From the NCBI RefSeq assembly GCF_020991005.1, contig NZ_JAJLLW010000007.1:175223-239222 (forward strand): a stretch of DNA of 64,000 nt, in the 5' to 3' direction. The position numbers and the translations under genes were made by a program. Below, one piece after another: positions 1 to 64,000 of the stretch. Positions within the stretch are counted from its first letter, which is position 1, and every line of letters begins with the position of its first letter. This DNA is from Halomonas sp. CUBES01. Its GTDB lineage: Bacteria; Pseudomonadota; Gammaproteobacteria; Pseudomonadales; Halomonadaceae. The notes beneath the pieces are model-generated. The model made no database searches and was not told the DNA's origin. It saw nothing but the letters and a program-made list of their open reading frames with translations.

Positions 1-435
1 GAGCTGCTGGGCGCGTGCCAATGCCAGCACGCATAGAATGGTCAGCGAGATGATCATCAGCAGCCAGGCCGGCGTCGAAAGCTGCGGCGCGATCAGTATC
101 GCGCTGAGCAGACCGGCACTGATGTTGAAGGCAGCTACCCAGCTCATTTGCGGCAGCATGAACAGCGCAGCCCACGCCCAGATCAACAGGCCATGGCGTT
201 CCGGGGCGACGGCGATCAGCCCCAGCAGCAGAGCGCCTGGAAGTAACTGCCACGGTCGACCGCGCGAATAGCGATGGCTGAAGTCGAGCAGCAGGGCAGT
301 GATGAACAGCCAGCCTACCGAAAGCCACAGTACCAGTGCCGCAGGCGGGGATGCCGCCGGTGTCCATAAGGCAAGTGCCACGGCGGCTGCCAGCAAGTTG
401 ATCCTCAGCAGTCGTATTTTGTATTTATTTGGCAT
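1..435 (-). CDS. Membrane protein, N-terminal part only (possible sensor region of a GGDEF-type protein)
   Basis: The reading frame starts with ATG at 433-435 and stays open to the window edge, so only the first 145 residues are visible. They are almost entirely hydrophobic and form about five membrane segments separated by short charged loops (for example FSHRYSRGRP). The visible part ends in ALARAQQL, the kind of short helix that links a membrane domain to a cytoplasmic signalling domain. A membrane-anchored diguanylate cyclase is a reasonable guess, but no GGDEF residues lie in the window. The gene is divergent from proA across about 200 bases. That a real coding region exists is fairly sure; its function is not. 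Confidence 0.5.
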   Translation of the reverse strand, partial: MPNKYKIRLLRINLLAAAVALALWTPAASPPAALVLWLSVGWLFITALLLDFSHRYSRGRPWQLLPGALLLGLIAVAPERHGLLIWAWAALFMLPQMSWVAAFNISAGLLSAILIAPQLSTPAWLLMIISLTILCVLALARAQQL

Positions 436-634
436 GGTGGCTTACTATCAACCCTATGAGTGACGCGTCGCGTGATGGTGAGCACAAAAGGTGTAAAATG
501 ATCATCATTGACGTGACAAACAGTGTTAAATAGCCCTCTAGTATAGCGCTAAAGCGGCTTAGTATACTGCCCCACTGGTAACCCGATTGTCACGCTGCTG
601 AACGGATGACCACCGAGCAACCCATGGAGATCGC

Positions 635-1942
635 ATGAGCGTTACAACATCGTTAGACGACGATGCAAAGCTGTCCCTGCAGGCCGGCGACGTCGCGGCC
701 TATATGCAAGCGTTGGGCAAAGCCGCCCGCCAGGCGGCGAGCCAATTGCGCCGCGCTGACTCAGGCCAGAAAAATCGCGCCCTGATCGCCATGGCGAGTC
801 ACCTGGATGCCGCCCGTCCGGATCTGCTGGCGGCCAACGCCGGTGACCTGGCTCGCGGTCAGGAAAACGGCCTGGACGCGGCGCTTCTCGACCGCCTGGC
901 CTTGAGCGATGCGCGTATCGACGCCATGATCGAAGGACTTGAGCAAGTGGCGGCGCTACCCGACCCGGTGGGCGAAATCAACGATATGCGCTATCGCCCG
1001 AGCGGTATTCAAGTGGGCAAGATGCGTGTTCCGCTGGGGGTGATCGGAATTATCTACGAGTCGCGTCCCAACGTGACCATGGAAGCCGCCAGTCTGTGCC
1101 TCAAGGCGGGTAATGCGTGTGTCTTGAGGGGGGGATCCGAAGCACGAGACTCCAATGCGGCGATCAGCCTTTGCATTCAAGCGGGGTTGGTTGACGCGGG
1201 CCTGCCGCCAGGCAGCGTGCAGGTGGTCGCCACCAGCGACCGTGAGGCAGTCGGGGCGATGATCACCATGCCGGAGTATATCGATGTGATCATTCCGCGA
1301 GGTGGCAAGTCGCTGATCGAGCGCATTTCCCGCGAGGCCAAGGTGCCGGTCATCAAGCACCTGGACGGCGTTTGTCACGTCTATGTGCATAGCCTGGCGG
1401 ATCCAGCGAAGGCATTGGCGATTGCCGTCAACGCCAAGACGCACCGGTACGGCACCTGCAACACCATGGAAACGCTGCTGGTCGATGCGGCCGTTGCCGA
1501 TCTGCTGCTGCCGGAGCTGGCGCGCCGCTATGCCGAGCACGACGTCGAGCTGCGCGGCTGCGCGCAAACCCAGGCGTTGCTGCCCCAGGCGTTGCCGGCC
1601 AGCGAAGAGGACTGGGGCGCCGAATACCTGGCGCCGATACTCGCGATCAAGGTGGTGAACGATATCGACGAAGCCATCGCGCATATCGAGCGCTACGGGT
1701 CGCACCACACCGATGCGATTGTGACCGAAGACTACTCGCTGGCCCGCCGATTCATGGCCGAGGTAGACTCGAGCTCCGTCGTCGTCAATGCCTCGACCCG
1801 TTTTGCAGATGGCTTTGAGTACGGTCTGGGCGCGGAAATCGGCATCTCCACGGATAAGCTGCACGCCCGAGGGCCGGTAGGTCTTGAAGGCTTGACCACC
1901 CAGAAGTATGTGGTCATGGGTGACGGCCAGGTGCGTGAATGA
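635..1942 (+). CDS. proA: Gamma-glutamyl phosphate reductase
   Basis: ProA performs the second step of proline synthesis, the NADPH-dependent reduction of gamma-glutamyl phosphate to glutamate semialdehyde in the cytoplasm. The 435-residue protein has the family's aldehyde-dehydrogenase-like fold, with [14 protein letters not shown] near residue 135, the catalytic cysteine at about 275 in [10 protein letters not shown], and a C-terminal GLTTQKYVV. It is about 18 residues longer than E. coli ProA at the N-terminus. ATG at 635 follows a GGAGAT ribosome site. The stop overlaps the nadD start by four bases (ATGA), so the two are probably translated together. Proline is a compatible solute, which suits a halotolerant host. 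Confidence 0.97.
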
Positions 1943-2604
1943 CCCGACCGGCTCGCATTGCCATGCTCGGCGGCACCTTTGATCCCGTCCATAACGGTCA
2001 TCTGCGCAGCGCGTTGGAACTGCGCGATGCGCTAGGGCTGGACGCCGTGCATATGATACCGGCCCCTCAGCCGCCGCTGCGTGACACCCCCCAGGTATCG
2101 CCCCGCCAGCGCCTGGCGCTGCTCGAGACGGCAATTGCCGATACGCCGGGCCTCAAGGCCGATGCTCGCGAGCTGGAGCGTGACGGTCCTTCCTACAGCG
2201 TGGACACGCTGCGTTCGCTGCGTGACGAATACGGCGAGCAGGCGCGACTGGTCATGGCGATTGGCTGGGACGCGTTCCTGCGCCTTGATCAATGGCGTGC
2301 CCCCGAGCAGCTGTTTGCTTATGCCCATCTGGTGGTGATTGCACGTCCCGGCCATGAAGAGACACCGTCATCGTCACTTGTGGAACTGCTGGGCGAACGC
2401 GAAGTCGATAGCGTGTCCCGGTTGATGGCCAAGCCTCATGGTCGCCTATTGCATGTAACGCTACCCTCGGCGATGGCCATTTCAGCGACCCATATCCGTC
2501 AGTGGCTGGGCGAGGGCAAGAGCATTCGCTATCTGGTGCCCGAGGCGGTTGAAAACGCCATTTTACATGAAGGGCTGTATCAGCGCTGGCAGTCCGTCTA
2601 TTAG
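1939..2604 (+). CDS. nadD: Nicotinate-nucleotide adenylyltransferase
   Basis: NadD adenylates nicotinate mononucleotide to deamido-NAD in NAD synthesis. The N-terminal nucleotidyltransferase signature [12 protein letters not shown] lies at residues 11-22, and the C-terminal ISATHIR motif of the family is present near residue 185. The length of 221 residues is typical. The start overlaps the proA stop by four bases. The order proA-nadD-rsfS-rlmH-mrdA-rodA is widely conserved in gammaproteobacteria, which supports the call. Confidence 0.97.
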
Positions 2605-2658
2605 TCGTTACAATGGCCCGCTTCATAAGCGCATTACACGGGGTTTTCGTTAGGAGAT

Positions 2659-3039
2659 ATGCACATCGATACATTAAAGAGCGTAGCGCTTGATGCGCTG
2701 GAAGAACTGAAGGCCCGCGATATCGCTCAGTTAGACGTCGCCGGACTGACCGACGTTGCCGACATCATGTTGATTGCGAGCGGCACCTCAACTCGCCACG
2801 TGGCGGCCCTTGCCCAGAACGTGGTTGAAAGGGCCAAAGCGGCCGGGCTGGCGCCTCGTGGCGTCGAAGGCGGCGACAACGCCGACTGGGTGCTGGTCGA
2901 TCTGAGCGACGTGATTGTTCATATCATGCTGCCTGAGGCCCGTGCTCTGTATGACCTGGAACGTCTGTGGGCCGACCTGCCCAGCGACACTGGCCTGCGC
3001 GAGCTTTCCGAGACTGACGAGCAGGCCAGCATGTCATGA
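2659..3039 (+). CDS. rsfS: Ribosomal silencing factor RsfS
   Basis: This 126-residue protein of the RsfS/Iojap family binds ribosomal protein L14 (uL14) and blocks joining of the 30S and 50S subunits when nutrients run out. The family core is clear: a DIAQLDVAGLTDVADIMLIASGTSTRHV stretch (in pieces, residues 20-48) and the NADWVLVDLSDVIVHIM segment around residues 75-90. A GGAGAT ribosome site precedes ATG at 2659. It is slightly longer than E. coli RsfS at the C-terminus. The stop overlaps the rlmH start by four bases. Confidence 0.95.
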   Translation: MHIDTLKSVALDALEELKARDIAQLDVAGLTDVADIMLIASGTSTRHVAALAQNVVERAKAAGLAPRGVEGGDNADWVLVDLSDVIVHIMLPEARALYDLERLWADLPSDTGLRELSETDEQASMS

Positions 3040-3503
3040 AGATCCGCCTGTTGGCGGTGGGCACCAAGATGCCCGCCTGGGTGGAAGAGGGTGTCGACAC
3101 CTACCGCAAGCGCTTGCCCAGGGACTTCAGTCTGGAGATCGAAGAGATAGCGCTTGGCCAGCGGGGCAAGAATGCCGATATTGCCAGGGCGCGCGAGCAG
3201 GAAGCGGAACGCATCCGCGGTAAGCTGCGCGGCAACGAACATGTGGTCGCGCTGGAGGTAAACGGCCATGCCTGGACCACCGAGCAGCTCGCCAGGCAAG
3301 CCGACGGCTGGCGGCTGCAGGGCCAGGATGTCGTGCTGCTGGTCGGCGGCCCCGACGGGCTCGACTCCGGCCTGTCGGCGGTGGCGCAACAGCGCTGGTC
3401 GCTATCGCCGCTGACCTTGCCACATCCGCTGGTTCGCATCATGCTCGCCGAGCAGCTTTATCGCGCCTGGACGCTGCTGGTCGGTCACCCCTACCATCGC
3501 TGA
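3036..3503 (+). CDS. rlmH: 23S rRNA (pseudouridine(1915)-N(3))-methyltransferase
   Basis: RlmH is a SPOUT-class methyltransferase that modifies pseudouridine 1915 in helix 69 of 23S rRNA. Its 155 residues match the E. coli protein exactly in length. The S-adenosylmethionine-binding knot region VVLLVGGPDGLD (about 108-119) and the C-terminal LPHPLVRIMLAEQLYRAW are characteristic. The start overlaps rsfS by four bases, and mrdA follows after about 60 bases. Confidence 0.96.
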   Translation: MKIRLLAVGTKMPAWVEEGVDTYRKRLPRDFSLEIEEIALGQRGKNADIARAREQEAERIRGKLRGNEHVVALEVNGHAWTTEQLARQADGWRLQGQDVVLLVGGPDGLDSGLSAVAQQRWSLSPLTLPHPLVRIMLAEQLYRAWTLLVGHPYHR

Positions 3504-3565
3504 TGGTTTCGCCGCCATATGCGATTGGGCGCCCGCCATTGAATGAATGAGAGTCAGTCACCGCT

Positions 3566-5473
3566 ATGCCACAGCGCGCCGACAAGCTTAAGAACACCGA
3601 GCAGGAACTGCGGATTTTTCGTGCGCGTGCGCTACTGGCCATGGTGGTCGTCGTTGCCTTGACGAGCCTGCTGGTGGGGCGGCTGGCGTACTTGCAGGTG
3701 GTTCAGCACGATGTCTACAGCACTCGGTCCGAAAAGAATCGTGTGCGCGTCGAGCCCCTGCCACCAAACCGGGGGCTGATATACGACCGCAACGGCGAGC
3801 TGCTGGCCGAAAACCGCCCGACCTATAACTTGACGCTGGTACGCGAGCGCGCCGACGACGTCGACGAAACCCTCGAGCTGCTGGTTGAGCTTCTCGACCT
3901 CAACGACGAAGAAACCAGTACCTTCTATGAGCGGTCCCAACAGTGGCAGCGCCCCTTTCAGCCGGTGCTGCTGGCCAGTGATCTGAGCGAGGAGCAAATC
4001 GCCCGTGTGGCTATCAACCGTCACCGGCTCCCGGGCGTTGAGGTGGAAGCCCAACTGCTGCGCTATTACCCGGATGCTGAAATCATGGCCCACACGCTGG
4101 GTTACGTGGGACGTATCAACGCCGAAGAACTCGCCAACCTGGATGCGACCCGCTACGCCGGTACGCACTTTATCGGTAAGACGGGTGTCGAGCGTTTCTA
4201 CGAAGACGACCTTCACGGTCAGGCGGGCCTGCGCAAGGTGGAAACCAACGCCCGGGGGCGCGTTTTGCGTGAATTGGGGCGCATCGACCCGGTGCCGGGC
4301 AAGGATCTGACGCTGACGTTGGACAAATCCTTGCAGCGGTTGGCCTACGAACTGATGGACGGTCGTCGCGGCTCAATTGTCGCTATCGAGCCCGATAGTG
4401 GTGAGATACTGGCCATGGTGTCCACGCCCGGGTTCGACAGCAATCAGTTCGTCACCGGCATCGACAGGGCCTCATACCAGGCCCTCCAGGAAAATCTCGA
4501 TCTGCCGTTGTTCAATCGTGCCATTCGCGGGCATTATCCCCCGGGTTCCACCATCAAACCGTTTCTCGCGCTGGGCGGGCTTGCTGAGGGGGCGATCACG
4601 CCAGATACCACCATCAACGACCCCGGCTATTACCAGTTACCCAATGATTCACGCCGCTATCGCAACTGGCTGCGCTGGGGCCATGGTCGAGTGGATCTGG
4701 AGCGTTCGCTGGCAGTGTCCAACAACACCTATTACTACTCGCTGGCCCATGAGATGGGCATCGATAGCCTCCATGAGCAGATGAGCAACTTTGGCTTTGG
4801 CCGGCGCGTTGCCCACGATGTGCAGGGCGAAAGCTCAGGATTGATGCCGTCCCGCGAGTGGAAGCGTGAGCGCTTCAACCAGCCTTGGTACCCGGGGGAG
4901 ACGCTGTCGGTGGGCATCGGTCAAGGTTACTGGCAGGTCACCCCGCTGCAGTTAGCGACCGCTACCGCTACGCTTGCCAATCGCGGAGAGTGGGTCAAGC
5001 CGCGCATTGCTCGCCAGATTGGCGACTCAACTCTTGAGCGGGATTTGCCTGATACGCCAGAGGATATCAATCTGGCCCAGGAGGATTGGTGGGACAGCGT
5101 CTTTAGCGGCATGGAGAAAGTGGTAAGCGGAAGTGAAGGCACCGCTCGGCGAACCGGGCGGGGGCTGGAGTACCGTATGGGCGGCAAGTCGGGTACCGCC
5201 CAGGTGTTCTCCCTCGGCCAGGATCAGCGTTACGACGCCGATGAGCTGGAAGAGCGCCTGCGGGATCATGCCCTGTTCATTGCCTTTGCCCCCATCGAAG
5301 ACCCGCAGATTGCCGTGGCGGTGATTGTCGAAAATGCCGGGGGCGGCAGTACCCATGCGGCGCACCTGGCCAGGGCCATGACCGATGAGTGGCTGCTCGA
5401 CGACGAGGCCCCGGAAGTCGACGAAGTACGCGAGACCCTGGAAACCGACACCAGCAACGTGGAGGGTAACTGA
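3566..5473 (+). CDS. mrdA: Penicillin-binding protein 2 (peptidoglycan D,D-transpeptidase)
   Basis: PBP2 crosslinks peptidoglycan during cell elongation as partner of RodA. A short cytoplasmic tail is followed by one membrane anchor at about residues 22-45, the dimerisation/pedestal domain, and the transpeptidase domain. The three active-site motifs are visible: S328-T-I-K in PPGSTIKP, SNN in LAVSNNTYYYS, and KSGT in GGKSGTAQ. Length (635) is normal for the family. rodA starts three bases after the stop, so the pair forms a tight operon and, with mltB-rlpA-dacA, a cell-wall gene block. Confidence 0.97.
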   Translation: MPQRADKLKNTEQELRIFRARALLAMVVVVALTSLLVGRLAYLQVVQHDVYSTRSEKNRVRVEPLPPNRGLIYDRNGELLAENRPTYNLTLVRERADDVDETLELLVELLDLNDEETSTFYERSQQWQRPFQPVLLASDLSEEQIARVAINRHRLPGVEVEAQLLRYYPDAEIMAHTLGYVGRINAEELANLDATRYAGTHFIGKTGVERFYEDDLHGQAGLRKVETNARGRVLRELGRIDPVPGKDLTLTLDKSLQRLAYELMDGRRGSIVAIEPDSGEILAMVSTPGFDSNQFVTGIDRASYQALQENLDLPLFNRAIRGHYPPGSTIKPFLALGGLAEGAITPDTTINDPGYYQLPNDSRRYRNWLRWGHGRVDLERSLAVSNNTYYYSLAHEMGIDSLHEQMSNFGFGRRVAHDVQGESSGLMPSREWKRERFNQPWYPGETLSVGIGQGYWQVTPLQLATATATLANRGEWVKPRIARQIGDSTLERDLPDTPEDINLAQEDWWDSVFSGMEKVVSGSEGTARRTGRGLEYRMGGKSGTAQVFSLGQDQRYDADELEERLRDHALFIAFAPIEDPQIAVAVIVENAGGGSTHAAHLARAMTDEWLLDDEAPEVDEVRETLETDTSNVEGN

Positions 5474-5475
5474 TC

Positions 5476-6633
5476 ATGCCATGGCAGGCCTTGGCCCGTT
5501 CAATGCGCGGTCGACCGGTGCGCCCCAGCGGCGGTATTCCCAAGCGGCGTAGTATCTGGGAGCGCATTCATCTGGATCCCTGGCTGCTCGGCCTGCTGCT
5601 GGTGCTGATGGGGGGCGGACTGCTGGTGATCTACAGCGCCTCGGGGCAGAGCATGAATGTGGTCATTGCCCAGGCCATTCGCTTTGCCGTCGCGCTATTT
5701 GCCATGCTGGTCGTGGCGCAGTTTTCGCCGATTTTCTTTTTGCGCTGGGCGCCCGTGGTTTACGGCATCGGGGTGCTGATGCTGCTGGCGGTGGAGCTGG
5801 TGGGTGATATCGGCATGGGCGCTCAGCGCTGGCTGGAGATTCCCGGTGTCATCCGCTTTCAGCCGTCGGAGATGATGAAACTGGCGGTGCCGATCATGGT
5901 GGCGGCGTACCTGTACCGCTGCGAGCTGCCACCCAAGTTGAAGGATATCGTGATCTGCGCGGTGATTATTGGTCTGCCCGTGTCGCTCATCGCCGCCCAG
6001 CCGGATTTGGGAACCTCGTTGCTTGTGGCCAGTGCGGCGATTATCGTCGTGTTGCTGGCCGGCTTGTCCTGGCGGCTGATCGGCCTTGTCGTTGCCCTGC
6101 TGGCGGCGGGGTGTCCGCTGCTGTGGATGAACCTGCATAACTACCAGCGGCAGCGCGTGCTGACCTTTCTCAACCCTGAAAGTGACCCGCTGGGGGCGGG
6201 CTGGAACATCATCCAGTCGACGACGGCAATTGGCAGCGGTGGTGTGTTCGGCAAGGGCTGGCTGCAGGGCACCCAGTCCCAGCTGGAGTTCCTACCCGAG
6301 CCGCATACCGATTTCATCGTCGCGGTGCTCGGAGAAGAGCTGGGTCTCATTGGCATGGTGGTGGTGATTTTTCTTTACCTGCTGATTGTCGGGCGTGGAC
6401 TTTGGCTGGCCAGCCAGTCGCAGAATACTTTCGGTCGTTTGGTCGCCGGCAGTATTATTCTGACGTTTTTTATCTATGTATTCGTCAATATCGGTATGGT
6501 GAGCGGCATACTGCCCGTGGTGGGAGTTCCTTTGCCGCTGGTCAGCTTCGGGGGAACCTCGAGCGTGACCTTGCTGGTGGGGTTCGGTATTCTCATGTCG
6601 ATTCATGCGCATCGTCGGCTACTTCCACGCTAG
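5476..6633 (+). CDS. rodA: Rod-shape-determining peptidoglycan glycosyltransferase RodA
   Basis: RodA is the SEDS-family glycosyltransferase that polymerises glycan strands in the elongasome together with PBP2. The 385 residues contain about ten membrane segments. Family signatures are the loop GAQRWLEIPGVIRFQPSEMMK (in pieces, about 116-136) and the C-terminal GVPLPLVSFGGTSSV. The N-terminus has a cytoplasmic extension of about 35 residues before the first helix. It is encoded directly behind mrdA with a two-base gap. Confidence 0.97.
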   Translation: MPWQALARSMRGRPVRPSGGIPKRRSIWERIHLDPWLLGLLLVLMGGGLLVIYSASGQSMNVVIAQAIRFAVALFAMLVVAQFSPIFFLRWAPVVYGIGVLMLLAVELVGDIGMGAQRWLEIPGVIRFQPSEMMKLAVPIMVAAYLYRCELPPKLKDIVICAVIIGLPVSLIAAQPDLGTSLLVASAAIIVVLLAGLSWRLIGLVVALLAAGCPLLWMNLHNYQRQRVLTFLNPESDPLGAGWNIIQSTTAIGSGGVFGKGWLQGTQSQLEFLPEPHTDFIVAVLGEELGLIGMVVVIFLYLLIVGRGLWLASQSQNTFGRLVAGSIILTFFIYVFVNIGMVSGILPVVGVPLPLVSFGGTSSVTLLVGFGILMSIHAHRRLLPR

Positions 6634-6680
6634 CGATGGCGCAAGCATAACAGTGCGCATTCCACAGGAGCAGCGAGCGA

Positions 6681-7721
6681 ATGAGTAAAGCCATAAGGAT
6701 GGCAGGTGTCGGCATACTGGGCGCCTTGATTGGCAGCCTGACGCTTCCCCTCATGGCTGAGGAGGGCAGTGGCGTTTTTAATCCCGACGACTACCCTCAG
6801 GCGCAGCGTCTTGTGAAAGGGCTTGAAGCCAAGGGAGTGCCTGCGGAATGGGCAAATCACCAGCTGCGCCAGGCCAAGCTTCGTCAGTCGGTGCTGGATG
6901 CCATGGCAGGGGCAGCCGAGCGGCACCTCGCGTGGCATGAGTATCGGGACATCTTCATTACCGACCAGCGCATTGAAGAAGGCGTGGCGTTCCAGCAGGC
7001 CCATGACGATGCGCTGGCCAAGGCCGAAGCCGTGTATGGCGTCCCGCGTGACATCATCACCGCCATTATCGGCGTCGAAACCTATTACGGGCGCTATCGC
7101 GGCAGCCACCCGGTGCTGGACTCACTGGCGACGCTGGCCTTCGAGCACCCGACGCGAGGCGAGTTTTTTACCCGTGAGCTTGCCGCCTTCCTACAGATCG
7201 CCCATGAGCAGCAGGTCGACCCCGCTACGCTATCGGGCTCCTACGCCGGCGCCATGGGCTATCCGCAGTTCATTCCGACAAGCTATCAGGCCTATGCCGT
7301 GGACTTCGACGACGACGGCCTGCGCGATCTGTGGAATAACCCGGTCGACGCGATCGGTAGCGTGGCCAACTATTTTGCGGAGCACGGCTGGCAGGAAGAC
7401 GGCGCTATTTACTATTCCGCCGAAGGGCCGGCGTCAGCGCCTGAGGGTCTTGCGGTGAACCAGATCACGACGCCCGGCACCTCGTTGAACACGTTGAAAA
7501 AAGCGGGCATCACGCCGGGTATGTCGCTGGAGGAGGGAGTGGCGGTATCGCCGCTGGTGCTAACCCAAGACGACGGTACACTTTCCTATCGGCTTGGTTT
7601 GCATAATTTTTACGTGATTACTCGCTACAATCACAGCCATCTTTATGCCATGGCGGTGACCGAACTGGCCGAGGCAATAGGGGATGCAACATCACAGGCA
7701 CAGGGTGAGAGTGACTTATGA
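6681..7721 (+). CDS. mltB: Membrane-bound lytic murein transglycosylase B
   Basis: MltB cleaves glycan strands of peptidoglycan with formation of 1,6-anhydro-muramic ends. An N-terminal signal peptide ends at about residue 26 (LPLMAEEGSG); no lipobox cysteine is visible, so the product is more likely soluble in the periplasm than lipidated. The catalytic glutamate is E133 in IIGVETYYGRYRG. The downstream SYAGAMGYPQFIPTSY and the WNNPVDAIGSVANYF segments are characteristic of the SltB family. The stop overlaps the rlpA start by four bases. Confidence 0.95.
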   Translation: MSKAIRMAGVGILGALIGSLTLPLMAEEGSGVFNPDDYPQAQRLVKGLEAKGVPAEWANHQLRQAKLRQSVLDAMAGAAERHLAWHEYRDIFITDQRIEEGVAFQQAHDDALAKAEAVYGVPRDIITAIIGVETYYGRYRGSHPVLDSLATLAFEHPTRGEFFTRELAAFLQIAHEQQVDPATLSGSYAGAMGYPQFIPTSYQAYAVDFDDDGLRDLWNNPVDAIGSVANYFAEHGWQEDGAIYYSAEGPASAPEGLAVNQITTPGTSLNTLKKAGITPGMSLEEGVAVSPLVLTQDDGTLSYRLGLHNFYVITRYNHSHLYAMAVTELAEAIGDATSQAQGESDL

Positions 7722-8674
7722 AGCATGACGCTAGTGTCTATCAGCGCCTTGGCGGCGCCGTCCTGGTGCTGGCACTGATCAGCGGCTGTGCCAGCCAGCA
7801 GCCGAGTGGGGTGGGCCAGTCGAGCGGCGACCGTTCCGCAGGAGCAATGGAGACAAAACAGAGTAATGACCGGGATACGGCCGGTGGGCGGTACGCGATG
7901 AGTGGTGATGCCTATCCACTCGATCCGCCGGATGTCTCTGACGTGCCGGATGCTCAACCTCGTGATGAACCTTATTCCCGTGCGGGCAATCGTCCAACCT
8001 ACGAAGTATGGGGCAAGACCTACCATGTACTGCCGGATGCGGATGGCTACAGCAAGCGCGGACTGGCCTCATGGTACGGTAAGAAATTTCACGGCTATGC
8101 CACCTCGAACGGTGAAATCTACGACATGTACAAGATGTCGGCGGCGCACCGTTCCCTCCCGCTGCCCACCTACGCCCGAGTGACCAACCAGCGCAATGGA
8201 CAGTCAGTGATCGTCAGGGTCAACGACCGCGGGCCTTTCCACAGCGACCGTGAAATTGATCTGTCCTATGCCGCCGCAGCGCGTCTGGATATCCTGGACG
8301 AAGGTACCGGCGAGGTAAAGGTGGAAGCGATTAATCCTGCTCAATGGCGGGCGCAGCGTTCAGGCGGCCGCTCGTCGGCACCAGAGCCTGAAACGTCCCC
8401 AACGCAGGCATCCCCGGCGCGCAGCAGCGAAGCTGAATCGGGGGCGGAAAACGACGCCTCAACGGTGTATCTGCAAATTGCCGCGCTGGGTGACGCCCGG
8501 ACCGCCGAGCAGCTGCAAGCACGCTTGAGCGACGAACTAGCACATCAGGTAAGGGTTCAGGCCCGTGATGATGTGTATCGTGTTCAGGTGGGCCCGGTTG
8601 CGGCCGACCAGGAGGCTGAAGCCCGTAAAGCATTGCACGATGCGGGCTTTACCGATGTGTTTATCGTGCGATAA
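7718..8674 (+). CDS. rlpA: Septal ring lytic transglycosylase RlpA family lipoprotein
   Basis: RlpA proteins bind denuded glycan at the division site and, in Pseudomonas, act as lytic transglycosylases. The N-terminus is a lipoprotein signal with the lipobox LISGC at about residues 22-26. A low-complexity linker leads to the double-psi beta-barrel domain (GLASWYGKKFHGYATSNGE to VIVRVNDRGPF, about 110-190). A second linker leads to a C-terminal SPOR domain (about 245-318; YLQIAALGDARTAEQL). Start ATG at 7718 overlaps mltB. The arrangement mltB-rlpA-dacA is conserved in many gammaproteobacteria. Confidence 0.95.
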   Translation: MKHDASVYQRLGGAVLVLALISGCASQQPSGVGQSSGDRSAGAMETKQSNDRDTAGGRYAMSGDAYPLDPPDVSDVPDAQPRDEPYSRAGNRPTYEVWGKTYHVLPDADGYSKRGLASWYGKKFHGYATSNGEIYDMYKMSAAHRSLPLPTYARVTNQRNGQSVIVRVNDRGPFHSDREIDLSYAAAARLDILDEGTGEVKVEAINPAQWRAQRSGGRSSAPEPETSPTQASPARSSEAESGAENDASTVYLQIAALGDARTAEQLQARLSDELAHQVRVQARDDVYRVQVGPVAADQEAEARKALHDAGFTDVFIVR

Positions 8675-8743
8675 TTGCGCACCATTTTTTATGTCGACGC
8701 GTACTGCGGGTCGTGTCCTTTTCAAGTTAACGAGACTGTTACC

Positions 8744-9943
8744 ATGAGTGTGTTGAATACCCTTTTTTCTTCCGCCCGACTGTGCGTTTTGGCCGCCGCG
8801 CTGGTGATCACTCCTTCCGTCGATGCCCAGGAGGTGCCGCAGCCGCAAACCCTCATACCGGCGCCTCCCCAGTTGGCTGCCAAATCATGGATCCTGATGG
8901 ATGCTGACAGCGGTGAGGTGCTGGCCGAGCATGAAGCTGATAAGCGCCTGCCACCGGCCAGTTTGACCAAGCTGATGACCGCCTATCTGGTGGAGCGCGA
9001 ACTTGACCGCGGCAGCATTGCCCTCGACGACCAGGTTAGCATCAGCGAGAACGCCTGGCGCACTGGGGGCTCCAAGATGTTTGTGGAAGTCGGCGATCAG
9101 GTGGCCGTTGAAGACTTGCTGCACGGTATCGTCATCGTCTCCGGGAACGATGCCAGCGTGGCCATGGCCGAGCACCTGGCAGGAGGTGAAGCGCCGTTCG
9201 CTGATTTGATGAACCAGCACGCGGCGCGTCTGGGAATGAACAACTCGAACTTCGAAAACCCCACCGGGCTTCCAGGAGAAAACCATTACTCCTCGGCGCG
9301 TGACATGGCGTTGCTGACACAGCACATTGTCAACGACTACCCCGAGCATTACGCGATCTATTCCCAGCGTAACTTTACCTATGGTGGCATCGAACAGCCC
9401 AACCGTAATCGCCTGCTATGGCGTGACCCTTCGGTTGACGGCTTGAAGACTGGCTGGACGTCAGAGGCTGGTTATTGCCTGGTGTCGTCGGCCAAGCGTG
9501 ACGATATGCGGCTGATCTCGGTGGTCATGGGCACCGATTCTGAAGAAGCCCGCGCCCAGGAAACCCAGAAGCTACTCAGTTACGGCTTCCGCTTTTTTGA
9601 AACCATGAACCTCTACGACCGTGGCGCCGTGCTGGCAACGCCGCGGGTCTGGGGTGGTGATATCAACGAAGTCCGCGTCGGTGTCGATGAGAAAGTCACC
9701 ATGACGCTGCCGCGCAACCGCAACGACGAGCTGCGTGCGCGATTGAACCTTAACGCCGATCTCCAGGCACCCCTGACTGTGGGCGACGAAGTCGGCACGC
9801 TGGAGATTCACATGGGTGACCGCGTCGTTGGTGAACGGCGCCTGGTTGCCCTGGAAGACGTCGAAGAAGGCGGCTTTTTCAAGAAGCTTCTTGATCAGGT
9901 GCGGCGTTTCTTCTCCAACCTGATCAGTGATTTTACTGACTAG
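8744..9943 (+). CDS. dacA: D-alanyl-D-alanine carboxypeptidase (PBP5/6 type)
   Basis: This low-molecular-weight PBP removes the terminal D-alanine from stem peptides. ATG at 8744 is preferred over upstream alternatives because it opens directly into a signal peptide (cleavage near VDAQE). The active-site motifs are S73-L-T-K, S133-G-N and K235-T-G. The C-terminal beta domain is followed by an amphipathic tail (FFKKLLDQVRRFFSNLISDF) that anchors these enzymes to the inner membrane. Length (399 residues) is typical. It lies 69 bases after rlpA. Confidence 0.95.
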   Translation: MSVLNTLFSSARLCVLAAALVITPSVDAQEVPQPQTLIPAPPQLAAKSWILMDADSGEVLAEHEADKRLPPASLTKLMTAYLVERELDRGSIALDDQVSISENAWRTGGSKMFVEVGDQVAVEDLLHGIVIVSGNDASVAMAEHLAGGEAPFADLMNQHAARLGMNNSNFENPTGLPGENHYSSARDMALLTQHIVNDYPEHYAIYSQRNFTYGGIEQPNRNRLLWRDPSVDGLKTGWTSEAGYCLVSSAKRDDMRLISVVMGTDSEEARAQETQKLLSYGFRFFETMNLYDRGAVLATPRVWGGDINEVRVGVDEKVTMTLPRNRNDELRARLNLNADLQAPLTVGDEVGTLEIHMGDRVVGERRLVALEDVEEGGFFKKLLDQVRRFFSNLISDFTD

Positions 9944-10002
9944 GTAGCGACTGTCTTACTGTCGTGGATAGACCTACCATTTGCCAAATCAGTGAGTGTG
10001 AC

Positions 10003-10317
10003 ATGTCAACAAAAGGTGGACAGAAAGGCTTTCGCGACCTGCGTCAGCCGGCGACGCAAGAGCCGCCCAAGATCAACTTCCCGTGCCCCTACCCGATCAA
10101 GGTGGTGGGGGATGCCACCGAGGATTTTCCGGCGCGGGTCTGTCAGGTGATCATTCGCCATGCGCCTGATTTCGATGAAACGACCATGCAGGTCATTGAT
10201 AGTCGCAACGGGCGTTTTCAATCGGTGCGTGTCACCATTACGGCCACCGGGGAGCAGCAGCTAAGCCAGCTGTTCGACGAGCTGAAAGCCACTGGCCTTG
10301 TGCACATGGTGGTGTAA
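10003..10317 (+). CDS. ybeD: DUF493 family protein, YbeD-like
   Basis: This is a small cytoplasmic protein (104 residues) of the YbeD family with a ferredoxin-like fold. The family core [13 protein letters not shown] lies near residues 23-35. It is placed between dacA and lipB exactly as in E. coli, and a regulatory link to lipoate metabolism has been suggested from that order. The ATG at 10003 was chosen over a GTG 39 bases upstream because it gives the family's usual length. The stop codon shares one base with the lipB start. Confidence 0.9.
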
Positions 10318-10985
10318 TGGCCGCCCCGCCCATCGAGCTGCACGTGCTGGGTCGAAAGCCCTATCTGCCGGTCTGGCAGGCAATGCGCTCGTTGACCGAC
10401 CAGCGCGACGCCGATACGCCCGACCAGTTCTGGCTGGTCGAGCACGACCCGGTGTTTACCCAGGGACAAGCCGGCAAGCCCGAGCATATCCTGATGCCGG
10501 GTGATATTCCGGTGGTGCAGACCGACCGGGGCGGACAGGTGACCTACCATGGCCCCGGTCAGGTGGTGCTGTACCCGCTGCTGGATGTTCGTCGGACGAA
10601 GCTCGGTGTACGCACGCTGGTCACCGCCCTCGAAGACGCCGTGATCGAGGTGCTGGCAAGTTACGGCGTGACGGCGAGGGCGCGGCCTGATGCGCCGGGG
10701 GTCTATGTGAGTGATGATGCCGGCGAGGCCAAGATCGCCTCACTGGGGTTACGCATTCGCCGCGGGGCGAGCTTCCACGGTGTGGCGCTCAATGTGGACG
10801 GGGATCTGTCGCCTTTTGCCTGCATCAATCCTTGCGGCTACGCGGGCATGCCGATGACGCGTCTGGCGGACTGGGTATCGCTGCCAGGTGATCATCAGGT
10901 AGGTGAGCAGCTTGCCAAGGCGCTGGCGGGGAAGCTAAAGCGGTCGTTAGTAGCGGGCGTTGAACGGCCACCGCTAACCGAGTAG
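10317..10985 (+). CDS. lipB: Lipoyl(octanoyl) transferase
   Basis: LipB moves octanoate from acyl carrier protein to lipoyl domains of 2-oxoacid dehydrogenases and the glycine cleavage system. The family signature [20 protein letters not shown] (residues about 64-83), the active lysine K139 in AKIASLG and the catalytic cysteine C173 in NPCGYAGM are all present. The gene starts on the last base of the ybeD stop and runs head-on into lipA, whose product completes the pathway. Confidence 0.96.
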
Positions 10986-10991
10986 CGGTGG
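10968..10991. terminator. Hairpin between convergent lipB and lipA
   Basis: A perfect nine-base inverted repeat, CCACCGCTA and TAGCGGTGG, encloses a six-base loop. It spans the lipB stop codon and sits about 14 bases from the lipA stop. There is no T-run on either side, so it may be a weak bidirectional terminator or a block to 3' decay rather than a classic intrinsic terminator. Confidence 0.4.
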
Positions 10992-11004
10992 CAGGGCAAT
11001 GCAG

Positions 11005-12057
11005 TTATCCGACGTTGAGCGCCGGGATCAAGTTGGGATCCGGTTCCTGACCAGGCACCTTGGCCGGTGACGCCAGCCCCAGGTTGTTCTTTTCAAACAC
11101 CCGGTCGGCACGGTAGCTCGAGCGAACCAGCGGGCCCGACGGCACTTCCATGAAGCCTTTCTCAAGGCCGATTTCGCGGTAGCGATCAAATTCCTCAGGT
11201 GTCACCCAGCGCTCCACCGGCAGGTGGTTCTTGGTCGGGCGCAGGTATTGTCCCAGCGTCACGATATCGACGCCGATCTCGCGGAGGTCGTCAAACGTCT
11301 GCAGGATCTCTTCGTCGGTTTCACCCAGGCCGAGCATCAGGCTGGTCTTGGTGATCACGCCGGGACGATGGCGTTTTGCATGGGCCAGCACATCCAGCGT
11401 CTTGCGGTAGCCCGCCCGGGGGTCGCGCACCCGGCTGGTCAGCCGCTCCACCGTTTCGACGTTCTGGGCAAAGACTTCAAGACCGGAATCGGCTACTTGC
11501 TCGATCGCTGCTGGCGCACCGTCGAAATCCGGGGTCAGTGCTTCCACCACCACGTGAGGCGTACGCGCCTTGATGGCGCGAATGCAGTTGGCGTAGTGGC
11601 CGGCGCCGCCGTCGTCCAGATCGTCGCGGTCGACCGAGGTCAGCACGATGTAGCGAAGGCCCATCAGCTCAACCGATTTCGCCGTGTTTTCAGGCTCCTC
11701 GTGATCAAGCCAGCCTTGCGGGTTGCCGGTGTCGACCGCGCAGAAACGGCAGGCACGCGTACATACCGACCCCATCAGCATGATCGTCGCCGTGCCGTTG
11801 CTCCAGCACTCGCCCATGTTCGGGCAGTGGGATTCGGCGCACACCGTGCTCAGCCGGTGGGTGGCGACGTTCTTCTTGACCGCCTCAAAGCGCTCGCCAC
11901 CGGGGATCTGAGCGCGCAGCCATTTAGGCTTGCGATCTAAAGAAGGGGCCTCAGCCTCGGCCTTGCGCTGCTTCATGCCATCTTTGATCACCGTCATGCC
12001 GTGCTCGTTGCGGAATTTTTCACCGCTGGGGACACGTGGCGAGGTGTTATTGCTCAT
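11005..12057 (-). CDS. lipA: Lipoyl synthase
   Basis: LipA is a radical SAM enzyme that inserts two sulfurs into protein-bound octanoyl groups. Both iron-sulfur motifs are present: the auxiliary cluster [12 protein letters not shown] and the radical SAM cluster [10 protein letters not shown], at about residues 74-105. The C-terminal [10 protein letters not shown] carries the RSSY motif that ligates the auxiliary cluster. The length of 350 residues includes a family-typical N-terminal extension of about 45 residues. It converges with lipB. Confidence 0.97.
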
Positions 12058-12189
12058 AGCGAGAGAGCCTCTCTACTGGGCGGCAGACAACGTCATCTGG
12101 CGGGTAAGCCTTGTCTGACGGCATGCCGATTGATACGCAGGTAGTAAGGCATAATGTAACATAATTTGCCTTTTGCACGACACCGCCGC

Positions 12190-13167
12190 CTAGTTGCCTG
12201 TCATCGGCAGGCAGGCGACTCCATGACTGGGCAGCGGGCTCGGCGGTGACCGAAAATGTTCACGGTGCTCGGCCAGGTGATTACGCACAAAACGCAGGAA
12301 GAGCTCGGTGACCGGCGAGGGGTAGCGCTCGCGAGCATACACCGTGCACCAGGAGCGGCGAATGGGAAAATCGGGCAGTGCCAATTCGGTGAGTAATCCC
12401 TGCTCGATTTCCAGCTTGACCGCCAGGCGGGGCAGTACGGCGACGCCCAGCTGCGCCATGACCCCTTGCTTGATGGCTTCGTTGGTGCCCATCTCGATGC
12501 AGTGGGCAAGCGCAACGTCCTTGTGGCCGGCGAGCTGCTCGAACGCATTGCGCACCCCAGAGCCGGGTTCGCGCATCAGCACGTAGTGGCGGGCAAAATC
12601 GCTCAGAGAGGGGTTGGGCATCGAGAGTAGCGGGTGATGGGGCCATACCACGGCAATCAGCTCGTTCTCCAGAATAGGCATCACCACCAGGCGGTCATCC
12701 TCGGGCACCATGGCCATGATCACCAGGTCATCGCGCTGTTCGCCCAGGCGCTCGAGGGCCTGGCGGCGGTTGCAGACATGCAGCCGCACGTTGATGTCCG
12801 GATAGTTGGCGCGGAATCTGGCCAGCAGGTAGGGCACCACGTATTGGGCGGAGGACACCGCAGTCAAGTTCAGCTCGCCTGAAAGCTTGCCGTTCTGTTC
12901 GCCCAGGGTCATCTGCAGACGCGAGAGCTGGCCGAAAATTTCTCGTGTGGAGTCCGAGAGGGTCTCGGCGGCAGGCAGTACATGCAGCGTTTTGCCGCTG
13001 TATTTGAACAAGGGTTGCCCCAGGGCCTGTTCCAGCTGGCGAATCTGGGCGCTGACTGCGGGCTGGGTCAGCCCCAGCTCTGCTGCTGCGCGGGAGTAGG
13101 AGCGCTGCACGAGCACCGCCTGAAAGACCTGGAGCTGGCGAAACGTGAGGCGGTTTAGCAACGACAT
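12190..13167 (-). CDS. LysR-family transcriptional regulator (CbbR-like)
   Basis: A winged helix-turn-helix at residues about 5-65 (RLTFRQLQVFQAVLVQRSYS, LTQPAVSAQIRQLE) is followed by a substrate-binding domain of the LysR class. The sequence after the linker (GELNLTAVSSAQYVVPYLLARF, in pieces) resembles the CbbR/YeiE branch, but no carbon-fixation genes are nearby, so the effector is unknown. It is divergent from the DUF3141 gene across about 225 bases, so control of that gene or of itself is the natural first guess. Confidence 0.88.
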   Translation of the reverse strand: MSLLNRLTFRQLQVFQAVLVQRSYSRAAAELGLTQPAVSAQIRQLEQALGQPLFKYSGKTLHVLPAAETLSDSTREIFGQLSRLQMTLGEQNGKLSGELNLTAVSSAQYVVPYLLARFRANYPDINVRLHVCNRRQALERLGEQRDDLVIMAMVPEDDRLVVMPILENELIAVVWPHHPLLSMPNPSLSDFARHYVLMREPGSGVRNAFEQLAGHKDVALAHCIEMGTNEAIKQGVMAQLGVAVLPRLAVKLEIEQGLLTELALPDFPIRRSWCTVYARERYPSPVTELFLRFVRNHLAEHREHFRSPPSPLPSHGVACLPMTGN

Positions 13168-13392
13168 GGCGATCCTTGATCCATTGAGGGCGGCATAAAA
13201 GGCGACTGCTCGGTGAGAACGTTTTCGACGGCCGATGGTTCAGGGCTGTGGCAACCGAGCACCGGCCATAGGTTATACCAATGAGTCTGCAATAGGCATC
13301 GACGTGTCGCAGCGAGTGTCCTAAACTATATTGCGTTGCAGCATCATTGCTTTCGGGTTCGATGCTTCCGCATTAACCCAATGGGAGACTCT

Positions 13393-15777
13393 ATGAACTT
13401 CTTCGCTAACCCTCTAATGCCAACTCAAGCTCGCCCGTCGGCAAGCCAAGAGGACGCGACGGCATCCGTGAGCGATGCCATGGCCTCGCTGTTCGACCCT
13501 TTCGGGTTTGGTCGTGCCGCCTTTGACTACTGGCGAGACAGCGTTGAACGTAGCGTGCTTTACCTGGATGTGATGCGCGAGCGCGGCAATCAATACCTGG
13601 CCCACATGGAACAGACCAAGCCCAGCGTGTTGGGGTTTGAAACCGAAGTGCTGGTGGATGGCCGCACCTTGCCCCAGCCCACCAACTACGAACTATTGCG
13701 CGTCATACCGCCCAAGGGGGTAGAAACTGATCCGCTTAGTCGCCCCTTTGTGGTGGTGGATCCGCGTGCCGGGCACGGGCCGGGTATCGGCGGCTTCAAA
13801 CCCGACAGCGAATTGGGAGTGGCGTTGAGGGCAGGTCATCCCTGTTACTTCATCGGTTTCCTGCCGTTTCCTGAACCGGGGCAGACCGTCGAGGATGTGG
13901 TCGAGTCGGAAGTGGCGTTTCTGCGCCATGTGATCGAGCGCCACCCCGAAACCACGGAAAAGCCCATGGTCGTCGGCAACTGTCAGGCCGGGTGGCAGCT
14001 GATGATGGCGGCCGCCCTGGAGCCTGATGTCTTCGGCCCGATTCTGATCGCCGGTGCCCCGCTGTCCTACTGGGCAGGCGAGCACGGCAAGGCACCGATG
14101 CGCTATACCGGCGGAATGACCGGCGGCAGCTGGGTGACGGCATTGACCAGTGATCTGGGCAATGGCCTGTTCGACGGCGCCTGGCTGGTGCAGAACTTCG
14201 AGCGCCTCAATCCGGCTAATACCTATTGGAAGAAGCAGTACCACCTGTTTGCCAACGTGGATACCGAGTCTAATCGCTACCTCGAATTCGAGCGCTGGTG
14301 GGGCGGCCATGTGGTGCTGGGCGGCGAAGAGATTCAGTACATCGTCGATAACCTGTTTGTCGGCAATCGCCTGTCGACCGCCCAACTGGTAACCCGCGAC
14401 GGTCGCCGCATCGATCTACGCAACGTGCGTTCACCGGTGGTGGTGTTCTGCTCGCGCGGCGACGATATTACCCCGCCGCCCCAAGCGCTGGGCTGGATTC
14501 GCGATCTGTACGAAGACGAAAACGATATTATCGCCAACGAGCAGACCATCGTTTACTGTCAGCACGATACTACCGGTCACCTGGGCATCTTCGTGTCGAG
14601 CAGCGTGTCGCGCAAGGAACATACCGAGTTCACGGCTAACATGGATTATATCGATGTGATGCCGCCGGGCCTCTACGAGACCACGATCACGCATGCCGAT
14701 GATCACGATGAAGGCGAGCTGATCGAGCGCGACTACCTGCTTGAGTTTGCCCCGCGCGATTTCGACGAGTTGGATCGCGAGGTCATGCACAAGCCGGAGG
14801 ACGACCGCCGGTTTGCCACGGTAGCGCGCATTTCCGAAATCAACCTAGGCCTGTACCGTTTGTACATGCAGCCCTGGTTGCAGGCGGTCATGACGCCGGA
14901 AGCCGCCCGCTGGATTCGTCGCATGCACCCCATTCGGTTGGGCTACAAGCTGCTTTCGGACCGCAATCCCATGACAGTACCGTTGCCGGTCATGGCCGAC
15001 CGGATTCGCCTATCGCGTCACCCGGTGGGCGAAGACAACCTGTTCAAGGCGGTGGAAACCATGGCGTCGGATCAGATCGTCACCGGGCTCAACGCCTTTC
15101 GTGATGCGCGGGATAGCGCCACCGAACGGTTGTTCATGGATATCTACGGCCAACCCCTCTTGCAGGCGGCTGTCGGTCTCTACGGCGACGCTCATGTGCA
15201 CCGCCGCCGTCCCGGCGCGGAGCCCGAGCACCGTCGCTTTATAGAGCAGCGCCAGGAGGAACTGCGCGCCAAGATTGCCAAGGGTGGCTCTCACGAAGCC
15301 GTCATGCGGGCGCTGATTTATATCCTGGGCGGCGCGCCGGCCACCGACGAGCGCAACTTCAAGCGGCTACGCGCATCACGGGCGGCTCTTGAGCCCAATG
15401 CCAAGCTGTGCGACTTCAAGCGGTTGGTGCGTGAGCAGTTCTTTATCCTGAAGCTGGACCGCGAGCAGGCGCTCAACGCCTTGCCTGCTCTGTTGAAGGG
15501 GCAAAGCAACGACGAGATCGACGCGCATATGTCGCATCTCGAAGATGTGCTGTCGGCGAGCGGTGAGCTGTCGGAGCATGTCGCATCACGCCTGACCCAG
15601 GTCGGCGAGCTGTTCGATCAGGCCCGCCCGGCTGTCCAGCAGCAGGTGGCGTCAAGCCCGCAAGCCCCGCAGCAGGCGGCCAAGGACGTGGCCGAGAAGC
15701 CCGCGGCCAAGCCTGCAACGGCGAGTACCAAAAAAGCCACACCAGCTAAACGCAAGACCCCGCCCGAAGGCGAGTGA
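13393..15777 (+). CDS. DUF3141 protein, PHA-synthase-like alpha/beta hydrolase
   Basis: This 794-residue protein belongs to the DUF3141 family. The N-terminal half looks like class I polyhydroxyalkanoate synthases. It has a lipase-box variant G-N-C-Q-A-G with cysteine C197 as likely nucleophile, an aspartate D357 in FCSRGDD, and a histidine H396 in TGHLGIF, spaced much as in PhaC. The C-terminal 300 residues are helical and end in a Lys/Ala/Pro-rich tail (AAKPATASTKKATPAKRK) reminiscent of DNA- or granule-binding phasin-like tails. ATG at 13393 follows GGGAGA. Its substrate is not established; an acyl-CoA or hydroxyacyl role is inferred. Confidence 0.85.
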   Translation: MNFFANPLMPTQARPSASQEDATASVSDAMASLFDPFGFGRAAFDYWRDSVERSVLYLDVMRERGNQYLAHMEQTKPSVLGFETEVLVDGRTLPQPTNYELLRVIPPKGVETDPLSRPFVVVDPRAGHGPGIGGFKPDSELGVALRAGHPCYFIGFLPFPEPGQTVEDVVESEVAFLRHVIERHPETTEKPMVVGNCQAGWQLMMAAALEPDVFGPILIAGAPLSYWAGEHGKAPMRYTGGMTGGSWVTALTSDLGNGLFDGAWLVQNFERLNPANTYWKKQYHLFANVDTESNRYLEFERWWGGHVVLGGEEIQYIVDNLFVGNRLSTAQLVTRDGRRIDLRNVRSPVVVFCSRGDDITPPPQALGWIRDLYEDENDIIANEQTIVYCQHDTTGHLGIFVSSSVSRKEHTEFTANMDYIDVMPPGLYETTITHADDHDEGELIERDYLLEFAPRDFDELDREVMHKPEDDRRFATVARISEINLGLYRLYMQPWLQAVMTPEAARWIRRMHPIRLGYKLLSDRNPMTVPLPVMADRIRLSRHPVGEDNLFKAVETMASDQIVTGLNAFRDARDSATERLFMDIYGQPLLQAAVGLYGDAHVHRRRPGAEPEHRRFIEQRQEELRAKIAKGGSHEAVMRALIYILGGAPATDERNFKRLRASRAALEPNAKLCDFKRLVREQFFILKLDREQALNALPALLKGQSNDEIDAHMSHLEDVLSASGELSEHVASRLTQVGELFDQARPAVQQQVASSPQAPQQAAKDVAEKPAAKPATASTKKATPAKRKTPPEGE

Positions 15778-15796
15778 TGGCGTTGCGCGAGCTCTG

Positions 15797-15823
15797 CACC
15801 CCTGCCGGTCGGCGGGGGTGTTT
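15797..15823 (+). terminator. Probable intrinsic terminator after the DUF3141 gene
   Basis: CACCCCTGCC and GGCGGGGGTG form a ten-pair stem (one G-U wobble) with a GGTC loop, followed by TTT and more Ts. It lies about 20 bases after the stop codon. Confidence 0.7.
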
Positions 15824-16068
15824 GCGTTCTGGACTGAGGAATTTTGGGTTGCCGTTGCGCTAGCGGCAGTCTAGTGTCTAGCAACGCCTTGATTGAAAAG
15901 CCTGATGCTCGTCACCACCAACGCGACGGTATCCTTGTGCTCACCACTGGCGCTTCGCAATGGGCTGGGGTAGGGTAGGCGCATTTTTCCGACCGCGCGG
16001 CTTGTGATGGCTGTGGCGGCAACGTATTCATTGCACCGTCAGCGTGTGCACTAAGAAAGTGGAGCACT

Positions 16069-18699
16069 ATGGGCAAGTCACTGGTCATCGTCGAGTCGCC
16101 CGCCAAAGCGAAGACGATCAATAAATACCTCGGCAACGATTTCATCGTAAAGTCGAGCGTGGGTCACATCCGTGACCTGCCGACCAGCGGCTCAGGTAAG
16201 GCAGCCTCTGACCCCAAGGAGCGCGCTCGCCAAGCCGCGGCAACACGCAAGATGTCGGCGGACGAGAAAGCCGAGTACAAAAAGCTCAAGGCGCAGGACC
16301 AACTGATTCGGCGAATGGGCATCGACCCGAATAACGGCTGGGAAGCGAACTATGAAGTGCTGCCCGGCAAGGAAAAGGTCGTGGCCGAGCTTAAAAAGCT
16401 CGCCGAAAAAGCCGACGCCGTTTATCTGGCAACGGATTTGGATCGCGAGGGTGAAGCGATTGCCTGGCACCTGCGCGAAACCATCGGTGGCGACGACAGT
16501 CGCTACAAGCGAGTGGTGTTCAACGAGATCACCAAGAACGCCATTCAGGATGCCTTCAAGGCACCGGGCGCCTTGAATATTCCGCGAGTCGAAGCCCAGC
16601 AGGCCAGGCGTTTCCTGGACCGGGTGGTTGGCTTCATGCTGTCGCCGCTGCTCTGGGCCAAGATCGCCCGGGGGCTGTCGGCGGGTCGCGTTCAGTCCGT
16701 GGCGGTACGTTTGATTGTCGAACGCGAGCGCGAAATTCGTGCGTTCATCCCCGAGGAGTTCTGGGACGTGCATGCCGATCTGGCCTCGCCGGAGGGCGAC
16801 CAGGTGCGCTTTGCCCTGGTGCGCCAGGATGGCAAGGCGTTTCGCCCGACGTCGGAAAAAGACACGCTGGAACGTATCGAACAGCTCAGAAAAGCCAAGC
16901 TGTCGATTACCTCCCGGGAAGATAAGCCAACCAGCTCAAAGCCGACGGCGCCGTTTATCACCTCGACGCTGCAGCAGGCAGCCAGCGGGCGCCTGGGCTT
17001 TTCAGTGAAAAAGACCATGACCATGGCCCAGCGGCTTTATGAGGCGGGCTACATTACCTACATGCGTACCGATTCCACCAACCTGTCGAAAGACGCGGTG
17101 GAAAACGCGCGCAGCTTTATCGGCGAAGAGTACGGGCCGCGCTATCTGCCCGACACGCCCAATCGCTACAGCAGCAAGGAAAGCGCTCAGGAAGCCCACG
17201 AGGCCATTCGTCCCTCAAGCGTAGACCGCCAGGCAACCGACCTTGTGGGCATGGAGCGTGATGCCGAGCGTTTGTACGAGCTGATCTGGCGCCAGTTCGT
17301 CGCCTGCCAGATGACGCCCGCCGAGTACCTTTCCAGCACTCTGAGCGTTGAAGTGGACGGCTACGAGTTGCGGGCCAAAGGGCGCGTGCTCAAGTTCGAC
17401 GGCTATACCCGGGTCATGAAGCCCAGCGGTAAAAATGAAGATCAGCGTCTGCCCGATCTCCCCATCGGCACGTCGATGACCCTGGAAGCGCTCGACCCGC
17501 AGCAGCACTTCACCAAGCCGCCCGCGCGCTACACCGAAGCGAGCCTGGTCAAGGAGCTCGAAAAGCAGGGGATCGGGCGTCCCTCGACCTACGCCTCGAT
17601 CATCTCGACGATCCAGGATCGTGGCTACGTGCAGCTGGCGAATCGCCGCTTCTATGCCGAAAAGCTCGGCGACATCGTTACCGAGCGATTGAAGGAGTCC
17701 TTCCCGGATCTGATGGACTTCTCGTTTACGGCCCGCATGGAAGATAGCCTCGATGAAGTGGCCGAAGGCGAGCGCAACTGGCGGGGCCTGCTGGATGAGT
17801 TCTACGCTGAATTCCGCGACGAGCTCGTCCAGGCGGAAAGCGAAGAAGGCATGCGCCCCAACCAGCCGGTGCCCACCGATATCGACTGCCCCAGCTGCGG
17901 CCGCAAAATGCAGATCCGCACGGCGTCCACGGGTGTTTTCCTGGGCTGCAGTGGCTACAACCTGCCGCCCAAGGAGCGCTGCAAGACCACTATCGACCTG
18001 ATTCCCGGCGAGGAAGCGGTGGCTGCCGATGCCGATGAAGCCGCCGAGACCGACGCCCTGCGCGCCAAGCGCCGCTGCCCGACATGCGGGACGGCGATGG
18101 ACAACTATCTGATTGACGAAACTCGCAAGCTGCATATCTGCGGCAACAGTCCGGATTGTGAAGGCTACGAGGTCGAAACTGGCAAGTTCAAGATCAAGGG
18201 CTACGACGGGCCGCTGATCGAATGCGACAAGTGCGGTGCCGACATGCAGCTTAAATCGGGCCGCTTCGGCAAGTATTTCGGCTGTACCAACAGCGAGTGT
18301 AAAAATACGCGCAAGCTGTTAAGAAGTGGCGAAGTGGCGCCGCCCAAAATGGATCCTATTGCAATGCCGGAGCTTGCCTGCCAGAAGGTCGACGATCACT
18401 ACGTGCTGCGCGACGGTGCGAGCGGGTTGTTCCTGGCGGCGAGCAAATTCCCCAAGAACCGCGAAACGCGCCCGCCGCTGGTCAAGGAGCTCAAGGCGCA
18501 TGCCGACGAGCTGCCCGAGAAGTACCACTACATCCTCAATGCGCCCAGTGAAGATCCGGATGGACGCCCGGCGCAGATCCGTTACTCGCGCAAGTTCAAA
18601 GAGCAGTACGTGATGACCGATGAAGAGGGCAAGGCCACCGGCTGGAAGGCAACCTATGAAGGCGGCAAGTGGCACGTGGAGGACAAGCGCAAAAAATGA
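16069..18699 (+). CDS. topA: DNA topoisomerase I
   Basis: TopA relaxes negative supercoils by passing one strand through a transient single-strand break. The N-terminal Toprim domain ([20 protein letters not shown]-x-D-x-E in [15 protein letters not shown]) is followed by the gate domains with the active-site tyrosine Y331 in [12 protein letters not shown]. Three C-terminal zinc ribbons can be read ([24 protein letters not shown]) and a final TOPRIM_C-type repeat. The 876-residue length is usual. Its stop overlaps the next gene by four bases. Confidence 0.97.
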
Positions 18700-19157
18700 G
18701 TGATCAATCGCGCACCAACCAGTTGCTCTATCAGGCTGAGCTGCTGGCGGTTTCGACCGCCGAAGATGACGAACACGCCACCGCGCGACGCATGGCGCAG
18801 GAAGAAGGCGCGCTCGCCCTGTTTGAGCTGGCGCTAACCTCTTTGTTGCGTGAAGTGACGGAGCATGCCCGCTTGTCACAGCACGAATGGCGTTATCTAC
18901 TGTCCGACGACGGTCCGGCCATGGCCGAGCTTCAGCGCCTGCGCGATCTCGTCCATCAGCCGGACAGCTGGCTGTTCTGGCTAGTAGAGCAACTGAACAG
19001 TCTGCACAGCAGCGACGGTGCGGCCAAGCGACGTGCAGCCAATCCGTCGATGATTGCGGTGAGCGATCAGGCCAGCCTTGGGGATCAGCTCGTGACGCAG
19101 CTCAACGCCGCCAAGCGTGAAGTGGCCGCGCTGCGCGAAACCAGCCAGGAGTGGTAA
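18696..19157 (+). CDS. Uncharacterised helical protein downstream of topA (DUF6586-like)
   Basis: This 153-residue cytoplasmic protein has no signal peptide or membrane segment and appears all-helical. It resembles the small protein found directly after topA in Pseudomonas genomes (DUF6586 family, from memory). ATG at 18696 overlaps the topA stop by four bases (ATGA), which decides the start over an upstream in-frame codon inside topA. The C-terminal half repeats polar heptads ([18 protein letters not shown]) that could form a short coiled coil. Function is unknown. Confidence 0.8.
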
Positions 19158-19252
19158 CGCAGTAGCGGGCCAGGCCGTGTGAAGCGCGTAGCTGGCAAAA
19201 GAGGGGCCTGAAAGACGTGGGCCGGTAAGAGAAGGGCAAGAAGGAAACGACA

Positions 19253-19717
19253 ATGCGCTATAACCAAGTGAAAGATTTGATCGCCTGGGTCGAGGCCTAT
19301 CATGGTCGCCTCGCCAGTCAGTACAGCGCTCGGGCCGCCGATTGCGAAAGCGAGCGTCTGCAGATGGTGCTCAGCTACCTGGCCGATCATGAAACCCGTA
19401 TGCAGGCCGGGCTGCGCGCTATTTTCGATGAAAGCCACGAAAAGCGCGAGGTGCTGGAGACGTGGTTCGACGATCCCAGCGATTTTCCCCAGCCGCCCGA
19501 GCTCCAGCAACTGGCCGATAAGCCGCTGGGTAACTCCATCGAGGCGGTCATGGAATCGGCGGTCGAGGCGCATCGCACCCTGGAAGCGCTCTATCGCCAC
19601 CGGGTCAACCGGGCCGTGATCGAACCCGAGGCCGAGTTTTTCAACGCCTTGGCGGAAGGTCACAATGCCGAGCTGCGGCGCATAGTAGCGAGCATCGAAG
19701 AGCTGCAGGGCGTTTAA
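19253..19717 (+). CDS. Uncharacterised ferritin-like helical protein
   Basis: The 154-residue product is acidic, all-helical and cytoplasmic. Its pattern of helices with Glu and His residues (EAYHGRLASQY, YLADHETRMQ, EAHRTLEALYRH, FFNALAEGHNAEL) is like ferritin/rubrerythrin-type four-helix bundles, but a complete metal-binding E-x-x-H set cannot be asserted by eye. A GGAAACG ribosome site precedes ATG at 19253. No close family is recognised. It lies about 95 bases after the topA-linked gene. Confidence 0.75.
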   Translation: MRYNQVKDLIAWVEAYHGRLASQYSARAADCESERLQMVLSYLADHETRMQAGLRAIFDESHEKREVLETWFDDPSDFPQPPELQQLADKPLGNSIEAVMESAVEAHRTLEALYRHRVNRAVIEPEAEFFNALAEGHNAELRRIVASIEELQGV

Positions 19718-19811
19718 TAGGATAACGCCTATTGGAGGCAGCCTTGATGTACGGTATAAAGTTTCTGCCACGGCAATATGCCGTTACCCATTTCCTGTGT
19801 GAGAGCCTTGC

Positions 19812-20444
19812 ATGAAGCCGTTTACCCGTCGCCATTTCCTGGCCTTGGCCATGGGGTTTCCTGCGGCTGCCAGTGCGGCAGCCAAGGTTACGCTAGCGTC
19901 TGAAGCCTTCCCTGACCTGGTGGCGGATCAGCTGCAGCGCGCTGCAAGGCCGCGCGAGCCCGGTGAGCAGTGGGTGCTGATTGACGATAAGGCAGCGACA
20001 CTCACCGTTTATCGTGGCAATAGCGTGGTCGAGGCGTTCCGTCCGGTTTCCCTCGGTCGCGGAGGCGCACGCACCCAGCGGCTGCGTGGTGGCAACGCCA
20101 CGCCGCTGGGTGAGTTCCGCATCAATCGTTTCAATCACGACAGCAAGTGGCACATCTTCATGGAGGTCAATTACCCGACCCCGACCCATGCGCGCATGGC
20201 GTTACAAGACGGCACCTACTCTCAGGCCGATTACGATGCCTACTTCGATTACTACCGACGTCACCGGCAGCCCCCTCAGGATACCGTGCTGGGCGGCGCC
20301 ATTGGCATTCATGGCCTGGGCGAGGCCGATCCAGAGATTCATGGCCGCTATCACTGGACGCAAGGCTGTGTCGCGGTGACCAATTCGCAAATCGAGCGCC
20401 TTACCGAGCTGGTCGAGGTTGGCACCCGCGTGGTGATCCGCTAA
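19812..20444 (+). CDS. L,D-transpeptidase family protein (YkuD domain)
   Basis: L,D-transpeptidases form 3-3 crosslinks in peptidoglycan, attach lipoprotein, or trim it. An N-terminal export signal (RRHFLALAMGFPAAASAAA, Tat-like because of the paired arginines) leads to a YkuD domain with the conserved histidine in GIHGLG and the catalytic cysteine in HWTQGCVAVTN. The overall form is closest to the short YafK-like branch, which in E. coli (DpaA) releases Lpp from peptidoglycan. An Lpp-type gene follows 213 bases downstream, which makes a functional link attractive but unproven. Confidence 0.88.
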   Translation: MKPFTRRHFLALAMGFPAAASAAAKVTLASEAFPDLVADQLQRAARPREPGEQWVLIDDKAATLTVYRGNSVVEAFRPVSLGRGGARTQRLRGGNATPLGEFRINRFNHDSKWHIFMEVNYPTPTHARMALQDGTYSQADYDAYFDYYRRHRQPPQDTVLGGAIGIHGLGEADPEIHGRYHWTQGCVAVTNSQIERLTELVEVGTRVVIR

Positions 20445-20657
20445 GCTGGTGTTGCAGAAGGAAGTTCGAGGCTTTACACGAGTGGCTATAGACAAGCGTT
20501 GTGGACTATTATAAAACAGCGTTTGGCTCACGTGCTTTGCGGCACAAGTCACTGTCAAGAACCTGCACCGCAGGTAGACAAATTCAGACTCGTTTCGTAG
20601 CCTGATGTTTGTCATACCCTTAAACGTTGTACCCAAGGAAGATCCAAGGAGAACACG

Positions 20658-20921
20658 ATGACTTTTAAGACAACTCTGAAGATGTCTGCTGCTGCCGCTT
20701 CACTGGCCATCCTGGCTGGTTGTGCGTCTACCGGCGCACTGGAAGAAGTTCGCATGACAGCTGAATCAGCACAAGCTGATGCCGCTGAAGCACGTAGCAT
20801 GGCTTCTCAAGCTCTGAACACTGCCAACCAGGCTCAGCGCGACGCGCAAGCAGCCCTGCAGATGTCCGAGCAGAACCGTGCTGAAATGGAGCGCATGTTC
20901 GAGCGTTCCATGCAGAAGTAA
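20658..20921 (+). CDS. lpp: Major outer-membrane lipoprotein, Lpp/OprI type
   Basis: This 87-residue lipoprotein has a signal peptide with lipobox LAGC (mature cysteine about residue 22), followed by an alanine-rich heptad-repeat helix (ESAQADAAEARSMASQALN, ANQAQRDAQAALQ) that would trimerise as a coiled coil. It ends in a lysine (RSMQK), the residue linked to peptidoglycan in Braun's lipoprotein. It resembles Pseudomonas OprI more than E. coli Lpp. A strong AAGGAG ribosome site and an efficient downstream terminator fit high expression. Two L,D-transpeptidase genes flank it. Confidence 0.93.
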   Translation: MTFKTTLKMSAAAASLAILAGCASTGALEEVRMTAESAQADAAEARSMASQALNTANQAQRDAQAALQMSEQNRAEMERMFERSMQK

Positions 20922-20972
20922 TATGACTTAGCAGTTGTGAGAGCCAAGTTCTTCACAACGACTAGGCATGCA

Positions 20973-20999
20973 AAAAACCCCGCTTCGGCGGGGTTTTTT
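20973..20999 (+). terminator. Strong intrinsic terminator after lpp
   Basis: CCCCGC-TTCG-GCGGGG forms a six-pair GC stem with a stable UUCG tetraloop, extended by A/T pairs (AAAAA and TTTTT) on both sides. The symmetry means it can also end transcription of the leftward L,D-transpeptidase gene that stops at 21041. Confidence 0.93.
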
Positions 21000-21040
21000 G
21001 TGGCTGGCGTTTGCTGGCCGATGCGTTGGCAATGAGAGGC

Positions 21041-22174
21041 TTACGCCTCGTCATCGTCACTGGATGCCTTGGTCAGTTCAAGCTCTTCAAAGATGCCCTG
21101 CTCAAGGGGGGAAGGCTCCTCCGGCTCAGGGGCAGGCGCCTGAGGGCCGTACAGAGCGATAAACTCACCGTTGGGCGACTCTACCGCATGCCTTATCTGG
21201 GCGTAGTCAACCGGCACCTTGTCGTCGGTGAGTTCGGAAACACGCTTGAGGGCTTCTAGCAGCGGCTCGAAATCATCCAGGTTTTCTTCGAGCTGCGGGT
21301 AGGACTGCACAAACAGCGTGCCGTCAGACGCCCAGCCAGCCTTGAACGGCGCGTCAATCAGGTTCACGGGGGTGCCGCTTGGGACCCGCTCGTAGAGCGA
21401 TTCGATATCTTCCGGGTACATGCGGATACAGCCCCGGCTGACGCGCATTCCCACGCCGTCCGGGCGGTTGGTACCATGAATCAGGTAGCTTGGCAGGCCG
21501 AGCAGAATCGCGTGGCGGCCAAGCGGATTGTCGGGACCTGCGGGTACCACCGAGGGGGCAGGTTCGCCACGTTCGGCGGCTTCCCGCCGCATGGAGGCGG
21601 GTGGCGACCAGGCCGGATCCTTCACCTTGATGGTGGTTTTGGTCTTGCCGACCGGCGTGGCAAATTCCTCGCGACCTACGCTCACTGGATATGTCTCGAC
21701 GATGCCAGACTTGTCGGCAGGGTAGTAGTAGAGACGCAGTTCCGACAGGTTGATCACAATACCTTCGCGTTCAACCGGCGGCAGAATGTAGCGGGACGGA
21801 ATGACGACTTCCGTGCCTTCCCCCGGCACCCAGATACTGACATCGGGGTTGGCCATGCGAATTTCTTCGTAACCGATATTGTGCCGCCGCGCGATATCGA
21901 TCAGCGTGTCTTCAGGATTCTCGACAGTGACGGTATAGCGCTCACCAATCACATCGCCTTCTTCGGGCAGGCGAAACTCGCCGCGAGGAAGGTTGTTGGG
22001 CGACTTCACCGCTACCAACTCGGCGCTTTCAATGGCCGTTTCGCTGACTTCGAGGGTAGTGTCGTTCGACGACTCGTCGTCCGATTGCGCCATCACAGGC
22101 GCCGACAGGCTCGCCGCTAGCAGCACCGCAAGGCTGGTAGGGCCCCAGCAGAAAAGAGTATGACGAATGTTCAT
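21041..22174 (-). CDS. LysM-containing L,D-transpeptidase (ErfK/YbiS type)
   Basis: This is a periplasmic L,D-transpeptidase of the ErfK/YbiS/YcfS group, the enzymes that attach Lpp to peptidoglycan in enterobacteria. A signal peptide ends near SAPVMAQS. A LysM-like domain (YTVTVENPEDTLIDIARRHN) covers about residues 80-130. The YkuD catalytic domain has SYLIHGTN and SRGCIRM with the catalytic cysteine. The C-terminal 60 residues are acidic and proline-rich (EALKRVSELTDD, APEPEEPSP). It faces lpp tail to tail and shares its terminator. Confidence 0.95.
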   Translation of the reverse strand: MNIRHTLFCWGPTSLAVLLAASLSAPVMAQSDDESSNDTTLEVSETAIESAELVAVKSPNNLPRGEFRLPEEGDVIGERYTVTVENPEDTLIDIARRHNIGYEEIRMANPDVSIWVPGEGTEVVIPSRYILPPVEREGIVINLSELRLYYYPADKSGIVETYPVSVGREEFATPVGKTKTTIKVKDPAWSPPASMRREAAERGEPAPSVVPAGPDNPLGRHAILLGLPSYLIHGTNRPDGVGMRVSRGCIRMYPEDIESLYERVPSGTPVNLIDAPFKAGWASDGTLFVQSYPQLEENLDDFEPLLEALKRVSELTDDKVPVDYAQIRHAVESPNGEFIALYGPQAPAPEPEEPSPLEQGIFEELELTKASSDDDEA

Positions 22175-22242
22175 GGGTGTTCCTAATCAGTGAATACATC
22201 GCTGGTTCTGGCGATGGCAATAGGCGCAGTTTGCCGCAACCC

Positions 22243-25692
<3,450 letters not shown>

Positions 25693-25890
25693 AATAAAGA
25701 TGTCGTTCTGCGCTGAAACGGAGCCTAGATCATACACGATCATCGCTTTCAGGCAGAACCAGCGCGCTTGTAGTCAGGCGGCCATTTGTGTAATCCCCCT
25801 ACATCGTCTGCGACTATCCAGGCATTGCGGCCTATTAAGCGGCTAAGGATAATACACTTGAAAATTATTCATTACTTAATGAGGCCGCAC

Positions 25891-27354
25891 GTGAGTCAGC
25901 AAACGCTCGATAACGTTTTTCAAGAATGGCAAAGCAACGAAGCTCTGGCGGAGCAGATGATTCCCTTGATTGGTCGTCTATACCGTCAGCACAATGTTGT
26001 GGCGACCATGTACGGGCGTTCGTTGATCAATCAGTCGGTCATCCGCATCCTCAAGGATCACCGTTTCGTGCGCAAGATCGAAGGCACGGAACTGTCTGTC
26101 GAGGATACTTACCCGATCGTCAAAACCCTTTGCGAGCTTAACCTCGGCCCGGCTCACGTCGACGTCGGCAAGCTGGCGGTCATGCTCAAACGCCAGGGCG
26201 GTGGCGATGTCGATGCTTTTCTGCGCAAGGAGCTTCACCAGATCGTCGACGGCTACCAGCCGGGCGCGAGCAAGGGCGAGCCCAAGGACGTGGTGCTTTA
26301 CGGGTTTGGCCGCATCGGCCGTCTGCTGGCCCGGGTGCTGATCGAGAAAGCCGGCGGTGGCAACCTTTTGCAGCTTCGCGCCATTGTCGTGCGCGGGCGG
26401 GGTGATGTGGCCAAGGATCTCGAGAAGCGCGCCAGCCTGCTACGCCGCGACTCGGTTCACGGGCCTTTCGACGGCACTATCGTGGTCGACGCCGAGGCGC
26501 GCACCCTGACGGTCAACGGCAATGTGGTTCAGGTGATCTACGCCGATAGCCCCAGCGAAATCGACTACACCGATTACGGCATCGATAATGCGGTCATCGT
26601 CGATAATACCGGCATGTGGCGCGACGAAGCGGGTCTTGGCCAGCACGTGGCATGCCCCGGCGCCTCCAAGGCCCTGCTGACTGCGCCTGGCAAGGGTGAC
26701 ATCAAGAACATCGTGTACGGCATCAACCACGAGGCGATCACCGAGCAGGATCGCATCGTCTCGGCGGCGTCTTGCACCACCAATGCCATCGTTCCCGTAC
26801 TGAAGGCGCTCAACGACGAGTACGGCGTCGTGACCGGTCACGTGGAAACCGTCCACGCCTACACCAACGACCAGAACCTGATCGACAACTATCACAAGGG
26901 CGATCGTCGCGGCCGCAGTGCGGCGCTCAACATGGTGTTGACCGAAACCGGCGCGGCCAAGGCGGCCGCCAAAGCGTTACCGGAGCTTGAGGGCAAGCTG
27001 ACGGGCAATGCGATTCGCGTGCCCATTCCCAACGTGTCCATGGCGATTCTCAACCTGACTCTGGACAAGACCACCGATGCCGCTGCGCTCAACGACTATC
27101 TGCGTCGCATGTCGATCGATTCGGCCTACCAGAAACAGATTGACTTCGTGGATTCGCCTGAGGTGGTGTCGTCTGATTTCGTCGGTAACCGCCACGCCGG
27201 GATTGTCGATGCCAAGGCCACTATCGCGAACGGCCACAATGCCGTGGTCTACGTCTGGTACGACAACGAGTTTGGCTACAGCTGTCAGGTGATTCGCATT
27301 CTGCAGCAAATGTCGAACGTGAGCTTTCTCAAGCTACCCAATCAGGCAGGTTGA
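25891..27354 (+). CDS. gap: Glyceraldehyde-3-phosphate dehydrogenase, long form with N-terminal extension
   Basis: GAPDH interconverts glyceraldehyde 3-phosphate and 1,3-bisphosphoglycerate. The dinucleotide-binding motif GFGRIGR occurs only after about 135 residues, and the catalytic cysteine is C295 in SAASCTTNAIVP. The N-terminal helical extension is typical of a GAPDH branch found in Pseudomonas and marine gammaproteobacteria (about 480-490 residues). GTG at 25891, preceded by GAGG with six-base spacing, is preferred over ATG at 25879, which lacks a good ribosome site; the difference is four residues. It is divergent from mfd and ends in a clear terminator. Confidence 0.92.
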   Translation: MSQQTLDNVFQEWQSNEALAEQMIPLIGRLYRQHNVVATMYGRSLINQSVIRILKDHRFVRKIEGTELSVEDTYPIVKTLCELNLGPAHVDVGKLAVMLKRQGGGDVDAFLRKELHQIVDGYQPGASKGEPKDVVLYGFGRIGRLLARVLIEKAGGGNLLQLRAIVVRGRGDVAKDLEKRASLLRRDSVHGPFDGTIVVDAEARTLTVNGNVVQVIYADSPSEIDYTDYGIDNAVIVDNTGMWRDEAGLGQHVACPGASKALLTAPGKGDIKNIVYGINHEAITEQDRIVSAASCTTNAIVPVLKALNDEYGVVTGHVETVHAYTNDQNLIDNYHKGDRRGRSAALNMVLTETGAAKAAAKALPELEGKLTGNAIRVPIPNVSMAILNLTLDKTTDAAALNDYLRRMSIDSAYQKQIDFVDSPEVVSSDFVGNRHAGIVDAKATIANGHNAVVYVWYDNEFGYSCQVIRILQQMSNVSFLKLPNQAG

Positions 27355-27390
27355 TCGTTACTTTTTTATTTATTGTACAAGAATCGTCCT

Positions 27391-27415
27391 ACGCCACCGC
27401 AAGGTGGCGTTTTTG
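27391..27415 (+). terminator. Intrinsic terminator after gap
   Basis: ACGCCACC-GCAA-GGTGGCGT forms an eight-pair stem with a GCAA tetraloop, followed by TTTTTG. It lies 37 bases after the stop codon. Confidence 0.92.
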
Positions 27416-27417
27416 TT

Positions 27418-27452
27418 CGTATATGGGGACGAAAAACATGTCCACATATACG
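27418..27452. repeat. Imperfect 13-base inverted repeat upstream of nqrA
   Basis: CGTATATGGGGAC and GTCCACATATACG are complementary at 12 of 13 positions around a nine-base loop GAAAAACAT. The element lies directly after the gap terminator and about 55 bases before the TATAAT box of nqrA, so it could be an operator for nqr or a second terminator without a T-run. Which one cannot be told from the sequence. Confidence 0.5.
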
Positions 27453-27506
27453 TCTATAGCACTTTGGGCGACACCAGTTGATGTAGTCATTAGGCTCGCT
27501 TGTCTT

Positions 27507-27512
27507 TATAAT
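27507..27512 (+). promoter_or_regulatory. Possible -10 box of the nqr operon
   Basis: A perfect TATAAT stands about 140 bases before the nqrA start codon. A good -35 box at 16-18 bases spacing is not visible (TAGTCA at 27484 is the nearest candidate), so activator dependence is possible. Confidence 0.4.
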
Positions 27513-27652
27513 ACGGTAGATTTTTCGGGGTGGTTCAAGCGTGCTTGAACCTGACTGGTAACAATCTGAACAGAAAACAACAATTCACTGAGCAGACACA
27601 AGCATTCGAACCCCTTACCTTCGTATATCCGATCCATCAACTGGGCGAGACT

Positions 27653-29002
27653 ATGATCGAAGTCAAAAAAGGCCTGGATCTCCCCATCACGGGAGCGCCC
27701 GAGCAGCGTATCGACGATGCGCGTCCTGTGCGCCATGTGGCAATCCTGGGTACTGACTACGTCGGCATGAAGCCGACAATGGAAGTTCAGGAAGGGGACA
27801 AGGTCAAACTGGGCCAACTGCTCTTCACCGACAAGAAAACCGACGGCGTGCGCTTCACGGCACCCGCAGGTGGTGAAGTGCTCGCAATCAACCGTGGCGA
27901 AAAGCGTCGTCTGTTATCGGTAGTGATCAAGGTCGACGAGCAGGAGGAGGCGGTCAGCTTTGCCTCTCACGAGCGTGCTTCGTTAGGCCAGCTTGACCGC
28001 CAGGTCGTGGTCGATCAGCTGGTAGAATCCGGGCTCTGGACGGCGCTGCGCACGCGCCCGTTCTCGCGGACGCCAGCCATTGACAGCGTACCCGCCGATA
28101 TCTTTGTCACCGCGGTGGATACCCATCCGCTCAGCGCTGACCCGGCACTGATCATCAATGAAAATACCCAGGCATTTGAAGACGGCCTCAAGGTGCTAAC
28201 CCGCCTGACCGAGGGCAACGTTTTTCTGTGTACGGGTGCCAACACCTCCGTTCCCGGCGGCGATGTAGAGGGTGTTACCACCGAAAGCTTCGCCGGGCCT
28301 CACCCGGCAGGCCTGGTAGGCACGCATATCCATCACCTGTCGCCGGTCGCGCTGCACAAGAAGGTATGGCATATTGGCTATCAGGATGTCATCGCCTTTG
28401 GCAAGCTGTTTGCCGAAGGTAAGCTGGATGTCAGCCGTGTTGTCGCCATCGGTGGCCCGCGGGCCGAGAATCCGCGCCTGGTGCGTACCCGCTTGGGTGC
28501 CAGTACCGATGAACTCTTGGCGGGCGATGTAATCCAACCGGAAGACACCCGCGTTATTTCTGGATCAGTCTTTTCAGGTTTCACCGCTGAAGGAAAGCTG
28601 ACCTATCTGGGACGTTTCGACAATCAGATCAGTTTGCTTGAAGAGGGTAACAAGCGCTCCTTCATGGGCTGGTTGTCGCCAGGCGCCAATCGCCATTCCG
28701 TGCTGGGTATCTACCTTTCCAAGATCAAGGGCCTGAGAAACTACGCCCCTACCACATCGACTAACGGGTCGGAGCGTGCCATGGTGCCGGTAGGCGTCTA
28801 CGAAACCGTGATGCCGCTGGATATCATGCCAACGCAACTGCTGCGTTCGCTGATCGTGGGCGACATTGAGGTTGCCATGCAGTTAGGGTGTCTGGAGCTG
28901 GATGAAGAGGACCTCGCGCTGTGTACCTACGTTTGCCCCGGCAAATACGAGTACGGTCCCATTCTGCGTGACAATCTCACCATGATCGAGAAAGAGGCCT
29001 GA
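27653..29002 (+). CDS. nqrA: Na+-translocating NADH:quinone reductase subunit A
   Basis: NqrA is the cytoplasmic, membrane-associated subunit of the sodium-pumping NADH:ubiquinone oxidoreductase and contributes to the quinone site. The start ATG at 27653 gives the family N-terminus [15 protein letters not shown] biotinyl/lipoyl-like hammerhead region ([20 protein letters not shown]) follows. The C-terminus has the family's [16 protein letters not shown]. Length is 449 residues. First gene of nqrABCDEF; its stop overlaps the MM start of nqrB. Confidence 0.97.
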
Positions 29003-29004
29003 TG

Positions 29005-30228
29005 ATGGGAATTCGACAAACACTCGATAACGTCGAGCCGCACTTCCATAAAGGCGGTAAGTACGAAAAGTTTTACCCGCTTTATGAAGCCGTAGATACG
29101 ATTTTCTACTCGCCCCCCAGCGTGGCCAAAACCACTGCCCACGTGCGCGATGGCATCGACCTCAAGCGCATCATGATCACCGTCTGGATGTGTACCTTCC
29201 CGGCGATGTTCTTTGGCATGTGGAACGCGGGCTGGCAAGCCAATACGGCGATCGAGGCAGGCTATGCTTCGATGGGCGGCTGGCGCGAAGCCATCATGAT
29301 GACCCTGGCAGGTGGACACGACCCAAGCAGCCTATGGGCCAACTTCGTGTTGGGGGCGACTTACTTCCTGCCCATCTACCTGGTGACCTTTGCGGTCGGC
29401 GGGTTCTGGGAGGTGTTGTTCGCCATCAAGCGCGGCCACGAAGTCAATGAAGGCTTCTTCGTCACGTCGGTGCTGTTCGCACTGATTCTTCCCGCGACCA
29501 TCCCGCTCTGGCAGGTGGCGCTGGGTATTACCTTCGGCGTGGTGATCGGCAAGGAAATCTTCGGCGGTACCGGCAAGAACTTCTTGAACCCCGCGCTGAC
29601 CGGCCGGGCATTCCTTTACTTCGCCTACCCGGCGCAGATATCCGGCGATTCCGTCTGGGTCGCTGCCGACGGTTACACCGGCGCGACGGCGCTGTCTATG
29701 GCCTTCCAGGAAGGCATGGGCTCCCTGGCCGATACCTTTAGCTGGTGGGATGCCTTCCTCGGTTTTGTGCCGGGCTCGGTCGGTGAAGTTTCCACGCTTG
29801 CGATCTTCATCGGTGCGGCGGTGTTGCTGTGGACGCGTATCGCGTCCTGGCGAATCATGCTGGGTGTGTTCCTGGGCATGGTCATCACCAGCACGCTATT
29901 CAACCTGATCGGTTCCGAGTCCAACCCGATGTTTGCGATGCCTTGGTACTGGCACCTGGTGGTTGGCGGCTTTGCCTTCGGCATGGTGTTCATGGCGACC
30001 GATCCGGTATCCGCCTCAATGACCAACCAGGGTCGTCTGGTATTTGGTGCCTTGATCGGGGTGATGACGGTATTGATCCGCGTGGTCAACCCGGCGTTCC
30101 CGGAAGGCATCATGCTGGCAATCCTGTTTGCTAACCTCTTTGCACCGCTGATTGACCATTTCTTCGTCCAGGCCAATATCAAGCGTCGTGTCAAGCGCAC
30201 GGGCGTACCGGCCGAGGAGACTGCCTAA
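29005..30228 (+). CDS. nqrB: Na+-translocating NADH:quinone reductase subunit B
   Basis: NqrB is a ten-helix membrane subunit that carries covalently bound FMN and riboflavin and forms part of the sodium path. The FMN-bearing threonine is T228 in [11 protein letters not shown], matching the phosphoester flavinylation motif. The N-terminus [23 protein letters not shown] (in pieces) is diagnostic. Two tandem ATGs exist (29002 and 29005); the second has the better spacing from AGAGG and matches the family start. The stop overlaps nqrC by one base. Confidence 0.97.
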
Positions 30229-31049
30229 TGGCACAAGGTAACAACTCCATCAAGAAAGTCCTGATTGTGGCGTTTTCGTTGTGCATCGTGTGCTCCGTCA
30301 TTGTCTCGACGGCGGCGGTCGCGTTGCGCCCCATGCAGCAACTCAACCAGGAGCTTGACCGCAAGACCAACATCTTGAACGTGGCCAAGCTGTATGAACC
30401 CGGCATGGACGTCGAGGAGACCTTCAACGAGAAAATTACCGCTCGTGTGGTCGACATGGAGAGCGGTGACTACACTGATCAATTTGATCCGGACACCTTT
30501 AACAGCTTCGAAGCCGCGCGGGATCCTGCGACCGGCCGCACGCTATCGGGTGACAAGGACATTGCCGGCCTCAGCCGTGTTGAAAACTATTCAACCGTGT
30601 ACCTGATTGGCAATGAAAACGATCCGGATCAGATCGTTCTGCCCATTCGGGGTCAGGGGCTCTGGGGCCTGATGCGGGGCTTCCTGGCCGTGGAAGGTGA
30701 CGGCAACACCATCGTCAGTATCACCTACTATGAGCATAGTGAAACGCCCGGGCTTGGCGCCGAGGTGAATAATCCGCGCTGGCAGTCACAGTGGGAAGGC
30801 AAGAAAATTTACGACGAAGAAGGCAATCTTTCGCCGGAAATTCACCTGACCAAGGGCGGCGCCAGCAGCAAATACGAAGTTGACGCGCTTTCGGGCGCAA
30901 CATTGACCAGTAACGGCGTGACCAACATGCTGCAGTTCTGGCTCAGTGAAGAAGCCTTCGGCCCGTATTTGGCGAAATTCCGCAGTGGTACTTCCCCGGA
31001 AGATGCCAACGATACGGATACCAACTTCGCAGACGTTGAGGGGGCCTGA
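30228..31049 (+). CDS. nqrC: Na+-translocating NADH:quinone reductase subunit C
   Basis: NqrC has one N-terminal membrane helix (about residues 9-32) and a large periplasmic domain carrying a covalent FMN. The attachment site is T225 in [26 protein letters not shown] and [12 protein letters not shown] are further family signatures. Length of 273 residues is normal. It starts on the last base of the nqrB stop and ends two bases before nqrD. Confidence 0.97.
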
Positions 31050-31051
31050 TC

Positions 31052-31720
31052 ATGGCGGACGTAAATGCAAAAGGCGTGTTGACCGCGCCTATCTTCAAGA
31101 ATAACCCCATTGCACTGCAGATATTGGGAATCTGTTCGGCACTGGCGGTAACGACCAGTATGAGTGTGTCACTGGTGATGGCACTGGCGGTTATTTTCGT
31201 AACGGCATTTTCCAACCTGTTCGTATCGTTGATACGGAATCATATTCCGTCTTCAATACGGATCATTGTTCAGATGACCATCATTGCCTCGCTGGTTATC
31301 GTGGTGGATCAGATTCTCAAAGCCTATGCGTATGAAATGTCCAAACAGCTGTCGGTGTTCGTAGGCCTGATCATCACCAACTGCATCGTCATGGGGCGTG
31401 CAGAAGGGTTTGCGATGTCCAACACGCCCGGCATGTCCTTCCTCGACGGTATCGGTAACGGTCTTGGCTACGGCTTTGTGCTGATGGTCGTTGGCTTCTT
31501 CCGTGAACTGCTGGGCTCAGGCAGCGTGTTTGGCTTCACCGTGCTGCCGACCGTTCAGGACGGTGGCTGGTACGTCGGCAACGGCTTGCTGCTCCTTCCG
31601 CCTTCTGCGTTCTTCATCATCGGGCTGTTGATTTGGGTGCTGCGTTCACTCAATCCCGAGCAGGTTGAGGAGAACGAGTTCAAGATGAAGGAAAACACTC
31701 AGCCGAAGGAGGCCGTGTAA
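31052..31720 (+). CDS. nqrD: Na+-translocating NADH:quinone reductase subunit D
   Basis: NqrD is a six-helix integral membrane subunit. With NqrE it binds a membrane-embedded [2Fe-2S] cluster and moves electrons across the membrane. Conserved segments are [20 protein letters not shown] (residues about 14-33, with the cluster cysteine) and [17 protein letters not shown] (second cluster cysteine). Length of 222 residues is typical. A one-base gap separates it from nqrE. Confidence 0.97.
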
Positions 31721-31721
31721 C

Positions 31722-32339
31722 ATGGAACACTATCTGAGCCTTTTCGTTGCTTCGGTCTTCGTCGAGAACATGGCGTTGGCCTTTTTCCTCGGCATGTGTA
31801 CCTTCCTGGCGGTTTCCAAGAAGGTATCGTCGGCGATTGGTCTGGGCATTGCGGTTATTGTCGTACTCACCGTCACGGTGCCGGTCAACAACCTGGTGTT
31901 CACCTACCTGTTGCAGGAAGGAGCGCTTACCTGGACTGGCATCAGCGGTGCCGAGAACATTGACCTCTCGTTCTTGGGCCTTCTGAGCTACATCGGCGTC
32001 ATCGCTGCCCTTGTCCAGATCATGGAAATGTTCCTGGATAAGTACGTGCCTTCGCTGTACAACGCGCTGGGCGTGTTCCTGCCGCTGATCACGGTGAATT
32101 GCGCCATCCTGGGTGGCGTACTGTTCATGGTCGAGCGTAGCTACAACTTTGGTGAATCGGTTGTCTATGGGTTCGGTGCCGGTACCGGTTGGGCGCTGGC
32201 GATTGCGGCCCTTGCAGGTATCCGTGAAAAGCTCAAGTACAGCGATGTGCCAGGCGGCTTGCAGGGCCTGGGCATCACCTTTATCACCGTAGGGTTGATG
32301 TCATTGGGCTTTATGTCCTTCTCAGGCATTCAGCTTTAA
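31722..32339 (+). CDS. nqrE: Na+-translocating NADH:quinone reductase subunit E
   Basis: NqrE is the six-helix partner of NqrD, homologous to RnfA. Cluster cysteines lie in [16 protein letters not shown] and [13 protein letters not shown]. The protein is 205 residues. A 73-base gap with a stable hairpin follows before nqrF, the only sizeable gap inside the six-gene operon. Confidence 0.97.
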
Positions 32340-32355
32340 TCGGAGCCGGTTTTCT

Positions 32356-32377
32356 CGGCGCTGCCAAGGTAGCGCCG
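32356..32377 (+). promoter_or_regulatory. Intercistronic hairpin between nqrE and nqrF
   Basis: CGGCGCTGCC-AA-GGTAGCGCCG is a ten-base inverted repeat (one G-U pair) with no T-run after it. It is more likely an mRNA stability or processing element than a terminator, since nqrF needs to be co-transcribed. Confidence 0.45.
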
Positions 32378-32412
32378 GGGCAAAGAAAACCCTTCAGCAA
32401 TAGGAAACCGAC

Positions 32413-33645
32413 ATGGTTGATACAGCTGTCATCTTGCTCGGTGTTGTCATGTTCACGGTCATCGTCATCAGCTTGACGGCGATCATTCTGGCAGCGCGCA
32501 GCAAGCTTGTGAGTAGTGGGGACGTGACCATTGAGGTCAACGAAGACCCGGAACATACCCTGAAAACCCAGGCGGGCGGTAAGCTGCTGAACACCCTGGC
32601 GGCCAACGGTATCTTTCTTTCTTCAGCGTGCGGCGGCGGCGGTTCCTGCGCCCAGTGCAAGTGCCGGGTAGAAGAGGGCGGCGGTTCCATCCTGCCCACC
32701 GAAGAATCGCACTTCACCATGCGCGAGAAGAAGGAAGGCTGGCGCCTGTCTTGCCAGGTACCCGTCAAGCAGGACATGAAGATCGAAGTGCCTGAAGAGG
32801 TGTTCGGCGTCAAGAAGTGGGAATGCGAGGTCATCGACAACCCCAACGTCGCTACCTTCATCAAGGAGCTGAACCTGAAGCTTCCCGAAGGCGAAGAAGT
32901 TGCTTTCCGTGCCGGCGGTTACGTCCAGCTCGTGGCGCCGCCCTACGATATCAAGTTTTCCGACTTCGATATTGAGGAAGAATACCGGGGCGATTGGGAA
33001 AAGTTCGATCTCTTCAAGGTGGCCCACAAGAACGATGAGGAAATCATTCGCGCTTATTCAATGGCGAACTACCCTGATGAGAAGGGTATCCTCAAGTTCA
33101 ACATTCGTATCGCGACACCGCCTCCCGGCACCAGCCATCCCCCGGGCTTGATGTCTACCTATGTCTTCAACTTGAAGCCGGGTGACAAGGTTACCGTGAT
33201 GGGGCCGTTTGGTGAGTTCTTCGCCAAGGATACCGACGCCGAGATGATCTTTATCGGCGGTGGTGCCGGTATGGCACCGATGCGCAGCCATATCTTCGAC
33301 CAGCTCAAGCGGTTGAAAACCGATCGTAAAATTTCATTCTGGTACGGTGCGCGCTCATGGCGTGAAACCTTCTACAATGAAGAATACGATCAACTGGCCG
33401 AAGAGTTCCCCAACTTTGATTGGCACCTGGCACTGTCCGACCCGTTGCCCGAAGACAACTGGGAAGGGCCGACGGGCTTCATTCACAACGTACTCTACGA
33501 AAACTATCTCAAGGACCATCCGGCCCCTGAAGATTGCGAGTACTACATGTGTGGGCCGCCCATGATGAACGCCTCGGTGATCAAGCTGTTGCTTGACCTG
33601 GGTGTGGAGCCGGAAAACATCATGCTGGATGATTTCGGCGGATAA
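32413..33645 (+). CDS. nqrF: Na+-translocating NADH:quinone reductase subunit F
   Basis: NqrF is the electron entry subunit: it oxidises NADH through FAD and a [2Fe-2S] cluster. One N-terminal membrane helix is followed by a ferredoxin-like domain with cluster cysteines C73, C79, C82 and C114 ([12 protein letters not shown], then RLSCQV). A ferredoxin reductase domain follows with the FAD motif RAYSMANYP and the NADH-binding [16 protein letters not shown]. The C-terminal [13 protein letters not shown] is typical. Length is 410 residues. Confidence 0.97.
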
Positions 33646-33664
33646 TCTCCACCATCGAGTCGTT

Positions 33665-33697
33665 ACGGGGCTGGCCACTGGCTGGCCCCGTTGTTTT
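33665..33697 (+). terminator. Probable terminator after nqrF
   Basis: ACGGGGC and GCCCCGT pair around a 13-base loop, followed by TGTTTTT. It would separate nqrM from the main nqr transcript or attenuate read-through to it. Confidence 0.6.
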
Positions 33698-33769
33698 TCG
33701 CGCCAGGTATTGAGGCACTAATCCGGCTTTTTACTGTCCATGGGGTAGCCCCATCGAGAGGAGGTAATT

Positions 33770-34024
33770 ATGGCCATCTGGCTACTGGTTTTTGGATTCA
33801 TGGCGTTGATCATGATCGTCATGGCAGTGGGGGTCATCATGGGCCGTAAGCCCATTGCCGGTTCCTGCGGTGGTCTAAATCAGATCGGCATGAAGGACGG
33901 CTGCGATATCTGCGGCGGCAAAGATGACGTTTGCGAGGAAGAAAACCGCAAGCGCGGTAGTGCGCGTCGTCGCAGCGATGAGAGCCGTGGCGCAGACCTG
34001 GGTTATAACGCCGCCCGTCGCTAA
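33770..34024 (+). CDS. nqrM: Na+-NQR maturation protein NqrM
   Basis: NqrM is a small membrane protein needed to assemble Na+-NQR, probably by delivering iron to the NqrD/NqrE site. The 84 residues show one N-terminal membrane helix followed by the cysteine motif GSCGGLNQIGMKDGCDICGG, giving four cysteines (about residues 33, 44, 47 and, further on, 54). A strong GAGGAGG ribosome site precedes ATG. In Vibrio the gene follows apbE; here it follows nqrF directly. Confidence 0.94.
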   Translation: MAIWLLVFGFMALIMIVMAVGVIMGRKPIAGSCGGLNQIGMKDGCDICGGKDDVCEEENRKRGSARRRSDESRGADLGYNAARR

Positions 34025-34050
34025 TCGCTAACTCACTTTAATGACTATGA

Positions 34051-34078
34051 AACGCCGTGGCATTCCCGCGGCGTTTTG
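34051..34078 (+). terminator. Intrinsic terminator after nqrM
   Basis: AACGCCGTGG and CCGCGGCGTT form a ten-pair stem with one G-U pair and a five-base loop, followed by TTT. It stands 27 bases after the nqrM stop, between convergent genes. Confidence 0.75.
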
Positions 34079-34090
34079 CTGTGTGGTGAG

Positions 34091-35023
34091 TTAACGCTCA
34101 TCCAGCAACGACTGGGCCCGTGCTTGCCAGCTGCCTTCAATGGCGGCGGCTTTGCTCAGCGCCTCGCGGGCTGCGGCGGTGTGTCCCTGCTGACGTTGTA
34201 TAAGCCCCAAGTTCATCCAGGCTGCTCCCATGTCCGGATCAATCCGGGTAGCCGCCTTGAAGGCATCCAGCGCCTTGTCGGGCTGACCGTCGGCGTAGTA
34301 GCCATTGCCCAGGGCAAAGCGGGCAAACGCATGCTCGGGGTAACGCGCGACCAACGCCTGCCAACTGCTCAGCGCCGCCTCGGGGCCGTGTGACTCTTCA
34401 TAAGCGCTGATGGCATTGACGGCGTGGCGTGCGGTAATGCCTTCTGGCAGGGTGCCCGGTTTGGCGACCACAACCCCCCACCGATCGGTTCGTGCCCAGG
34501 TCGCATCAAAGCGACTGAAGGACATGCTGTGCCGCTTGATTTCACCGCTGCGCAGGGTCAGGATGTCTTCGTCCAGGTCGTAGCCAATTGCCACCGCGTA
34601 ATGCCACATGGGAAACGCTGGAAGCGATAGGTTTTGCATAACGAGCACCGGGTCGCCTGCCGCCAGATGCTGGAGGAGCGCGTCGAAGGTGGCGCGAATG
34701 GGGAACGCCAGCCGTTCGTGGCGACGCACGGTTGCCAGCATTTCCGGCTGGACGCTGCCTTCGCGGTCGGGGATGAATACCTGGGGGATCAGCGTCTCGA
34801 CGTCGGTCTCCACGCCCTGGTGGGTGAGCACCATGGCAAGCGCCGCCGGGCCGCACTGATATTTGGTCTGGGCGTAGAAAGGCACCTCGCTGAGCTCGCT
34901 TTGGCGGGGGAGCCGTTGTTCGGTGCTATCGCGCAGTTGCGGCGCGCTGGCGCAGGCGGAAAGCAGACTGAGTAACAGTAAAACGCCCGCGAGGCGGGCG
35001 TTTTGAAGCCGATAACGTTTCAT
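34091..35023 (-). CDS. PA2778-like cysteine peptidase lipoprotein with TPR repeats
   Basis: This is a 310-residue predicted lipoprotein: signal peptide with lipobox LSAC at about residues 21-24. It then has a C39/papain-like peptidase domain with the catalytic cysteine in YQCGPAALAMVL (about 57) and the histidine in MWHYAVAIGY (about 142). TPR-like helices fill the C-terminal third (AFARFALGNGYYADGQPDKALDAF in pieces). It matches the family named after Pseudomonas PA2778, whose function is unknown. It is encoded three bases after its PA2779-like partner. Confidence 0.88.
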   Translation of the reverse strand: MKRYRLQNARLAGVLLLLSLLSACASAPQLRDSTEQRLPRQSELSEVPFYAQTKYQCGPAALAMVLTHQGVETDVETLIPQVFIPDREGSVQPEMLATVRRHERLAFPIRATFDALLQHLAAGDPVLVMQNLSLPAFPMWHYAVAIGYDLDEDILTLRSGEIKRHSMSFSRFDATWARTDRWGVVVAKPGTLPEGITARHAVNAISAYEESHGPEAALSSWQALVARYPEHAFARFALGNGYYADGQPDKALDAFKAATRIDPDMGAAWMNLGLIQRQQGHTAAAREALSKAAAIEGSWQARAQSLLDER

Positions 35024-35026
35024 GGC

Positions 35027-35425
35027 TTAGCGCGTGAACGGATAGACGTCGGTAAGGCCGAGGATGTCGGTGACCAGCAGAATCACGAACACCGCAAACA
35101 GGGCGCCAACAACGCCGGCACCGGCCGGCAGTTCTTCCAACTGGTTGGCCATCTGCTGCGCTTCGGCATCGCTCAGTGCGGCGACGCGTGCGTCTACATC
35201 GTCCAGGTCAACGCCCTGATCGACGAGGGCTTCCTGGATATCGGCGCGGTTGAGCAGCTGGTGGATGCGTTCGCGGTCGGCCTGGCCGCTATCGTTGGCC
35301 AACACGGATTGGGTGCTGACCAGGTCCGTCGAGGGTGAAGCCGCCGGTGCGGCCGCCACGGGAAGGCTGGTAATGACCAGGGCGGCAATCAGCAGCGTCG
35401 AGAGGTAGGCACGTATCGTTTTCAT
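35027..35425 (-). CDS. PA2779-like small membrane protein
   Basis: The 132-residue product has a cleavable signal peptide (ITSLPVAAAPAA), a helical polar middle (DRERIHQLLNRADIQEALVDQ, in pieces), and one C-terminal membrane helix (GVVGALFAVFVILLVTDILGL). It resembles the family named after Pseudomonas PA2779. It always appears next to a PA2778-like peptidase, so it may be its substrate, anchor or inhibitor; this is inference. A good sigma-70 promoter lies upstream. Confidence 0.85.
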   Translation of the reverse strand: MKTIRAYLSTLLIAALVITSLPVAAAPAASPSTDLVSTQSVLANDSGQADRERIHQLLNRADIQEALVDQGVDLDDVDARVAALSDAEAQQMANQLEELPAGAGVVGALFAVFVILLVTDILGLTDVYPFTR

Positions 35426-35451
35426 CGTCTTGATCCTTAGACTTTTATAGG

Positions 35452-35480
35452 GATATAGGCAAGCACTGTAGGCTTGTCAA
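35452..35480 (-). promoter_or_regulatory. Sigma-70 promoter of the PA2779/PA2778-like pair
   Basis: On the minus strand a perfect -35 box TTGACA (35480-35475) and a -10 box TATATC (35457-35452) are separated by 17 bases. They lie about 30 bases before the start codon of the PA2779-like gene. Confidence 0.75.
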
Positions 35481-35599
35481 AAGAGTATAGGAATAATTCA
35501 GTACTTTATTAAGCGAGGTGTACGCTTTGGCACTGATAATTCACGGTTCGTGCTTATTTCGAGTGAATGATGATGGCGTCCGGCGTCCGGCGTCAGGGC

Positions 35600-36663
35600 T
35601 TAGACGTTGGGGGCAACGCGATACGTCCAGGCGGATTCCGCGAGCAGGCCGCGTACGCCCGCCATGGTCATCGCCAGGTCGTGCAAACCAGGCCACAACG
35701 GCACCGGGGATGCACCTTTAACCGCGAGGTCGAGGCGCTGGGCCATCAATAACAGCTTATGCAAACGCTTCATGGGCAGTCGCTGCACGGCCTTCTGGTA
35801 GCCGGGGCGGCGCTTGTCGAAGATCATTGGCTTCTGCGCCTTGCAGGCATGCTCAAAGCTTTGCCCCTGATCCAGATGCTGGTGAAGCGACAGCAAGGTA
35901 CGCAACTCGCGGGTCAGGGCCCAAAGCACGATGGGCGCTTCCACGCCTTCACCGCGCAGCCCGGTGATTATCCGCGAGACACGGCTAGGCTCGCCTTTCA
36001 GGCAGGCATCGGCCAGGGTGAAGACATCAAAGCGCGTGCTGTCCTCCACGCCCTGGGCGATGCTATGCGCATCCAGCCGTGTGCCCTGGGGGTGAATCAG
36101 CGCCAGTTTCTGCATGGCTTGATCGGCGGCCAGCAGGTTGCCCTCGGTACGCTCACCGAGCAGGCGGGCGGCGTCCAGATCGATCTGCAGGCCATGGAGT
36201 GAAGCGCGATCGCGCAGCCAGTACCCCAGCCGCGATACATCTACCGGCCAAACCGGGACGAAAAGTCCATGCTTGTCCAGCGCCTTGAACCAAGCGCTTT
36301 TTTGCTGCTTCGCATCCAGTTTGCCCATGCTGATCAACAGCAGGTCATCGTTGTTGCCCAGGTGCTGGGCATATTCCGCAAGCGCTTTGCTGCCTTCCTG
36401 ACCAAGCTTGTGGTTGCCGAGGCGAAGTTCTAGCAGCTTATTGGTAGCAAATAGCGACAGGTTGCTGGCCACTTCCAGCAGCCGGCCCCAGGCAAAATTG
36501 GGCTCGACATCCAGCACTTCGCGCTCTTCGATACCGGCCTTGCGGGCGGCGGCTCTCACCGCGTCGCAGGCGTCGCGGTGCTGCAAGGGTTCGTCGCCGG
36601 CCACGATCACCACCTTGGGCAGTGATTTGGCAAGCGCGGCGGGTAATTGATCGGCGAAGACTT

Positions 36664-36667
<4 letters not shown>
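35600..36667 (-). CDS. holA: DNA polymerase III subunit delta
   Basis: HolA is the delta subunit of the clamp loader that opens the beta sliding clamp. The 355-residue protein has the AAA-like N-terminal domain without a functional P-loop (PKVVIVAGDEPLQHRDACDAVR in pieces) and the C-terminal collar domain (VLWALTRELRTLL). It begins inside the last four bases of lptE. leuS-lptE-holA is the standard gammaproteobacterial order. Confidence 0.95.
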
Positions 36668-39842
<3,175 letters not shown>

Positions 39843-39892
39843 CGGCTAGGCCATGATAGGTCACACCGCGCGTCGACAAAAGGAGAGGGACC

Positions 39893-40414
39893 ATGAGTGA
39901 ACAACACAACGACCATCGCCTACGCGAAGGCTACGAACGTTTGCTGGAGCGGATGCAGGACGGCGCTGACGAGCTGACCTGGGATAACTTGCAAAAGGAC
40001 CTGGACGACGCCGTTGAATTTGAAGCGGAGCTGGAAGAGTACACCAAGGATGAGCTGGCCCTGCTGCGTGCCTGGGTCGAGCGCGACCTGAAAGACATGC
40101 GCTATTACATGGCGGATACCGGCAAGCAGGTGGCCCACTGGCTGGGCATCGACATCGACGGTATTTCCCGTCGGGTAGCGGAATCGCTTTTATCGATTGC
40201 CGACCGCAGCGTGGTCGAGCGGGAACGCTTCGAGGAAGATCTGGAAGCTGCGCGCGCCGACTACTGCGAAGGCGAGATGGCCGCTCCCGGCCTGATGGCC
40301 TGCGTGCACTGCGATGCCCAGGTGATGCTGGAAAATGTAGCGCGTCTGGAACCCTGCCACCAGTGCGGCCATCGCTACTTCTACCGTTTCCCCGGCAAAA
40401 TCGTCGAAACCTGA
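39893..40414 (+). CDS. ybeL: Zinc-ribbon protein, YbeL/DUF1451 family
   Basis: A 173-residue cytoplasmic protein: a long helical N-terminal part rich in Glu and Lys (about 1-130) leads to a C-terminal zinc ribbon with CVHC (about 142) and CHQC (about 161). This architecture and its divergent position upstream of leuS are the same as for E. coli YbeL. Function is unknown. An AGGAGAG ribosome site precedes ATG at 39893. Confidence 0.88.
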   Translation: MSEQHNDHRLREGYERLLERMQDGADELTWDNLQKDLDDAVEFEAELEEYTKDELALLRAWVERDLKDMRYYMADTGKQVAHWLGIDIDGISRRVAESLLSIADRSVVERERFEEDLEAARADYCEGEMAAPGLMACVHCDAQVMLENVARLEPCHQCGHRYFYRFPGKIVET

Positions 40415-40421
40415 TATGCCG

Positions 40422-41735
40422 CTAGCCGACGACCCAACTGACGCCTGCGATCGCCCCCAGCGAGAGCAGGCTCAGGACAGCCGCGTACAGCAGGTTGTTG
40501 GTCATCATCCGGTAGCCGCTCACCCCGTAGCGGCCCTGAAGGGACAGATTGATGCCCGACAACGGCCCCACGCTGGTACCCACCGCCCACGAGCTCAACG
40601 CCACAAAGGCAAACAGCGTTTGCTCGCCGCCCTCCAGGTTGAGTATCGAGGCCAATACCGACACGCCGATAATCGGGTGCAACCCGGCCAGTGCGCTGAG
40701 CGAAATGGCGGCGAAGCTGATCATCGCCTGGGGTGTGCCAAAGTCGGTAAACAGAGTCCAGTCGCTACCCGCCGCGGCCGATACCAGGGTGGAAAGCCCC
40801 AGTGTCAATAACCCCGCCGCCAGGAACAGCGACACCTCGCCGCGCATGGCAGGCAAGCGGCTGAGGGTATGCTGGCGAACTCGCCGCAGGGTAAAACGCG
40901 GCCCATCGCGCAGGTTGCTCAGCACGGCAACGGATGGCAGCAGGAAGGTAATAATGCTGACAATGCTCAGCGACGGCGTCAGCCAGAAGTGAAACAGCAT
41001 CACCAGCGCCGCCATGCCCACGGGCATCAGCAGGCTGCGCGGTGCCAGCGAATAACCATCCACCTCGCGCAGGTCAAATCGCCGTCTAAGCTCCAGCGTC
41101 GTGAACAACCCCGCCATCATCGCCAGGGGAAAGCCCGCCAGGGCAATGTGCGCGTACTCGACGTCCGGCACCAGCGAGATCACCAGGCCCATCGAGGCGA
41201 AAAACGGCGACCACAGCGCGGCGCTGGAAAGCCCACGGTTAAGCGCCAACAACTGCGGCATCTTAAGCGGCCCGCGCCGCGCCAGCTTGTCGCCAACCAT
41301 CAAAACGGTGGAAAGGTTCAAGATCGTGCCCAGGAAATGCACGCCCAACCAGGTGCGCAGCACGCCACCCGCACCGGTCACCCGGCTGCCCGAAGCGCCT
41401 TTGCTGCCTTGTTTGCCAATCAGCGTGATAAAGCTGACGCCCACAAGCATCGCCACCACAAACACGTTGCCCTGCAACATGGCAGGCCAATCGACCTCAG
41501 CGCCGTAAACAAACCGTGCCACCAACAGCATGCCCGCGCCCAGGGCAATCAACACCCCCGCCTGGATGCGCGAACGCCTGGGAATATCCCGCCACAGCAA
41601 CAATACCGCCGCCCACAGCACATAACTCACCGCCTGCGTGGTCGCCACCCAGCCGCTAAACCCCACTATTTGCACTACCAAACCAAGCAAAATCAGCACG
41701 CCCGCCAAGCGCTGCCGAGAAGTCGTCTCTTGCAT
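40422..41735 (-). CDS. Polytopic membrane protein, possible transporter
   Basis: The 437-residue protein is made of about 12 hydrophobic helices with short polar loops. Features include paired internal segments with small-residue-rich turns (SGSRVTGAGGVLRTW, SSWAVGTSVGPLSGINLSL) like those in ion-transporter superfamily carriers. No family can be named with confidence. It converges on the YbeL-like gene (7-base gap) and has no operon partner on its own strand. Confidence 0.75.
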   Translation of the reverse strand: MQETTSRQRLAGVLILLGLVVQIVGFSGWVATTQAVSYVLWAAVLLLWRDIPRRSRIQAGVLIALGAGMLLVARFVYGAEVDWPAMLQGNVFVVAMLVGVSFITLIGKQGSKGASGSRVTGAGGVLRTWLGVHFLGTILNLSTVLMVGDKLARRGPLKMPQLLALNRGLSSAALWSPFFASMGLVISLVPDVEYAHIALAGFPLAMMAGLFTTLELRRRFDLREVDGYSLAPRSLLMPVGMAALVMLFHFWLTPSLSIVSIITFLLPSVAVLSNLRDGPRFTLRRVRQHTLSRLPAMRGEVSLFLAAGLLTLGLSTLVSAAAGSDWTLFTDFGTPQAMISFAAISLSALAGLHPIIGVSVLASILNLEGGEQTLFAFVALSSWAVGTSVGPLSGINLSLQGRYGVSGYRMMTNNLLYAAVLSLLSLGAIAGVSWVVG

Positions 41736-41906
41736 CTCAATCCCTTACTGGTTGAGTTAGCAGGCTAATCGGGTTTGCGAGAGAAGGCTAGTGCTGACCC
41801 GCCCTTCAAGGCCGGACGAGGGTGTTGGATATCCTCTATCGGCACCACACCAATGTAGAAGATCGACTTGTCGGGCGATGAACAGGCCACAGCCACCAGC
41901 CGTGTT

Positions 41907-41934
41907 CCTAGACGAGCAGAAGCCTCGTCCCTAC
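41907..41934 (-). repeat. REP-like palindrome with GTAG head
   Basis: On the minus strand the element reads GTAG, G, then GACGAG-GCTTCTG-CTCGTC. A GTAG tetranucleotide followed at once by a short stem-loop is the form of REP sequences mobilised by RAYT (TnpA-REP) transposases. No RAYT gene is in the window, and copy number in the genome cannot be judged from one window. Confidence 0.45.
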
Positions 41935-41965
41935 ATCCAAAAAAATGCACATTACCAAGCACCAT

Positions 41966-42151
41966 CTTCTATAGGTACGCCGTCGCATGTAGCGCCCAGT
42001 AAATTTTTACGCGCGGTACGTGACCTAAGCAAAATTTATGAATAGAGTATGATGAAACAGAGCAAAACGAGCGGGCACGCGAATTTTGGATATGCTGCCA
42101 CGCATTCTATAAATAAGATATAAAACAGTGGCTTATAAAAATTAGCTGGCT
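41966..42151. other. AT-rich gene-free stretch
   Basis: This stretch is clearly lower in GC than the surroundings (runs such as TTCTATAAATAAGATATAAAAC) and has no convincing reading frame on either strand. It marks the left edge of the accessory region. Confidence 0.5.
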
Positions 42152-42195
42152 ACATAACATCAATAACCGCGCAGGCTCGTTTATTGATGTTATGT
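42152..42195. repeat. Long 18-base inverted repeat
   Basis: ACATAACATCAATAACCG and CGTTTATTGATGTTATGT are complementary at 17 of 18 positions around an eight-base loop. The right arm ends in GTTATGT and the left arm starts with ACATAAC, which loosely resemble integron core sites, but the unpaired bases that mark a true attC are missing. Confidence 0.5.
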
Positions 42196-42484
42196 GGCGG
42201 GCTTTAGACAGGGGCTGTTAAAGGCCTGGCTGTCGTGTTCTTGGGTATGGTGTTTGGCTCCGGTTTCAATGGTTGCCCGCAGGCAGAAAACAGCCCTCAG
42301 TCGGACAACGGTTTTGGCCGGTAATCTGGTGTACAGGTCGCGGGGCAATCCGTCGAATCCGCCGGGCAAATTCGGTCATTCGGTGCTCTGGCTCCTAGCG
42401 CAATGGGTCAAGTTGGTACAAGGTATCGGGAGTAGGCATTCGGAATTGGGTGCCAAAACAAAACAACGGGTAAACGGCCCTTAA
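42194..42484 (+). CDS. Doubtful cassette-type reading frame ending in attC
   Basis: A 96-residue frame opens with GTG at 42194 and stops at TAA inside the left core site of the attC below, as integron cassette frames often do. The predicted sequence is basic, tryptophan-rich and unlike any family known to me, and there is no clear ribosome site. It may be a real cassette gene, a decayed one, or chance. Confidence 0.2.
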   Translation: MAGFRQGLLKAWLSCSWVWCLAPVSMVARRQKTALSRTTVLAGNLVYRSRGNPSNPPGKFGHSVLWLLAQWVKLVQGIGSRHSELGAKTKQRVNGP

Positions 42485-42569
42485 CCAGGCGGTCAACCGG
42501 ACACCATATCCCTTGCGGGCTATGGTTCCCTGCGCTTCGCTCCGGTGCCGGTTACCGCTAGCGTTAGCG
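42479..42569 (+). other. attC: Integron attC recombination site
   Basis: The left half CCTTAAC...GCGGTCAACCGGACACC and the right half GGTGCCGGTTACCGC...GTTAGCG are imperfectly complementary over the full length. GCGGT-C-AACCGG pairs with CCGGTTACCGC leaving one C unpaired, and CCGG-A-CACC pairs with GGTGCCGG leaving one A unpaired. Such extrahelical bases on one arm are the structural mark of attC hairpins. A central variable stem (CCATA with TATGG) caps it. The right core GTTAGCG departs from the usual GTTRRRY. No integrase gene is in the window. Confidence 0.8.
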
Positions 42570-42578
42570 CTGGAAAAT

Positions 42579-42717
42579 ATGATCCACGAACCGATTGCTC
42601 TCATCATCATCGACATGCAGCGCGGCATGAAAGCACCCGATACCGGGGAGAGATAATGCTGGTGCCGCGATTAATGAGATTCGCGAAGCCAGTGCGATCA
42701 CTCAGGGCAATGCATGA
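42579..42717 (+). pseudogene. Truncated isochorismatase-like hydrolase
   Basis: ATG at 42579, ten bases after the attC, begins a 25-residue frame containing IALIIIDMQRGM, the N-terminal strand of the isochorismatase/cysteine hydrolase family with its catalytic aspartate. The frame stops at 42656. A +1 frame continues as DNAGAAINEIREA to 42717, possibly the frameshifted next segment. The remaining two thirds of the fold, with the catalytic lysine and cysteine, are absent. This is a dead gene fragment. Confidence 0.6.
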
Positions 42718-42819
42718 ACCAAAGCGCTTTTTCAGTCTACACTTTCAGTATTTGCCGCAGTCACTAAGGCGCTGCATCAGTAGGGGCTTTGTGATACGTG
42801 GCAACAGACGGAGGAGCCT

Positions 42820-43362
42820 ATGAGCGACAATCGCATCAGCGTGCAGTGCGTGGTGGGCGATATTGCCCAACAGCCCGATGTCGATGCCGTGGTCAATGCG
42901 GCCAATGCGCAATTGAGAACCGGCGGTGGCGTCGCCGGGGCGCTTCATCGCGCTGCCGGGCCAGGCTTGGCGGAAGAAGGGCGGCCGATGGCGCCTATCG
43001 TACCTGGGCAAGCGGTACTCACTGGTGGCCATGACCTGCCTAACCGGTGGGTGATTCATTGTCTGGGCCCGGTGTATGGCGTGGACAAGCCCGAGGGTCA
43101 ACTGCTGGCAGACTGCTACCGTAATGCGCTGGAACTGGCCGAGGAGCACGGCATTGAGCGGCTGGCCTGTCCGGCGCTCTCCACTGGCGCCTTTGGCTAT
43201 CCGGCGGAGCAGGCCGCACAAGTGTGCGCGACGACCCTTGAAGCCGTACTGCCCACCTTGCACAAAGTGCGCCTGATCCGCTTTGTTTTATTCGATGAAG
43301 CGGCCCGGCAAACACTCCACGACGCATTGGCTCACCGCTTGACCATCGATCCGGCGGGCTAG
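42820..43362 (+). CDS. Macrodomain protein, O-acetyl-ADP-ribose deacetylase-like
   Basis: The 180-residue protein is a single macrodomain of the YmdB/MacroD type, which hydrolyses O-acetyl-ADP-ribose or removes ADP-ribose from proteins. The ligand-binding and catalytic segment VVNAANAQLRTGGGVAGALHRAAG (in pieces, residues about 24-47) and the second loop PALSTGAFGYP (about 125-135) are intact. A GGAGGAG ribosome site precedes ATG. It lies 100 bases after the isochorismatase fragment, in the accessory region. Confidence 0.92.
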   Translation: MSDNRISVQCVVGDIAQQPDVDAVVNAANAQLRTGGGVAGALHRAAGPGLAEEGRPMAPIVPGQAVLTGGHDLPNRWVIHCLGPVYGVDKPEGQLLADCYRNALELAEEHGIERLACPALSTGAFGYPAEQAAQVCATTLEAVLPTLHKVRLIRFVLFDEAARQTLHDALAHRLTIDPAG

Positions 43363-43438
43363 CAACTGCGTTTATTCCCTCATCGAGACAATAGTGGGGG
43401 AATCAGAGTTGATTGGAGCACAACTGAAGGAGACCAAG

Positions 43439-43858
43439 ATGGCATCTAACACACAGCTTCAGGGGGCCTGCCTGTGCGGTATGGTCAGCGTCACTGTTAC
43501 CACCAACAACAACCATGTCGGCGTTTGTCACTGCTCAATGTGTCGAAAGTGGGGTGGTGGCCCGATGTTTGCGGTTGAGTTTGCTGGTGATGTTGACTTC
43601 AAAGGTACTGAGCATATCGCCATCTTTAGTTCCTCAGAATGGGCCGTGCGTGGTTTCTGCCAGCAGTGTGGCACTCATCTCTTCTATCGCTTGAAGCAGG
43701 ATGGTCATTACGCGCTCCCCGTTGGTCTTCTTGATGACTCGGATGATTGGCAAATAACCGAGCAAATATTCATAGACCAAAAGCCGCGCTACTATTCACT
43801 AGCAGAAAAAACCAAGCAGCTGACCGGCGAAGAAGTGTTCGCCCAGTATGGTGGATAA
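43439..43858 (+). CDS. GFA family zinc protein
   Basis: This 139-residue protein belongs to the glutathione-dependent formaldehyde-activating (GFA/CENP-V) family. The zinc ligands are visible: C11 and C13 (GACLCG), C30, C32 and C35 (CHCSMC), C74 and C77 (CQQCG). Members are a sequence family rather than proven formaldehyde enzymes, so the substrate is open. The ATG at 43439 is chosen for its AAGGAGA ribosome site. Genes of this family are frequent integron cassette cargo. Confidence 0.9.
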   Translation: MASNTQLQGACLCGMVSVTVTTNNNHVGVCHCSMCRKWGGGPMFAVEFAGDVDFKGTEHIAIFSSSEWAVRGFCQQCGTHLFYRLKQDGHYALPVGLLDDSDDWQITEQIFIDQKPRYYSLAEKTKQLTGEEVFAQYGG

Positions 43859-43925
43859 AGGCCAATCGACGGTTGCGTCTCCGTTTAAGCGATGAGGCGG
43901 GTCATTTCTAAAGAGGGAAGCATCA

Positions 43926-44402
43926 ATGTCAGAAAAAGGTCGGCACGATTATGCCGCTACCGTTGTCTGGACAGGGAATTCAGGCGAGGGTACCAAACAT
44001 TACCGCGCCTTCTCGCGTGACCACGAGATAACGTGCGCCAGCAAACCGACAATCTTCGGATCGGCAGATCCCGCCTTCCTGGGCGACGCGTCCCGATATA
44101 ACCCCGAAGAGCTATTGCTAAGCTCGCTCTCGTCATGCCATATGCTTTGGTATCTGCATCTGTGCGCCAACGCTGGCATTACGGTAACGGAGTACATAGA
44201 CAACGCCACGGGTCGAATGATCGAGACGACCAATGGCAGTGGCTATTTCGAAAGCGTAACGCTGAAGCCACGCATCCGAATAGGGGCGGCTGACGACAGC
44301 GAGCTTGCGACATCCCTGCACGATAAAGCGCATTCGTTCTGCTTTATTGCCAATTCCGTCAATTTTGACGTCGGATGTGAGCCTGAGATTCTCACCGGGT
44401 AA
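43926..44402 (+). CDS. OsmC/Ohr family protein
   Basis: OsmC/Ohr proteins reduce organic hydroperoxides with a pair of cysteines. Both are present: C71 in LSSLSSCHMLWYLH and C139 in KAHSFCFIANSVNF. Length of 158 residues is typical for the short YhfA/OsmC-like members. A GAGGGAAG ribosome site precedes ATG. It follows the GFA gene by 67 bases on the same strand; no MarR-type regulator is adjacent. Confidence 0.9.
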   Translation: MSEKGRHDYAATVVWTGNSGEGTKHYRAFSRDHEITCASKPTIFGSADPAFLGDASRYNPEELLLSSLSSCHMLWYLHLCANAGITVTEYIDNATGRMIETTNGSGYFESVTLKPRIRIGAADDSELATSLHDKAHSFCFIANSVNFDVGCEPEILTG

Positions 44403-44457
44403 TAGACCTGCCTGATAAGTGCAGGCATTAGCGGTAAATGACGAATAAGGATGTAGC

Positions 44458-45084
44458 GTGCTAGAGCACTATGAACACCAGTTCATCAGCTTCATTAACG
44501 CTGAAATGGAGCAAGACCCGGCGCATGATTTGAATCATGTGTTTAGAGTCGTTAAAACCGCTAAATCGTTATGTGAAATGGAGGGGGCAAAACTTGAAGT
44601 GGTTTTGCCGGCCGCGTATTTACATGATTGCTTTTCATTCCCCAAGAATCACCCCGACAGGGCTCGGAGTTCTTTTGTCGCCTCCGAGAAGGCGCTGGAT
44701 TTCCTGGCGGCCATCGATTATCCATCTGAATATCACAGCGAGATAGGGCATGCGATCGTCGCGCATAGTTACAGCGCGAAGGTACACCCTCAAACGATAG
44801 AAGCACAGATTGTACAAGACGCCGATAGGCTGGATTCGCTTGGGGCTATCGGGATTGCAAGGTGCCTTCAGGTGAGCACAGGTTTAGGGGTGGGGCTGTA
44901 TGACCCAGAGGACCCGTTCTGCGATGTTCGTGCGCCAAATGACCGTGTTAATACGGTTGATCACTTCTATACCAAGCTACTTAACATTGCTGAAACCATG
45001 AACACGAAATCTGCCAAGGAAGAGGCGGACAAGAGAACCGCCTTTATGAAGCAGTTTTTGGCTCAGTTAGGCGCTGAAATATAA
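44458..45084 (+). CDS. HD-domain phosphohydrolase
   Basis: The 208-residue protein has the full HD metal-site set: H27 in DLNHVFRV, H56-D57 in AAYLHDCF, and a downstream aspartate in VQDADRLDSLG (about 121-123). This is the YedJ/YpgQ-like branch of small HD phosphohydrolases acting on nucleotides. GTG at 44458 is the start, with AAGGATG upstream. Base composition is lower in GC than the core genes around it, which suggests transfer. Confidence 0.88.
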   Translation: MLEHYEHQFISFINAEMEQDPAHDLNHVFRVVKTAKSLCEMEGAKLEVVLPAAYLHDCFSFPKNHPDRARSSFVASEKALDFLAAIDYPSEYHSEIGHAIVAHSYSAKVHPQTIEAQIVQDADRLDSLGAIGIARCLQVSTGLGVGLYDPEDPFCDVRAPNDRVNTVDHFYTKLLNIAETMNTKSAKEEADKRTAFMKQFLAQLGAEI

Positions 45085-45210
45085 AGGGAAGCACGTATTC
45101 GAAAACCGCGATAAATGGGAATGGCTTGAAGGCAGGTCGGCTCTACTGCCATTGCCAAGCCATCGAGGATCCGGAATACGTCAGTTTTAGACATCAGGAG
45201 GTTAAATCAC

Positions 45211-46005
45211 GTGCAGATCGAAGACGCTACCTGGCAGACGTTACGTGAAGAGGTGCGCGCTCTGGCAGGGTCAGAGCCGATCCTGGCGAGCTACCTGCAT
45301 GCGACGGTGATCAACCATTGCGAGCTGGAAGATTCGCTGTCTTACCTGCTTGCAGGCAAGCTTTCCTCTCCGGATCTCCCTGCCATGAGCCTCCGGGAGG
45401 TGATCTCTCAAGTCTTCGCTGATTCCCCCGACATCAGGAAGGCGATCCGCAATGATCTGGCGGCGGCCGCTGATCGTGATCCGGCGGCGTATGGTTTGGC
45501 GAATCCTTTTCTGAATCACAAGGGGTTTCACTCCTTGCAGGTGTATCGGGTATCCCACTGGTTCTGGACGAAAGGGCGGCGGTCTCTGGCGCTCTATCTG
45601 CAGAGCAGGGTCTCCGAGGTGTTTGCTGTGGATATCAATCCTGCTGCTGTCTTGGGTGATGGGATATTCATCGACCATGGCAATGGCGTCGTCATCGGTG
45701 AGACGGCGGTGGTTGGCGACAATGTATCCATGCTTCAGGGCGTAACGCTTGGTGGCACGGGGAAAGAAGCAGGGGATCGGCACCCCAAGGTTGAAAGTGG
45801 TGTCCTGCTGTCGGCAGGCGTCAAAGTGCTTGGCAATATCCGCATTGGCGCTGGATCGAAGGTTGGCGCAGGCAGCGTGGTTCTTCAGGATGTGCCGCCG
45901 CATACAACGGTCGTCGGCGTTCCGGCACGTGTCGTCGGTAAGCCAGGCAACGAGCACCCGGCTATTTGCATGGACCAGCGCTGTGAACAGGCAGGCAATA
46001 CCTGA
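45211..46005 (+). CDS. cysE: Serine O-acetyltransferase
   Basis: CysE acetylates serine to O-acetylserine for cysteine synthesis. The N-terminal helical domain (about 1-140, with HKGFHSLQVYRVSHWFW) is followed by a left-handed beta helix of hexapeptide repeats containing the active-site region IDHGNGVVIGETAVVGDN and GVTLGGTGKEAGDRHPKV. Length of 264 is normal. GTG at 45211 follows a consensus AGGAGG, which decides the start. It stands alone at the right end of the accessory block, with no other cys gene nearby. Confidence 0.95.
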   Translation: MQIEDATWQTLREEVRALAGSEPILASYLHATVINHCELEDSLSYLLAGKLSSPDLPAMSLREVISQVFADSPDIRKAIRNDLAAAADRDPAAYGLANPFLNHKGFHSLQVYRVSHWFWTKGRRSLALYLQSRVSEVFAVDINPAAVLGDGIFIDHGNGVVIGETAVVGDNVSMLQGVTLGGTGKEAGDRHPKVESGVLLSAGVKVLGNIRIGAGSKVGAGSVVLQDVPPHTTVVGVPARVVGKPGNEHPAICMDQRCEQAGNT

Positions 46006-46082
46006 CCACTGCCGTCGAGAAGCGGCCACCTGCCAAGGCAGTTAGTCAGAATACCAACAACAAGACTCAAGGAGGATCACCA

Positions 46083-46583
46083 ATGCGTTCGTTAATCACG
46101 GGCATCATGCTGTTGCTACTGCTACCCAACCTTGCCCTTGCTGAGCAGCTCTGGGGACCGACCGACGCCGGGATGACGGTAAAGGAAGTGCTGCACGCGG
46201 TGGATGGGGCCTACCGGATAGAGGACGGTGGTCGCCTGGCCACCACGGCGGTAGAGGAAGCGCGCAAGGATGATGTGGCGCTCGCTGGTGAAATATTTAC
46301 CCAGCAGTTTTACTTCATGGACGGCCAACTTACCCAGGTCACCTTCAAGCTGGACGACGCGCGAGATTTCGAGACCAATCTGGGGCTGGTAGAGGCGCTG
46401 ACGAAAGACCTGCGCGAGCAATATGGCGAGGAAGCGGATGCAGAAACCACCCAGGCCGGCATTATGCGAAAAGCCAACGTGTCCTGGATCGAGGGTAACC
46501 GCAAGATTGGTATCTTTCTGATGACCATGGGGCAGAATAATTCGTTGATGAAGGTGAACTACCAGGCTCATTTTGCCGAGTAG
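46083..46583 (+). CDS. Uncharacterised secreted protein
   Basis: A 166-residue protein with a clear signal peptide (LLLLLPNLALAEQ; cleavage about residue 20) and a mature, mixed alpha/beta domain with no cysteines. The segment WGPTDAGMTVKEVLHAV resembles short periplasmic domains of the SmpA/BamE-like type (GMTxxEV), but this is a weak likeness. A strong AAGGAGGAT ribosome site precedes ATG. No family is recognised. Confidence 0.75.
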   Translation: MRSLITGIMLLLLLPNLALAEQLWGPTDAGMTVKEVLHAVDGAYRIEDGGRLATTAVEEARKDDVALAGEIFTQQFYFMDGQLTQVTFKLDDARDFETNLGLVEALTKDLREQYGEEADAETTQAGIMRKANVSWIEGNRKIGIFLMTMGQNNSLMKVNYQAHFAE

Positions 46584-46853
46584 CGCCAGAAGGCCCGCAC
46601 TCTGACGAGACCGTCGGGGTTGGGCGGGGCATTTCTCGGTCAGTTACCACTTATACCGTTATCTTTATTATTGCCTTCCGCTTGGATAGTCCTGGGTATA
46701 CAGGGTAGTCAATCTTGGTGGTTTATTTCCCTGGCGTGATGATTACCTGTAAGTTTTCGTCGCCATGATCCACCAAGTTATGCCTGGACCTGACGGCAGC
46801 TAACCTGACGACAGGTCTTACGCACCCATTACATGATACGACGAGGTGTGACC
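46584..46853. other. Intergenic stretch without visible gene
   Basis: No convincing reading frame, hairpin with T-run or promoter pair is seen here. GC content is lower than in flanking genes in the part 46630-46760. Confidence 0.4.
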
Positions 46854-47069
46854 ATGAAAACGATGCTATTGACCGCCAGTCTGTTCGCAAGCCTGATGGC
46901 CGGCGCTGCCATGGCGATGGACTCCCATACGATTGAGGAGCATATGGCGAAGATCAACGATAACTATATCAAGACGGCCGAAGACGAGGGCAAGACTCAG
47001 GCCCTCGAAGAGAAAGTGGAAGAACTTGAGGCCATGATCCAGATGATCCTCGATGATAAGGATGCTTAA
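46854..47069 (+). CDS. Small exported helical protein
   Basis: A 71-residue product with a signal peptide ending at AMAMDS (about residue 21) and an acidic mature part of about 50 residues with heptad-like leucines (ALEEKVEELEAMIQMILDD), probably a periplasmic coiled coil. ATG at 46854 follows GAGGTG. A strong terminator sits 26 bases after the stop, so it is a monocistronic gene. Function unknown. Confidence 0.7.
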   Translation: MKTMLLTASLFASLMAGAAMAMDSHTIEEHMAKINDNYIKTAEDEGKTQALEEKVEELEAMIQMILDDKDA

Positions 47070-47095
47070 CGCATTTAGCGTTTAGCGGCGATACG

Positions 47096-47133
47096 CGAGC
47101 CTCTGCGCCCTGGTGCAGAGGCTCGTTGTTTTA
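47096..47133 (+). terminator. Strong intrinsic terminator
   Basis: CGAGCCTCTGC and GCAGAGGCTCG form a perfect 11-pair stem with an eight-base loop, followed by TTGTTTTA. It lies between the small exported protein and the convergent LysR gene and may serve both. Confidence 0.9.
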
Positions 47134-47139
47134 TGCGTG

Positions 47140-48015
47140 CTATTTTCCTTCCAACGCCTCGATCATCATGCTCGCCGCGTTAGAGAGCGTGCGGTTGGTG
47201 TGTACCAGGTAGCCCAGTGGGCGGTGGAGCGGGGCGGTCGCTACGTCTAGCTCGACAAGGTCGTGGTCGAGCATCTTTTCCGGCAACAGGCTCCAGCCTA
47301 ACCCCACGCTACACATCATCTTGAGCGTTTCCAGGTAGTTGGTGGCCATGCTGATCGGGAGTTTCAGGCCGGCTTCTTCAAAGCGCTGGGCAATCAGCGT
47401 GCCGGTAAAGGTCTTCGCGCCCGGCATTACGCAGCTGTAGTCGCAAAGGGTTGCCAGCGACAACGACCCTTGTTGGTCTGCGTTGACCAGCGGGTGATCG
47501 GTGGAGCAGACAAAGCATAGCCGGTCGCACCATAGCTCCACCACGTGCAGATGCTCGATGGGGTGGGGCGCAAGCGTCACCACGGCCATTTCCAACGAGC
47601 CATCGCGTACGCCCTGGTAGGCAAGTTCCGAGTCCAGAAAATGCAGGTCCAGCTCTACTTCTGGGTGGCGCTGTGTGTAGTCCTTCAAAATGGGTGGGAG
47701 GCGGTGTAGCCCGATGTGGTGGCTGGTGGCCAGGGTCAAACGCCCGCCCACGTGGCCGGAGAGGTTGGCCAGCGCCCGGCGGCTGTCTTCTACCGCGAAC
47801 AGGATCTGGCGCGCCTGGGGCAGCAGGACGCTGCCCGCTTCGGTCAACGCGATGCGTCTGCCAATGCGGTCGAACAAAGGCCTGCCTACCTGGAACTCCA
47901 GCGTGGCAATACGCTTGCTGACCGCTGGCTGGGTCAGGTGTAGCTGCTCCGCCGCCCGGGAGAAACTTTGCGTGTCGGCGACGGCCAAAAAGGCCTGAAG
48001 ACTTTGAGTATCCAT
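47140..48015 (-). CDS. LysR-family regulator divergent from leuCDB
   Basis: A 291-residue LysR-type regulator: helix-turn-helix at about 1-60 (LQAFLAVADTQSFSRAAEQL, LTQPAVSKRIATLE), effector domain from about 90. It is divergent from leuC across 187 bases, the same place as an uncharacterised LysR gene next to leuC in Pseudomonas. Control of leuCDB in response to an isopropylmalate-type signal is the likely role (LeuO/LeuR-like logic), but this is inferred from position. Confidence 0.9.
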   Translation of the reverse strand: MDTQSLQAFLAVADTQSFSRAAEQLHLTQPAVSKRIATLEFQVGRPLFDRIGRRIALTEAGSVLLPQARQILFAVEDSRRALANLSGHVGGRLTLATSHHIGLHRLPPILKDYTQRHPEVELDLHFLDSELAYQGVRDGSLEMAVVTLAPHPIEHLHVVELWCDRLCFVCSTDHPLVNADQQGSLSLATLCDYSCVMPGAKTFTGTLIAQRFEEAGLKLPISMATNYLETLKMMCSVGLGWSLLPEKMLDHDLVELDVATAPLHRPLGYLVHTNRTLSNAASMMIEALEGK

Positions 48016-48063
48016 CGTGGAGGCCTCCTTTGAGGCAAAGCCATGGTGGCGGCAGGATGATGT

Positions 48064-48091
48064 ATTCCAGTTTGGAATCTATTCTATGAAT
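48064..48091. promoter_or_regulatory. Operator-like palindromes between the LysR gene and leuC
   Basis: ATTCCA-GTT-TGGAAT at 48064-48078 is a perfect 15-base palindrome containing the LysR T-N11-A pattern. ATTC-TAT-GAAT at 48081-48091 is a second, shorter one three bases away. Their position about 50-75 bases upstream of the regulator start and 110-140 before leuC suits autoregulation and activation of leuCDB. Confidence 0.55.
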
Positions 48092-48202
48092 AACATGAAT
48101 TGCTTTTATCTTCGAGCCGCGTGACACTCCTACCACACGTTAAAAAAGCAGCGCCAAAAAGCTGCCGCTATGAACTAGCAGGGCCTAGCCCGGGAGAAAC
48201 AC

Positions 48203-49654
48203 ATGTCAGGTCAAACGCTTTACGACAAATTGTGGAATCAGCACCTGGTCAAGCAGCGCGATGACGGCACCGCGTTGATCTATATCGACCGCCATATGCT
48301 TCACGAAGTGACCTCGCCCCAGGCCTTTGAAGGGCTGCGCCTGGCGAACCGCAAGCCATGGCGCCTGGATACCAACCTCGCGACCACTGACCATAACGTG
48401 CCGACGACCCTGATAGAGCGTTCTCAGGGTAATAGCGGTATCAAAGACCCGGTGTCGTTGATCCAGGTGCAGACCCTTGACGACAACTGCGTCGAATACG
48501 GCATCACCGAGTTCGGTATCAATGACCCGCGCCAGGGCATCGTCCATGTGGTCGGGCCAGAGCAGGGCGCAACCCTGCCGGGCATGACCGTCGTCTGCGG
48601 CGATTCCCACACCGCCACCCACGGTGCTTTTGGTGCGCTGGCCCACGGTATCGGCACCTCGGAAGTCGAGCACGTACTGGCGACCCAGTGCTTGCTGACC
48701 CAGAAGATGAAGAACATGCAGGTGCGGGTTGAAGGCGAGCTGGGCCTGGGCGTGACCGCCAAAGACGTGGTGCTGGCGATTATCGGCAAGATTGGCACGG
48801 CGGGTGGCACCGGCTATGCCATCGAGTTTGCCGGTAGCGCCATCGAGTCGCTGTCCATGGAAGGCCGCATGACCGTGTGCAACATGGCCATTGAGGCGGG
48901 TGCGCGGGTCGGAATGATTGCCGTGGACGACACCACGATTGACTACATCGGCAACCGTCCCTATTCGCCGACCGGCGAGCAGTGGGAAGCCGCCGTGGCA
49001 GACTGGCGCAACCTGGTATCCGACCCGGATGCCGTCTTCGACAACGTGGTGACCCTGAAAGCCGAAGACATCGAACCCCAGGTAAGCTGGGGCACCAGCC
49101 CTGAAATGGTCACCGGTATTTCCGGCCAGGTGCCCGACCCCAACGCCGCGCCGGATGAAACCGTGCAGCGTAGCCACACCCGTGCGCTTGAGTACATGGG
49201 CCTGCAGGCCAACCAGAAAATTACCGATATCAAGCTGGACAAGATTTTCATCGGTTCCTGTACCAATGCGCGCATTGAAGATCTGCGCGAAGCCGCCAAG
49301 GTGGCGAAGGGCAATAAAATCGCCGACTCCATCAAGCTGGCCATGGTGGTGCCCGGTTCCGGCTTGGTGAAGCGGCAGGCGGAAGAGGAAGGTCTGGACA
49401 AGATCTTCATCGAGGCGGGCTTTGAATGGCGCGAGCCGGGCTGCTCGATGTGCCTGGCGATGAACGCTGACAAACTTGGGGCGGGCGAGCACTGTGCCTC
49501 GACCTCCAACCGCAACTTTGAAGGGCGCCAGGGCTACGGCGGTCGCACTCACCTGGTGAGCCCCGCCATGGCGGCAGCGGCGGCGATTGCCGGCCACTTT
49601 GTCGATGTGCGCACCTTGCCCGCGAACGATGCAACCCACGCTCAGGAGGCCTAA
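48203..49654 (+). CDS. leuC: 3-isopropylmalate dehydratase large subunit
   Basis: LeuC with LeuD isomerises 2- to 3-isopropylmalate in leucine synthesis. It is an aconitase-type enzyme; the [4Fe-4S] ligands are C353 (GSCTNARI), C414 and C417 (CSMCLAMN). The motif [23 protein letters not shown] (in pieces, residues about 132-154) is diagnostic. Length of 483 is slightly above the E. coli protein. GGAGAAA ribosome site before ATG. leuD starts three bases after the stop. Confidence 0.98.
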
Positions 49655-49657
49655 GCC

Positions 49658-50305
49658 ATGAAAAAGTTTGAACGTTTTGAAGGCGTCGTCGCGCCTCTTG
49701 ATCGCGCCAACGTGGACACCGATCTGATCATCCCGAAGCAGTTTTTGAAGTCGATCAAGCGGACCGGTTTCGGGGTCAATCTGTTTGACGAGTTACGCTA
49801 TCTGGATGAAGGCGAGCCAGGGCAGGATTGCTCGCAGCGGCCGCTGAATCCGGATTTCGTGTTGAACAAGCCGCGTTACCAGGGGGCCGAAATACTGCTG
49901 ACACGGCGTAATTTCGGTTGCGGCAGCTCCCGCGAGCATGCTCCCTGGGCGCTGGAAGACTTTGGCTTCAAGGTGGTGGTGGCACCCAGCTTTGCCGATA
50001 TTTTCTACAATAATGCCTTCAAAAACGGCATCCTGCTTATCACCTTCGACGAAGACACGATCGATCGCCTGTTCGATGAAGTGGAAGCGAAAGAAGGCTA
50101 CCGCATGGACGTGGACCTGGAGAATCAGCGCGTGATTACCCATCGCGGCGAAATTCTTGAGTTCGAGGTCGATGAGTTCCGCAAGCACTGCCTGCTGGAA
50201 GGCCTGGATGATATTGGCCTGACCTTGAAAGACGAAGACGCCATTCGACGCTTTGAGGAAAGCCACCGCCAGGCACGGCCTTGGTTGTTCCGCCAGCCTG
50301 CTTAA
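49658..50305 (+). CDS. leuD: 3-isopropylmalate dehydratase small subunit
   Basis: LeuD is the swivel-domain partner of LeuC. The 215 residues include [17 protein letters not shown] near the N-terminus and the substrate-binding loop [15 protein letters not shown] near residue 90. It follows leuC by three bases with an AGGAGG ribosome site overlapping the leuC end. Confidence 0.97.
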
Positions 50306-50338
50306 GCCACCGCTTGAATAAAATGCTAAGGACGTTGC

Positions 50339-51418
50339 ATGACACACAAGGTTTTATTACTGCCGGGTGACGGTATCGGCCCCGAAATTGCTGCCCAGGC
50401 AGCGCGCCTGCTGAAAGCCTGCCAGGGCGCCGGGCTGGATATCGACGTCGAAGAGGCGCTGGTCGGTGGCGCGGCCTACGATGCCCACGGTGACCCGCTG
50501 CCCGAGGAAACGCTGGATAAAGCCAAAGCCGCAAGCGCCATTCTGCTTGGGGCAGTGGGTGGCCCCAAGTGGGACAAGATTGAAGATCTATCCAAGCGGC
50601 CCGAAAAAGGCCTGCTGGGCCTGCGTAAAAACCTGGGGCTGTTCGGCAATCTGCGCCCGGCCATGCTCTACCCCCAGCTTGCCAGCGCCTCCAGCCTGAA
50701 ACCGGAACTGGTGGCCGGGCTTGATATCATGATCGTCCGCGAGCTGACCGGCGGCATCTACTTCGGCCAGCCGCGCGGCATCGAAGAACGCAACGGCGAG
50801 CGGGTAGGCTTTAATACCTACGTATATTCCGAAAGCGAGATCGAGCGTATCGGTCGCGTGGCCTTTGAAATGGCCCAGAAGCGGGGCAAGAAGCTTTGCT
50901 CGGTGGATAAAGCCAACGTGCTGGAAGTGACGATTCTGTGGCGTGAGGTCATGGAGCGGCTGGCACCGGAGTACCCGGACGTTGAGCTGTCGCACATGTA
51001 CGTGGATAACGCCGCCATGCAGCTGGTGCGTGCGCCCAAGCAGTTTGACGTGGTGGTGACCGGCAACATGTTCGGCGATATTCTCTCCGACGCTGCTGCC
51101 ATGCTCACGGGGTCCATTGGTATGTTGCCTTCTGCTTCGCTCAATGAAAGCGGGCAGGGCATGTACGAGCCCTGCCACGGCAGCGCACCGGATATCGCCG
51201 GTAAAAACATTGCCAACCCGCTGGCGATGATGCTCTCTGTGGCCATGATGCTGCGCTACTCGCTGGGCGAAAACGCCATGGCCGAGCGTATCGAAGCCGC
51301 CGTGGGCAGCGTGCTGGATGACGGCCTGCGCACCGCGGATATCGCTTCCGAAGGCATGCAAACTATCGGTACTGACGCCATGGGCGATGCGGTGCTGGTA
51401 GCGTTTGCCAAGCAGTAG
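50339..51418 (+). CDS. leuB: 3-isopropylmalate dehydrogenase
   Basis: LeuB oxidises and decarboxylates 3-isopropylmalate to 2-ketoisocaproate with NAD. The motifs are LPGDGIGPE at the N-terminus, [10 protein letters not shown] with the substrate arginine, [16 protein letters not shown], and the signature segment [17 protein letters not shown] (about 242-258). Length is 359 residues. leuA is not in the window, so the pathway's first step is encoded elsewhere. Confidence 0.98.
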
Positions 51419-51448
51419 TTTATTGGCAATGCGGCTGCGTTAAGTGAG

Positions 51449-51560
51449 CCTGGGGCAGGCCGTAGAGGGGGTCTTTTTCCAGGGATGGAAAAAGTAGCGC
51501 CCAGGGATGGGTTTACAGCGCCCCCTCGAAGGCCTGTCGCAGGGATAGCCCTTAACCTAT
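51449..51560. repeat. Complex intergenic repeat between leuB and asd
   Basis: GCAGGCCGTAGAGGGGG (51455-51471) and CCCCCTCGAAGGCCTGTC (51521-51538) form an imperfect inverted repeat. Between the arms the ten-base word CCAGGGATGG occurs twice (51479 and 51501), and CAGGGAT once more at 51540. The whole can fold into a long hairpin. It looks like a small non-coding repeat family of the kind scattered in Pseudomonas and Halomonas genomes; copy number cannot be checked here. Confidence 0.5.
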
Positions 51561-51593
51561 CTTCGCGCTTCAAAATCACCATCAAGAATCGTG

Positions 51594-51599
51594 TATAAT
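51594..51599 (+). promoter_or_regulatory. Possible -10 box of asd
   Basis: A perfect TATAAT lies 33 bases before the asd start codon. No good -35 box is seen at the right distance. The AGGAGG ribosome site at 51619-51624 completes a short leader. Confidence 0.5.
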
Positions 51600-51631
51600 G
51601 CAAGTACTCATTCTTTGCAGGAGGACTTCAG

Positions 51632-52744
51632 ATGTTGAAAGTCGGTTTCGTGGGATGGCGCGGCATGGTCGGCTCGGTGCTGATGCAGCGCATGCAGGAA
51701 GATGGTGATTTCAACGGCATTGAGCCGGTGTTCTTCACCACTTCCCAGGTTGGCCAGCCCGGCCCCGACATCGGTGTGGACGTCCCTCCGCTGAAAGACG
51801 CCTTTGATATCGAGGCGCTCAAGGCGCTGGATGTGGTGGTCACCTGTCAGGGCGGCGACTACACCAAGCCGGTCTACAAGGACCTGCGCAGTGCAGGCTG
51901 GCAAGGCTACTGGATCGATGCGGCCAGCACGCTGCGCATGGAAGATGAAGCGACGATCGTGCTGGACCCGGTCAACCGTGGCGTGATCGACGCACAGCTG
52001 GCCAAGGGCGCCAAGACCTTCGTCGGCGGCAACTGCACCGTGAGCCTGATGCTGATGGGGCTGGGCGGTCTGTTTGAAGCCGATATGATCGAGTGGATGA
52101 CGTCCATGACCTATCAGGCGGCGTCCGGCTCAGGTGCCAAGCACATGCGCGAGCTGCTCAACCAGATGGGCACGCTGCACGATAGCGTTGGCGAAGAACT
52201 GAAAGACACCTCCAGCGCTATTCTGGATATCGATCGCAAAGTGACGGCGGCCATGCGTAGCGGCAACTTCCCCACCGAGAACTTCGGTGCGCCCTTGGCC
52301 GGTAGTCTGTTGCCGTGGATCGACAGCAAGCTGGATAACGGCCAAAGCCGCGAAGAGTGGAAGGGCAGCGTTGAGACCAACAAGATTCTGGGTCTCGACA
52401 ACAACCCGATTCCCATCGATGGCCTTTGCGTACGTATCGGTGCCATGCGCTCGCACAGCCAGGCGTTCACCATCAAGCTGAAGCAGGACGTGCCGCTGGA
52501 CGAGATCGAAGACCGCATTGCCAAGCACAACGAGTGGGTCAAGCTGATTCCCAACGAGAAAGATGCCACCAACGAAGGCTTAACGCCTGCGGCGGCGACA
52601 GGCACGCTGCAAGTGCCGGTTGGCCGTCTGCGCAAGCTGCAAATGGGCGGTGAGTATCTCTCGGCGTTCAGCGTTGGTGACCAGCTGTTGTGGGGCGCGG
52701 CTGAACCGCTCAAGCGCATGTTGATGATCCTGCGCGAGCAGTAA
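51632..52744 (+). CDS. asd: Aspartate-semialdehyde dehydrogenase
   Basis: Asd reduces aspartyl phosphate to aspartate semialdehyde, the branch point to lysine, threonine, methionine and diaminopimelate. The N-terminal [18 protein letters not shown] is typical of the gammaproteobacterial form, and the catalytic cysteine is C135 in [10 protein letters not shown]. Length of 370 is usual. A consensus AGGAGG ribosome site precedes ATG. In Pseudomonas fimV follows asd; here an insert intervenes. Confidence 0.98.
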
Positions 52745-52765
52745 GTTTCCGCCGAGGCCAAAGAC

Positions 52766-52813
52766 GCATCCTAAGCGGATGAAAAAGCCGCATCCCAAGC
52801 GGACGAAAACGGG
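52766..52813. repeat. Two imperfect 24-base tandem copies
   Basis: GCATCCTAAGCGGATGAAAA and GCATCCCAAGCGGACGAAAA start 24 bases apart directly after asd. The second copy runs into the terminator stem. Confidence 0.5.
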
Positions 52814-52840
52814 GGGCGAATCAAACGCTTCCCGTTTTTT
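52806..52840 (+). terminator. Intrinsic terminator after asd
   Basis: AAAACGGG and CCCGTTTT bracket an inner GGCG/CGCT stem and an AATCAAA loop, followed by TT. It lies about 60 bases after asd and isolates the next module from it. Confidence 0.75.
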
Positions 52841-52992
52841 ATGTGCGGCTGCTTTAAGATGCCGGTGAAATGGGAGCTGAACAGATCCCAGTCTTGTGTG
52901 AGGTAGCGAGTGTTGTCTGGCCTTGGCCTTACTGATGCCAGCGTGCGCCTGGTAAGTTACAGTACGACCAATGAATCTTTGGAAAAGTGACC

Positions 52993-54159
52993 ATGAAACA
53001 ATTGTACGTTGAACAGCTCGCTCAGGTTAGGAAGGCTGAAGTCGAATTTGGCGACCTCACCTTGCTCGTTGGCCCCCAGGCCAGCGGTAAGAGTGTGTTT
53101 CTTCAGTTGTTTAAACTGGTACAGGATCATGGTTCGATCACCAAGACTCTCAAGCGGTATGGCTACAGTTACGAGCCCGGCGCTGCGGATAGTTCCAGTG
53201 ATCCGTTGCTGACATTGATGTTCGGGGAAGGTATGGGGGCTATTTGGCGTCAGGAATCGTTGGTCAAACCGGATGGTAAATCGATTGATCTTACCGGGCT
53301 GCGCAAGGGTAACGGCAAAGATCAGGAGTCGGTGTTTTTCGTGCCGGCTCAGCGAGTGCTGACGCTGGATCAGGGCCGTCCGCGCAGTTATGAGAGCTTT
53401 GCCGCGCTCGATCCTTTTGTGGTGAAAAGCTTTAGCGAGAATTTGCGCAGGCTCATGGAGAAAGGGCTGGGTGGTCAAGACAACCAGTTGTTTCCGATCA
53501 AAAGCCGCCTGAAAGAAGTACTCCGTGACCGCATCGACGACAGTATTTTTCATGGCGCAACCGTTACCCAGGAAGTGCACGATCTGAAAAAGCGGATTGT
53601 GATCAATGCAGGCGGTGCCACCTTGCCCTATATGGCTTGGTCGGCTGGTCAGCGTGAATTTATGCCGCTTCTATTCAGCCTTTACTGGCTGATGCCCTCG
53701 GCGGGTTCGGCCAGGCGCAAGGGCGTAGACTGGGTGGTGATTGAAGAGCCCGAGATGGGTCTTCACCCGCAAGCAATTCAGTCCGTGTTGCTCATTTGCC
53801 TGGAATTGATGTACCGAGGCTATAAGGTGGTGATTTCTACACATTCGCCGCTGCTGCTGGAAGCTGCTTGGGCCATTCGCACGCTGCAGGGCAACAAGGG
53901 CACGCCGGAAGCCTTGTTCGAGCTTTTTGACCTGCCTAACTCGCCCGGAATGCGTGACGTCTTCAGCGTGGTTTTGTCTGATAAAGCAGTCAACAGTTTC
54001 TATTTTGAACCGGGTGACCAGGGCGTATCCACCAAGGATATCTCATCGCTTGATCCGTTCTCTGCCAATGATTCTATTGCGGATTGGGGGGGCATTACCC
54101 AGTTCAGCAGCCGCGCTTCCGATGTCATCAGCCGTTTGATGCAGGAGGCTGGTGAATGA
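52993..54159 (+). CDS. AAA ATPase of the ABC/OLD-like type, candidate defence protein
   Basis: A 388-residue ATPase with ABC-type motifs: Walker A GPQASGKS at 27-34, a degenerate signature S217-A-G-Q-R-E, Walker B VVIEEPEMGLHP with E251-E252, and the switch histidine H284 in ISTHSPLLLE. This set is shared by OLD, PARIS AriA, Septu PtuA and RloC-like defence ATPases and by some DNA-repair proteins. No nuclease or Toprim domain is fused to it. ATG at 52993 is preferred to GTG at 52987. Its stop overlaps the next gene by four bases, so the two products probably act together. It interrupts the usual asd-fimV order. Confidence 0.85.
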   Translation: MKQLYVEQLAQVRKAEVEFGDLTLLVGPQASGKSVFLQLFKLVQDHGSITKTLKRYGYSYEPGAADSSSDPLLTLMFGEGMGAIWRQESLVKPDGKSIDLTGLRKGNGKDQESVFFVPAQRVLTLDQGRPRSYESFAALDPFVVKSFSENLRRLMEKGLGGQDNQLFPIKSRLKEVLRDRIDDSIFHGATVTQEVHDLKKRIVINAGGATLPYMAWSAGQREFMPLLFSLYWLMPSAGSARRKGVDWVVIEEPEMGLHPQAIQSVLLICLELMYRGYKVVISTHSPLLLEAAWAIRTLQGNKGTPEALFELFDLPNSPGMRDVFSVVLSDKAVNSFYFEPGDQGVSTKDISSLDPFSANDSIADWGGITQFSSRASDVISRLMQEAGE

Positions 54160-54599
54160 CATTGGGAAAGAGTTTTCTGAAGGCAATAGAAAAGGATCTC
54201 GGAAAGGGCGTTTATAGAAAAGGATTGCAGGCACTTAAGGCTGCCGACCGATCGCTTATAAACCTAGGTAACCCACGTCACTGCCTTGGCAGTGCCGATA
54301 TTGACGCCAGTCTCGCCGTGCAGCAGCCTCAGGCTTCGCGTTGGGACTACGTGATTGCCCATGAGCAGACACTGCATTTCGTAGAAGTACATCCCGCTTA
54401 TACATCGGAAGTCAGCCAGGTAATCAAGAAAAAAGAATGGTTGTTGGCGTGGATGAAAAATGCCGAGGTGGGCAATTTGGATGCCCCGCGTCGTTTTCAC
54501 TGGCTAGCCAGTGGCAAAGTTGCCATTACCCGCAACAGTAAACAAGCGCGTGCGGCAGCCCAGATGGGGCTGATGCCAGTTCGGCAGCTTGATTTATAA
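54156..54599 (+). CDS. Small partner protein of the ATPase, unknown family
   Basis: A 147-residue cytoplasmic protein, basic, with no membrane segment. After a helical N-terminus comes WDYVIAHEQTLHFVEVHPA: D64, then E77-V-H79 at the end of the next strand, followed by helix-forming KKKEWLLAWM. A strand-turn-strand with Asp and Glu-x-His/Lys in this order is faintly like the PD-(D/E)xK nuclease core, but the final residue is His, not Lys, so this is only a hypothesis. The start overlaps the ATPase stop (ATGA), indicating coupled translation. Confidence 0.75.
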   Translation: MTLGKSFLKAIEKDLGKGVYRKGLQALKAADRSLINLGNPRHCLGSADIDASLAVQQPQASRWDYVIAHEQTLHFVEVHPAYTSEVSQVIKKKEWLLAWMKNAEVGNLDAPRRFHWLASGKVAITRNSKQARAAAQMGLMPVRQLDL

Positions 54600-54630
54600 G
54601 CCAATAAATATCGATTCAGGAAGTACAGTT

Positions 54631-54794
54631 ATGTTACCCACCACTTTGGCATTGGAAGTCAAAAAACAGGCTCTTCACTATTATTTGGGGCAATTTTCCC
54701 AATTTACCTTCCTGAGGCAGAGCAAGCTCTTGAAGCTTTTTTTACTTACTTGGATGAAGGGCTGTTTAAAGGGTCTCGGGTAAATTTGTGGTAA
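54631..54794 (+). pseudogene. Frameshifted N-terminal remnant of a large helicase
   Basis: ATG at 54631 opens with LPTTLALEVKKQALHYY. After about 20 codons the sense passes to another frame reading FPIYLPEAEQALEAFF and DEGLFKGSRVNLW before a stop at 54792-54794. Joined, the two parts resemble the start of large DUF1998-type DEAD/DEAH helicases (DruE-like, with their FKGP-type motif), as judged from memory. Roughly one base is missing near the GGGG run at about 54687. All helicase motifs are absent, so the gene is dead. Confidence 0.5.
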
Positions 54795-54865
54795 AAAAGT
54801 ATGAAAGCGCTGCACAATGAAGCGGCGGGTTATATAAAAAAGTTCAATTGGCAACAGGGGCATCC

Positions 54866-56824
54866 ATGAAACAGCTAGGCGCGCTGGCCGTAGGGCTTTG
54901 GCTAAGCATGGTGGGGTCAATTGGCTGGGCGCTTGAGTTGGGGCCTGCCCAGGTGCAGTCCCGGCTAGAGGCCCCGTTGCAGGCCATGGTTCCGCTTGTG
55001 GATGGCGACGCGTATTCACCGTCAGCGATTGAGGTCAGCGTCGCCGGTGAGGATGCCTTTGCCGACGCGGGGGTTGAATGGACACCGATGGCGGGGCGCG
55101 TCCAGGCCGTTATTCAAGAGCGCCAGGGGCAGCCCGTGGTGGTGTTGACCAGCAACCAGCCGATTACCTCGCCTTGGCTGGACCTGCTGCTGACCGTGGA
55201 TTCCCCCGGTGGTCGGCAGTCCCAGGCCATCACGCTGTTGTTTGATCCTGCTGACTACGGTGCTGCCGATCGACCGGCAGCGTCAGTAGCGCCTCAACCT
55301 GCCGCCGAGAATCCTGCCGCCGGGAATGATGCCCCTGCCGTGCCGCAAAACCGTAAGGCCGCCCAGGGCGACGCGTACGTGCGCAGCGGCGATACGCTAT
55401 GGAGCGTTGCGGCGCGTACCAAGCCCGAACAGGCCAGCGTCCAGCAGATGATGCTGGCACTGCTTGAAGCCAACCCCAGCGCCTTTCCCTCGGGTAATAT
55501 CCACGAAATGCGCGCCGCCCAGCGGTTGACGTTGCCCGATGAGTCGCGGGTGATGGCGCGTTCGGCAGAGCAGGCGGCCGAGACCATCCGGGCAATGAAC
55601 GCAGCTTGGCAGCGCCGCGATGAAAATGGCCCGGCGCCAGTGGCGTTACCCGAGATAGAGGCGGTCGCCGACGACGCGACGTCCGATGCGCCCAGCCCGC
55701 AGGTGGAGCAAAGCGCGCCGGGTGTCGATGCCGCCGCGCTTAGTGCGGCGCAGGCGCTTGGCCGTGCGCCGCGTGCGACCCCTGACGCCGCAGCGTCCAC
55801 CTTGGAAACGGCGACTGCTGCACCTGTTGACGCGTCCTCTCCAGCGCCTGCTATGGGAGCTGCGCTCAGTCTGCAGCGTCAGCAGGAGCTCGATGAGATG
55901 CGCGGTGAGCTGGCTGCCCTGCGCGAAGAGGTGACGCGGCTCAGCGATGCGCTGGCCGCTCAGTCCGTTCCATCCAGAGCGCCGGTAGAGAATCAAGGTC
56001 GTTCTCTCATCGAGCGCCTCAGTGACTATCAGTGGTGGCTGCTGGTCATCGCGCTGGTGCTGCTGCTGGGATTGTTGCTCGTGATGCGCCGCCGCCGTCA
56101 GCAGTGGGAAGCACCGCCCGCAATGGCAGCAGCGGGTGGCGATAACGCCTACGCGTCCTCGCCGTCGGCGGCTGGCCCGAGTCGCGTGACGCCGTCGATG
56201 CCACCGGAACCGCCTTCTCAGGTGCCTCACTCTCAGCCACCGCCTGCCATGGCCGAAGCGGTGGAGGAGCCGGTGACCAGCGAGACGTTCCAAGAGCCGC
56301 CATCCCGCGATGAGAACTTGTCTTCAACGGCTTATGAGGCACCGTTGGATCGTGCCGCGATGGCTCATACCCAGGCGGCCGGGCTGATCGAGATCGGTCA
56401 GGAGCGGCGACTGGCGTTGCAGGCCTACACCGCCGAGCATGACCCGTCGCTGTGGCTGGCACCTCCGGCCAAACCCCAGGCGGTGGCAGCGATGCTCTCG
56501 GCAATGGGCGCCCGTGGTCAGGAGGATGCAACGGTACAGGGCCCTGAGCAACCGAGCCCCGCTAAGGCAGCCCCTGGCCCAGAAGAAGAACAAGCCTGGA
56601 TGATCGACTATCAGCCGCCGATGCTGGCCTCGGGCAGCACAGCGCGAGAGGAAACTCCCATGCAGCCCACGGTGGAATTCGATGCCCAGGCGCCGGCGTC
56701 ACCGGCTCCGCCGCCGGTGGCCGACCCCGAAGAGGAATGGGAGATCGAAGAGGTGGCATTTGCTCCCGCGCCTCGCGATAATGGCGCGCCTTCCACCCCT
56801 GGCAATGTTGATAAGAAGCGATGA
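54866..56824 (+). CDS. fimV: FimV-like LysM/membrane protein
   Basis: FimV-type proteins are inner-membrane scaffolds for polar organelles and type IV pili. The 652-residue product has a signal peptide (SIGWALELGP), the FimV N-terminal domain (about 22-140), a LysM domain (YVRSGDTLWSVAARTKPEQA, about 177-230), a coiled coil (QRQQELDEMRGELAALREEV), one membrane helix at about 392-410 (WWLLVIALVLLLGLLLVM) and a long acidic Ala/Pro-rich cytoplasmic tail. The C-terminal conserved TPR-like FimV domain is not evident. It overlaps truA by four bases, as in Pseudomonas. Confidence 0.88.
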   Translation: MKQLGALAVGLWLSMVGSIGWALELGPAQVQSRLEAPLQAMVPLVDGDAYSPSAIEVSVAGEDAFADAGVEWTPMAGRVQAVIQERQGQPVVVLTSNQPITSPWLDLLLTVDSPGGRQSQAITLLFDPADYGAADRPAASVAPQPAAENPAAGNDAPAVPQNRKAAQGDAYVRSGDTLWSVAARTKPEQASVQQMMLALLEANPSAFPSGNIHEMRAAQRLTLPDESRVMARSAEQAAETIRAMNAAWQRRDENGPAPVALPEIEAVADDATSDAPSPQVEQSAPGVDAAALSAAQALGRAPRATPDAAASTLETATAAPVDASSPAPAMGAALSLQRQQELDEMRGELAALREEVTRLSDALAAQSVPSRAPVENQGRSLIERLSDYQWWLLVIALVLLLGLLLVMRRRRQQWEAPPAMAAAGGDNAYASSPSAAGPSRVTPSMPPEPPSQVPHSQPPPAMAEAVEEPVTSETFQEPPSRDENLSSTAYEAPLDRAAMAHTQAAGLIEIGQERRLALQAYTAEHDPSLWLAPPAKPQAVAAMLSAMGARGQEDATVQGPEQPSPAKAAPGPEEEQAWMIDYQPPMLASGSTAREETPMQPTVEFDAQAPASPAPPPVADPEEEWEIEEVAFAPAPRDNGAPSTPGNVDKKR

Positions 56825-57777
56825 CGCTGTTTTACCATTTCGACGAGACACAACCGCTGAGCGGTCGCCTGGCGATGAGCATCGAGTACGATGGCACGCG
56901 CTTTTGCGGGTTTCAGCGGCTGAAGCACGCCGCCTCGGTGCAGGCATCGGTGGAGGACGCGCTGAGCAAGGTGGCCGGTGCGCCGGTGCAGATTCATGCC
57001 AGCGGACGCACCGATTCCGGCGTGCATGCCACCCGGCAGATCGTGCATCTGGACCCGCCGGCGCAGCGCTCCGAGAAAGCCTGGGTGTTCGGGGCGAATA
57101 CCAATCTGCCTCGCGACGTGTCGATACGCTGGGTAAAGCCGGTGTCGGACGACTTTCATTCACGCCTTGGCGCCTTGGGGCGGCGTTACCGCTACCTGCT
57201 GCTCAATCAGCTCAGTCGCCCGGTGCTGGAGCGGCATAATGTCACCTGGTGTCGCGACCCGCTCGATGCCGATGCCATGCACCGCGCCGCCCAGGCGCTG
57301 GTCGGCGAGCACGATTTCTCGAGCTTTCGTGCGGCGGGCTGTCAGTCGAAGACGCCCTGGCGGCAGATGCACTTTGTCGACGTCAAGCGCTTTGGCCCGC
57401 TGGTGATGATCGATATCCAGGGCAATGCGTTTCTGCACCACATGATTCGTAATATCGCCGGGGCCCTGGTAAGCGTCGGTCGCGGCGCCCAGGATGAAGG
57501 CTACATCGAACGCCTGCTGGCGCTCAGGAATCGCAAACTTGGGGATGTCACCGCGCCTGCCTGCGGCCTGCATTTCGTCGATTCGATCTACGACGAGCGC
57601 TTTGACCTGCCCAAGGAACCGCTGGGGCCAAACCTGCTGGCCTTTTCCGGCGAATGGACAGGGGAGCGCGAACTCCCCGAAACCGAGCGCGTGGCAGCCA
57701 GGCGTCGGCTGACCTTTACCAAGCCCAAGCCGGGCATCACCCGCGAAGCACCGGAAAAGCCCCAGGAGACATCGTGA
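56821..57777 (+). CDS. truA: tRNA pseudouridine(38-40) synthase
   Basis: TruA makes pseudouridines 38-40 in the tRNA anticodon arm. The catalytic aspartate is D65 in ASGRTDSGVHA; FSSFRAAGCQSKTPWR and GNAFLHHMIRNIAGAL are further family motifs. At 318 residues it is longer than E. coli TruA, with an N-terminal extension and a charged C-terminal tail of about 35 residues. The first ATG overlaps fimV by four bases; an internal ATG at 56875 would give the more usual N-terminus. Confidence 0.96.
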   Translation: MTLFYHFDETQPLSGRLAMSIEYDGTRFCGFQRLKHAASVQASVEDALSKVAGAPVQIHASGRTDSGVHATRQIVHLDPPAQRSEKAWVFGANTNLPRDVSIRWVKPVSDDFHSRLGALGRRYRYLLLNQLSRPVLERHNVTWCRDPLDADAMHRAAQALVGEHDFSSFRAAGCQSKTPWRQMHFVDVKRFGPLVMIDIQGNAFLHHMIRNIAGALVSVGRGAQDEGYIERLLALRNRKLGDVTAPACGLHFVDSIYDERFDLPKEPLGPNLLAFSGEWTGERELPETERVAARRRLTFTKPKPGITREAPEKPQETS

Positions 57778-58415
57778 TGAGCGCTGAGACCTTGACTCGT
57801 ACGCGGGTGAAATTCTGCGGACTTACCCGCCATGAAGACATCGCCCATGCCGTGGCGCTGGGCGTGGATGCGCTTGGCTTCGTGATGTGGTCACCCAGTT
57901 CGCGCAGCGTCGACCTTGATCAGTTGGCATCGCTTACGGCCAGAGTGCCAGCCTTTGTCACGCGGGTCGGGCTGTTTGTCGACCCCTCTGCCGACGCGGT
58001 CGAGCAGAGTCTGCCGCATCTGGATCTATTGCAGTTCCATGGCGACGAAACGCCCGCTTTCTGCGCCGGATTCGGGCGGCCCTGGATCAAGGCGTTGCGC
58101 ATGCGCGATGGCATCGACCTGCCCCTTGAGGCCGAGCGTTATACCCAGGCTCAGGCGTTGCTGCTGGATGCCTATCGGCCGGGAACCCCGGGCGGCACCG
58201 GGGAGTCATTTGATTGGTCGAGAATCCCCGCAACGCTGGCAAAACCTGTTATTCTCGCAGGAGGATTATCGGCGGAAAATGTCGCCCAGGCCGTGCGCCG
58301 GGTAATGCCCTATGCGGTTGATGTTTCCGGCGGAATTGAAGCCTCGCGGGGCTCTAAGGACGCTCGAGAAATGACGGCTTTTGTGCGTCAGGTGGCGCTG
58401 GCCGACGCCGATTAG
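57777..58415 (+). CDS. trpF: Phosphoribosylanthranilate isomerase
   Basis: TrpF performs the third step of the tryptophan branch. It is a stand-alone 212-residue TIM barrel, not fused to TrpC. The catalytic cysteine lies in VKFCGLTR (about 13) and the general-acid aspartate early in barrel strand 6 region; phosphate-binding loops are LAGGLSAENV and VDVSGGIE. ATG at 57777 overlaps the truA stop by one base; an adjacent GTG at 57774 is possible. Confidence 0.96.
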   Translation: MSAETLTRTRVKFCGLTRHEDIAHAVALGVDALGFVMWSPSSRSVDLDQLASLTARVPAFVTRVGLFVDPSADAVEQSLPHLDLLQFHGDETPAFCAGFGRPWIKALRMRDGIDLPLEAERYTQAQALLLDAYRPGTPGGTGESFDWSRIPATLAKPVILAGGLSAENVAQAVRRVMPYAVDVSGGIEASRGSKDAREMTAFVRQVALADAD

Positions 58416-58507
58416 GTGCGCTACGCGGTTCGTCCTGTCTGCGAGCGGCGTCTGGATGTGAATTCATTTATTGTTTGCCTGTTCTGGCGATCTTGTGAGG
58501 TATCCCT

Positions 58508-59761
58508 GTGACTGTCTCAGCAACTGGTGCGTCTGAAACCGTTTCGACAACACGTTTCAGTGACCTGACTAAAATGCCGGATGCCCGGGGGCATTTTGGC
58601 CCGTACGGTGGCCGGTTCGTGTCGGAAACCTTGAGCTTTGCCCTGGAAGAGCTGGAGCAGACCTATTTAAGTCTGCGCGATGACCCTGACTTTCAGGCCG
58701 AGTTCGACCGTGACCTTGCCCACTTTGTCGGACGGCCGTCGCCGCTATACCACGCCGAGCGATGGTCGCAGGCGCTCGGTGGCGCACAGATCTGGCTCAA
58801 GCGCGAGGACTTGAACCACACCGGCGCTCACAAGGTGAACAACACCATTGGTCAGGCGCTGCTGGCCAAAAAGACCGGCAAGCCAAGGGTGATTGCCGAA
58901 ACCGGAGCGGGCCAGCACGGCGTGGCAACCGCTACCGTGGCGGCGCGTCTGGGGCTTGAGTGCGATGTCTACATGGGGGCGGCGGACGTTGAACGTCAGA
59001 AGCTGAACGTGTACCGAATGCGCCTGCTGGGCGCCCGGGTGATTCCGGTCGAGTCGGGGACGCGTACCCTCAAGGACGCCATGAACGAAGCGCTGCGCGA
59101 CTGGGTCACCAACGTCGACAATACCTTCTATATCATTGGCACCGTGGCGGGCCCGCATCCTTATCCGCAGTTGGTGCGGGACTTCAATGCCGTCGTCGGA
59201 CGCGAAGCGCGTCGACAGTCGCTCGACCTGATCGGCCGTCTGCCGGACGCGCTGGTGGCCTGCGTAGGCGGTGGTTCGAACGCCATCGGCCTGTTCTATC
59301 CGTTTGTCGAAGACGACGATGTCGCCATGTACGGCGTTGAAGCCGGGGGCGACGGGGTGGAAACCGGTCGCCATGCGGCACCGCTGTCGTCCAACGCGCC
59401 GCGCGGTGTCCTGCACGGTAACCGCACCTACCTGATGTCCGACGAAGCCGGGCAGGTGTCCGACACTCACTCGATTTCTGCCGGGCTGGACTACCCAGGC
59501 GTAGGCCCCGAACATGCCCTGTGGAAAGACGTCGGGCGGGTGAACTACGTGGCCGCCAACGACCACGACGTGCTGGTGGCCTTCCGCGAGCTGACTCACA
59601 TGGAAGGCATCATGCCGGCTCTCGAGACCGCGCACGCCTTGGCCTACGCCAAGGTCTTGGCGCCGACCATGCGTCCTGATCAGCATATTGTCATCAACCT
59701 GTCAGGCCGCGGTGACAAGGATATTATGACGGTGGCCAAGATAGACGGCATCGAATTTTAA
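58508..59761 (+). CDS. trpB: Tryptophan synthase beta chain
   Basis: TrpB condenses indole with serine to tryptophan using pyridoxal phosphate. The cofactor lysine is K109 in [13 protein letters not shown], and the phosphate-binding loop [10 protein letters not shown] is present. Length (417) is slightly above E. coli TrpB because of an N-terminal extension of about 15 residues. GTG at 58508 follows TGAGG. It is followed by trpA after 26 bases. Confidence 0.97.
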
Positions 59762-59787
59762 GGGCGAGTGATTTTCTAAGGGCCAGC

Positions 59788-60591
59788 ATGAACCGTATTG
59801 ATCAGCGTTTCAGTGAATTAAAACAGCAGGGCCGCAAGGCCCTGATACCCTTTATTACCGCTGGGGATCCCGCACCCCGGTACACCGTCGGCTTTATGCA
59901 TGCCCTGGTGGAAGCCGGCGCGGATATCATCGAGCTGGGCGTGCCGTTCTCCGACCCGATGGCGGACGGCCCGGTCATCCAGAAAGCCTGCGAACGGGCA
60001 CTCAAGCAGGGCACCCGGCTGGTCGACCTGCTCGACATGGTCGCCGAGTTTCGCCAGACCGATACCACCACCCCGGTGGTGTTGATGGGTTATCTCAATC
60101 CCATCGAGCGTATCGGCTACGATGCCTTTGCCGACAAGGCGGCCAGCGTTGGCGTTGACGGCGTGCTGACCGTCGACATGCCGCCGGAAGAGGCGGATAT
60201 CTTTGGCCCGCTGTTGAAAGCACGTGATCTGGCGGCGATTTTTCTTGTTGCACCTACCACTTCCCATGCCCGGGCCGCTACAATATGCGCCCACGGTGAG
60301 GGCTACCTCTATTACGTGTCGCTCAAAGGGGTGACCGGCGCGGCGACGCTTAACGCCGACGACGTGGCAGAGCACCTGGCACCGCTGCGCGGCATGACCG
60401 ACCTGCCGCTGTGTGTCGGCTTTGGTATCCGTGACGGCGCGACCGCCGCCGAAGTCGCCAAGGTGGCTGATGGTGTCATCGTGGGCAGTGCACTGGTCAA
60501 TCGGATCGCCGAGAGTGTCGACGCCCCGGAGACCATTGCCGCCCAGTTGAAAGACGTGCTCGGCGACATGCGGGCGGCGATGGATGCTTAA
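59788..60591 (+). CDS. trpA: Tryptophan synthase alpha chain
   Basis: TrpA releases indole from indole-3-glycerol phosphate and channels it to TrpB. The catalytic glutamate and aspartate lie in [20 protein letters not shown] (about 47-66), and the glycine-rich phosphate loop near [16 protein letters not shown] closes the barrel. Length of 267 is normal. Second gene of the trpBA pair. Confidence 0.97.
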
Positions 60592-60688
60592 CAGGTGCTT
60601 TCATCGTCTACACTAACGACATTAGCTTGACCCCATTCATCAAGCTTGGTTCGGCCAAGCGTTGACGTACAACGGAAGTCTTTTTGAT

Positions 60689-61714
60689 ATGAGCTGGTTA
60701 GACAAGATTGTGCCCTCCATGGGGCGTATCCAGCGTAAGGATCGTCGCGCAAGCGTTCCCGACGGTCTGTGGCGTAAATGCCCCAAGTGCGAAGCCGTAC
60801 TCTATCTTCCCGAGCTGGAGAAACATCAGAGCGTTTGCCCCAAGTGCAATCATCACCTGCGTTTAACGGCACGCAAGCGACTGGACTGGTTCCTCGACAA
60901 GACGGGGCGCGAAGAGATCGCCGCTGAAATAGAGCCGGTCGACCGTCTAAAGTTCCGCGATTCCAAGAAGTACAAGGATCGCCTGGCCGCAGCGCAGAAG
61001 GAAACCGGCGAAAAAGACGCGCTGGTCGCGATGCGTGGCGAACTCAATGGGCTGCCGGTGGTGGCCGTGGCGTTTGAGTTTACTTTCATGGGGGGCTCCA
61101 TGGGCGCGGTAGTGGGCGAAAAATTCGTCCGTGCGGCTACGCTGGCGCTCGAATCGCGTGTGCCGTTGATTTGCTTTGCCGCCTCCGGCGGGGCGCGCAT
61201 GCAGGAAGCGCTGTTCTCGCTGATGCAGATGGCCAAGACGTCGGCGGCCCTGGAAAAGCTCAAGCAGGAAGGCATTCCGTATATTTCGGTGCTCACCGAT
61301 CCGGTGTTTGGTGGCGTATCGGCATCGCTTGCAATGCTGGGCGACCTGAATATTGCCGAACCCAACGCGCTGATCGGCTTTGCCGGACCGCGCGTGATCG
61401 AGCAGACCGTTCGCGAGACCCTACCCGAAGGCTTCCAGCGCAGCGAGTTCTTGCTCGAGCATGGCACCGTGGACATGATTGTTCATCGTCACGACATGCG
61501 CGAACGCGTTGGCGGTGTGCTGCGCAAGCTGACCCATCAGCCACTGGCCGGCAGCGAACCCGAGCCCGAAGAAGACGAGGCGATGGTGTTTGAACCCGTG
61601 GTTGACGAGCCACAGGTGGCCGAGCACGCCGAGGATCCCGAGTGGATCGAGGCGATCAACGGCAGCGATGAAACGGATCCGGCCAAGCGCGGCGACACCC
61701 CACGCAATGTCTAA
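60689..61714 (+). CDS. accD: Acetyl-CoA carboxylase carboxyltransferase subunit beta
   Basis: AccD with AccA transfers the carboxyl group from carboxybiotin to acetyl-CoA in fatty-acid synthesis. A zinc ribbon with C31, C34, C50 and C53 (KCPKCEA and VCPKCNHH) opens the protein, followed by the crotonase-like domain ([40 protein letters not shown] in pieces). ATG at 60689 gives the family start [10 protein letters not shown]. The last 55 residues form an acidic tail not found in E. coli AccD. The end overlaps folC by eight bases. Confidence 0.97.
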
Positions 61715-62972
61715 AACGCTGGCGCAGTGGCTTGAGTACCTGGAGACGCTCCATCCGGTCGGTATCGACATGGGGCTGGATCGGGTCAGTCAGGTGGCCG
61801 ACCGGATGGGCCTGCGGCAGTGTCCGATCGCCAAGCGGGTGATCAGCGTGGCAGGCACCAATGGCAAGGGGTCTACCCTGGCGATGATTGACTGTGTGGC
61901 ACGTGCCCATGGCCTGCAAGTGGGCACCTACTCGTCGCCACACCTGTTGCAGTACAACGAACGCGTTCAGGTGAACGGTCGCATGGTCAGCGACGAACGT
62001 CTGGTGGCGGGGTTTGAAGCCGTCGAGCACGCTAGACTGGCTGCTCCCGCGATCAGCTTGACCTACTTCGAAGCCGGTACGCTGTGTGCGCTGTGGTGCC
62101 TGGTTCAGCAGCCGCTGGATATGGTGGTGCTTGAAGTGGGGCTAGGCGGACGCCTGGATGCGGTCAATATCGTCGATGCCGATGTGGCGATCGTGACCAC
62201 CATTGCCCTGGATCACGCCGGTTACCTGGGTACTGATATCGCCCAGATCGGTCGTGAAAAAGCCGGTATCTTCCGCGCCAGGCGGCCTGCCGTTCTGGGC
62301 AGCCGCGAACTTCCCGACAGCGTGGCCGTCGCCGCCGAGGCGCTGCAGGCGCCGGTCTATCAGCTTGGCCGCCACTTTGAGCAATCCCCTGAACCCGCGG
62401 CTGGCTGGCACTGGCAGGGGCGGACAGTCAACGGCGAGCCGCTGTCGCTCGATGCCTTGCCCGACCCTGGCCTGCCCATCGATAACGCGGCGACAGCCCT
62501 CCAGGCCCTGACGTTAGCCGACTTGTCGCTGACCGCTACAGCCATTCGAACGGCGCTGGCCACCCTGGTAGTGCCGGGCCGCATGCAGTGGCAAGGTCAG
62601 TGGTGCCTCGATGTGGGGCACAACCCTCACGCGGCGCACTATCTGGCGCGTCATCTCCCGCCTGTGGCAGCCGGTGCGACGCAGTGGGGGCTGATTGGTA
62701 TGCTGGACGATAAAGATGCCGATGGCGTGATCGCCGCGCTATCATCCCGTATAAGCGACTGGGTGTGCGTTAGCCTGGACGGCGAGCGAGGCCGCGACGC
62801 CCATGAGCTTGCCGAGCGGATTGCAGCCCAGGGCGGACGCGTGCATCATTGCGCGGCAACGCCCTGCGCGGGTCGGGACTGGCTGACCGGACGGCTCGGC
62901 CCGGAGGATCGTGTTCTGGCGACAGGCTCTTTTTTCACGGTGGCGGCCCTGCTGGCGCAGCCACAGGCGTAG
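61707..62972 (+). CDS. folC: Bifunctional folylpolyglutamate/dihydrofolate synthase
   Basis: FolC adds glutamate to dihydropteroate and to folates. The ATP-binding loop [16 protein letters not shown] is at about 48-63, the folate-binding Mur-ligase segment [15 protein letters not shown] follows, and [18 protein letters not shown] is typical. The ATG at 61707 lies inside accD and gives the expected 421 residues. The order accD-folC-dedD-cvpA is the standard gammaproteobacterial one. Confidence 0.96.
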
Positions 62973-62993
62973 CGTCGCTTGATGGAGAGGGAT

Positions 62994-63683
62994 ATGAAAT
63001 ACGGTAGAACGGAACGCATCAGCGGTATCGTCATCCTGCTTGCGCTGTTGGCCATCATCGTACCGTGGTTGATGAGTGACCCCGCACCGCGTGAAGAGCG
63101 ACCACAACCGAATTTTGTCATTGAGCAGCCCGTTGAGGTCGAACGCCGCGAGGTTCAGGCCCCGGCGCGTCCCGAGTCGATTGGCGACCCCGCCGAGCAG
63201 ATAGATCCAAGCGTCGCCGAGCAGGCAACCGGCGAGCCGCTTGATGTCGAGCCTGCCAGCCCCGATACCGACCAGCTGGCCGATCGCCAGGCAGAGGGTG
63301 AAGGTGACGACGCGTCATCCAGCGATAGCGGCCCTGCGGCGGGTAACGATCCCATCGCCGATCTGATCGCCTCCAACAGCCAGGCCGTCAATGATGCTCC
63401 CGAAGAAGCCCCCGCCGCTGAGCAGACTAGGACGACCGCGTCGTCAGCCCCCAATGGCGAATGGGCCGTTCAGGTGGGCAGCTTCGGTAACCCCGACAAT
63501 GCCCAGCGGTTGAGCGAACAGCTCAGCGGCGAGGGCTTTGCGGTCTATCAGCGCGAGCGCGATAATCAGATGACGACTGTCTACGTCGGCCCCTTTGCGA
63601 CCTCGGAAGAGGGCGAAAACGCGATGGGTGACGTTAAGCAGCGGGCCAATGTGCAGGGGCTGCTGGTTCGAGTCCGGGATTGA
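62994..63683 (+). CDS. dedD: SPOR-domain cell-division protein (DedD-like)
   Basis: A 229-residue protein with a short cytoplasmic tail, one membrane helix (ISGIVILLALLAIIVPWLM, about 9-27), a long acidic Pro/Ala/Ser linker and a C-terminal SPOR domain (EWAVQVGSFGNPDNAQRL to GLLVRVRD, about 152-229) that binds denuded glycan at the septum. ATG at 62994 follows GGAGAGG, preferred over one 15 bases upstream. Its place between folC and cvpA matches dedD. Confidence 0.92.
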   Translation: MKYGRTERISGIVILLALLAIIVPWLMSDPAPREERPQPNFVIEQPVEVERREVQAPARPESIGDPAEQIDPSVAEQATGEPLDVEPASPDTDQLADRQAEGEGDDASSSDSGPAAGNDPIADLIASNSQAVNDAPEEAPAAEQTRTTASSAPNGEWAVQVGSFGNPDNAQRLSEQLSGEGFAVYQRERDNQMTTVYVGPFATSEEGENAMGDVKQRANVQGLLVRVRD

Positions 63684-63685
63684 CG

Positions 63686-64000
63686 ATGGCACTTACCTGG
63701 ATAGACGCCGCCTTTCTTGCCGTGTTGGCCCTGTCGATGCTGGCGGGCTTTGTGCGTGGCTTCGTGCGCGAAGCATTGGGGCTGGCGGCCTGGGTAGTGG
63801 CGTTGATGGTGGCGCGCGTGCTGGCCGAGCCGGTTGCCGAGCTGCTCAGCGGTTTCATCGACAGCTTCGACGCACGGCTGGTGTTGGCCTTCGTGCTGGT
63901 GATCTTTGCGGTGATCATGCTGTGCGGGATCGTCATTCGCCTGGTGCACGCGGCGGTTGAGTGGGTGGGGATGGGGCTGCTCAACCGCATGGCGGTGGCG
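63686..64000 (+). CDS. cvpA: CvpA family membrane protein (cut by window end)
   Basis: The frame starts at ATG 63686, two bases after the dedD stop, and is open to the end of the window, giving 105 residues. The N-terminus LTWIDAAFLAVLALSMLAGF followed by RGFVREALGLAAWVVAL is typical of CvpA, a four-helix inner-membrane protein first linked to colicin V production. purF would be expected next, outside the window. Confidence 0.93.
   Translation, partial: MALTWIDAAFLAVLALSMLAGFVRGFVREALGLAAWVVALMVARVLAEPVAELLSGFIDSFDARLVLAFVLVIFAVIMLCGIVIRLVHAAVEWVGMGLLNRMAVA

Follow-up and report, generated by a model that had tools for sequence, protein, structure and literature searches.

The PDC-M56 gene pair inserted between asd and fimV of Halomonas sp. 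CUBES01: a candidate defence module of a PtuA-like ATPase and a PD-(D/E)xK-like partner

What does a pair of overlapping genes do between asd and fimV, two genes that otherwise lie side by side? The question is raised by Halomonas sp. CUBES01 (assembly GCF_020991005.1), from which a 64,000-nt stretch of contig NZ_JAJLLW010000007.1 (positions 175,223-239,222, forward strand), here called the window, was analysed. The two anchors of the site, asd (51632-52744, + strand) and fimV (54866-56824, + strand), are separated by 2,121 bp in the window. asd is present in all 41 genomes of the genus that were searched, and 30 loci were compared; leaving out the window itself and one contig ending too early, asd and fimV lie approximately 158-300 bp apart in 28 of 28 assessable loci, distances for which the fimV start was in some loci extrapolated from an alignment beginning up to 22 residues inside the gene. 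The order asd then fimV, noted for Pseudomonas-like genomes when the DNA was read without database searches, is the normal one here. The intrinsic terminator of asd, a hairpin followed by a T-run (52800-52846, + strand), had been taken as the left boundary of the pair, and its predicted fold is stable (-20.4 kcal/mol, z -4.0, with 0 of 200 shuffles equally stable), a simple terminator scan not having it among its calls. The hairpin is common to the relatives' spacers, and the shared sequence runs up to 52847. In blastn comparisons with four near relatives (L111-L114) similarity stops at 52847 in all four and restarts at 54786 (54787 in L111), so that a segment of about 1.94 kb (52848-54785, no strand assigned), starting directly after the terminator, stands in place of an ancestral spacer of approximately 42-56 bp. 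The pair in the window is an insertion.

The first gene of the pair (52993-54159, + strand) encodes a 388-aa ATPase and the second (54156-54599, + strand) a 147-aa protein, the two overlapping by ATGA. Both match candidate phage defence models of PADLOC-DB near full length and in the same gene order, and by these models the pair is a member of PDC-M56. The ATPase, M56A, matches PDC-M56A at E 5.5e-163 (residues 1-385 of 388, profile positions 1-380 of 382), and it also matches the AriA profile of PADLOC (2.5e-20) and Pfam AAA_21 (6.3e-20). The motifs that the sequence-only reading had pointed out, GPQASGKS (Walker A), SAGQRE, EEPEMGLHP and THS in M56A and WDY...FVEVH in its partner, are all found where it placed them, as are the reading frames and their overlap. 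Eighty of the 90 ATPases whose start could be used were compared. Left aside were L055, nine loci of Poribacteria and L077, which is overlong, and the window protein took the place of its own duplicate, L110. In this set the Walker A, signature, Walker B and H-loop residues G27, G32, K33, G219, Q220, E222, E251, E252 and H284 are invariant. PtuA-type ATPases cover M56A end to end in the fold comparison, and a search for a C-terminal Toprim domain gave no Pfam match at E up to 1. Judged by its motifs, M56A is an OLD/PtuA-like ABC ATPase.

The partner, M56B, matches PDC-M56B at E 4.1e-48 over residues 5-146 of 147. It had been described as belonging to no recognised family, which holds for Pfam, NCBIfam and PHROGs, where no match passed the cut-off (ANT, at E 0.061, lies below its own), but not for PADLOC, which has models for both proteins; apart from PDC-M56B, PADLOC gave CARF7 at E 0.033. 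None of these searches tied the small protein to a housekeeping family. HNH, PtuB, AriB and Toprim profiles from Pfam and PADLOC gave no match at E up to 1. Neither HNH nor Toprim proteins appear among the fold matches listed, which by itself would not settle the matter, and a profile search of the PDB returned C-reactive proteins alone, at 0.25. The fold models are confident (pLDDT 95.1 for M56B), and the modelled core consists of three strands, a helix and a strand (E43-48, E65-69, E72-82, H83-102, E112-123). The fold list is headed by proteins that fit a PD-(D/E)xK-like nuclease, each match being weak and no one of them secure alone. The earlier suggestion of a divergent PD-(D/E)xK-like nuclease thus agrees with the model and with the kind of protein at the top of the list, but the site departs from it: the position two residues after the glutamate, where the ExK lysine is expected, is His79, and a lysine, Lys92, sits on the next helix. 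The model supports a PD-(D/E)xK-like fold in which the core and the acidic pair D...(D/E) are present and the ExK lysine is absent. Open frames of up to 449 codons from stop to stop around some M56B copies, considered as fusions, were rejected, as they extend across the ATPase gene, which is read in a frame of its own.

Our proposal, to which we give a probability of about 0.6, is that PDC-M56 is a compact anti-phage module made of a sensor ATPase and a PD-(D/E)xK-like nuclease effector. The division of roles is drawn by analogy with PARIS and the PtuB of Retron-Eco7; a mechanism of this kind is likely. M56A would act as sensor and switch, keeping M56B inactive, perhaps in a complex, and would react to a trigger of phage origin, probably a protein. 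M56B would be a metal-dependent nuclease, in which Asp64, Glu77 and His79, together with Lys92 from the following helix, could stand for the D...ExK set of typical members. On release or activation it would cut nucleic acid, either host tRNA, with an abortive outcome comparable to that of PARIS and Septu, or DNA. The bare label PDC-M56 would thereby gain a concrete mechanism, testable at four residues.

It could be argued that M56B is a dead relative of these nucleases whose part is to bind the trigger or nucleic acid, and that the ATPase itself or another host protein is the effector. The weak fold match and the histidine that replaces the ExK lysine in 142 of 142 relatives speak in favour of this view. 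Dead active sites usually drift, whereas Glu77, His79 and Lys92 are found in 142 of 142 relatives and Asp64 in 141 of 142 (with one gap), in a sample made of the listed best of 1365 passing proteins plus the hits of another search, outside which lie more distant copies whose site might differ. Lys92 moreover keeps its distance from Glu77: of 56 database proteins, 55 have a spacing of 15 or 16 residues, as do most of the 107 proteins from the loci. Conservation among loci selected by a sequence pattern would be circular for W63-Y65 and E77-A81, and other sequence sets were therefore used. Two relatives (P0010 and P0018, one of them from Marinobacter; 129 and 132 aa) have a divergent C-terminus, possibly a frameshifted or recombined end. 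The constancy of the site makes a dead M56B rather unlikely, and an active nuclease with an unusual site is preferred.

A collection of genomes was scanned by a DNA pattern for WDY...EVHPA, which gave 108 stretches, and 106 of them encode an M56B homologue of at least 60 bits (L030 and L039 do not). In 102 of the 106 the ATPase gene precedes M56B on the same strand and either overlaps it or ends within 191 nt of it; the remaining four have just 0, 1, 2 and 129 bp of upstream sequence. The two genes are therefore a strict pair, with the ATPase in 102 of 102 loci that reach far enough upstream. M56B is split over two frames in L084, L097 and L106, and the ATPase frame is fragmentary in L057 and L106; these are probably decayed copies or sequence errors. 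The ATPase tree of 80 sequences spans 17 phyla, with 26 label changes against a least possible 16, the phyla being taken from record titles, many of them of MAGs, and three of the 80 rows having none. Its nearest branches to the window protein are two Marinobacter sequences, followed by an Ectothiorhodospiraceae MAG and two Halomonas. The distance matrices of M56A and M56B correlate (r 0.42, a value as high in 0 of 1000 permutations), which in part is just shared descent. The spread is sporadic at closer range, since among the genomes of 58 relatives M56B was found only in that of CUBES01, and it was found in 4 of 398 genomes of the phylum, CUBES01 included, in a search that scored no more than 9 candidates in each.

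A compact, overlapping and sporadic pair could also be a toxin-antitoxin-like addiction module on mobile DNA, with phage defence as a by-product or not at all; the Pfam description of AAA_21 reads 'putative AbiEii toxin, Type IV TA system'. Both genes do occur on a mobilizable plasmid, but this is just one of 72,556 plasmid records, and M56B has no match among 50,697 phages. The eight viral contig stretches that fit the pattern encode no M56B relative. Defence-cluster neighbours in several genomes also speak against an addiction pair, and this explanation appears improbable. The plasmid concerned is that of Opitutaceae TAV5 (L154, CP007054.1), where the M56B homologue lies at about 91098-91547, at a place with no listed gene and directly downstream of the ATPase OPIT5_00420.

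The insert itself appears to bear traces of its origin. It aligns with Marinobacter sp. SS5-14b at 81% DNA identity over 52924-54781, and beyond the main alignment there is an exact 25/25-bp match at 52858-52882. In this Marinobacter the pair is flanked by a GmrSD gene (type IV restriction, with GmrSD_N and GmrSD_C) and, after the pair, by a 2213-aa YprA/DruE-like helicase. The left side of the insert (52858-52992, + strand) holds shreds of the 3' end of a GmrSD-type gene, recognised by the 25-bp identity, blastx and alignment, which had escaped the sequence-only reading; they comprise, in order, MPVKWELN, a loss of approximately 260 bp with respect to the relative, a remnant of the C-terminal tail and a gap before the ATPase. 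The helicase debris reported to the right of the pair proved to be a frame-broken copy of the start of the large helicase, about its first 47 codons (54631-54774, + strand; blastx identities of 45.8% at 2.8e-6 and 66.7% at 2.7e-8 in two frames), and the own genome gave no further match to that helicase at E <= 0.001.

With shredded neighbours on both sides, the window pair might be inert debris, silent in this genome irrespective of the family's role in others; no promoter was found for it, the lone sigma-70-like site lying on the minus strand and being no more than chance. Both frames are, however, full length and keep all the conserved residues, whereas the frames on either side of them within the insert are broken, and protein identity to Marinobacter SS5-14b is 93% for the ATPase and 78% for M56B as against 81% at the DNA level. 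A silent remnant is quite unlikely. Estimates of dN/dS against two Marinobacter are 0.030 and 0.035 for M56A and 0.055 and 0.053 for M56B; they show purifying selection on both genes, but with dS above 1 and as an average over both lineages. M56A gave 0.078 against Halomonas sp. LBP4, and the remaining comparisons were saturated. The window pair looks like the stranded, intact leftover of a larger defence locus, an apparent snapshot of the dismantling of a defence island, in which the cargo pair stays whole and the neighbours on both sides are shredded.

The Marinobacter relative gives an idea of that larger locus. Upstream it has a type-IIG/PglX-like methylase, whose frame is split by the border between two retrieved regions, and two DrmD/BrxHII-like helicases, and downstream a UvrD-type helicase. 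Halomonas sp. LBP4 carries DrmD-like, IIG-like, GmrSD and DruE-like genes within the extent of the region retrieved, with the pair between methylase and GmrSD. As judged from the shreds, the pair would ride between a PglX-like methylase and a YprA helicase in a locus similar to ARMADA type II; a piece of such a locus may have landed behind the asd terminator, where the pair alone stayed whole. A GmrSD-type gene adjoins the M56 pair in both ARMADA-II-like loci, on opposite sides (L140, 15365-17287; L142, 6253-8148). GmrSD and M56 look like interchangeable cargo.

Defence neighbours accompany the family in part of its loci. The flank scan covered 108 of the 145 nearest flank proteins of at least 120 aa (from 68 of 89 loci, taken in locus order until a residue limit was reached); L055 and 13 other loci from Poribacteria were excluded beforehand. 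Among the matches listed (25 of 158 PADLOC families, E <= 1e-20) were DrmMI (4), type IIG (3), PglZ, PglX, GajB and HNH (2 each), Cas8e and DruE (1 each), which amounts to at least 12 defence proteins of the 108, counting families unlikely to be the same protein; as a rough control, one of the 51 window ORFs outside the pair matched one PADLOC family, DpdF, at 2.3e-22. Among the matches listed (25 of 121 Pfam families), at least a dozen further proteins of the flanks belong to metabolism or transport, so that the pair also occurs away from defence genes, as it does in the window, and can be regarded as a minimal two-gene unit. It is seen beside apparently metabolic genes in Halomonas sp. SpR1 (L144, 9281-10899) and Marinobacter MAG-100 (L143, 8606-10215). 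In Poribacteria a downstream gene is common to 10 loci and an upstream gene to 8 (L009, L019, L022, L028, L051, L053, L054, L058, L064, L100), which suggests that the pair may be resident there and counts against a purely mobile life. A core, vertically inherited locus, which would have spoken against the defence reading, is not what is seen here, but something close to it may exist in Poribacteria. That the genes form a DNA repair pair of the Rad50 kind, or serve some other resident function and are scattered by chance, is very unlikely: they are absent from the 57 other near relatives searched, neighbour clusters outside Poribacteria span four loci at most (one of these clusters being a DrmMI/IIG-type methylase), and the listed fold rows reaching residue 388 are all PtuA-type. 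Synteny, sporadic spread, strict pairing in 17 phyla, part-time defence neighbours and the PDC-M56 matches together support the original view of an inserted two-gene ATPase/effector defence module.

A more specific version of the proposal, tentative and rather doubtful, is that M56 guards restriction-type defences. In ARMADA-, DISARM- and BREX-like loci M56A would sense phage inhibitors of these systems and release M56B, a nuclease with a so far unrecorded type of site made of Asp, Glu and His with a helix-borne lysine, which would then cut an RNA such as tRNA. To our knowledge, this arrangement of residues is otherwise found only in viral cap-snatching endonucleases, which have the same fold. 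Were the guard reading true, nuclease profiles would be missing a class of effectors in which histidine has replaced the catalytic lysine.

How far, then, is PDC-M56 a known system? PADLOC gives no description of it and its name is absent from the open-access literature searched. PDCs are presented, in the available text of PMC12988326, as putative candidates from a guilt-by-embedding approach (citing Payne et al. 2024), with validation pending for most of those treated. The kind of system is already known. OLD-ABC ATPases paired with HNH, PD-(D/E)XK or PIN nucleases have been described in BREX and related loci, in a group of 594 taxa, and such modules are read as a backup effector layer (PMC12839542, in its accessible part); M56 shares this kind of architecture, the likeness being one of architecture, with no family or motif named there for comparison. 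The impression that no two-gene system with this partner had been described is therefore valid for the partner's mechanism only, since the family is a listed candidate of a class already in print. To this the present analysis adds a fold for M56B, a site that is unusual yet invariant, the link to ARMADA loci and the stranded condition of the pair.

ARMADA type II has BrxHII-like, PglX-like, YprA-like and RelE-GajB genes in order, and neither M56 nor GmrSD is part of its definition; the main text of PMC12458937, as far as available, contains no occurrence of ABC, PDC, GmrSD or DUF262. The surroundings of the pair in Marinobacter and Halomonas LBP4, with helicases of the BrxHII/DrmD and YprA/DruE kinds and a PglX/IIG-like methylase, agree with the published type II locus except for the RelE domain. 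Of the four genes, Marinobacter (L140/L141) has the first three, followed by the UvrD-type helicase, and the RelE part of the GajB-like gene gave no Pfam match at E <= 0.001. In the window, the YprA stub alone remains of this set.

The OLD nuclease and GajA of Gabija have a Toprim domain fused C-terminally to the ATPase, which is not so in M56A. The CRISPR ancillary nucleases Card1, Can2 and Cdn1 are larger and, according to their structure titles, bound to cyclic oligoadenylate, whereas the 147-aa M56B lacks a built-in sensor domain and has an ATPase as its partner. In PARIS, following the available text of PMC12409363, AriB, a Toprim nuclease, stays sequestered by AriA and cuts tRNAs once a phage protein has triggered the system; the likeness lies in a sensor ABC ATPase with a separate nuclease effector, and the difference in M56B, which matches neither AriB nor Toprim profiles. 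Septu, with its PtuA-PtuB, and the retrons Ec78 and Ec83, whose effectors are PtuAB, share an ATPase that aligns end to end with M56A and a small partner gene that follows it. The PtuB of Retron-Eco7 is an HNH nuclease that acts on tRNA through this domain, as stated in the same source, and M56B differs in having a PD-(D/E)xK-like model and no HNH profile match. If M56B does cut tRNA, it would place another nuclease fold beside Toprim and HNH under the control of the same kind of ATPase.
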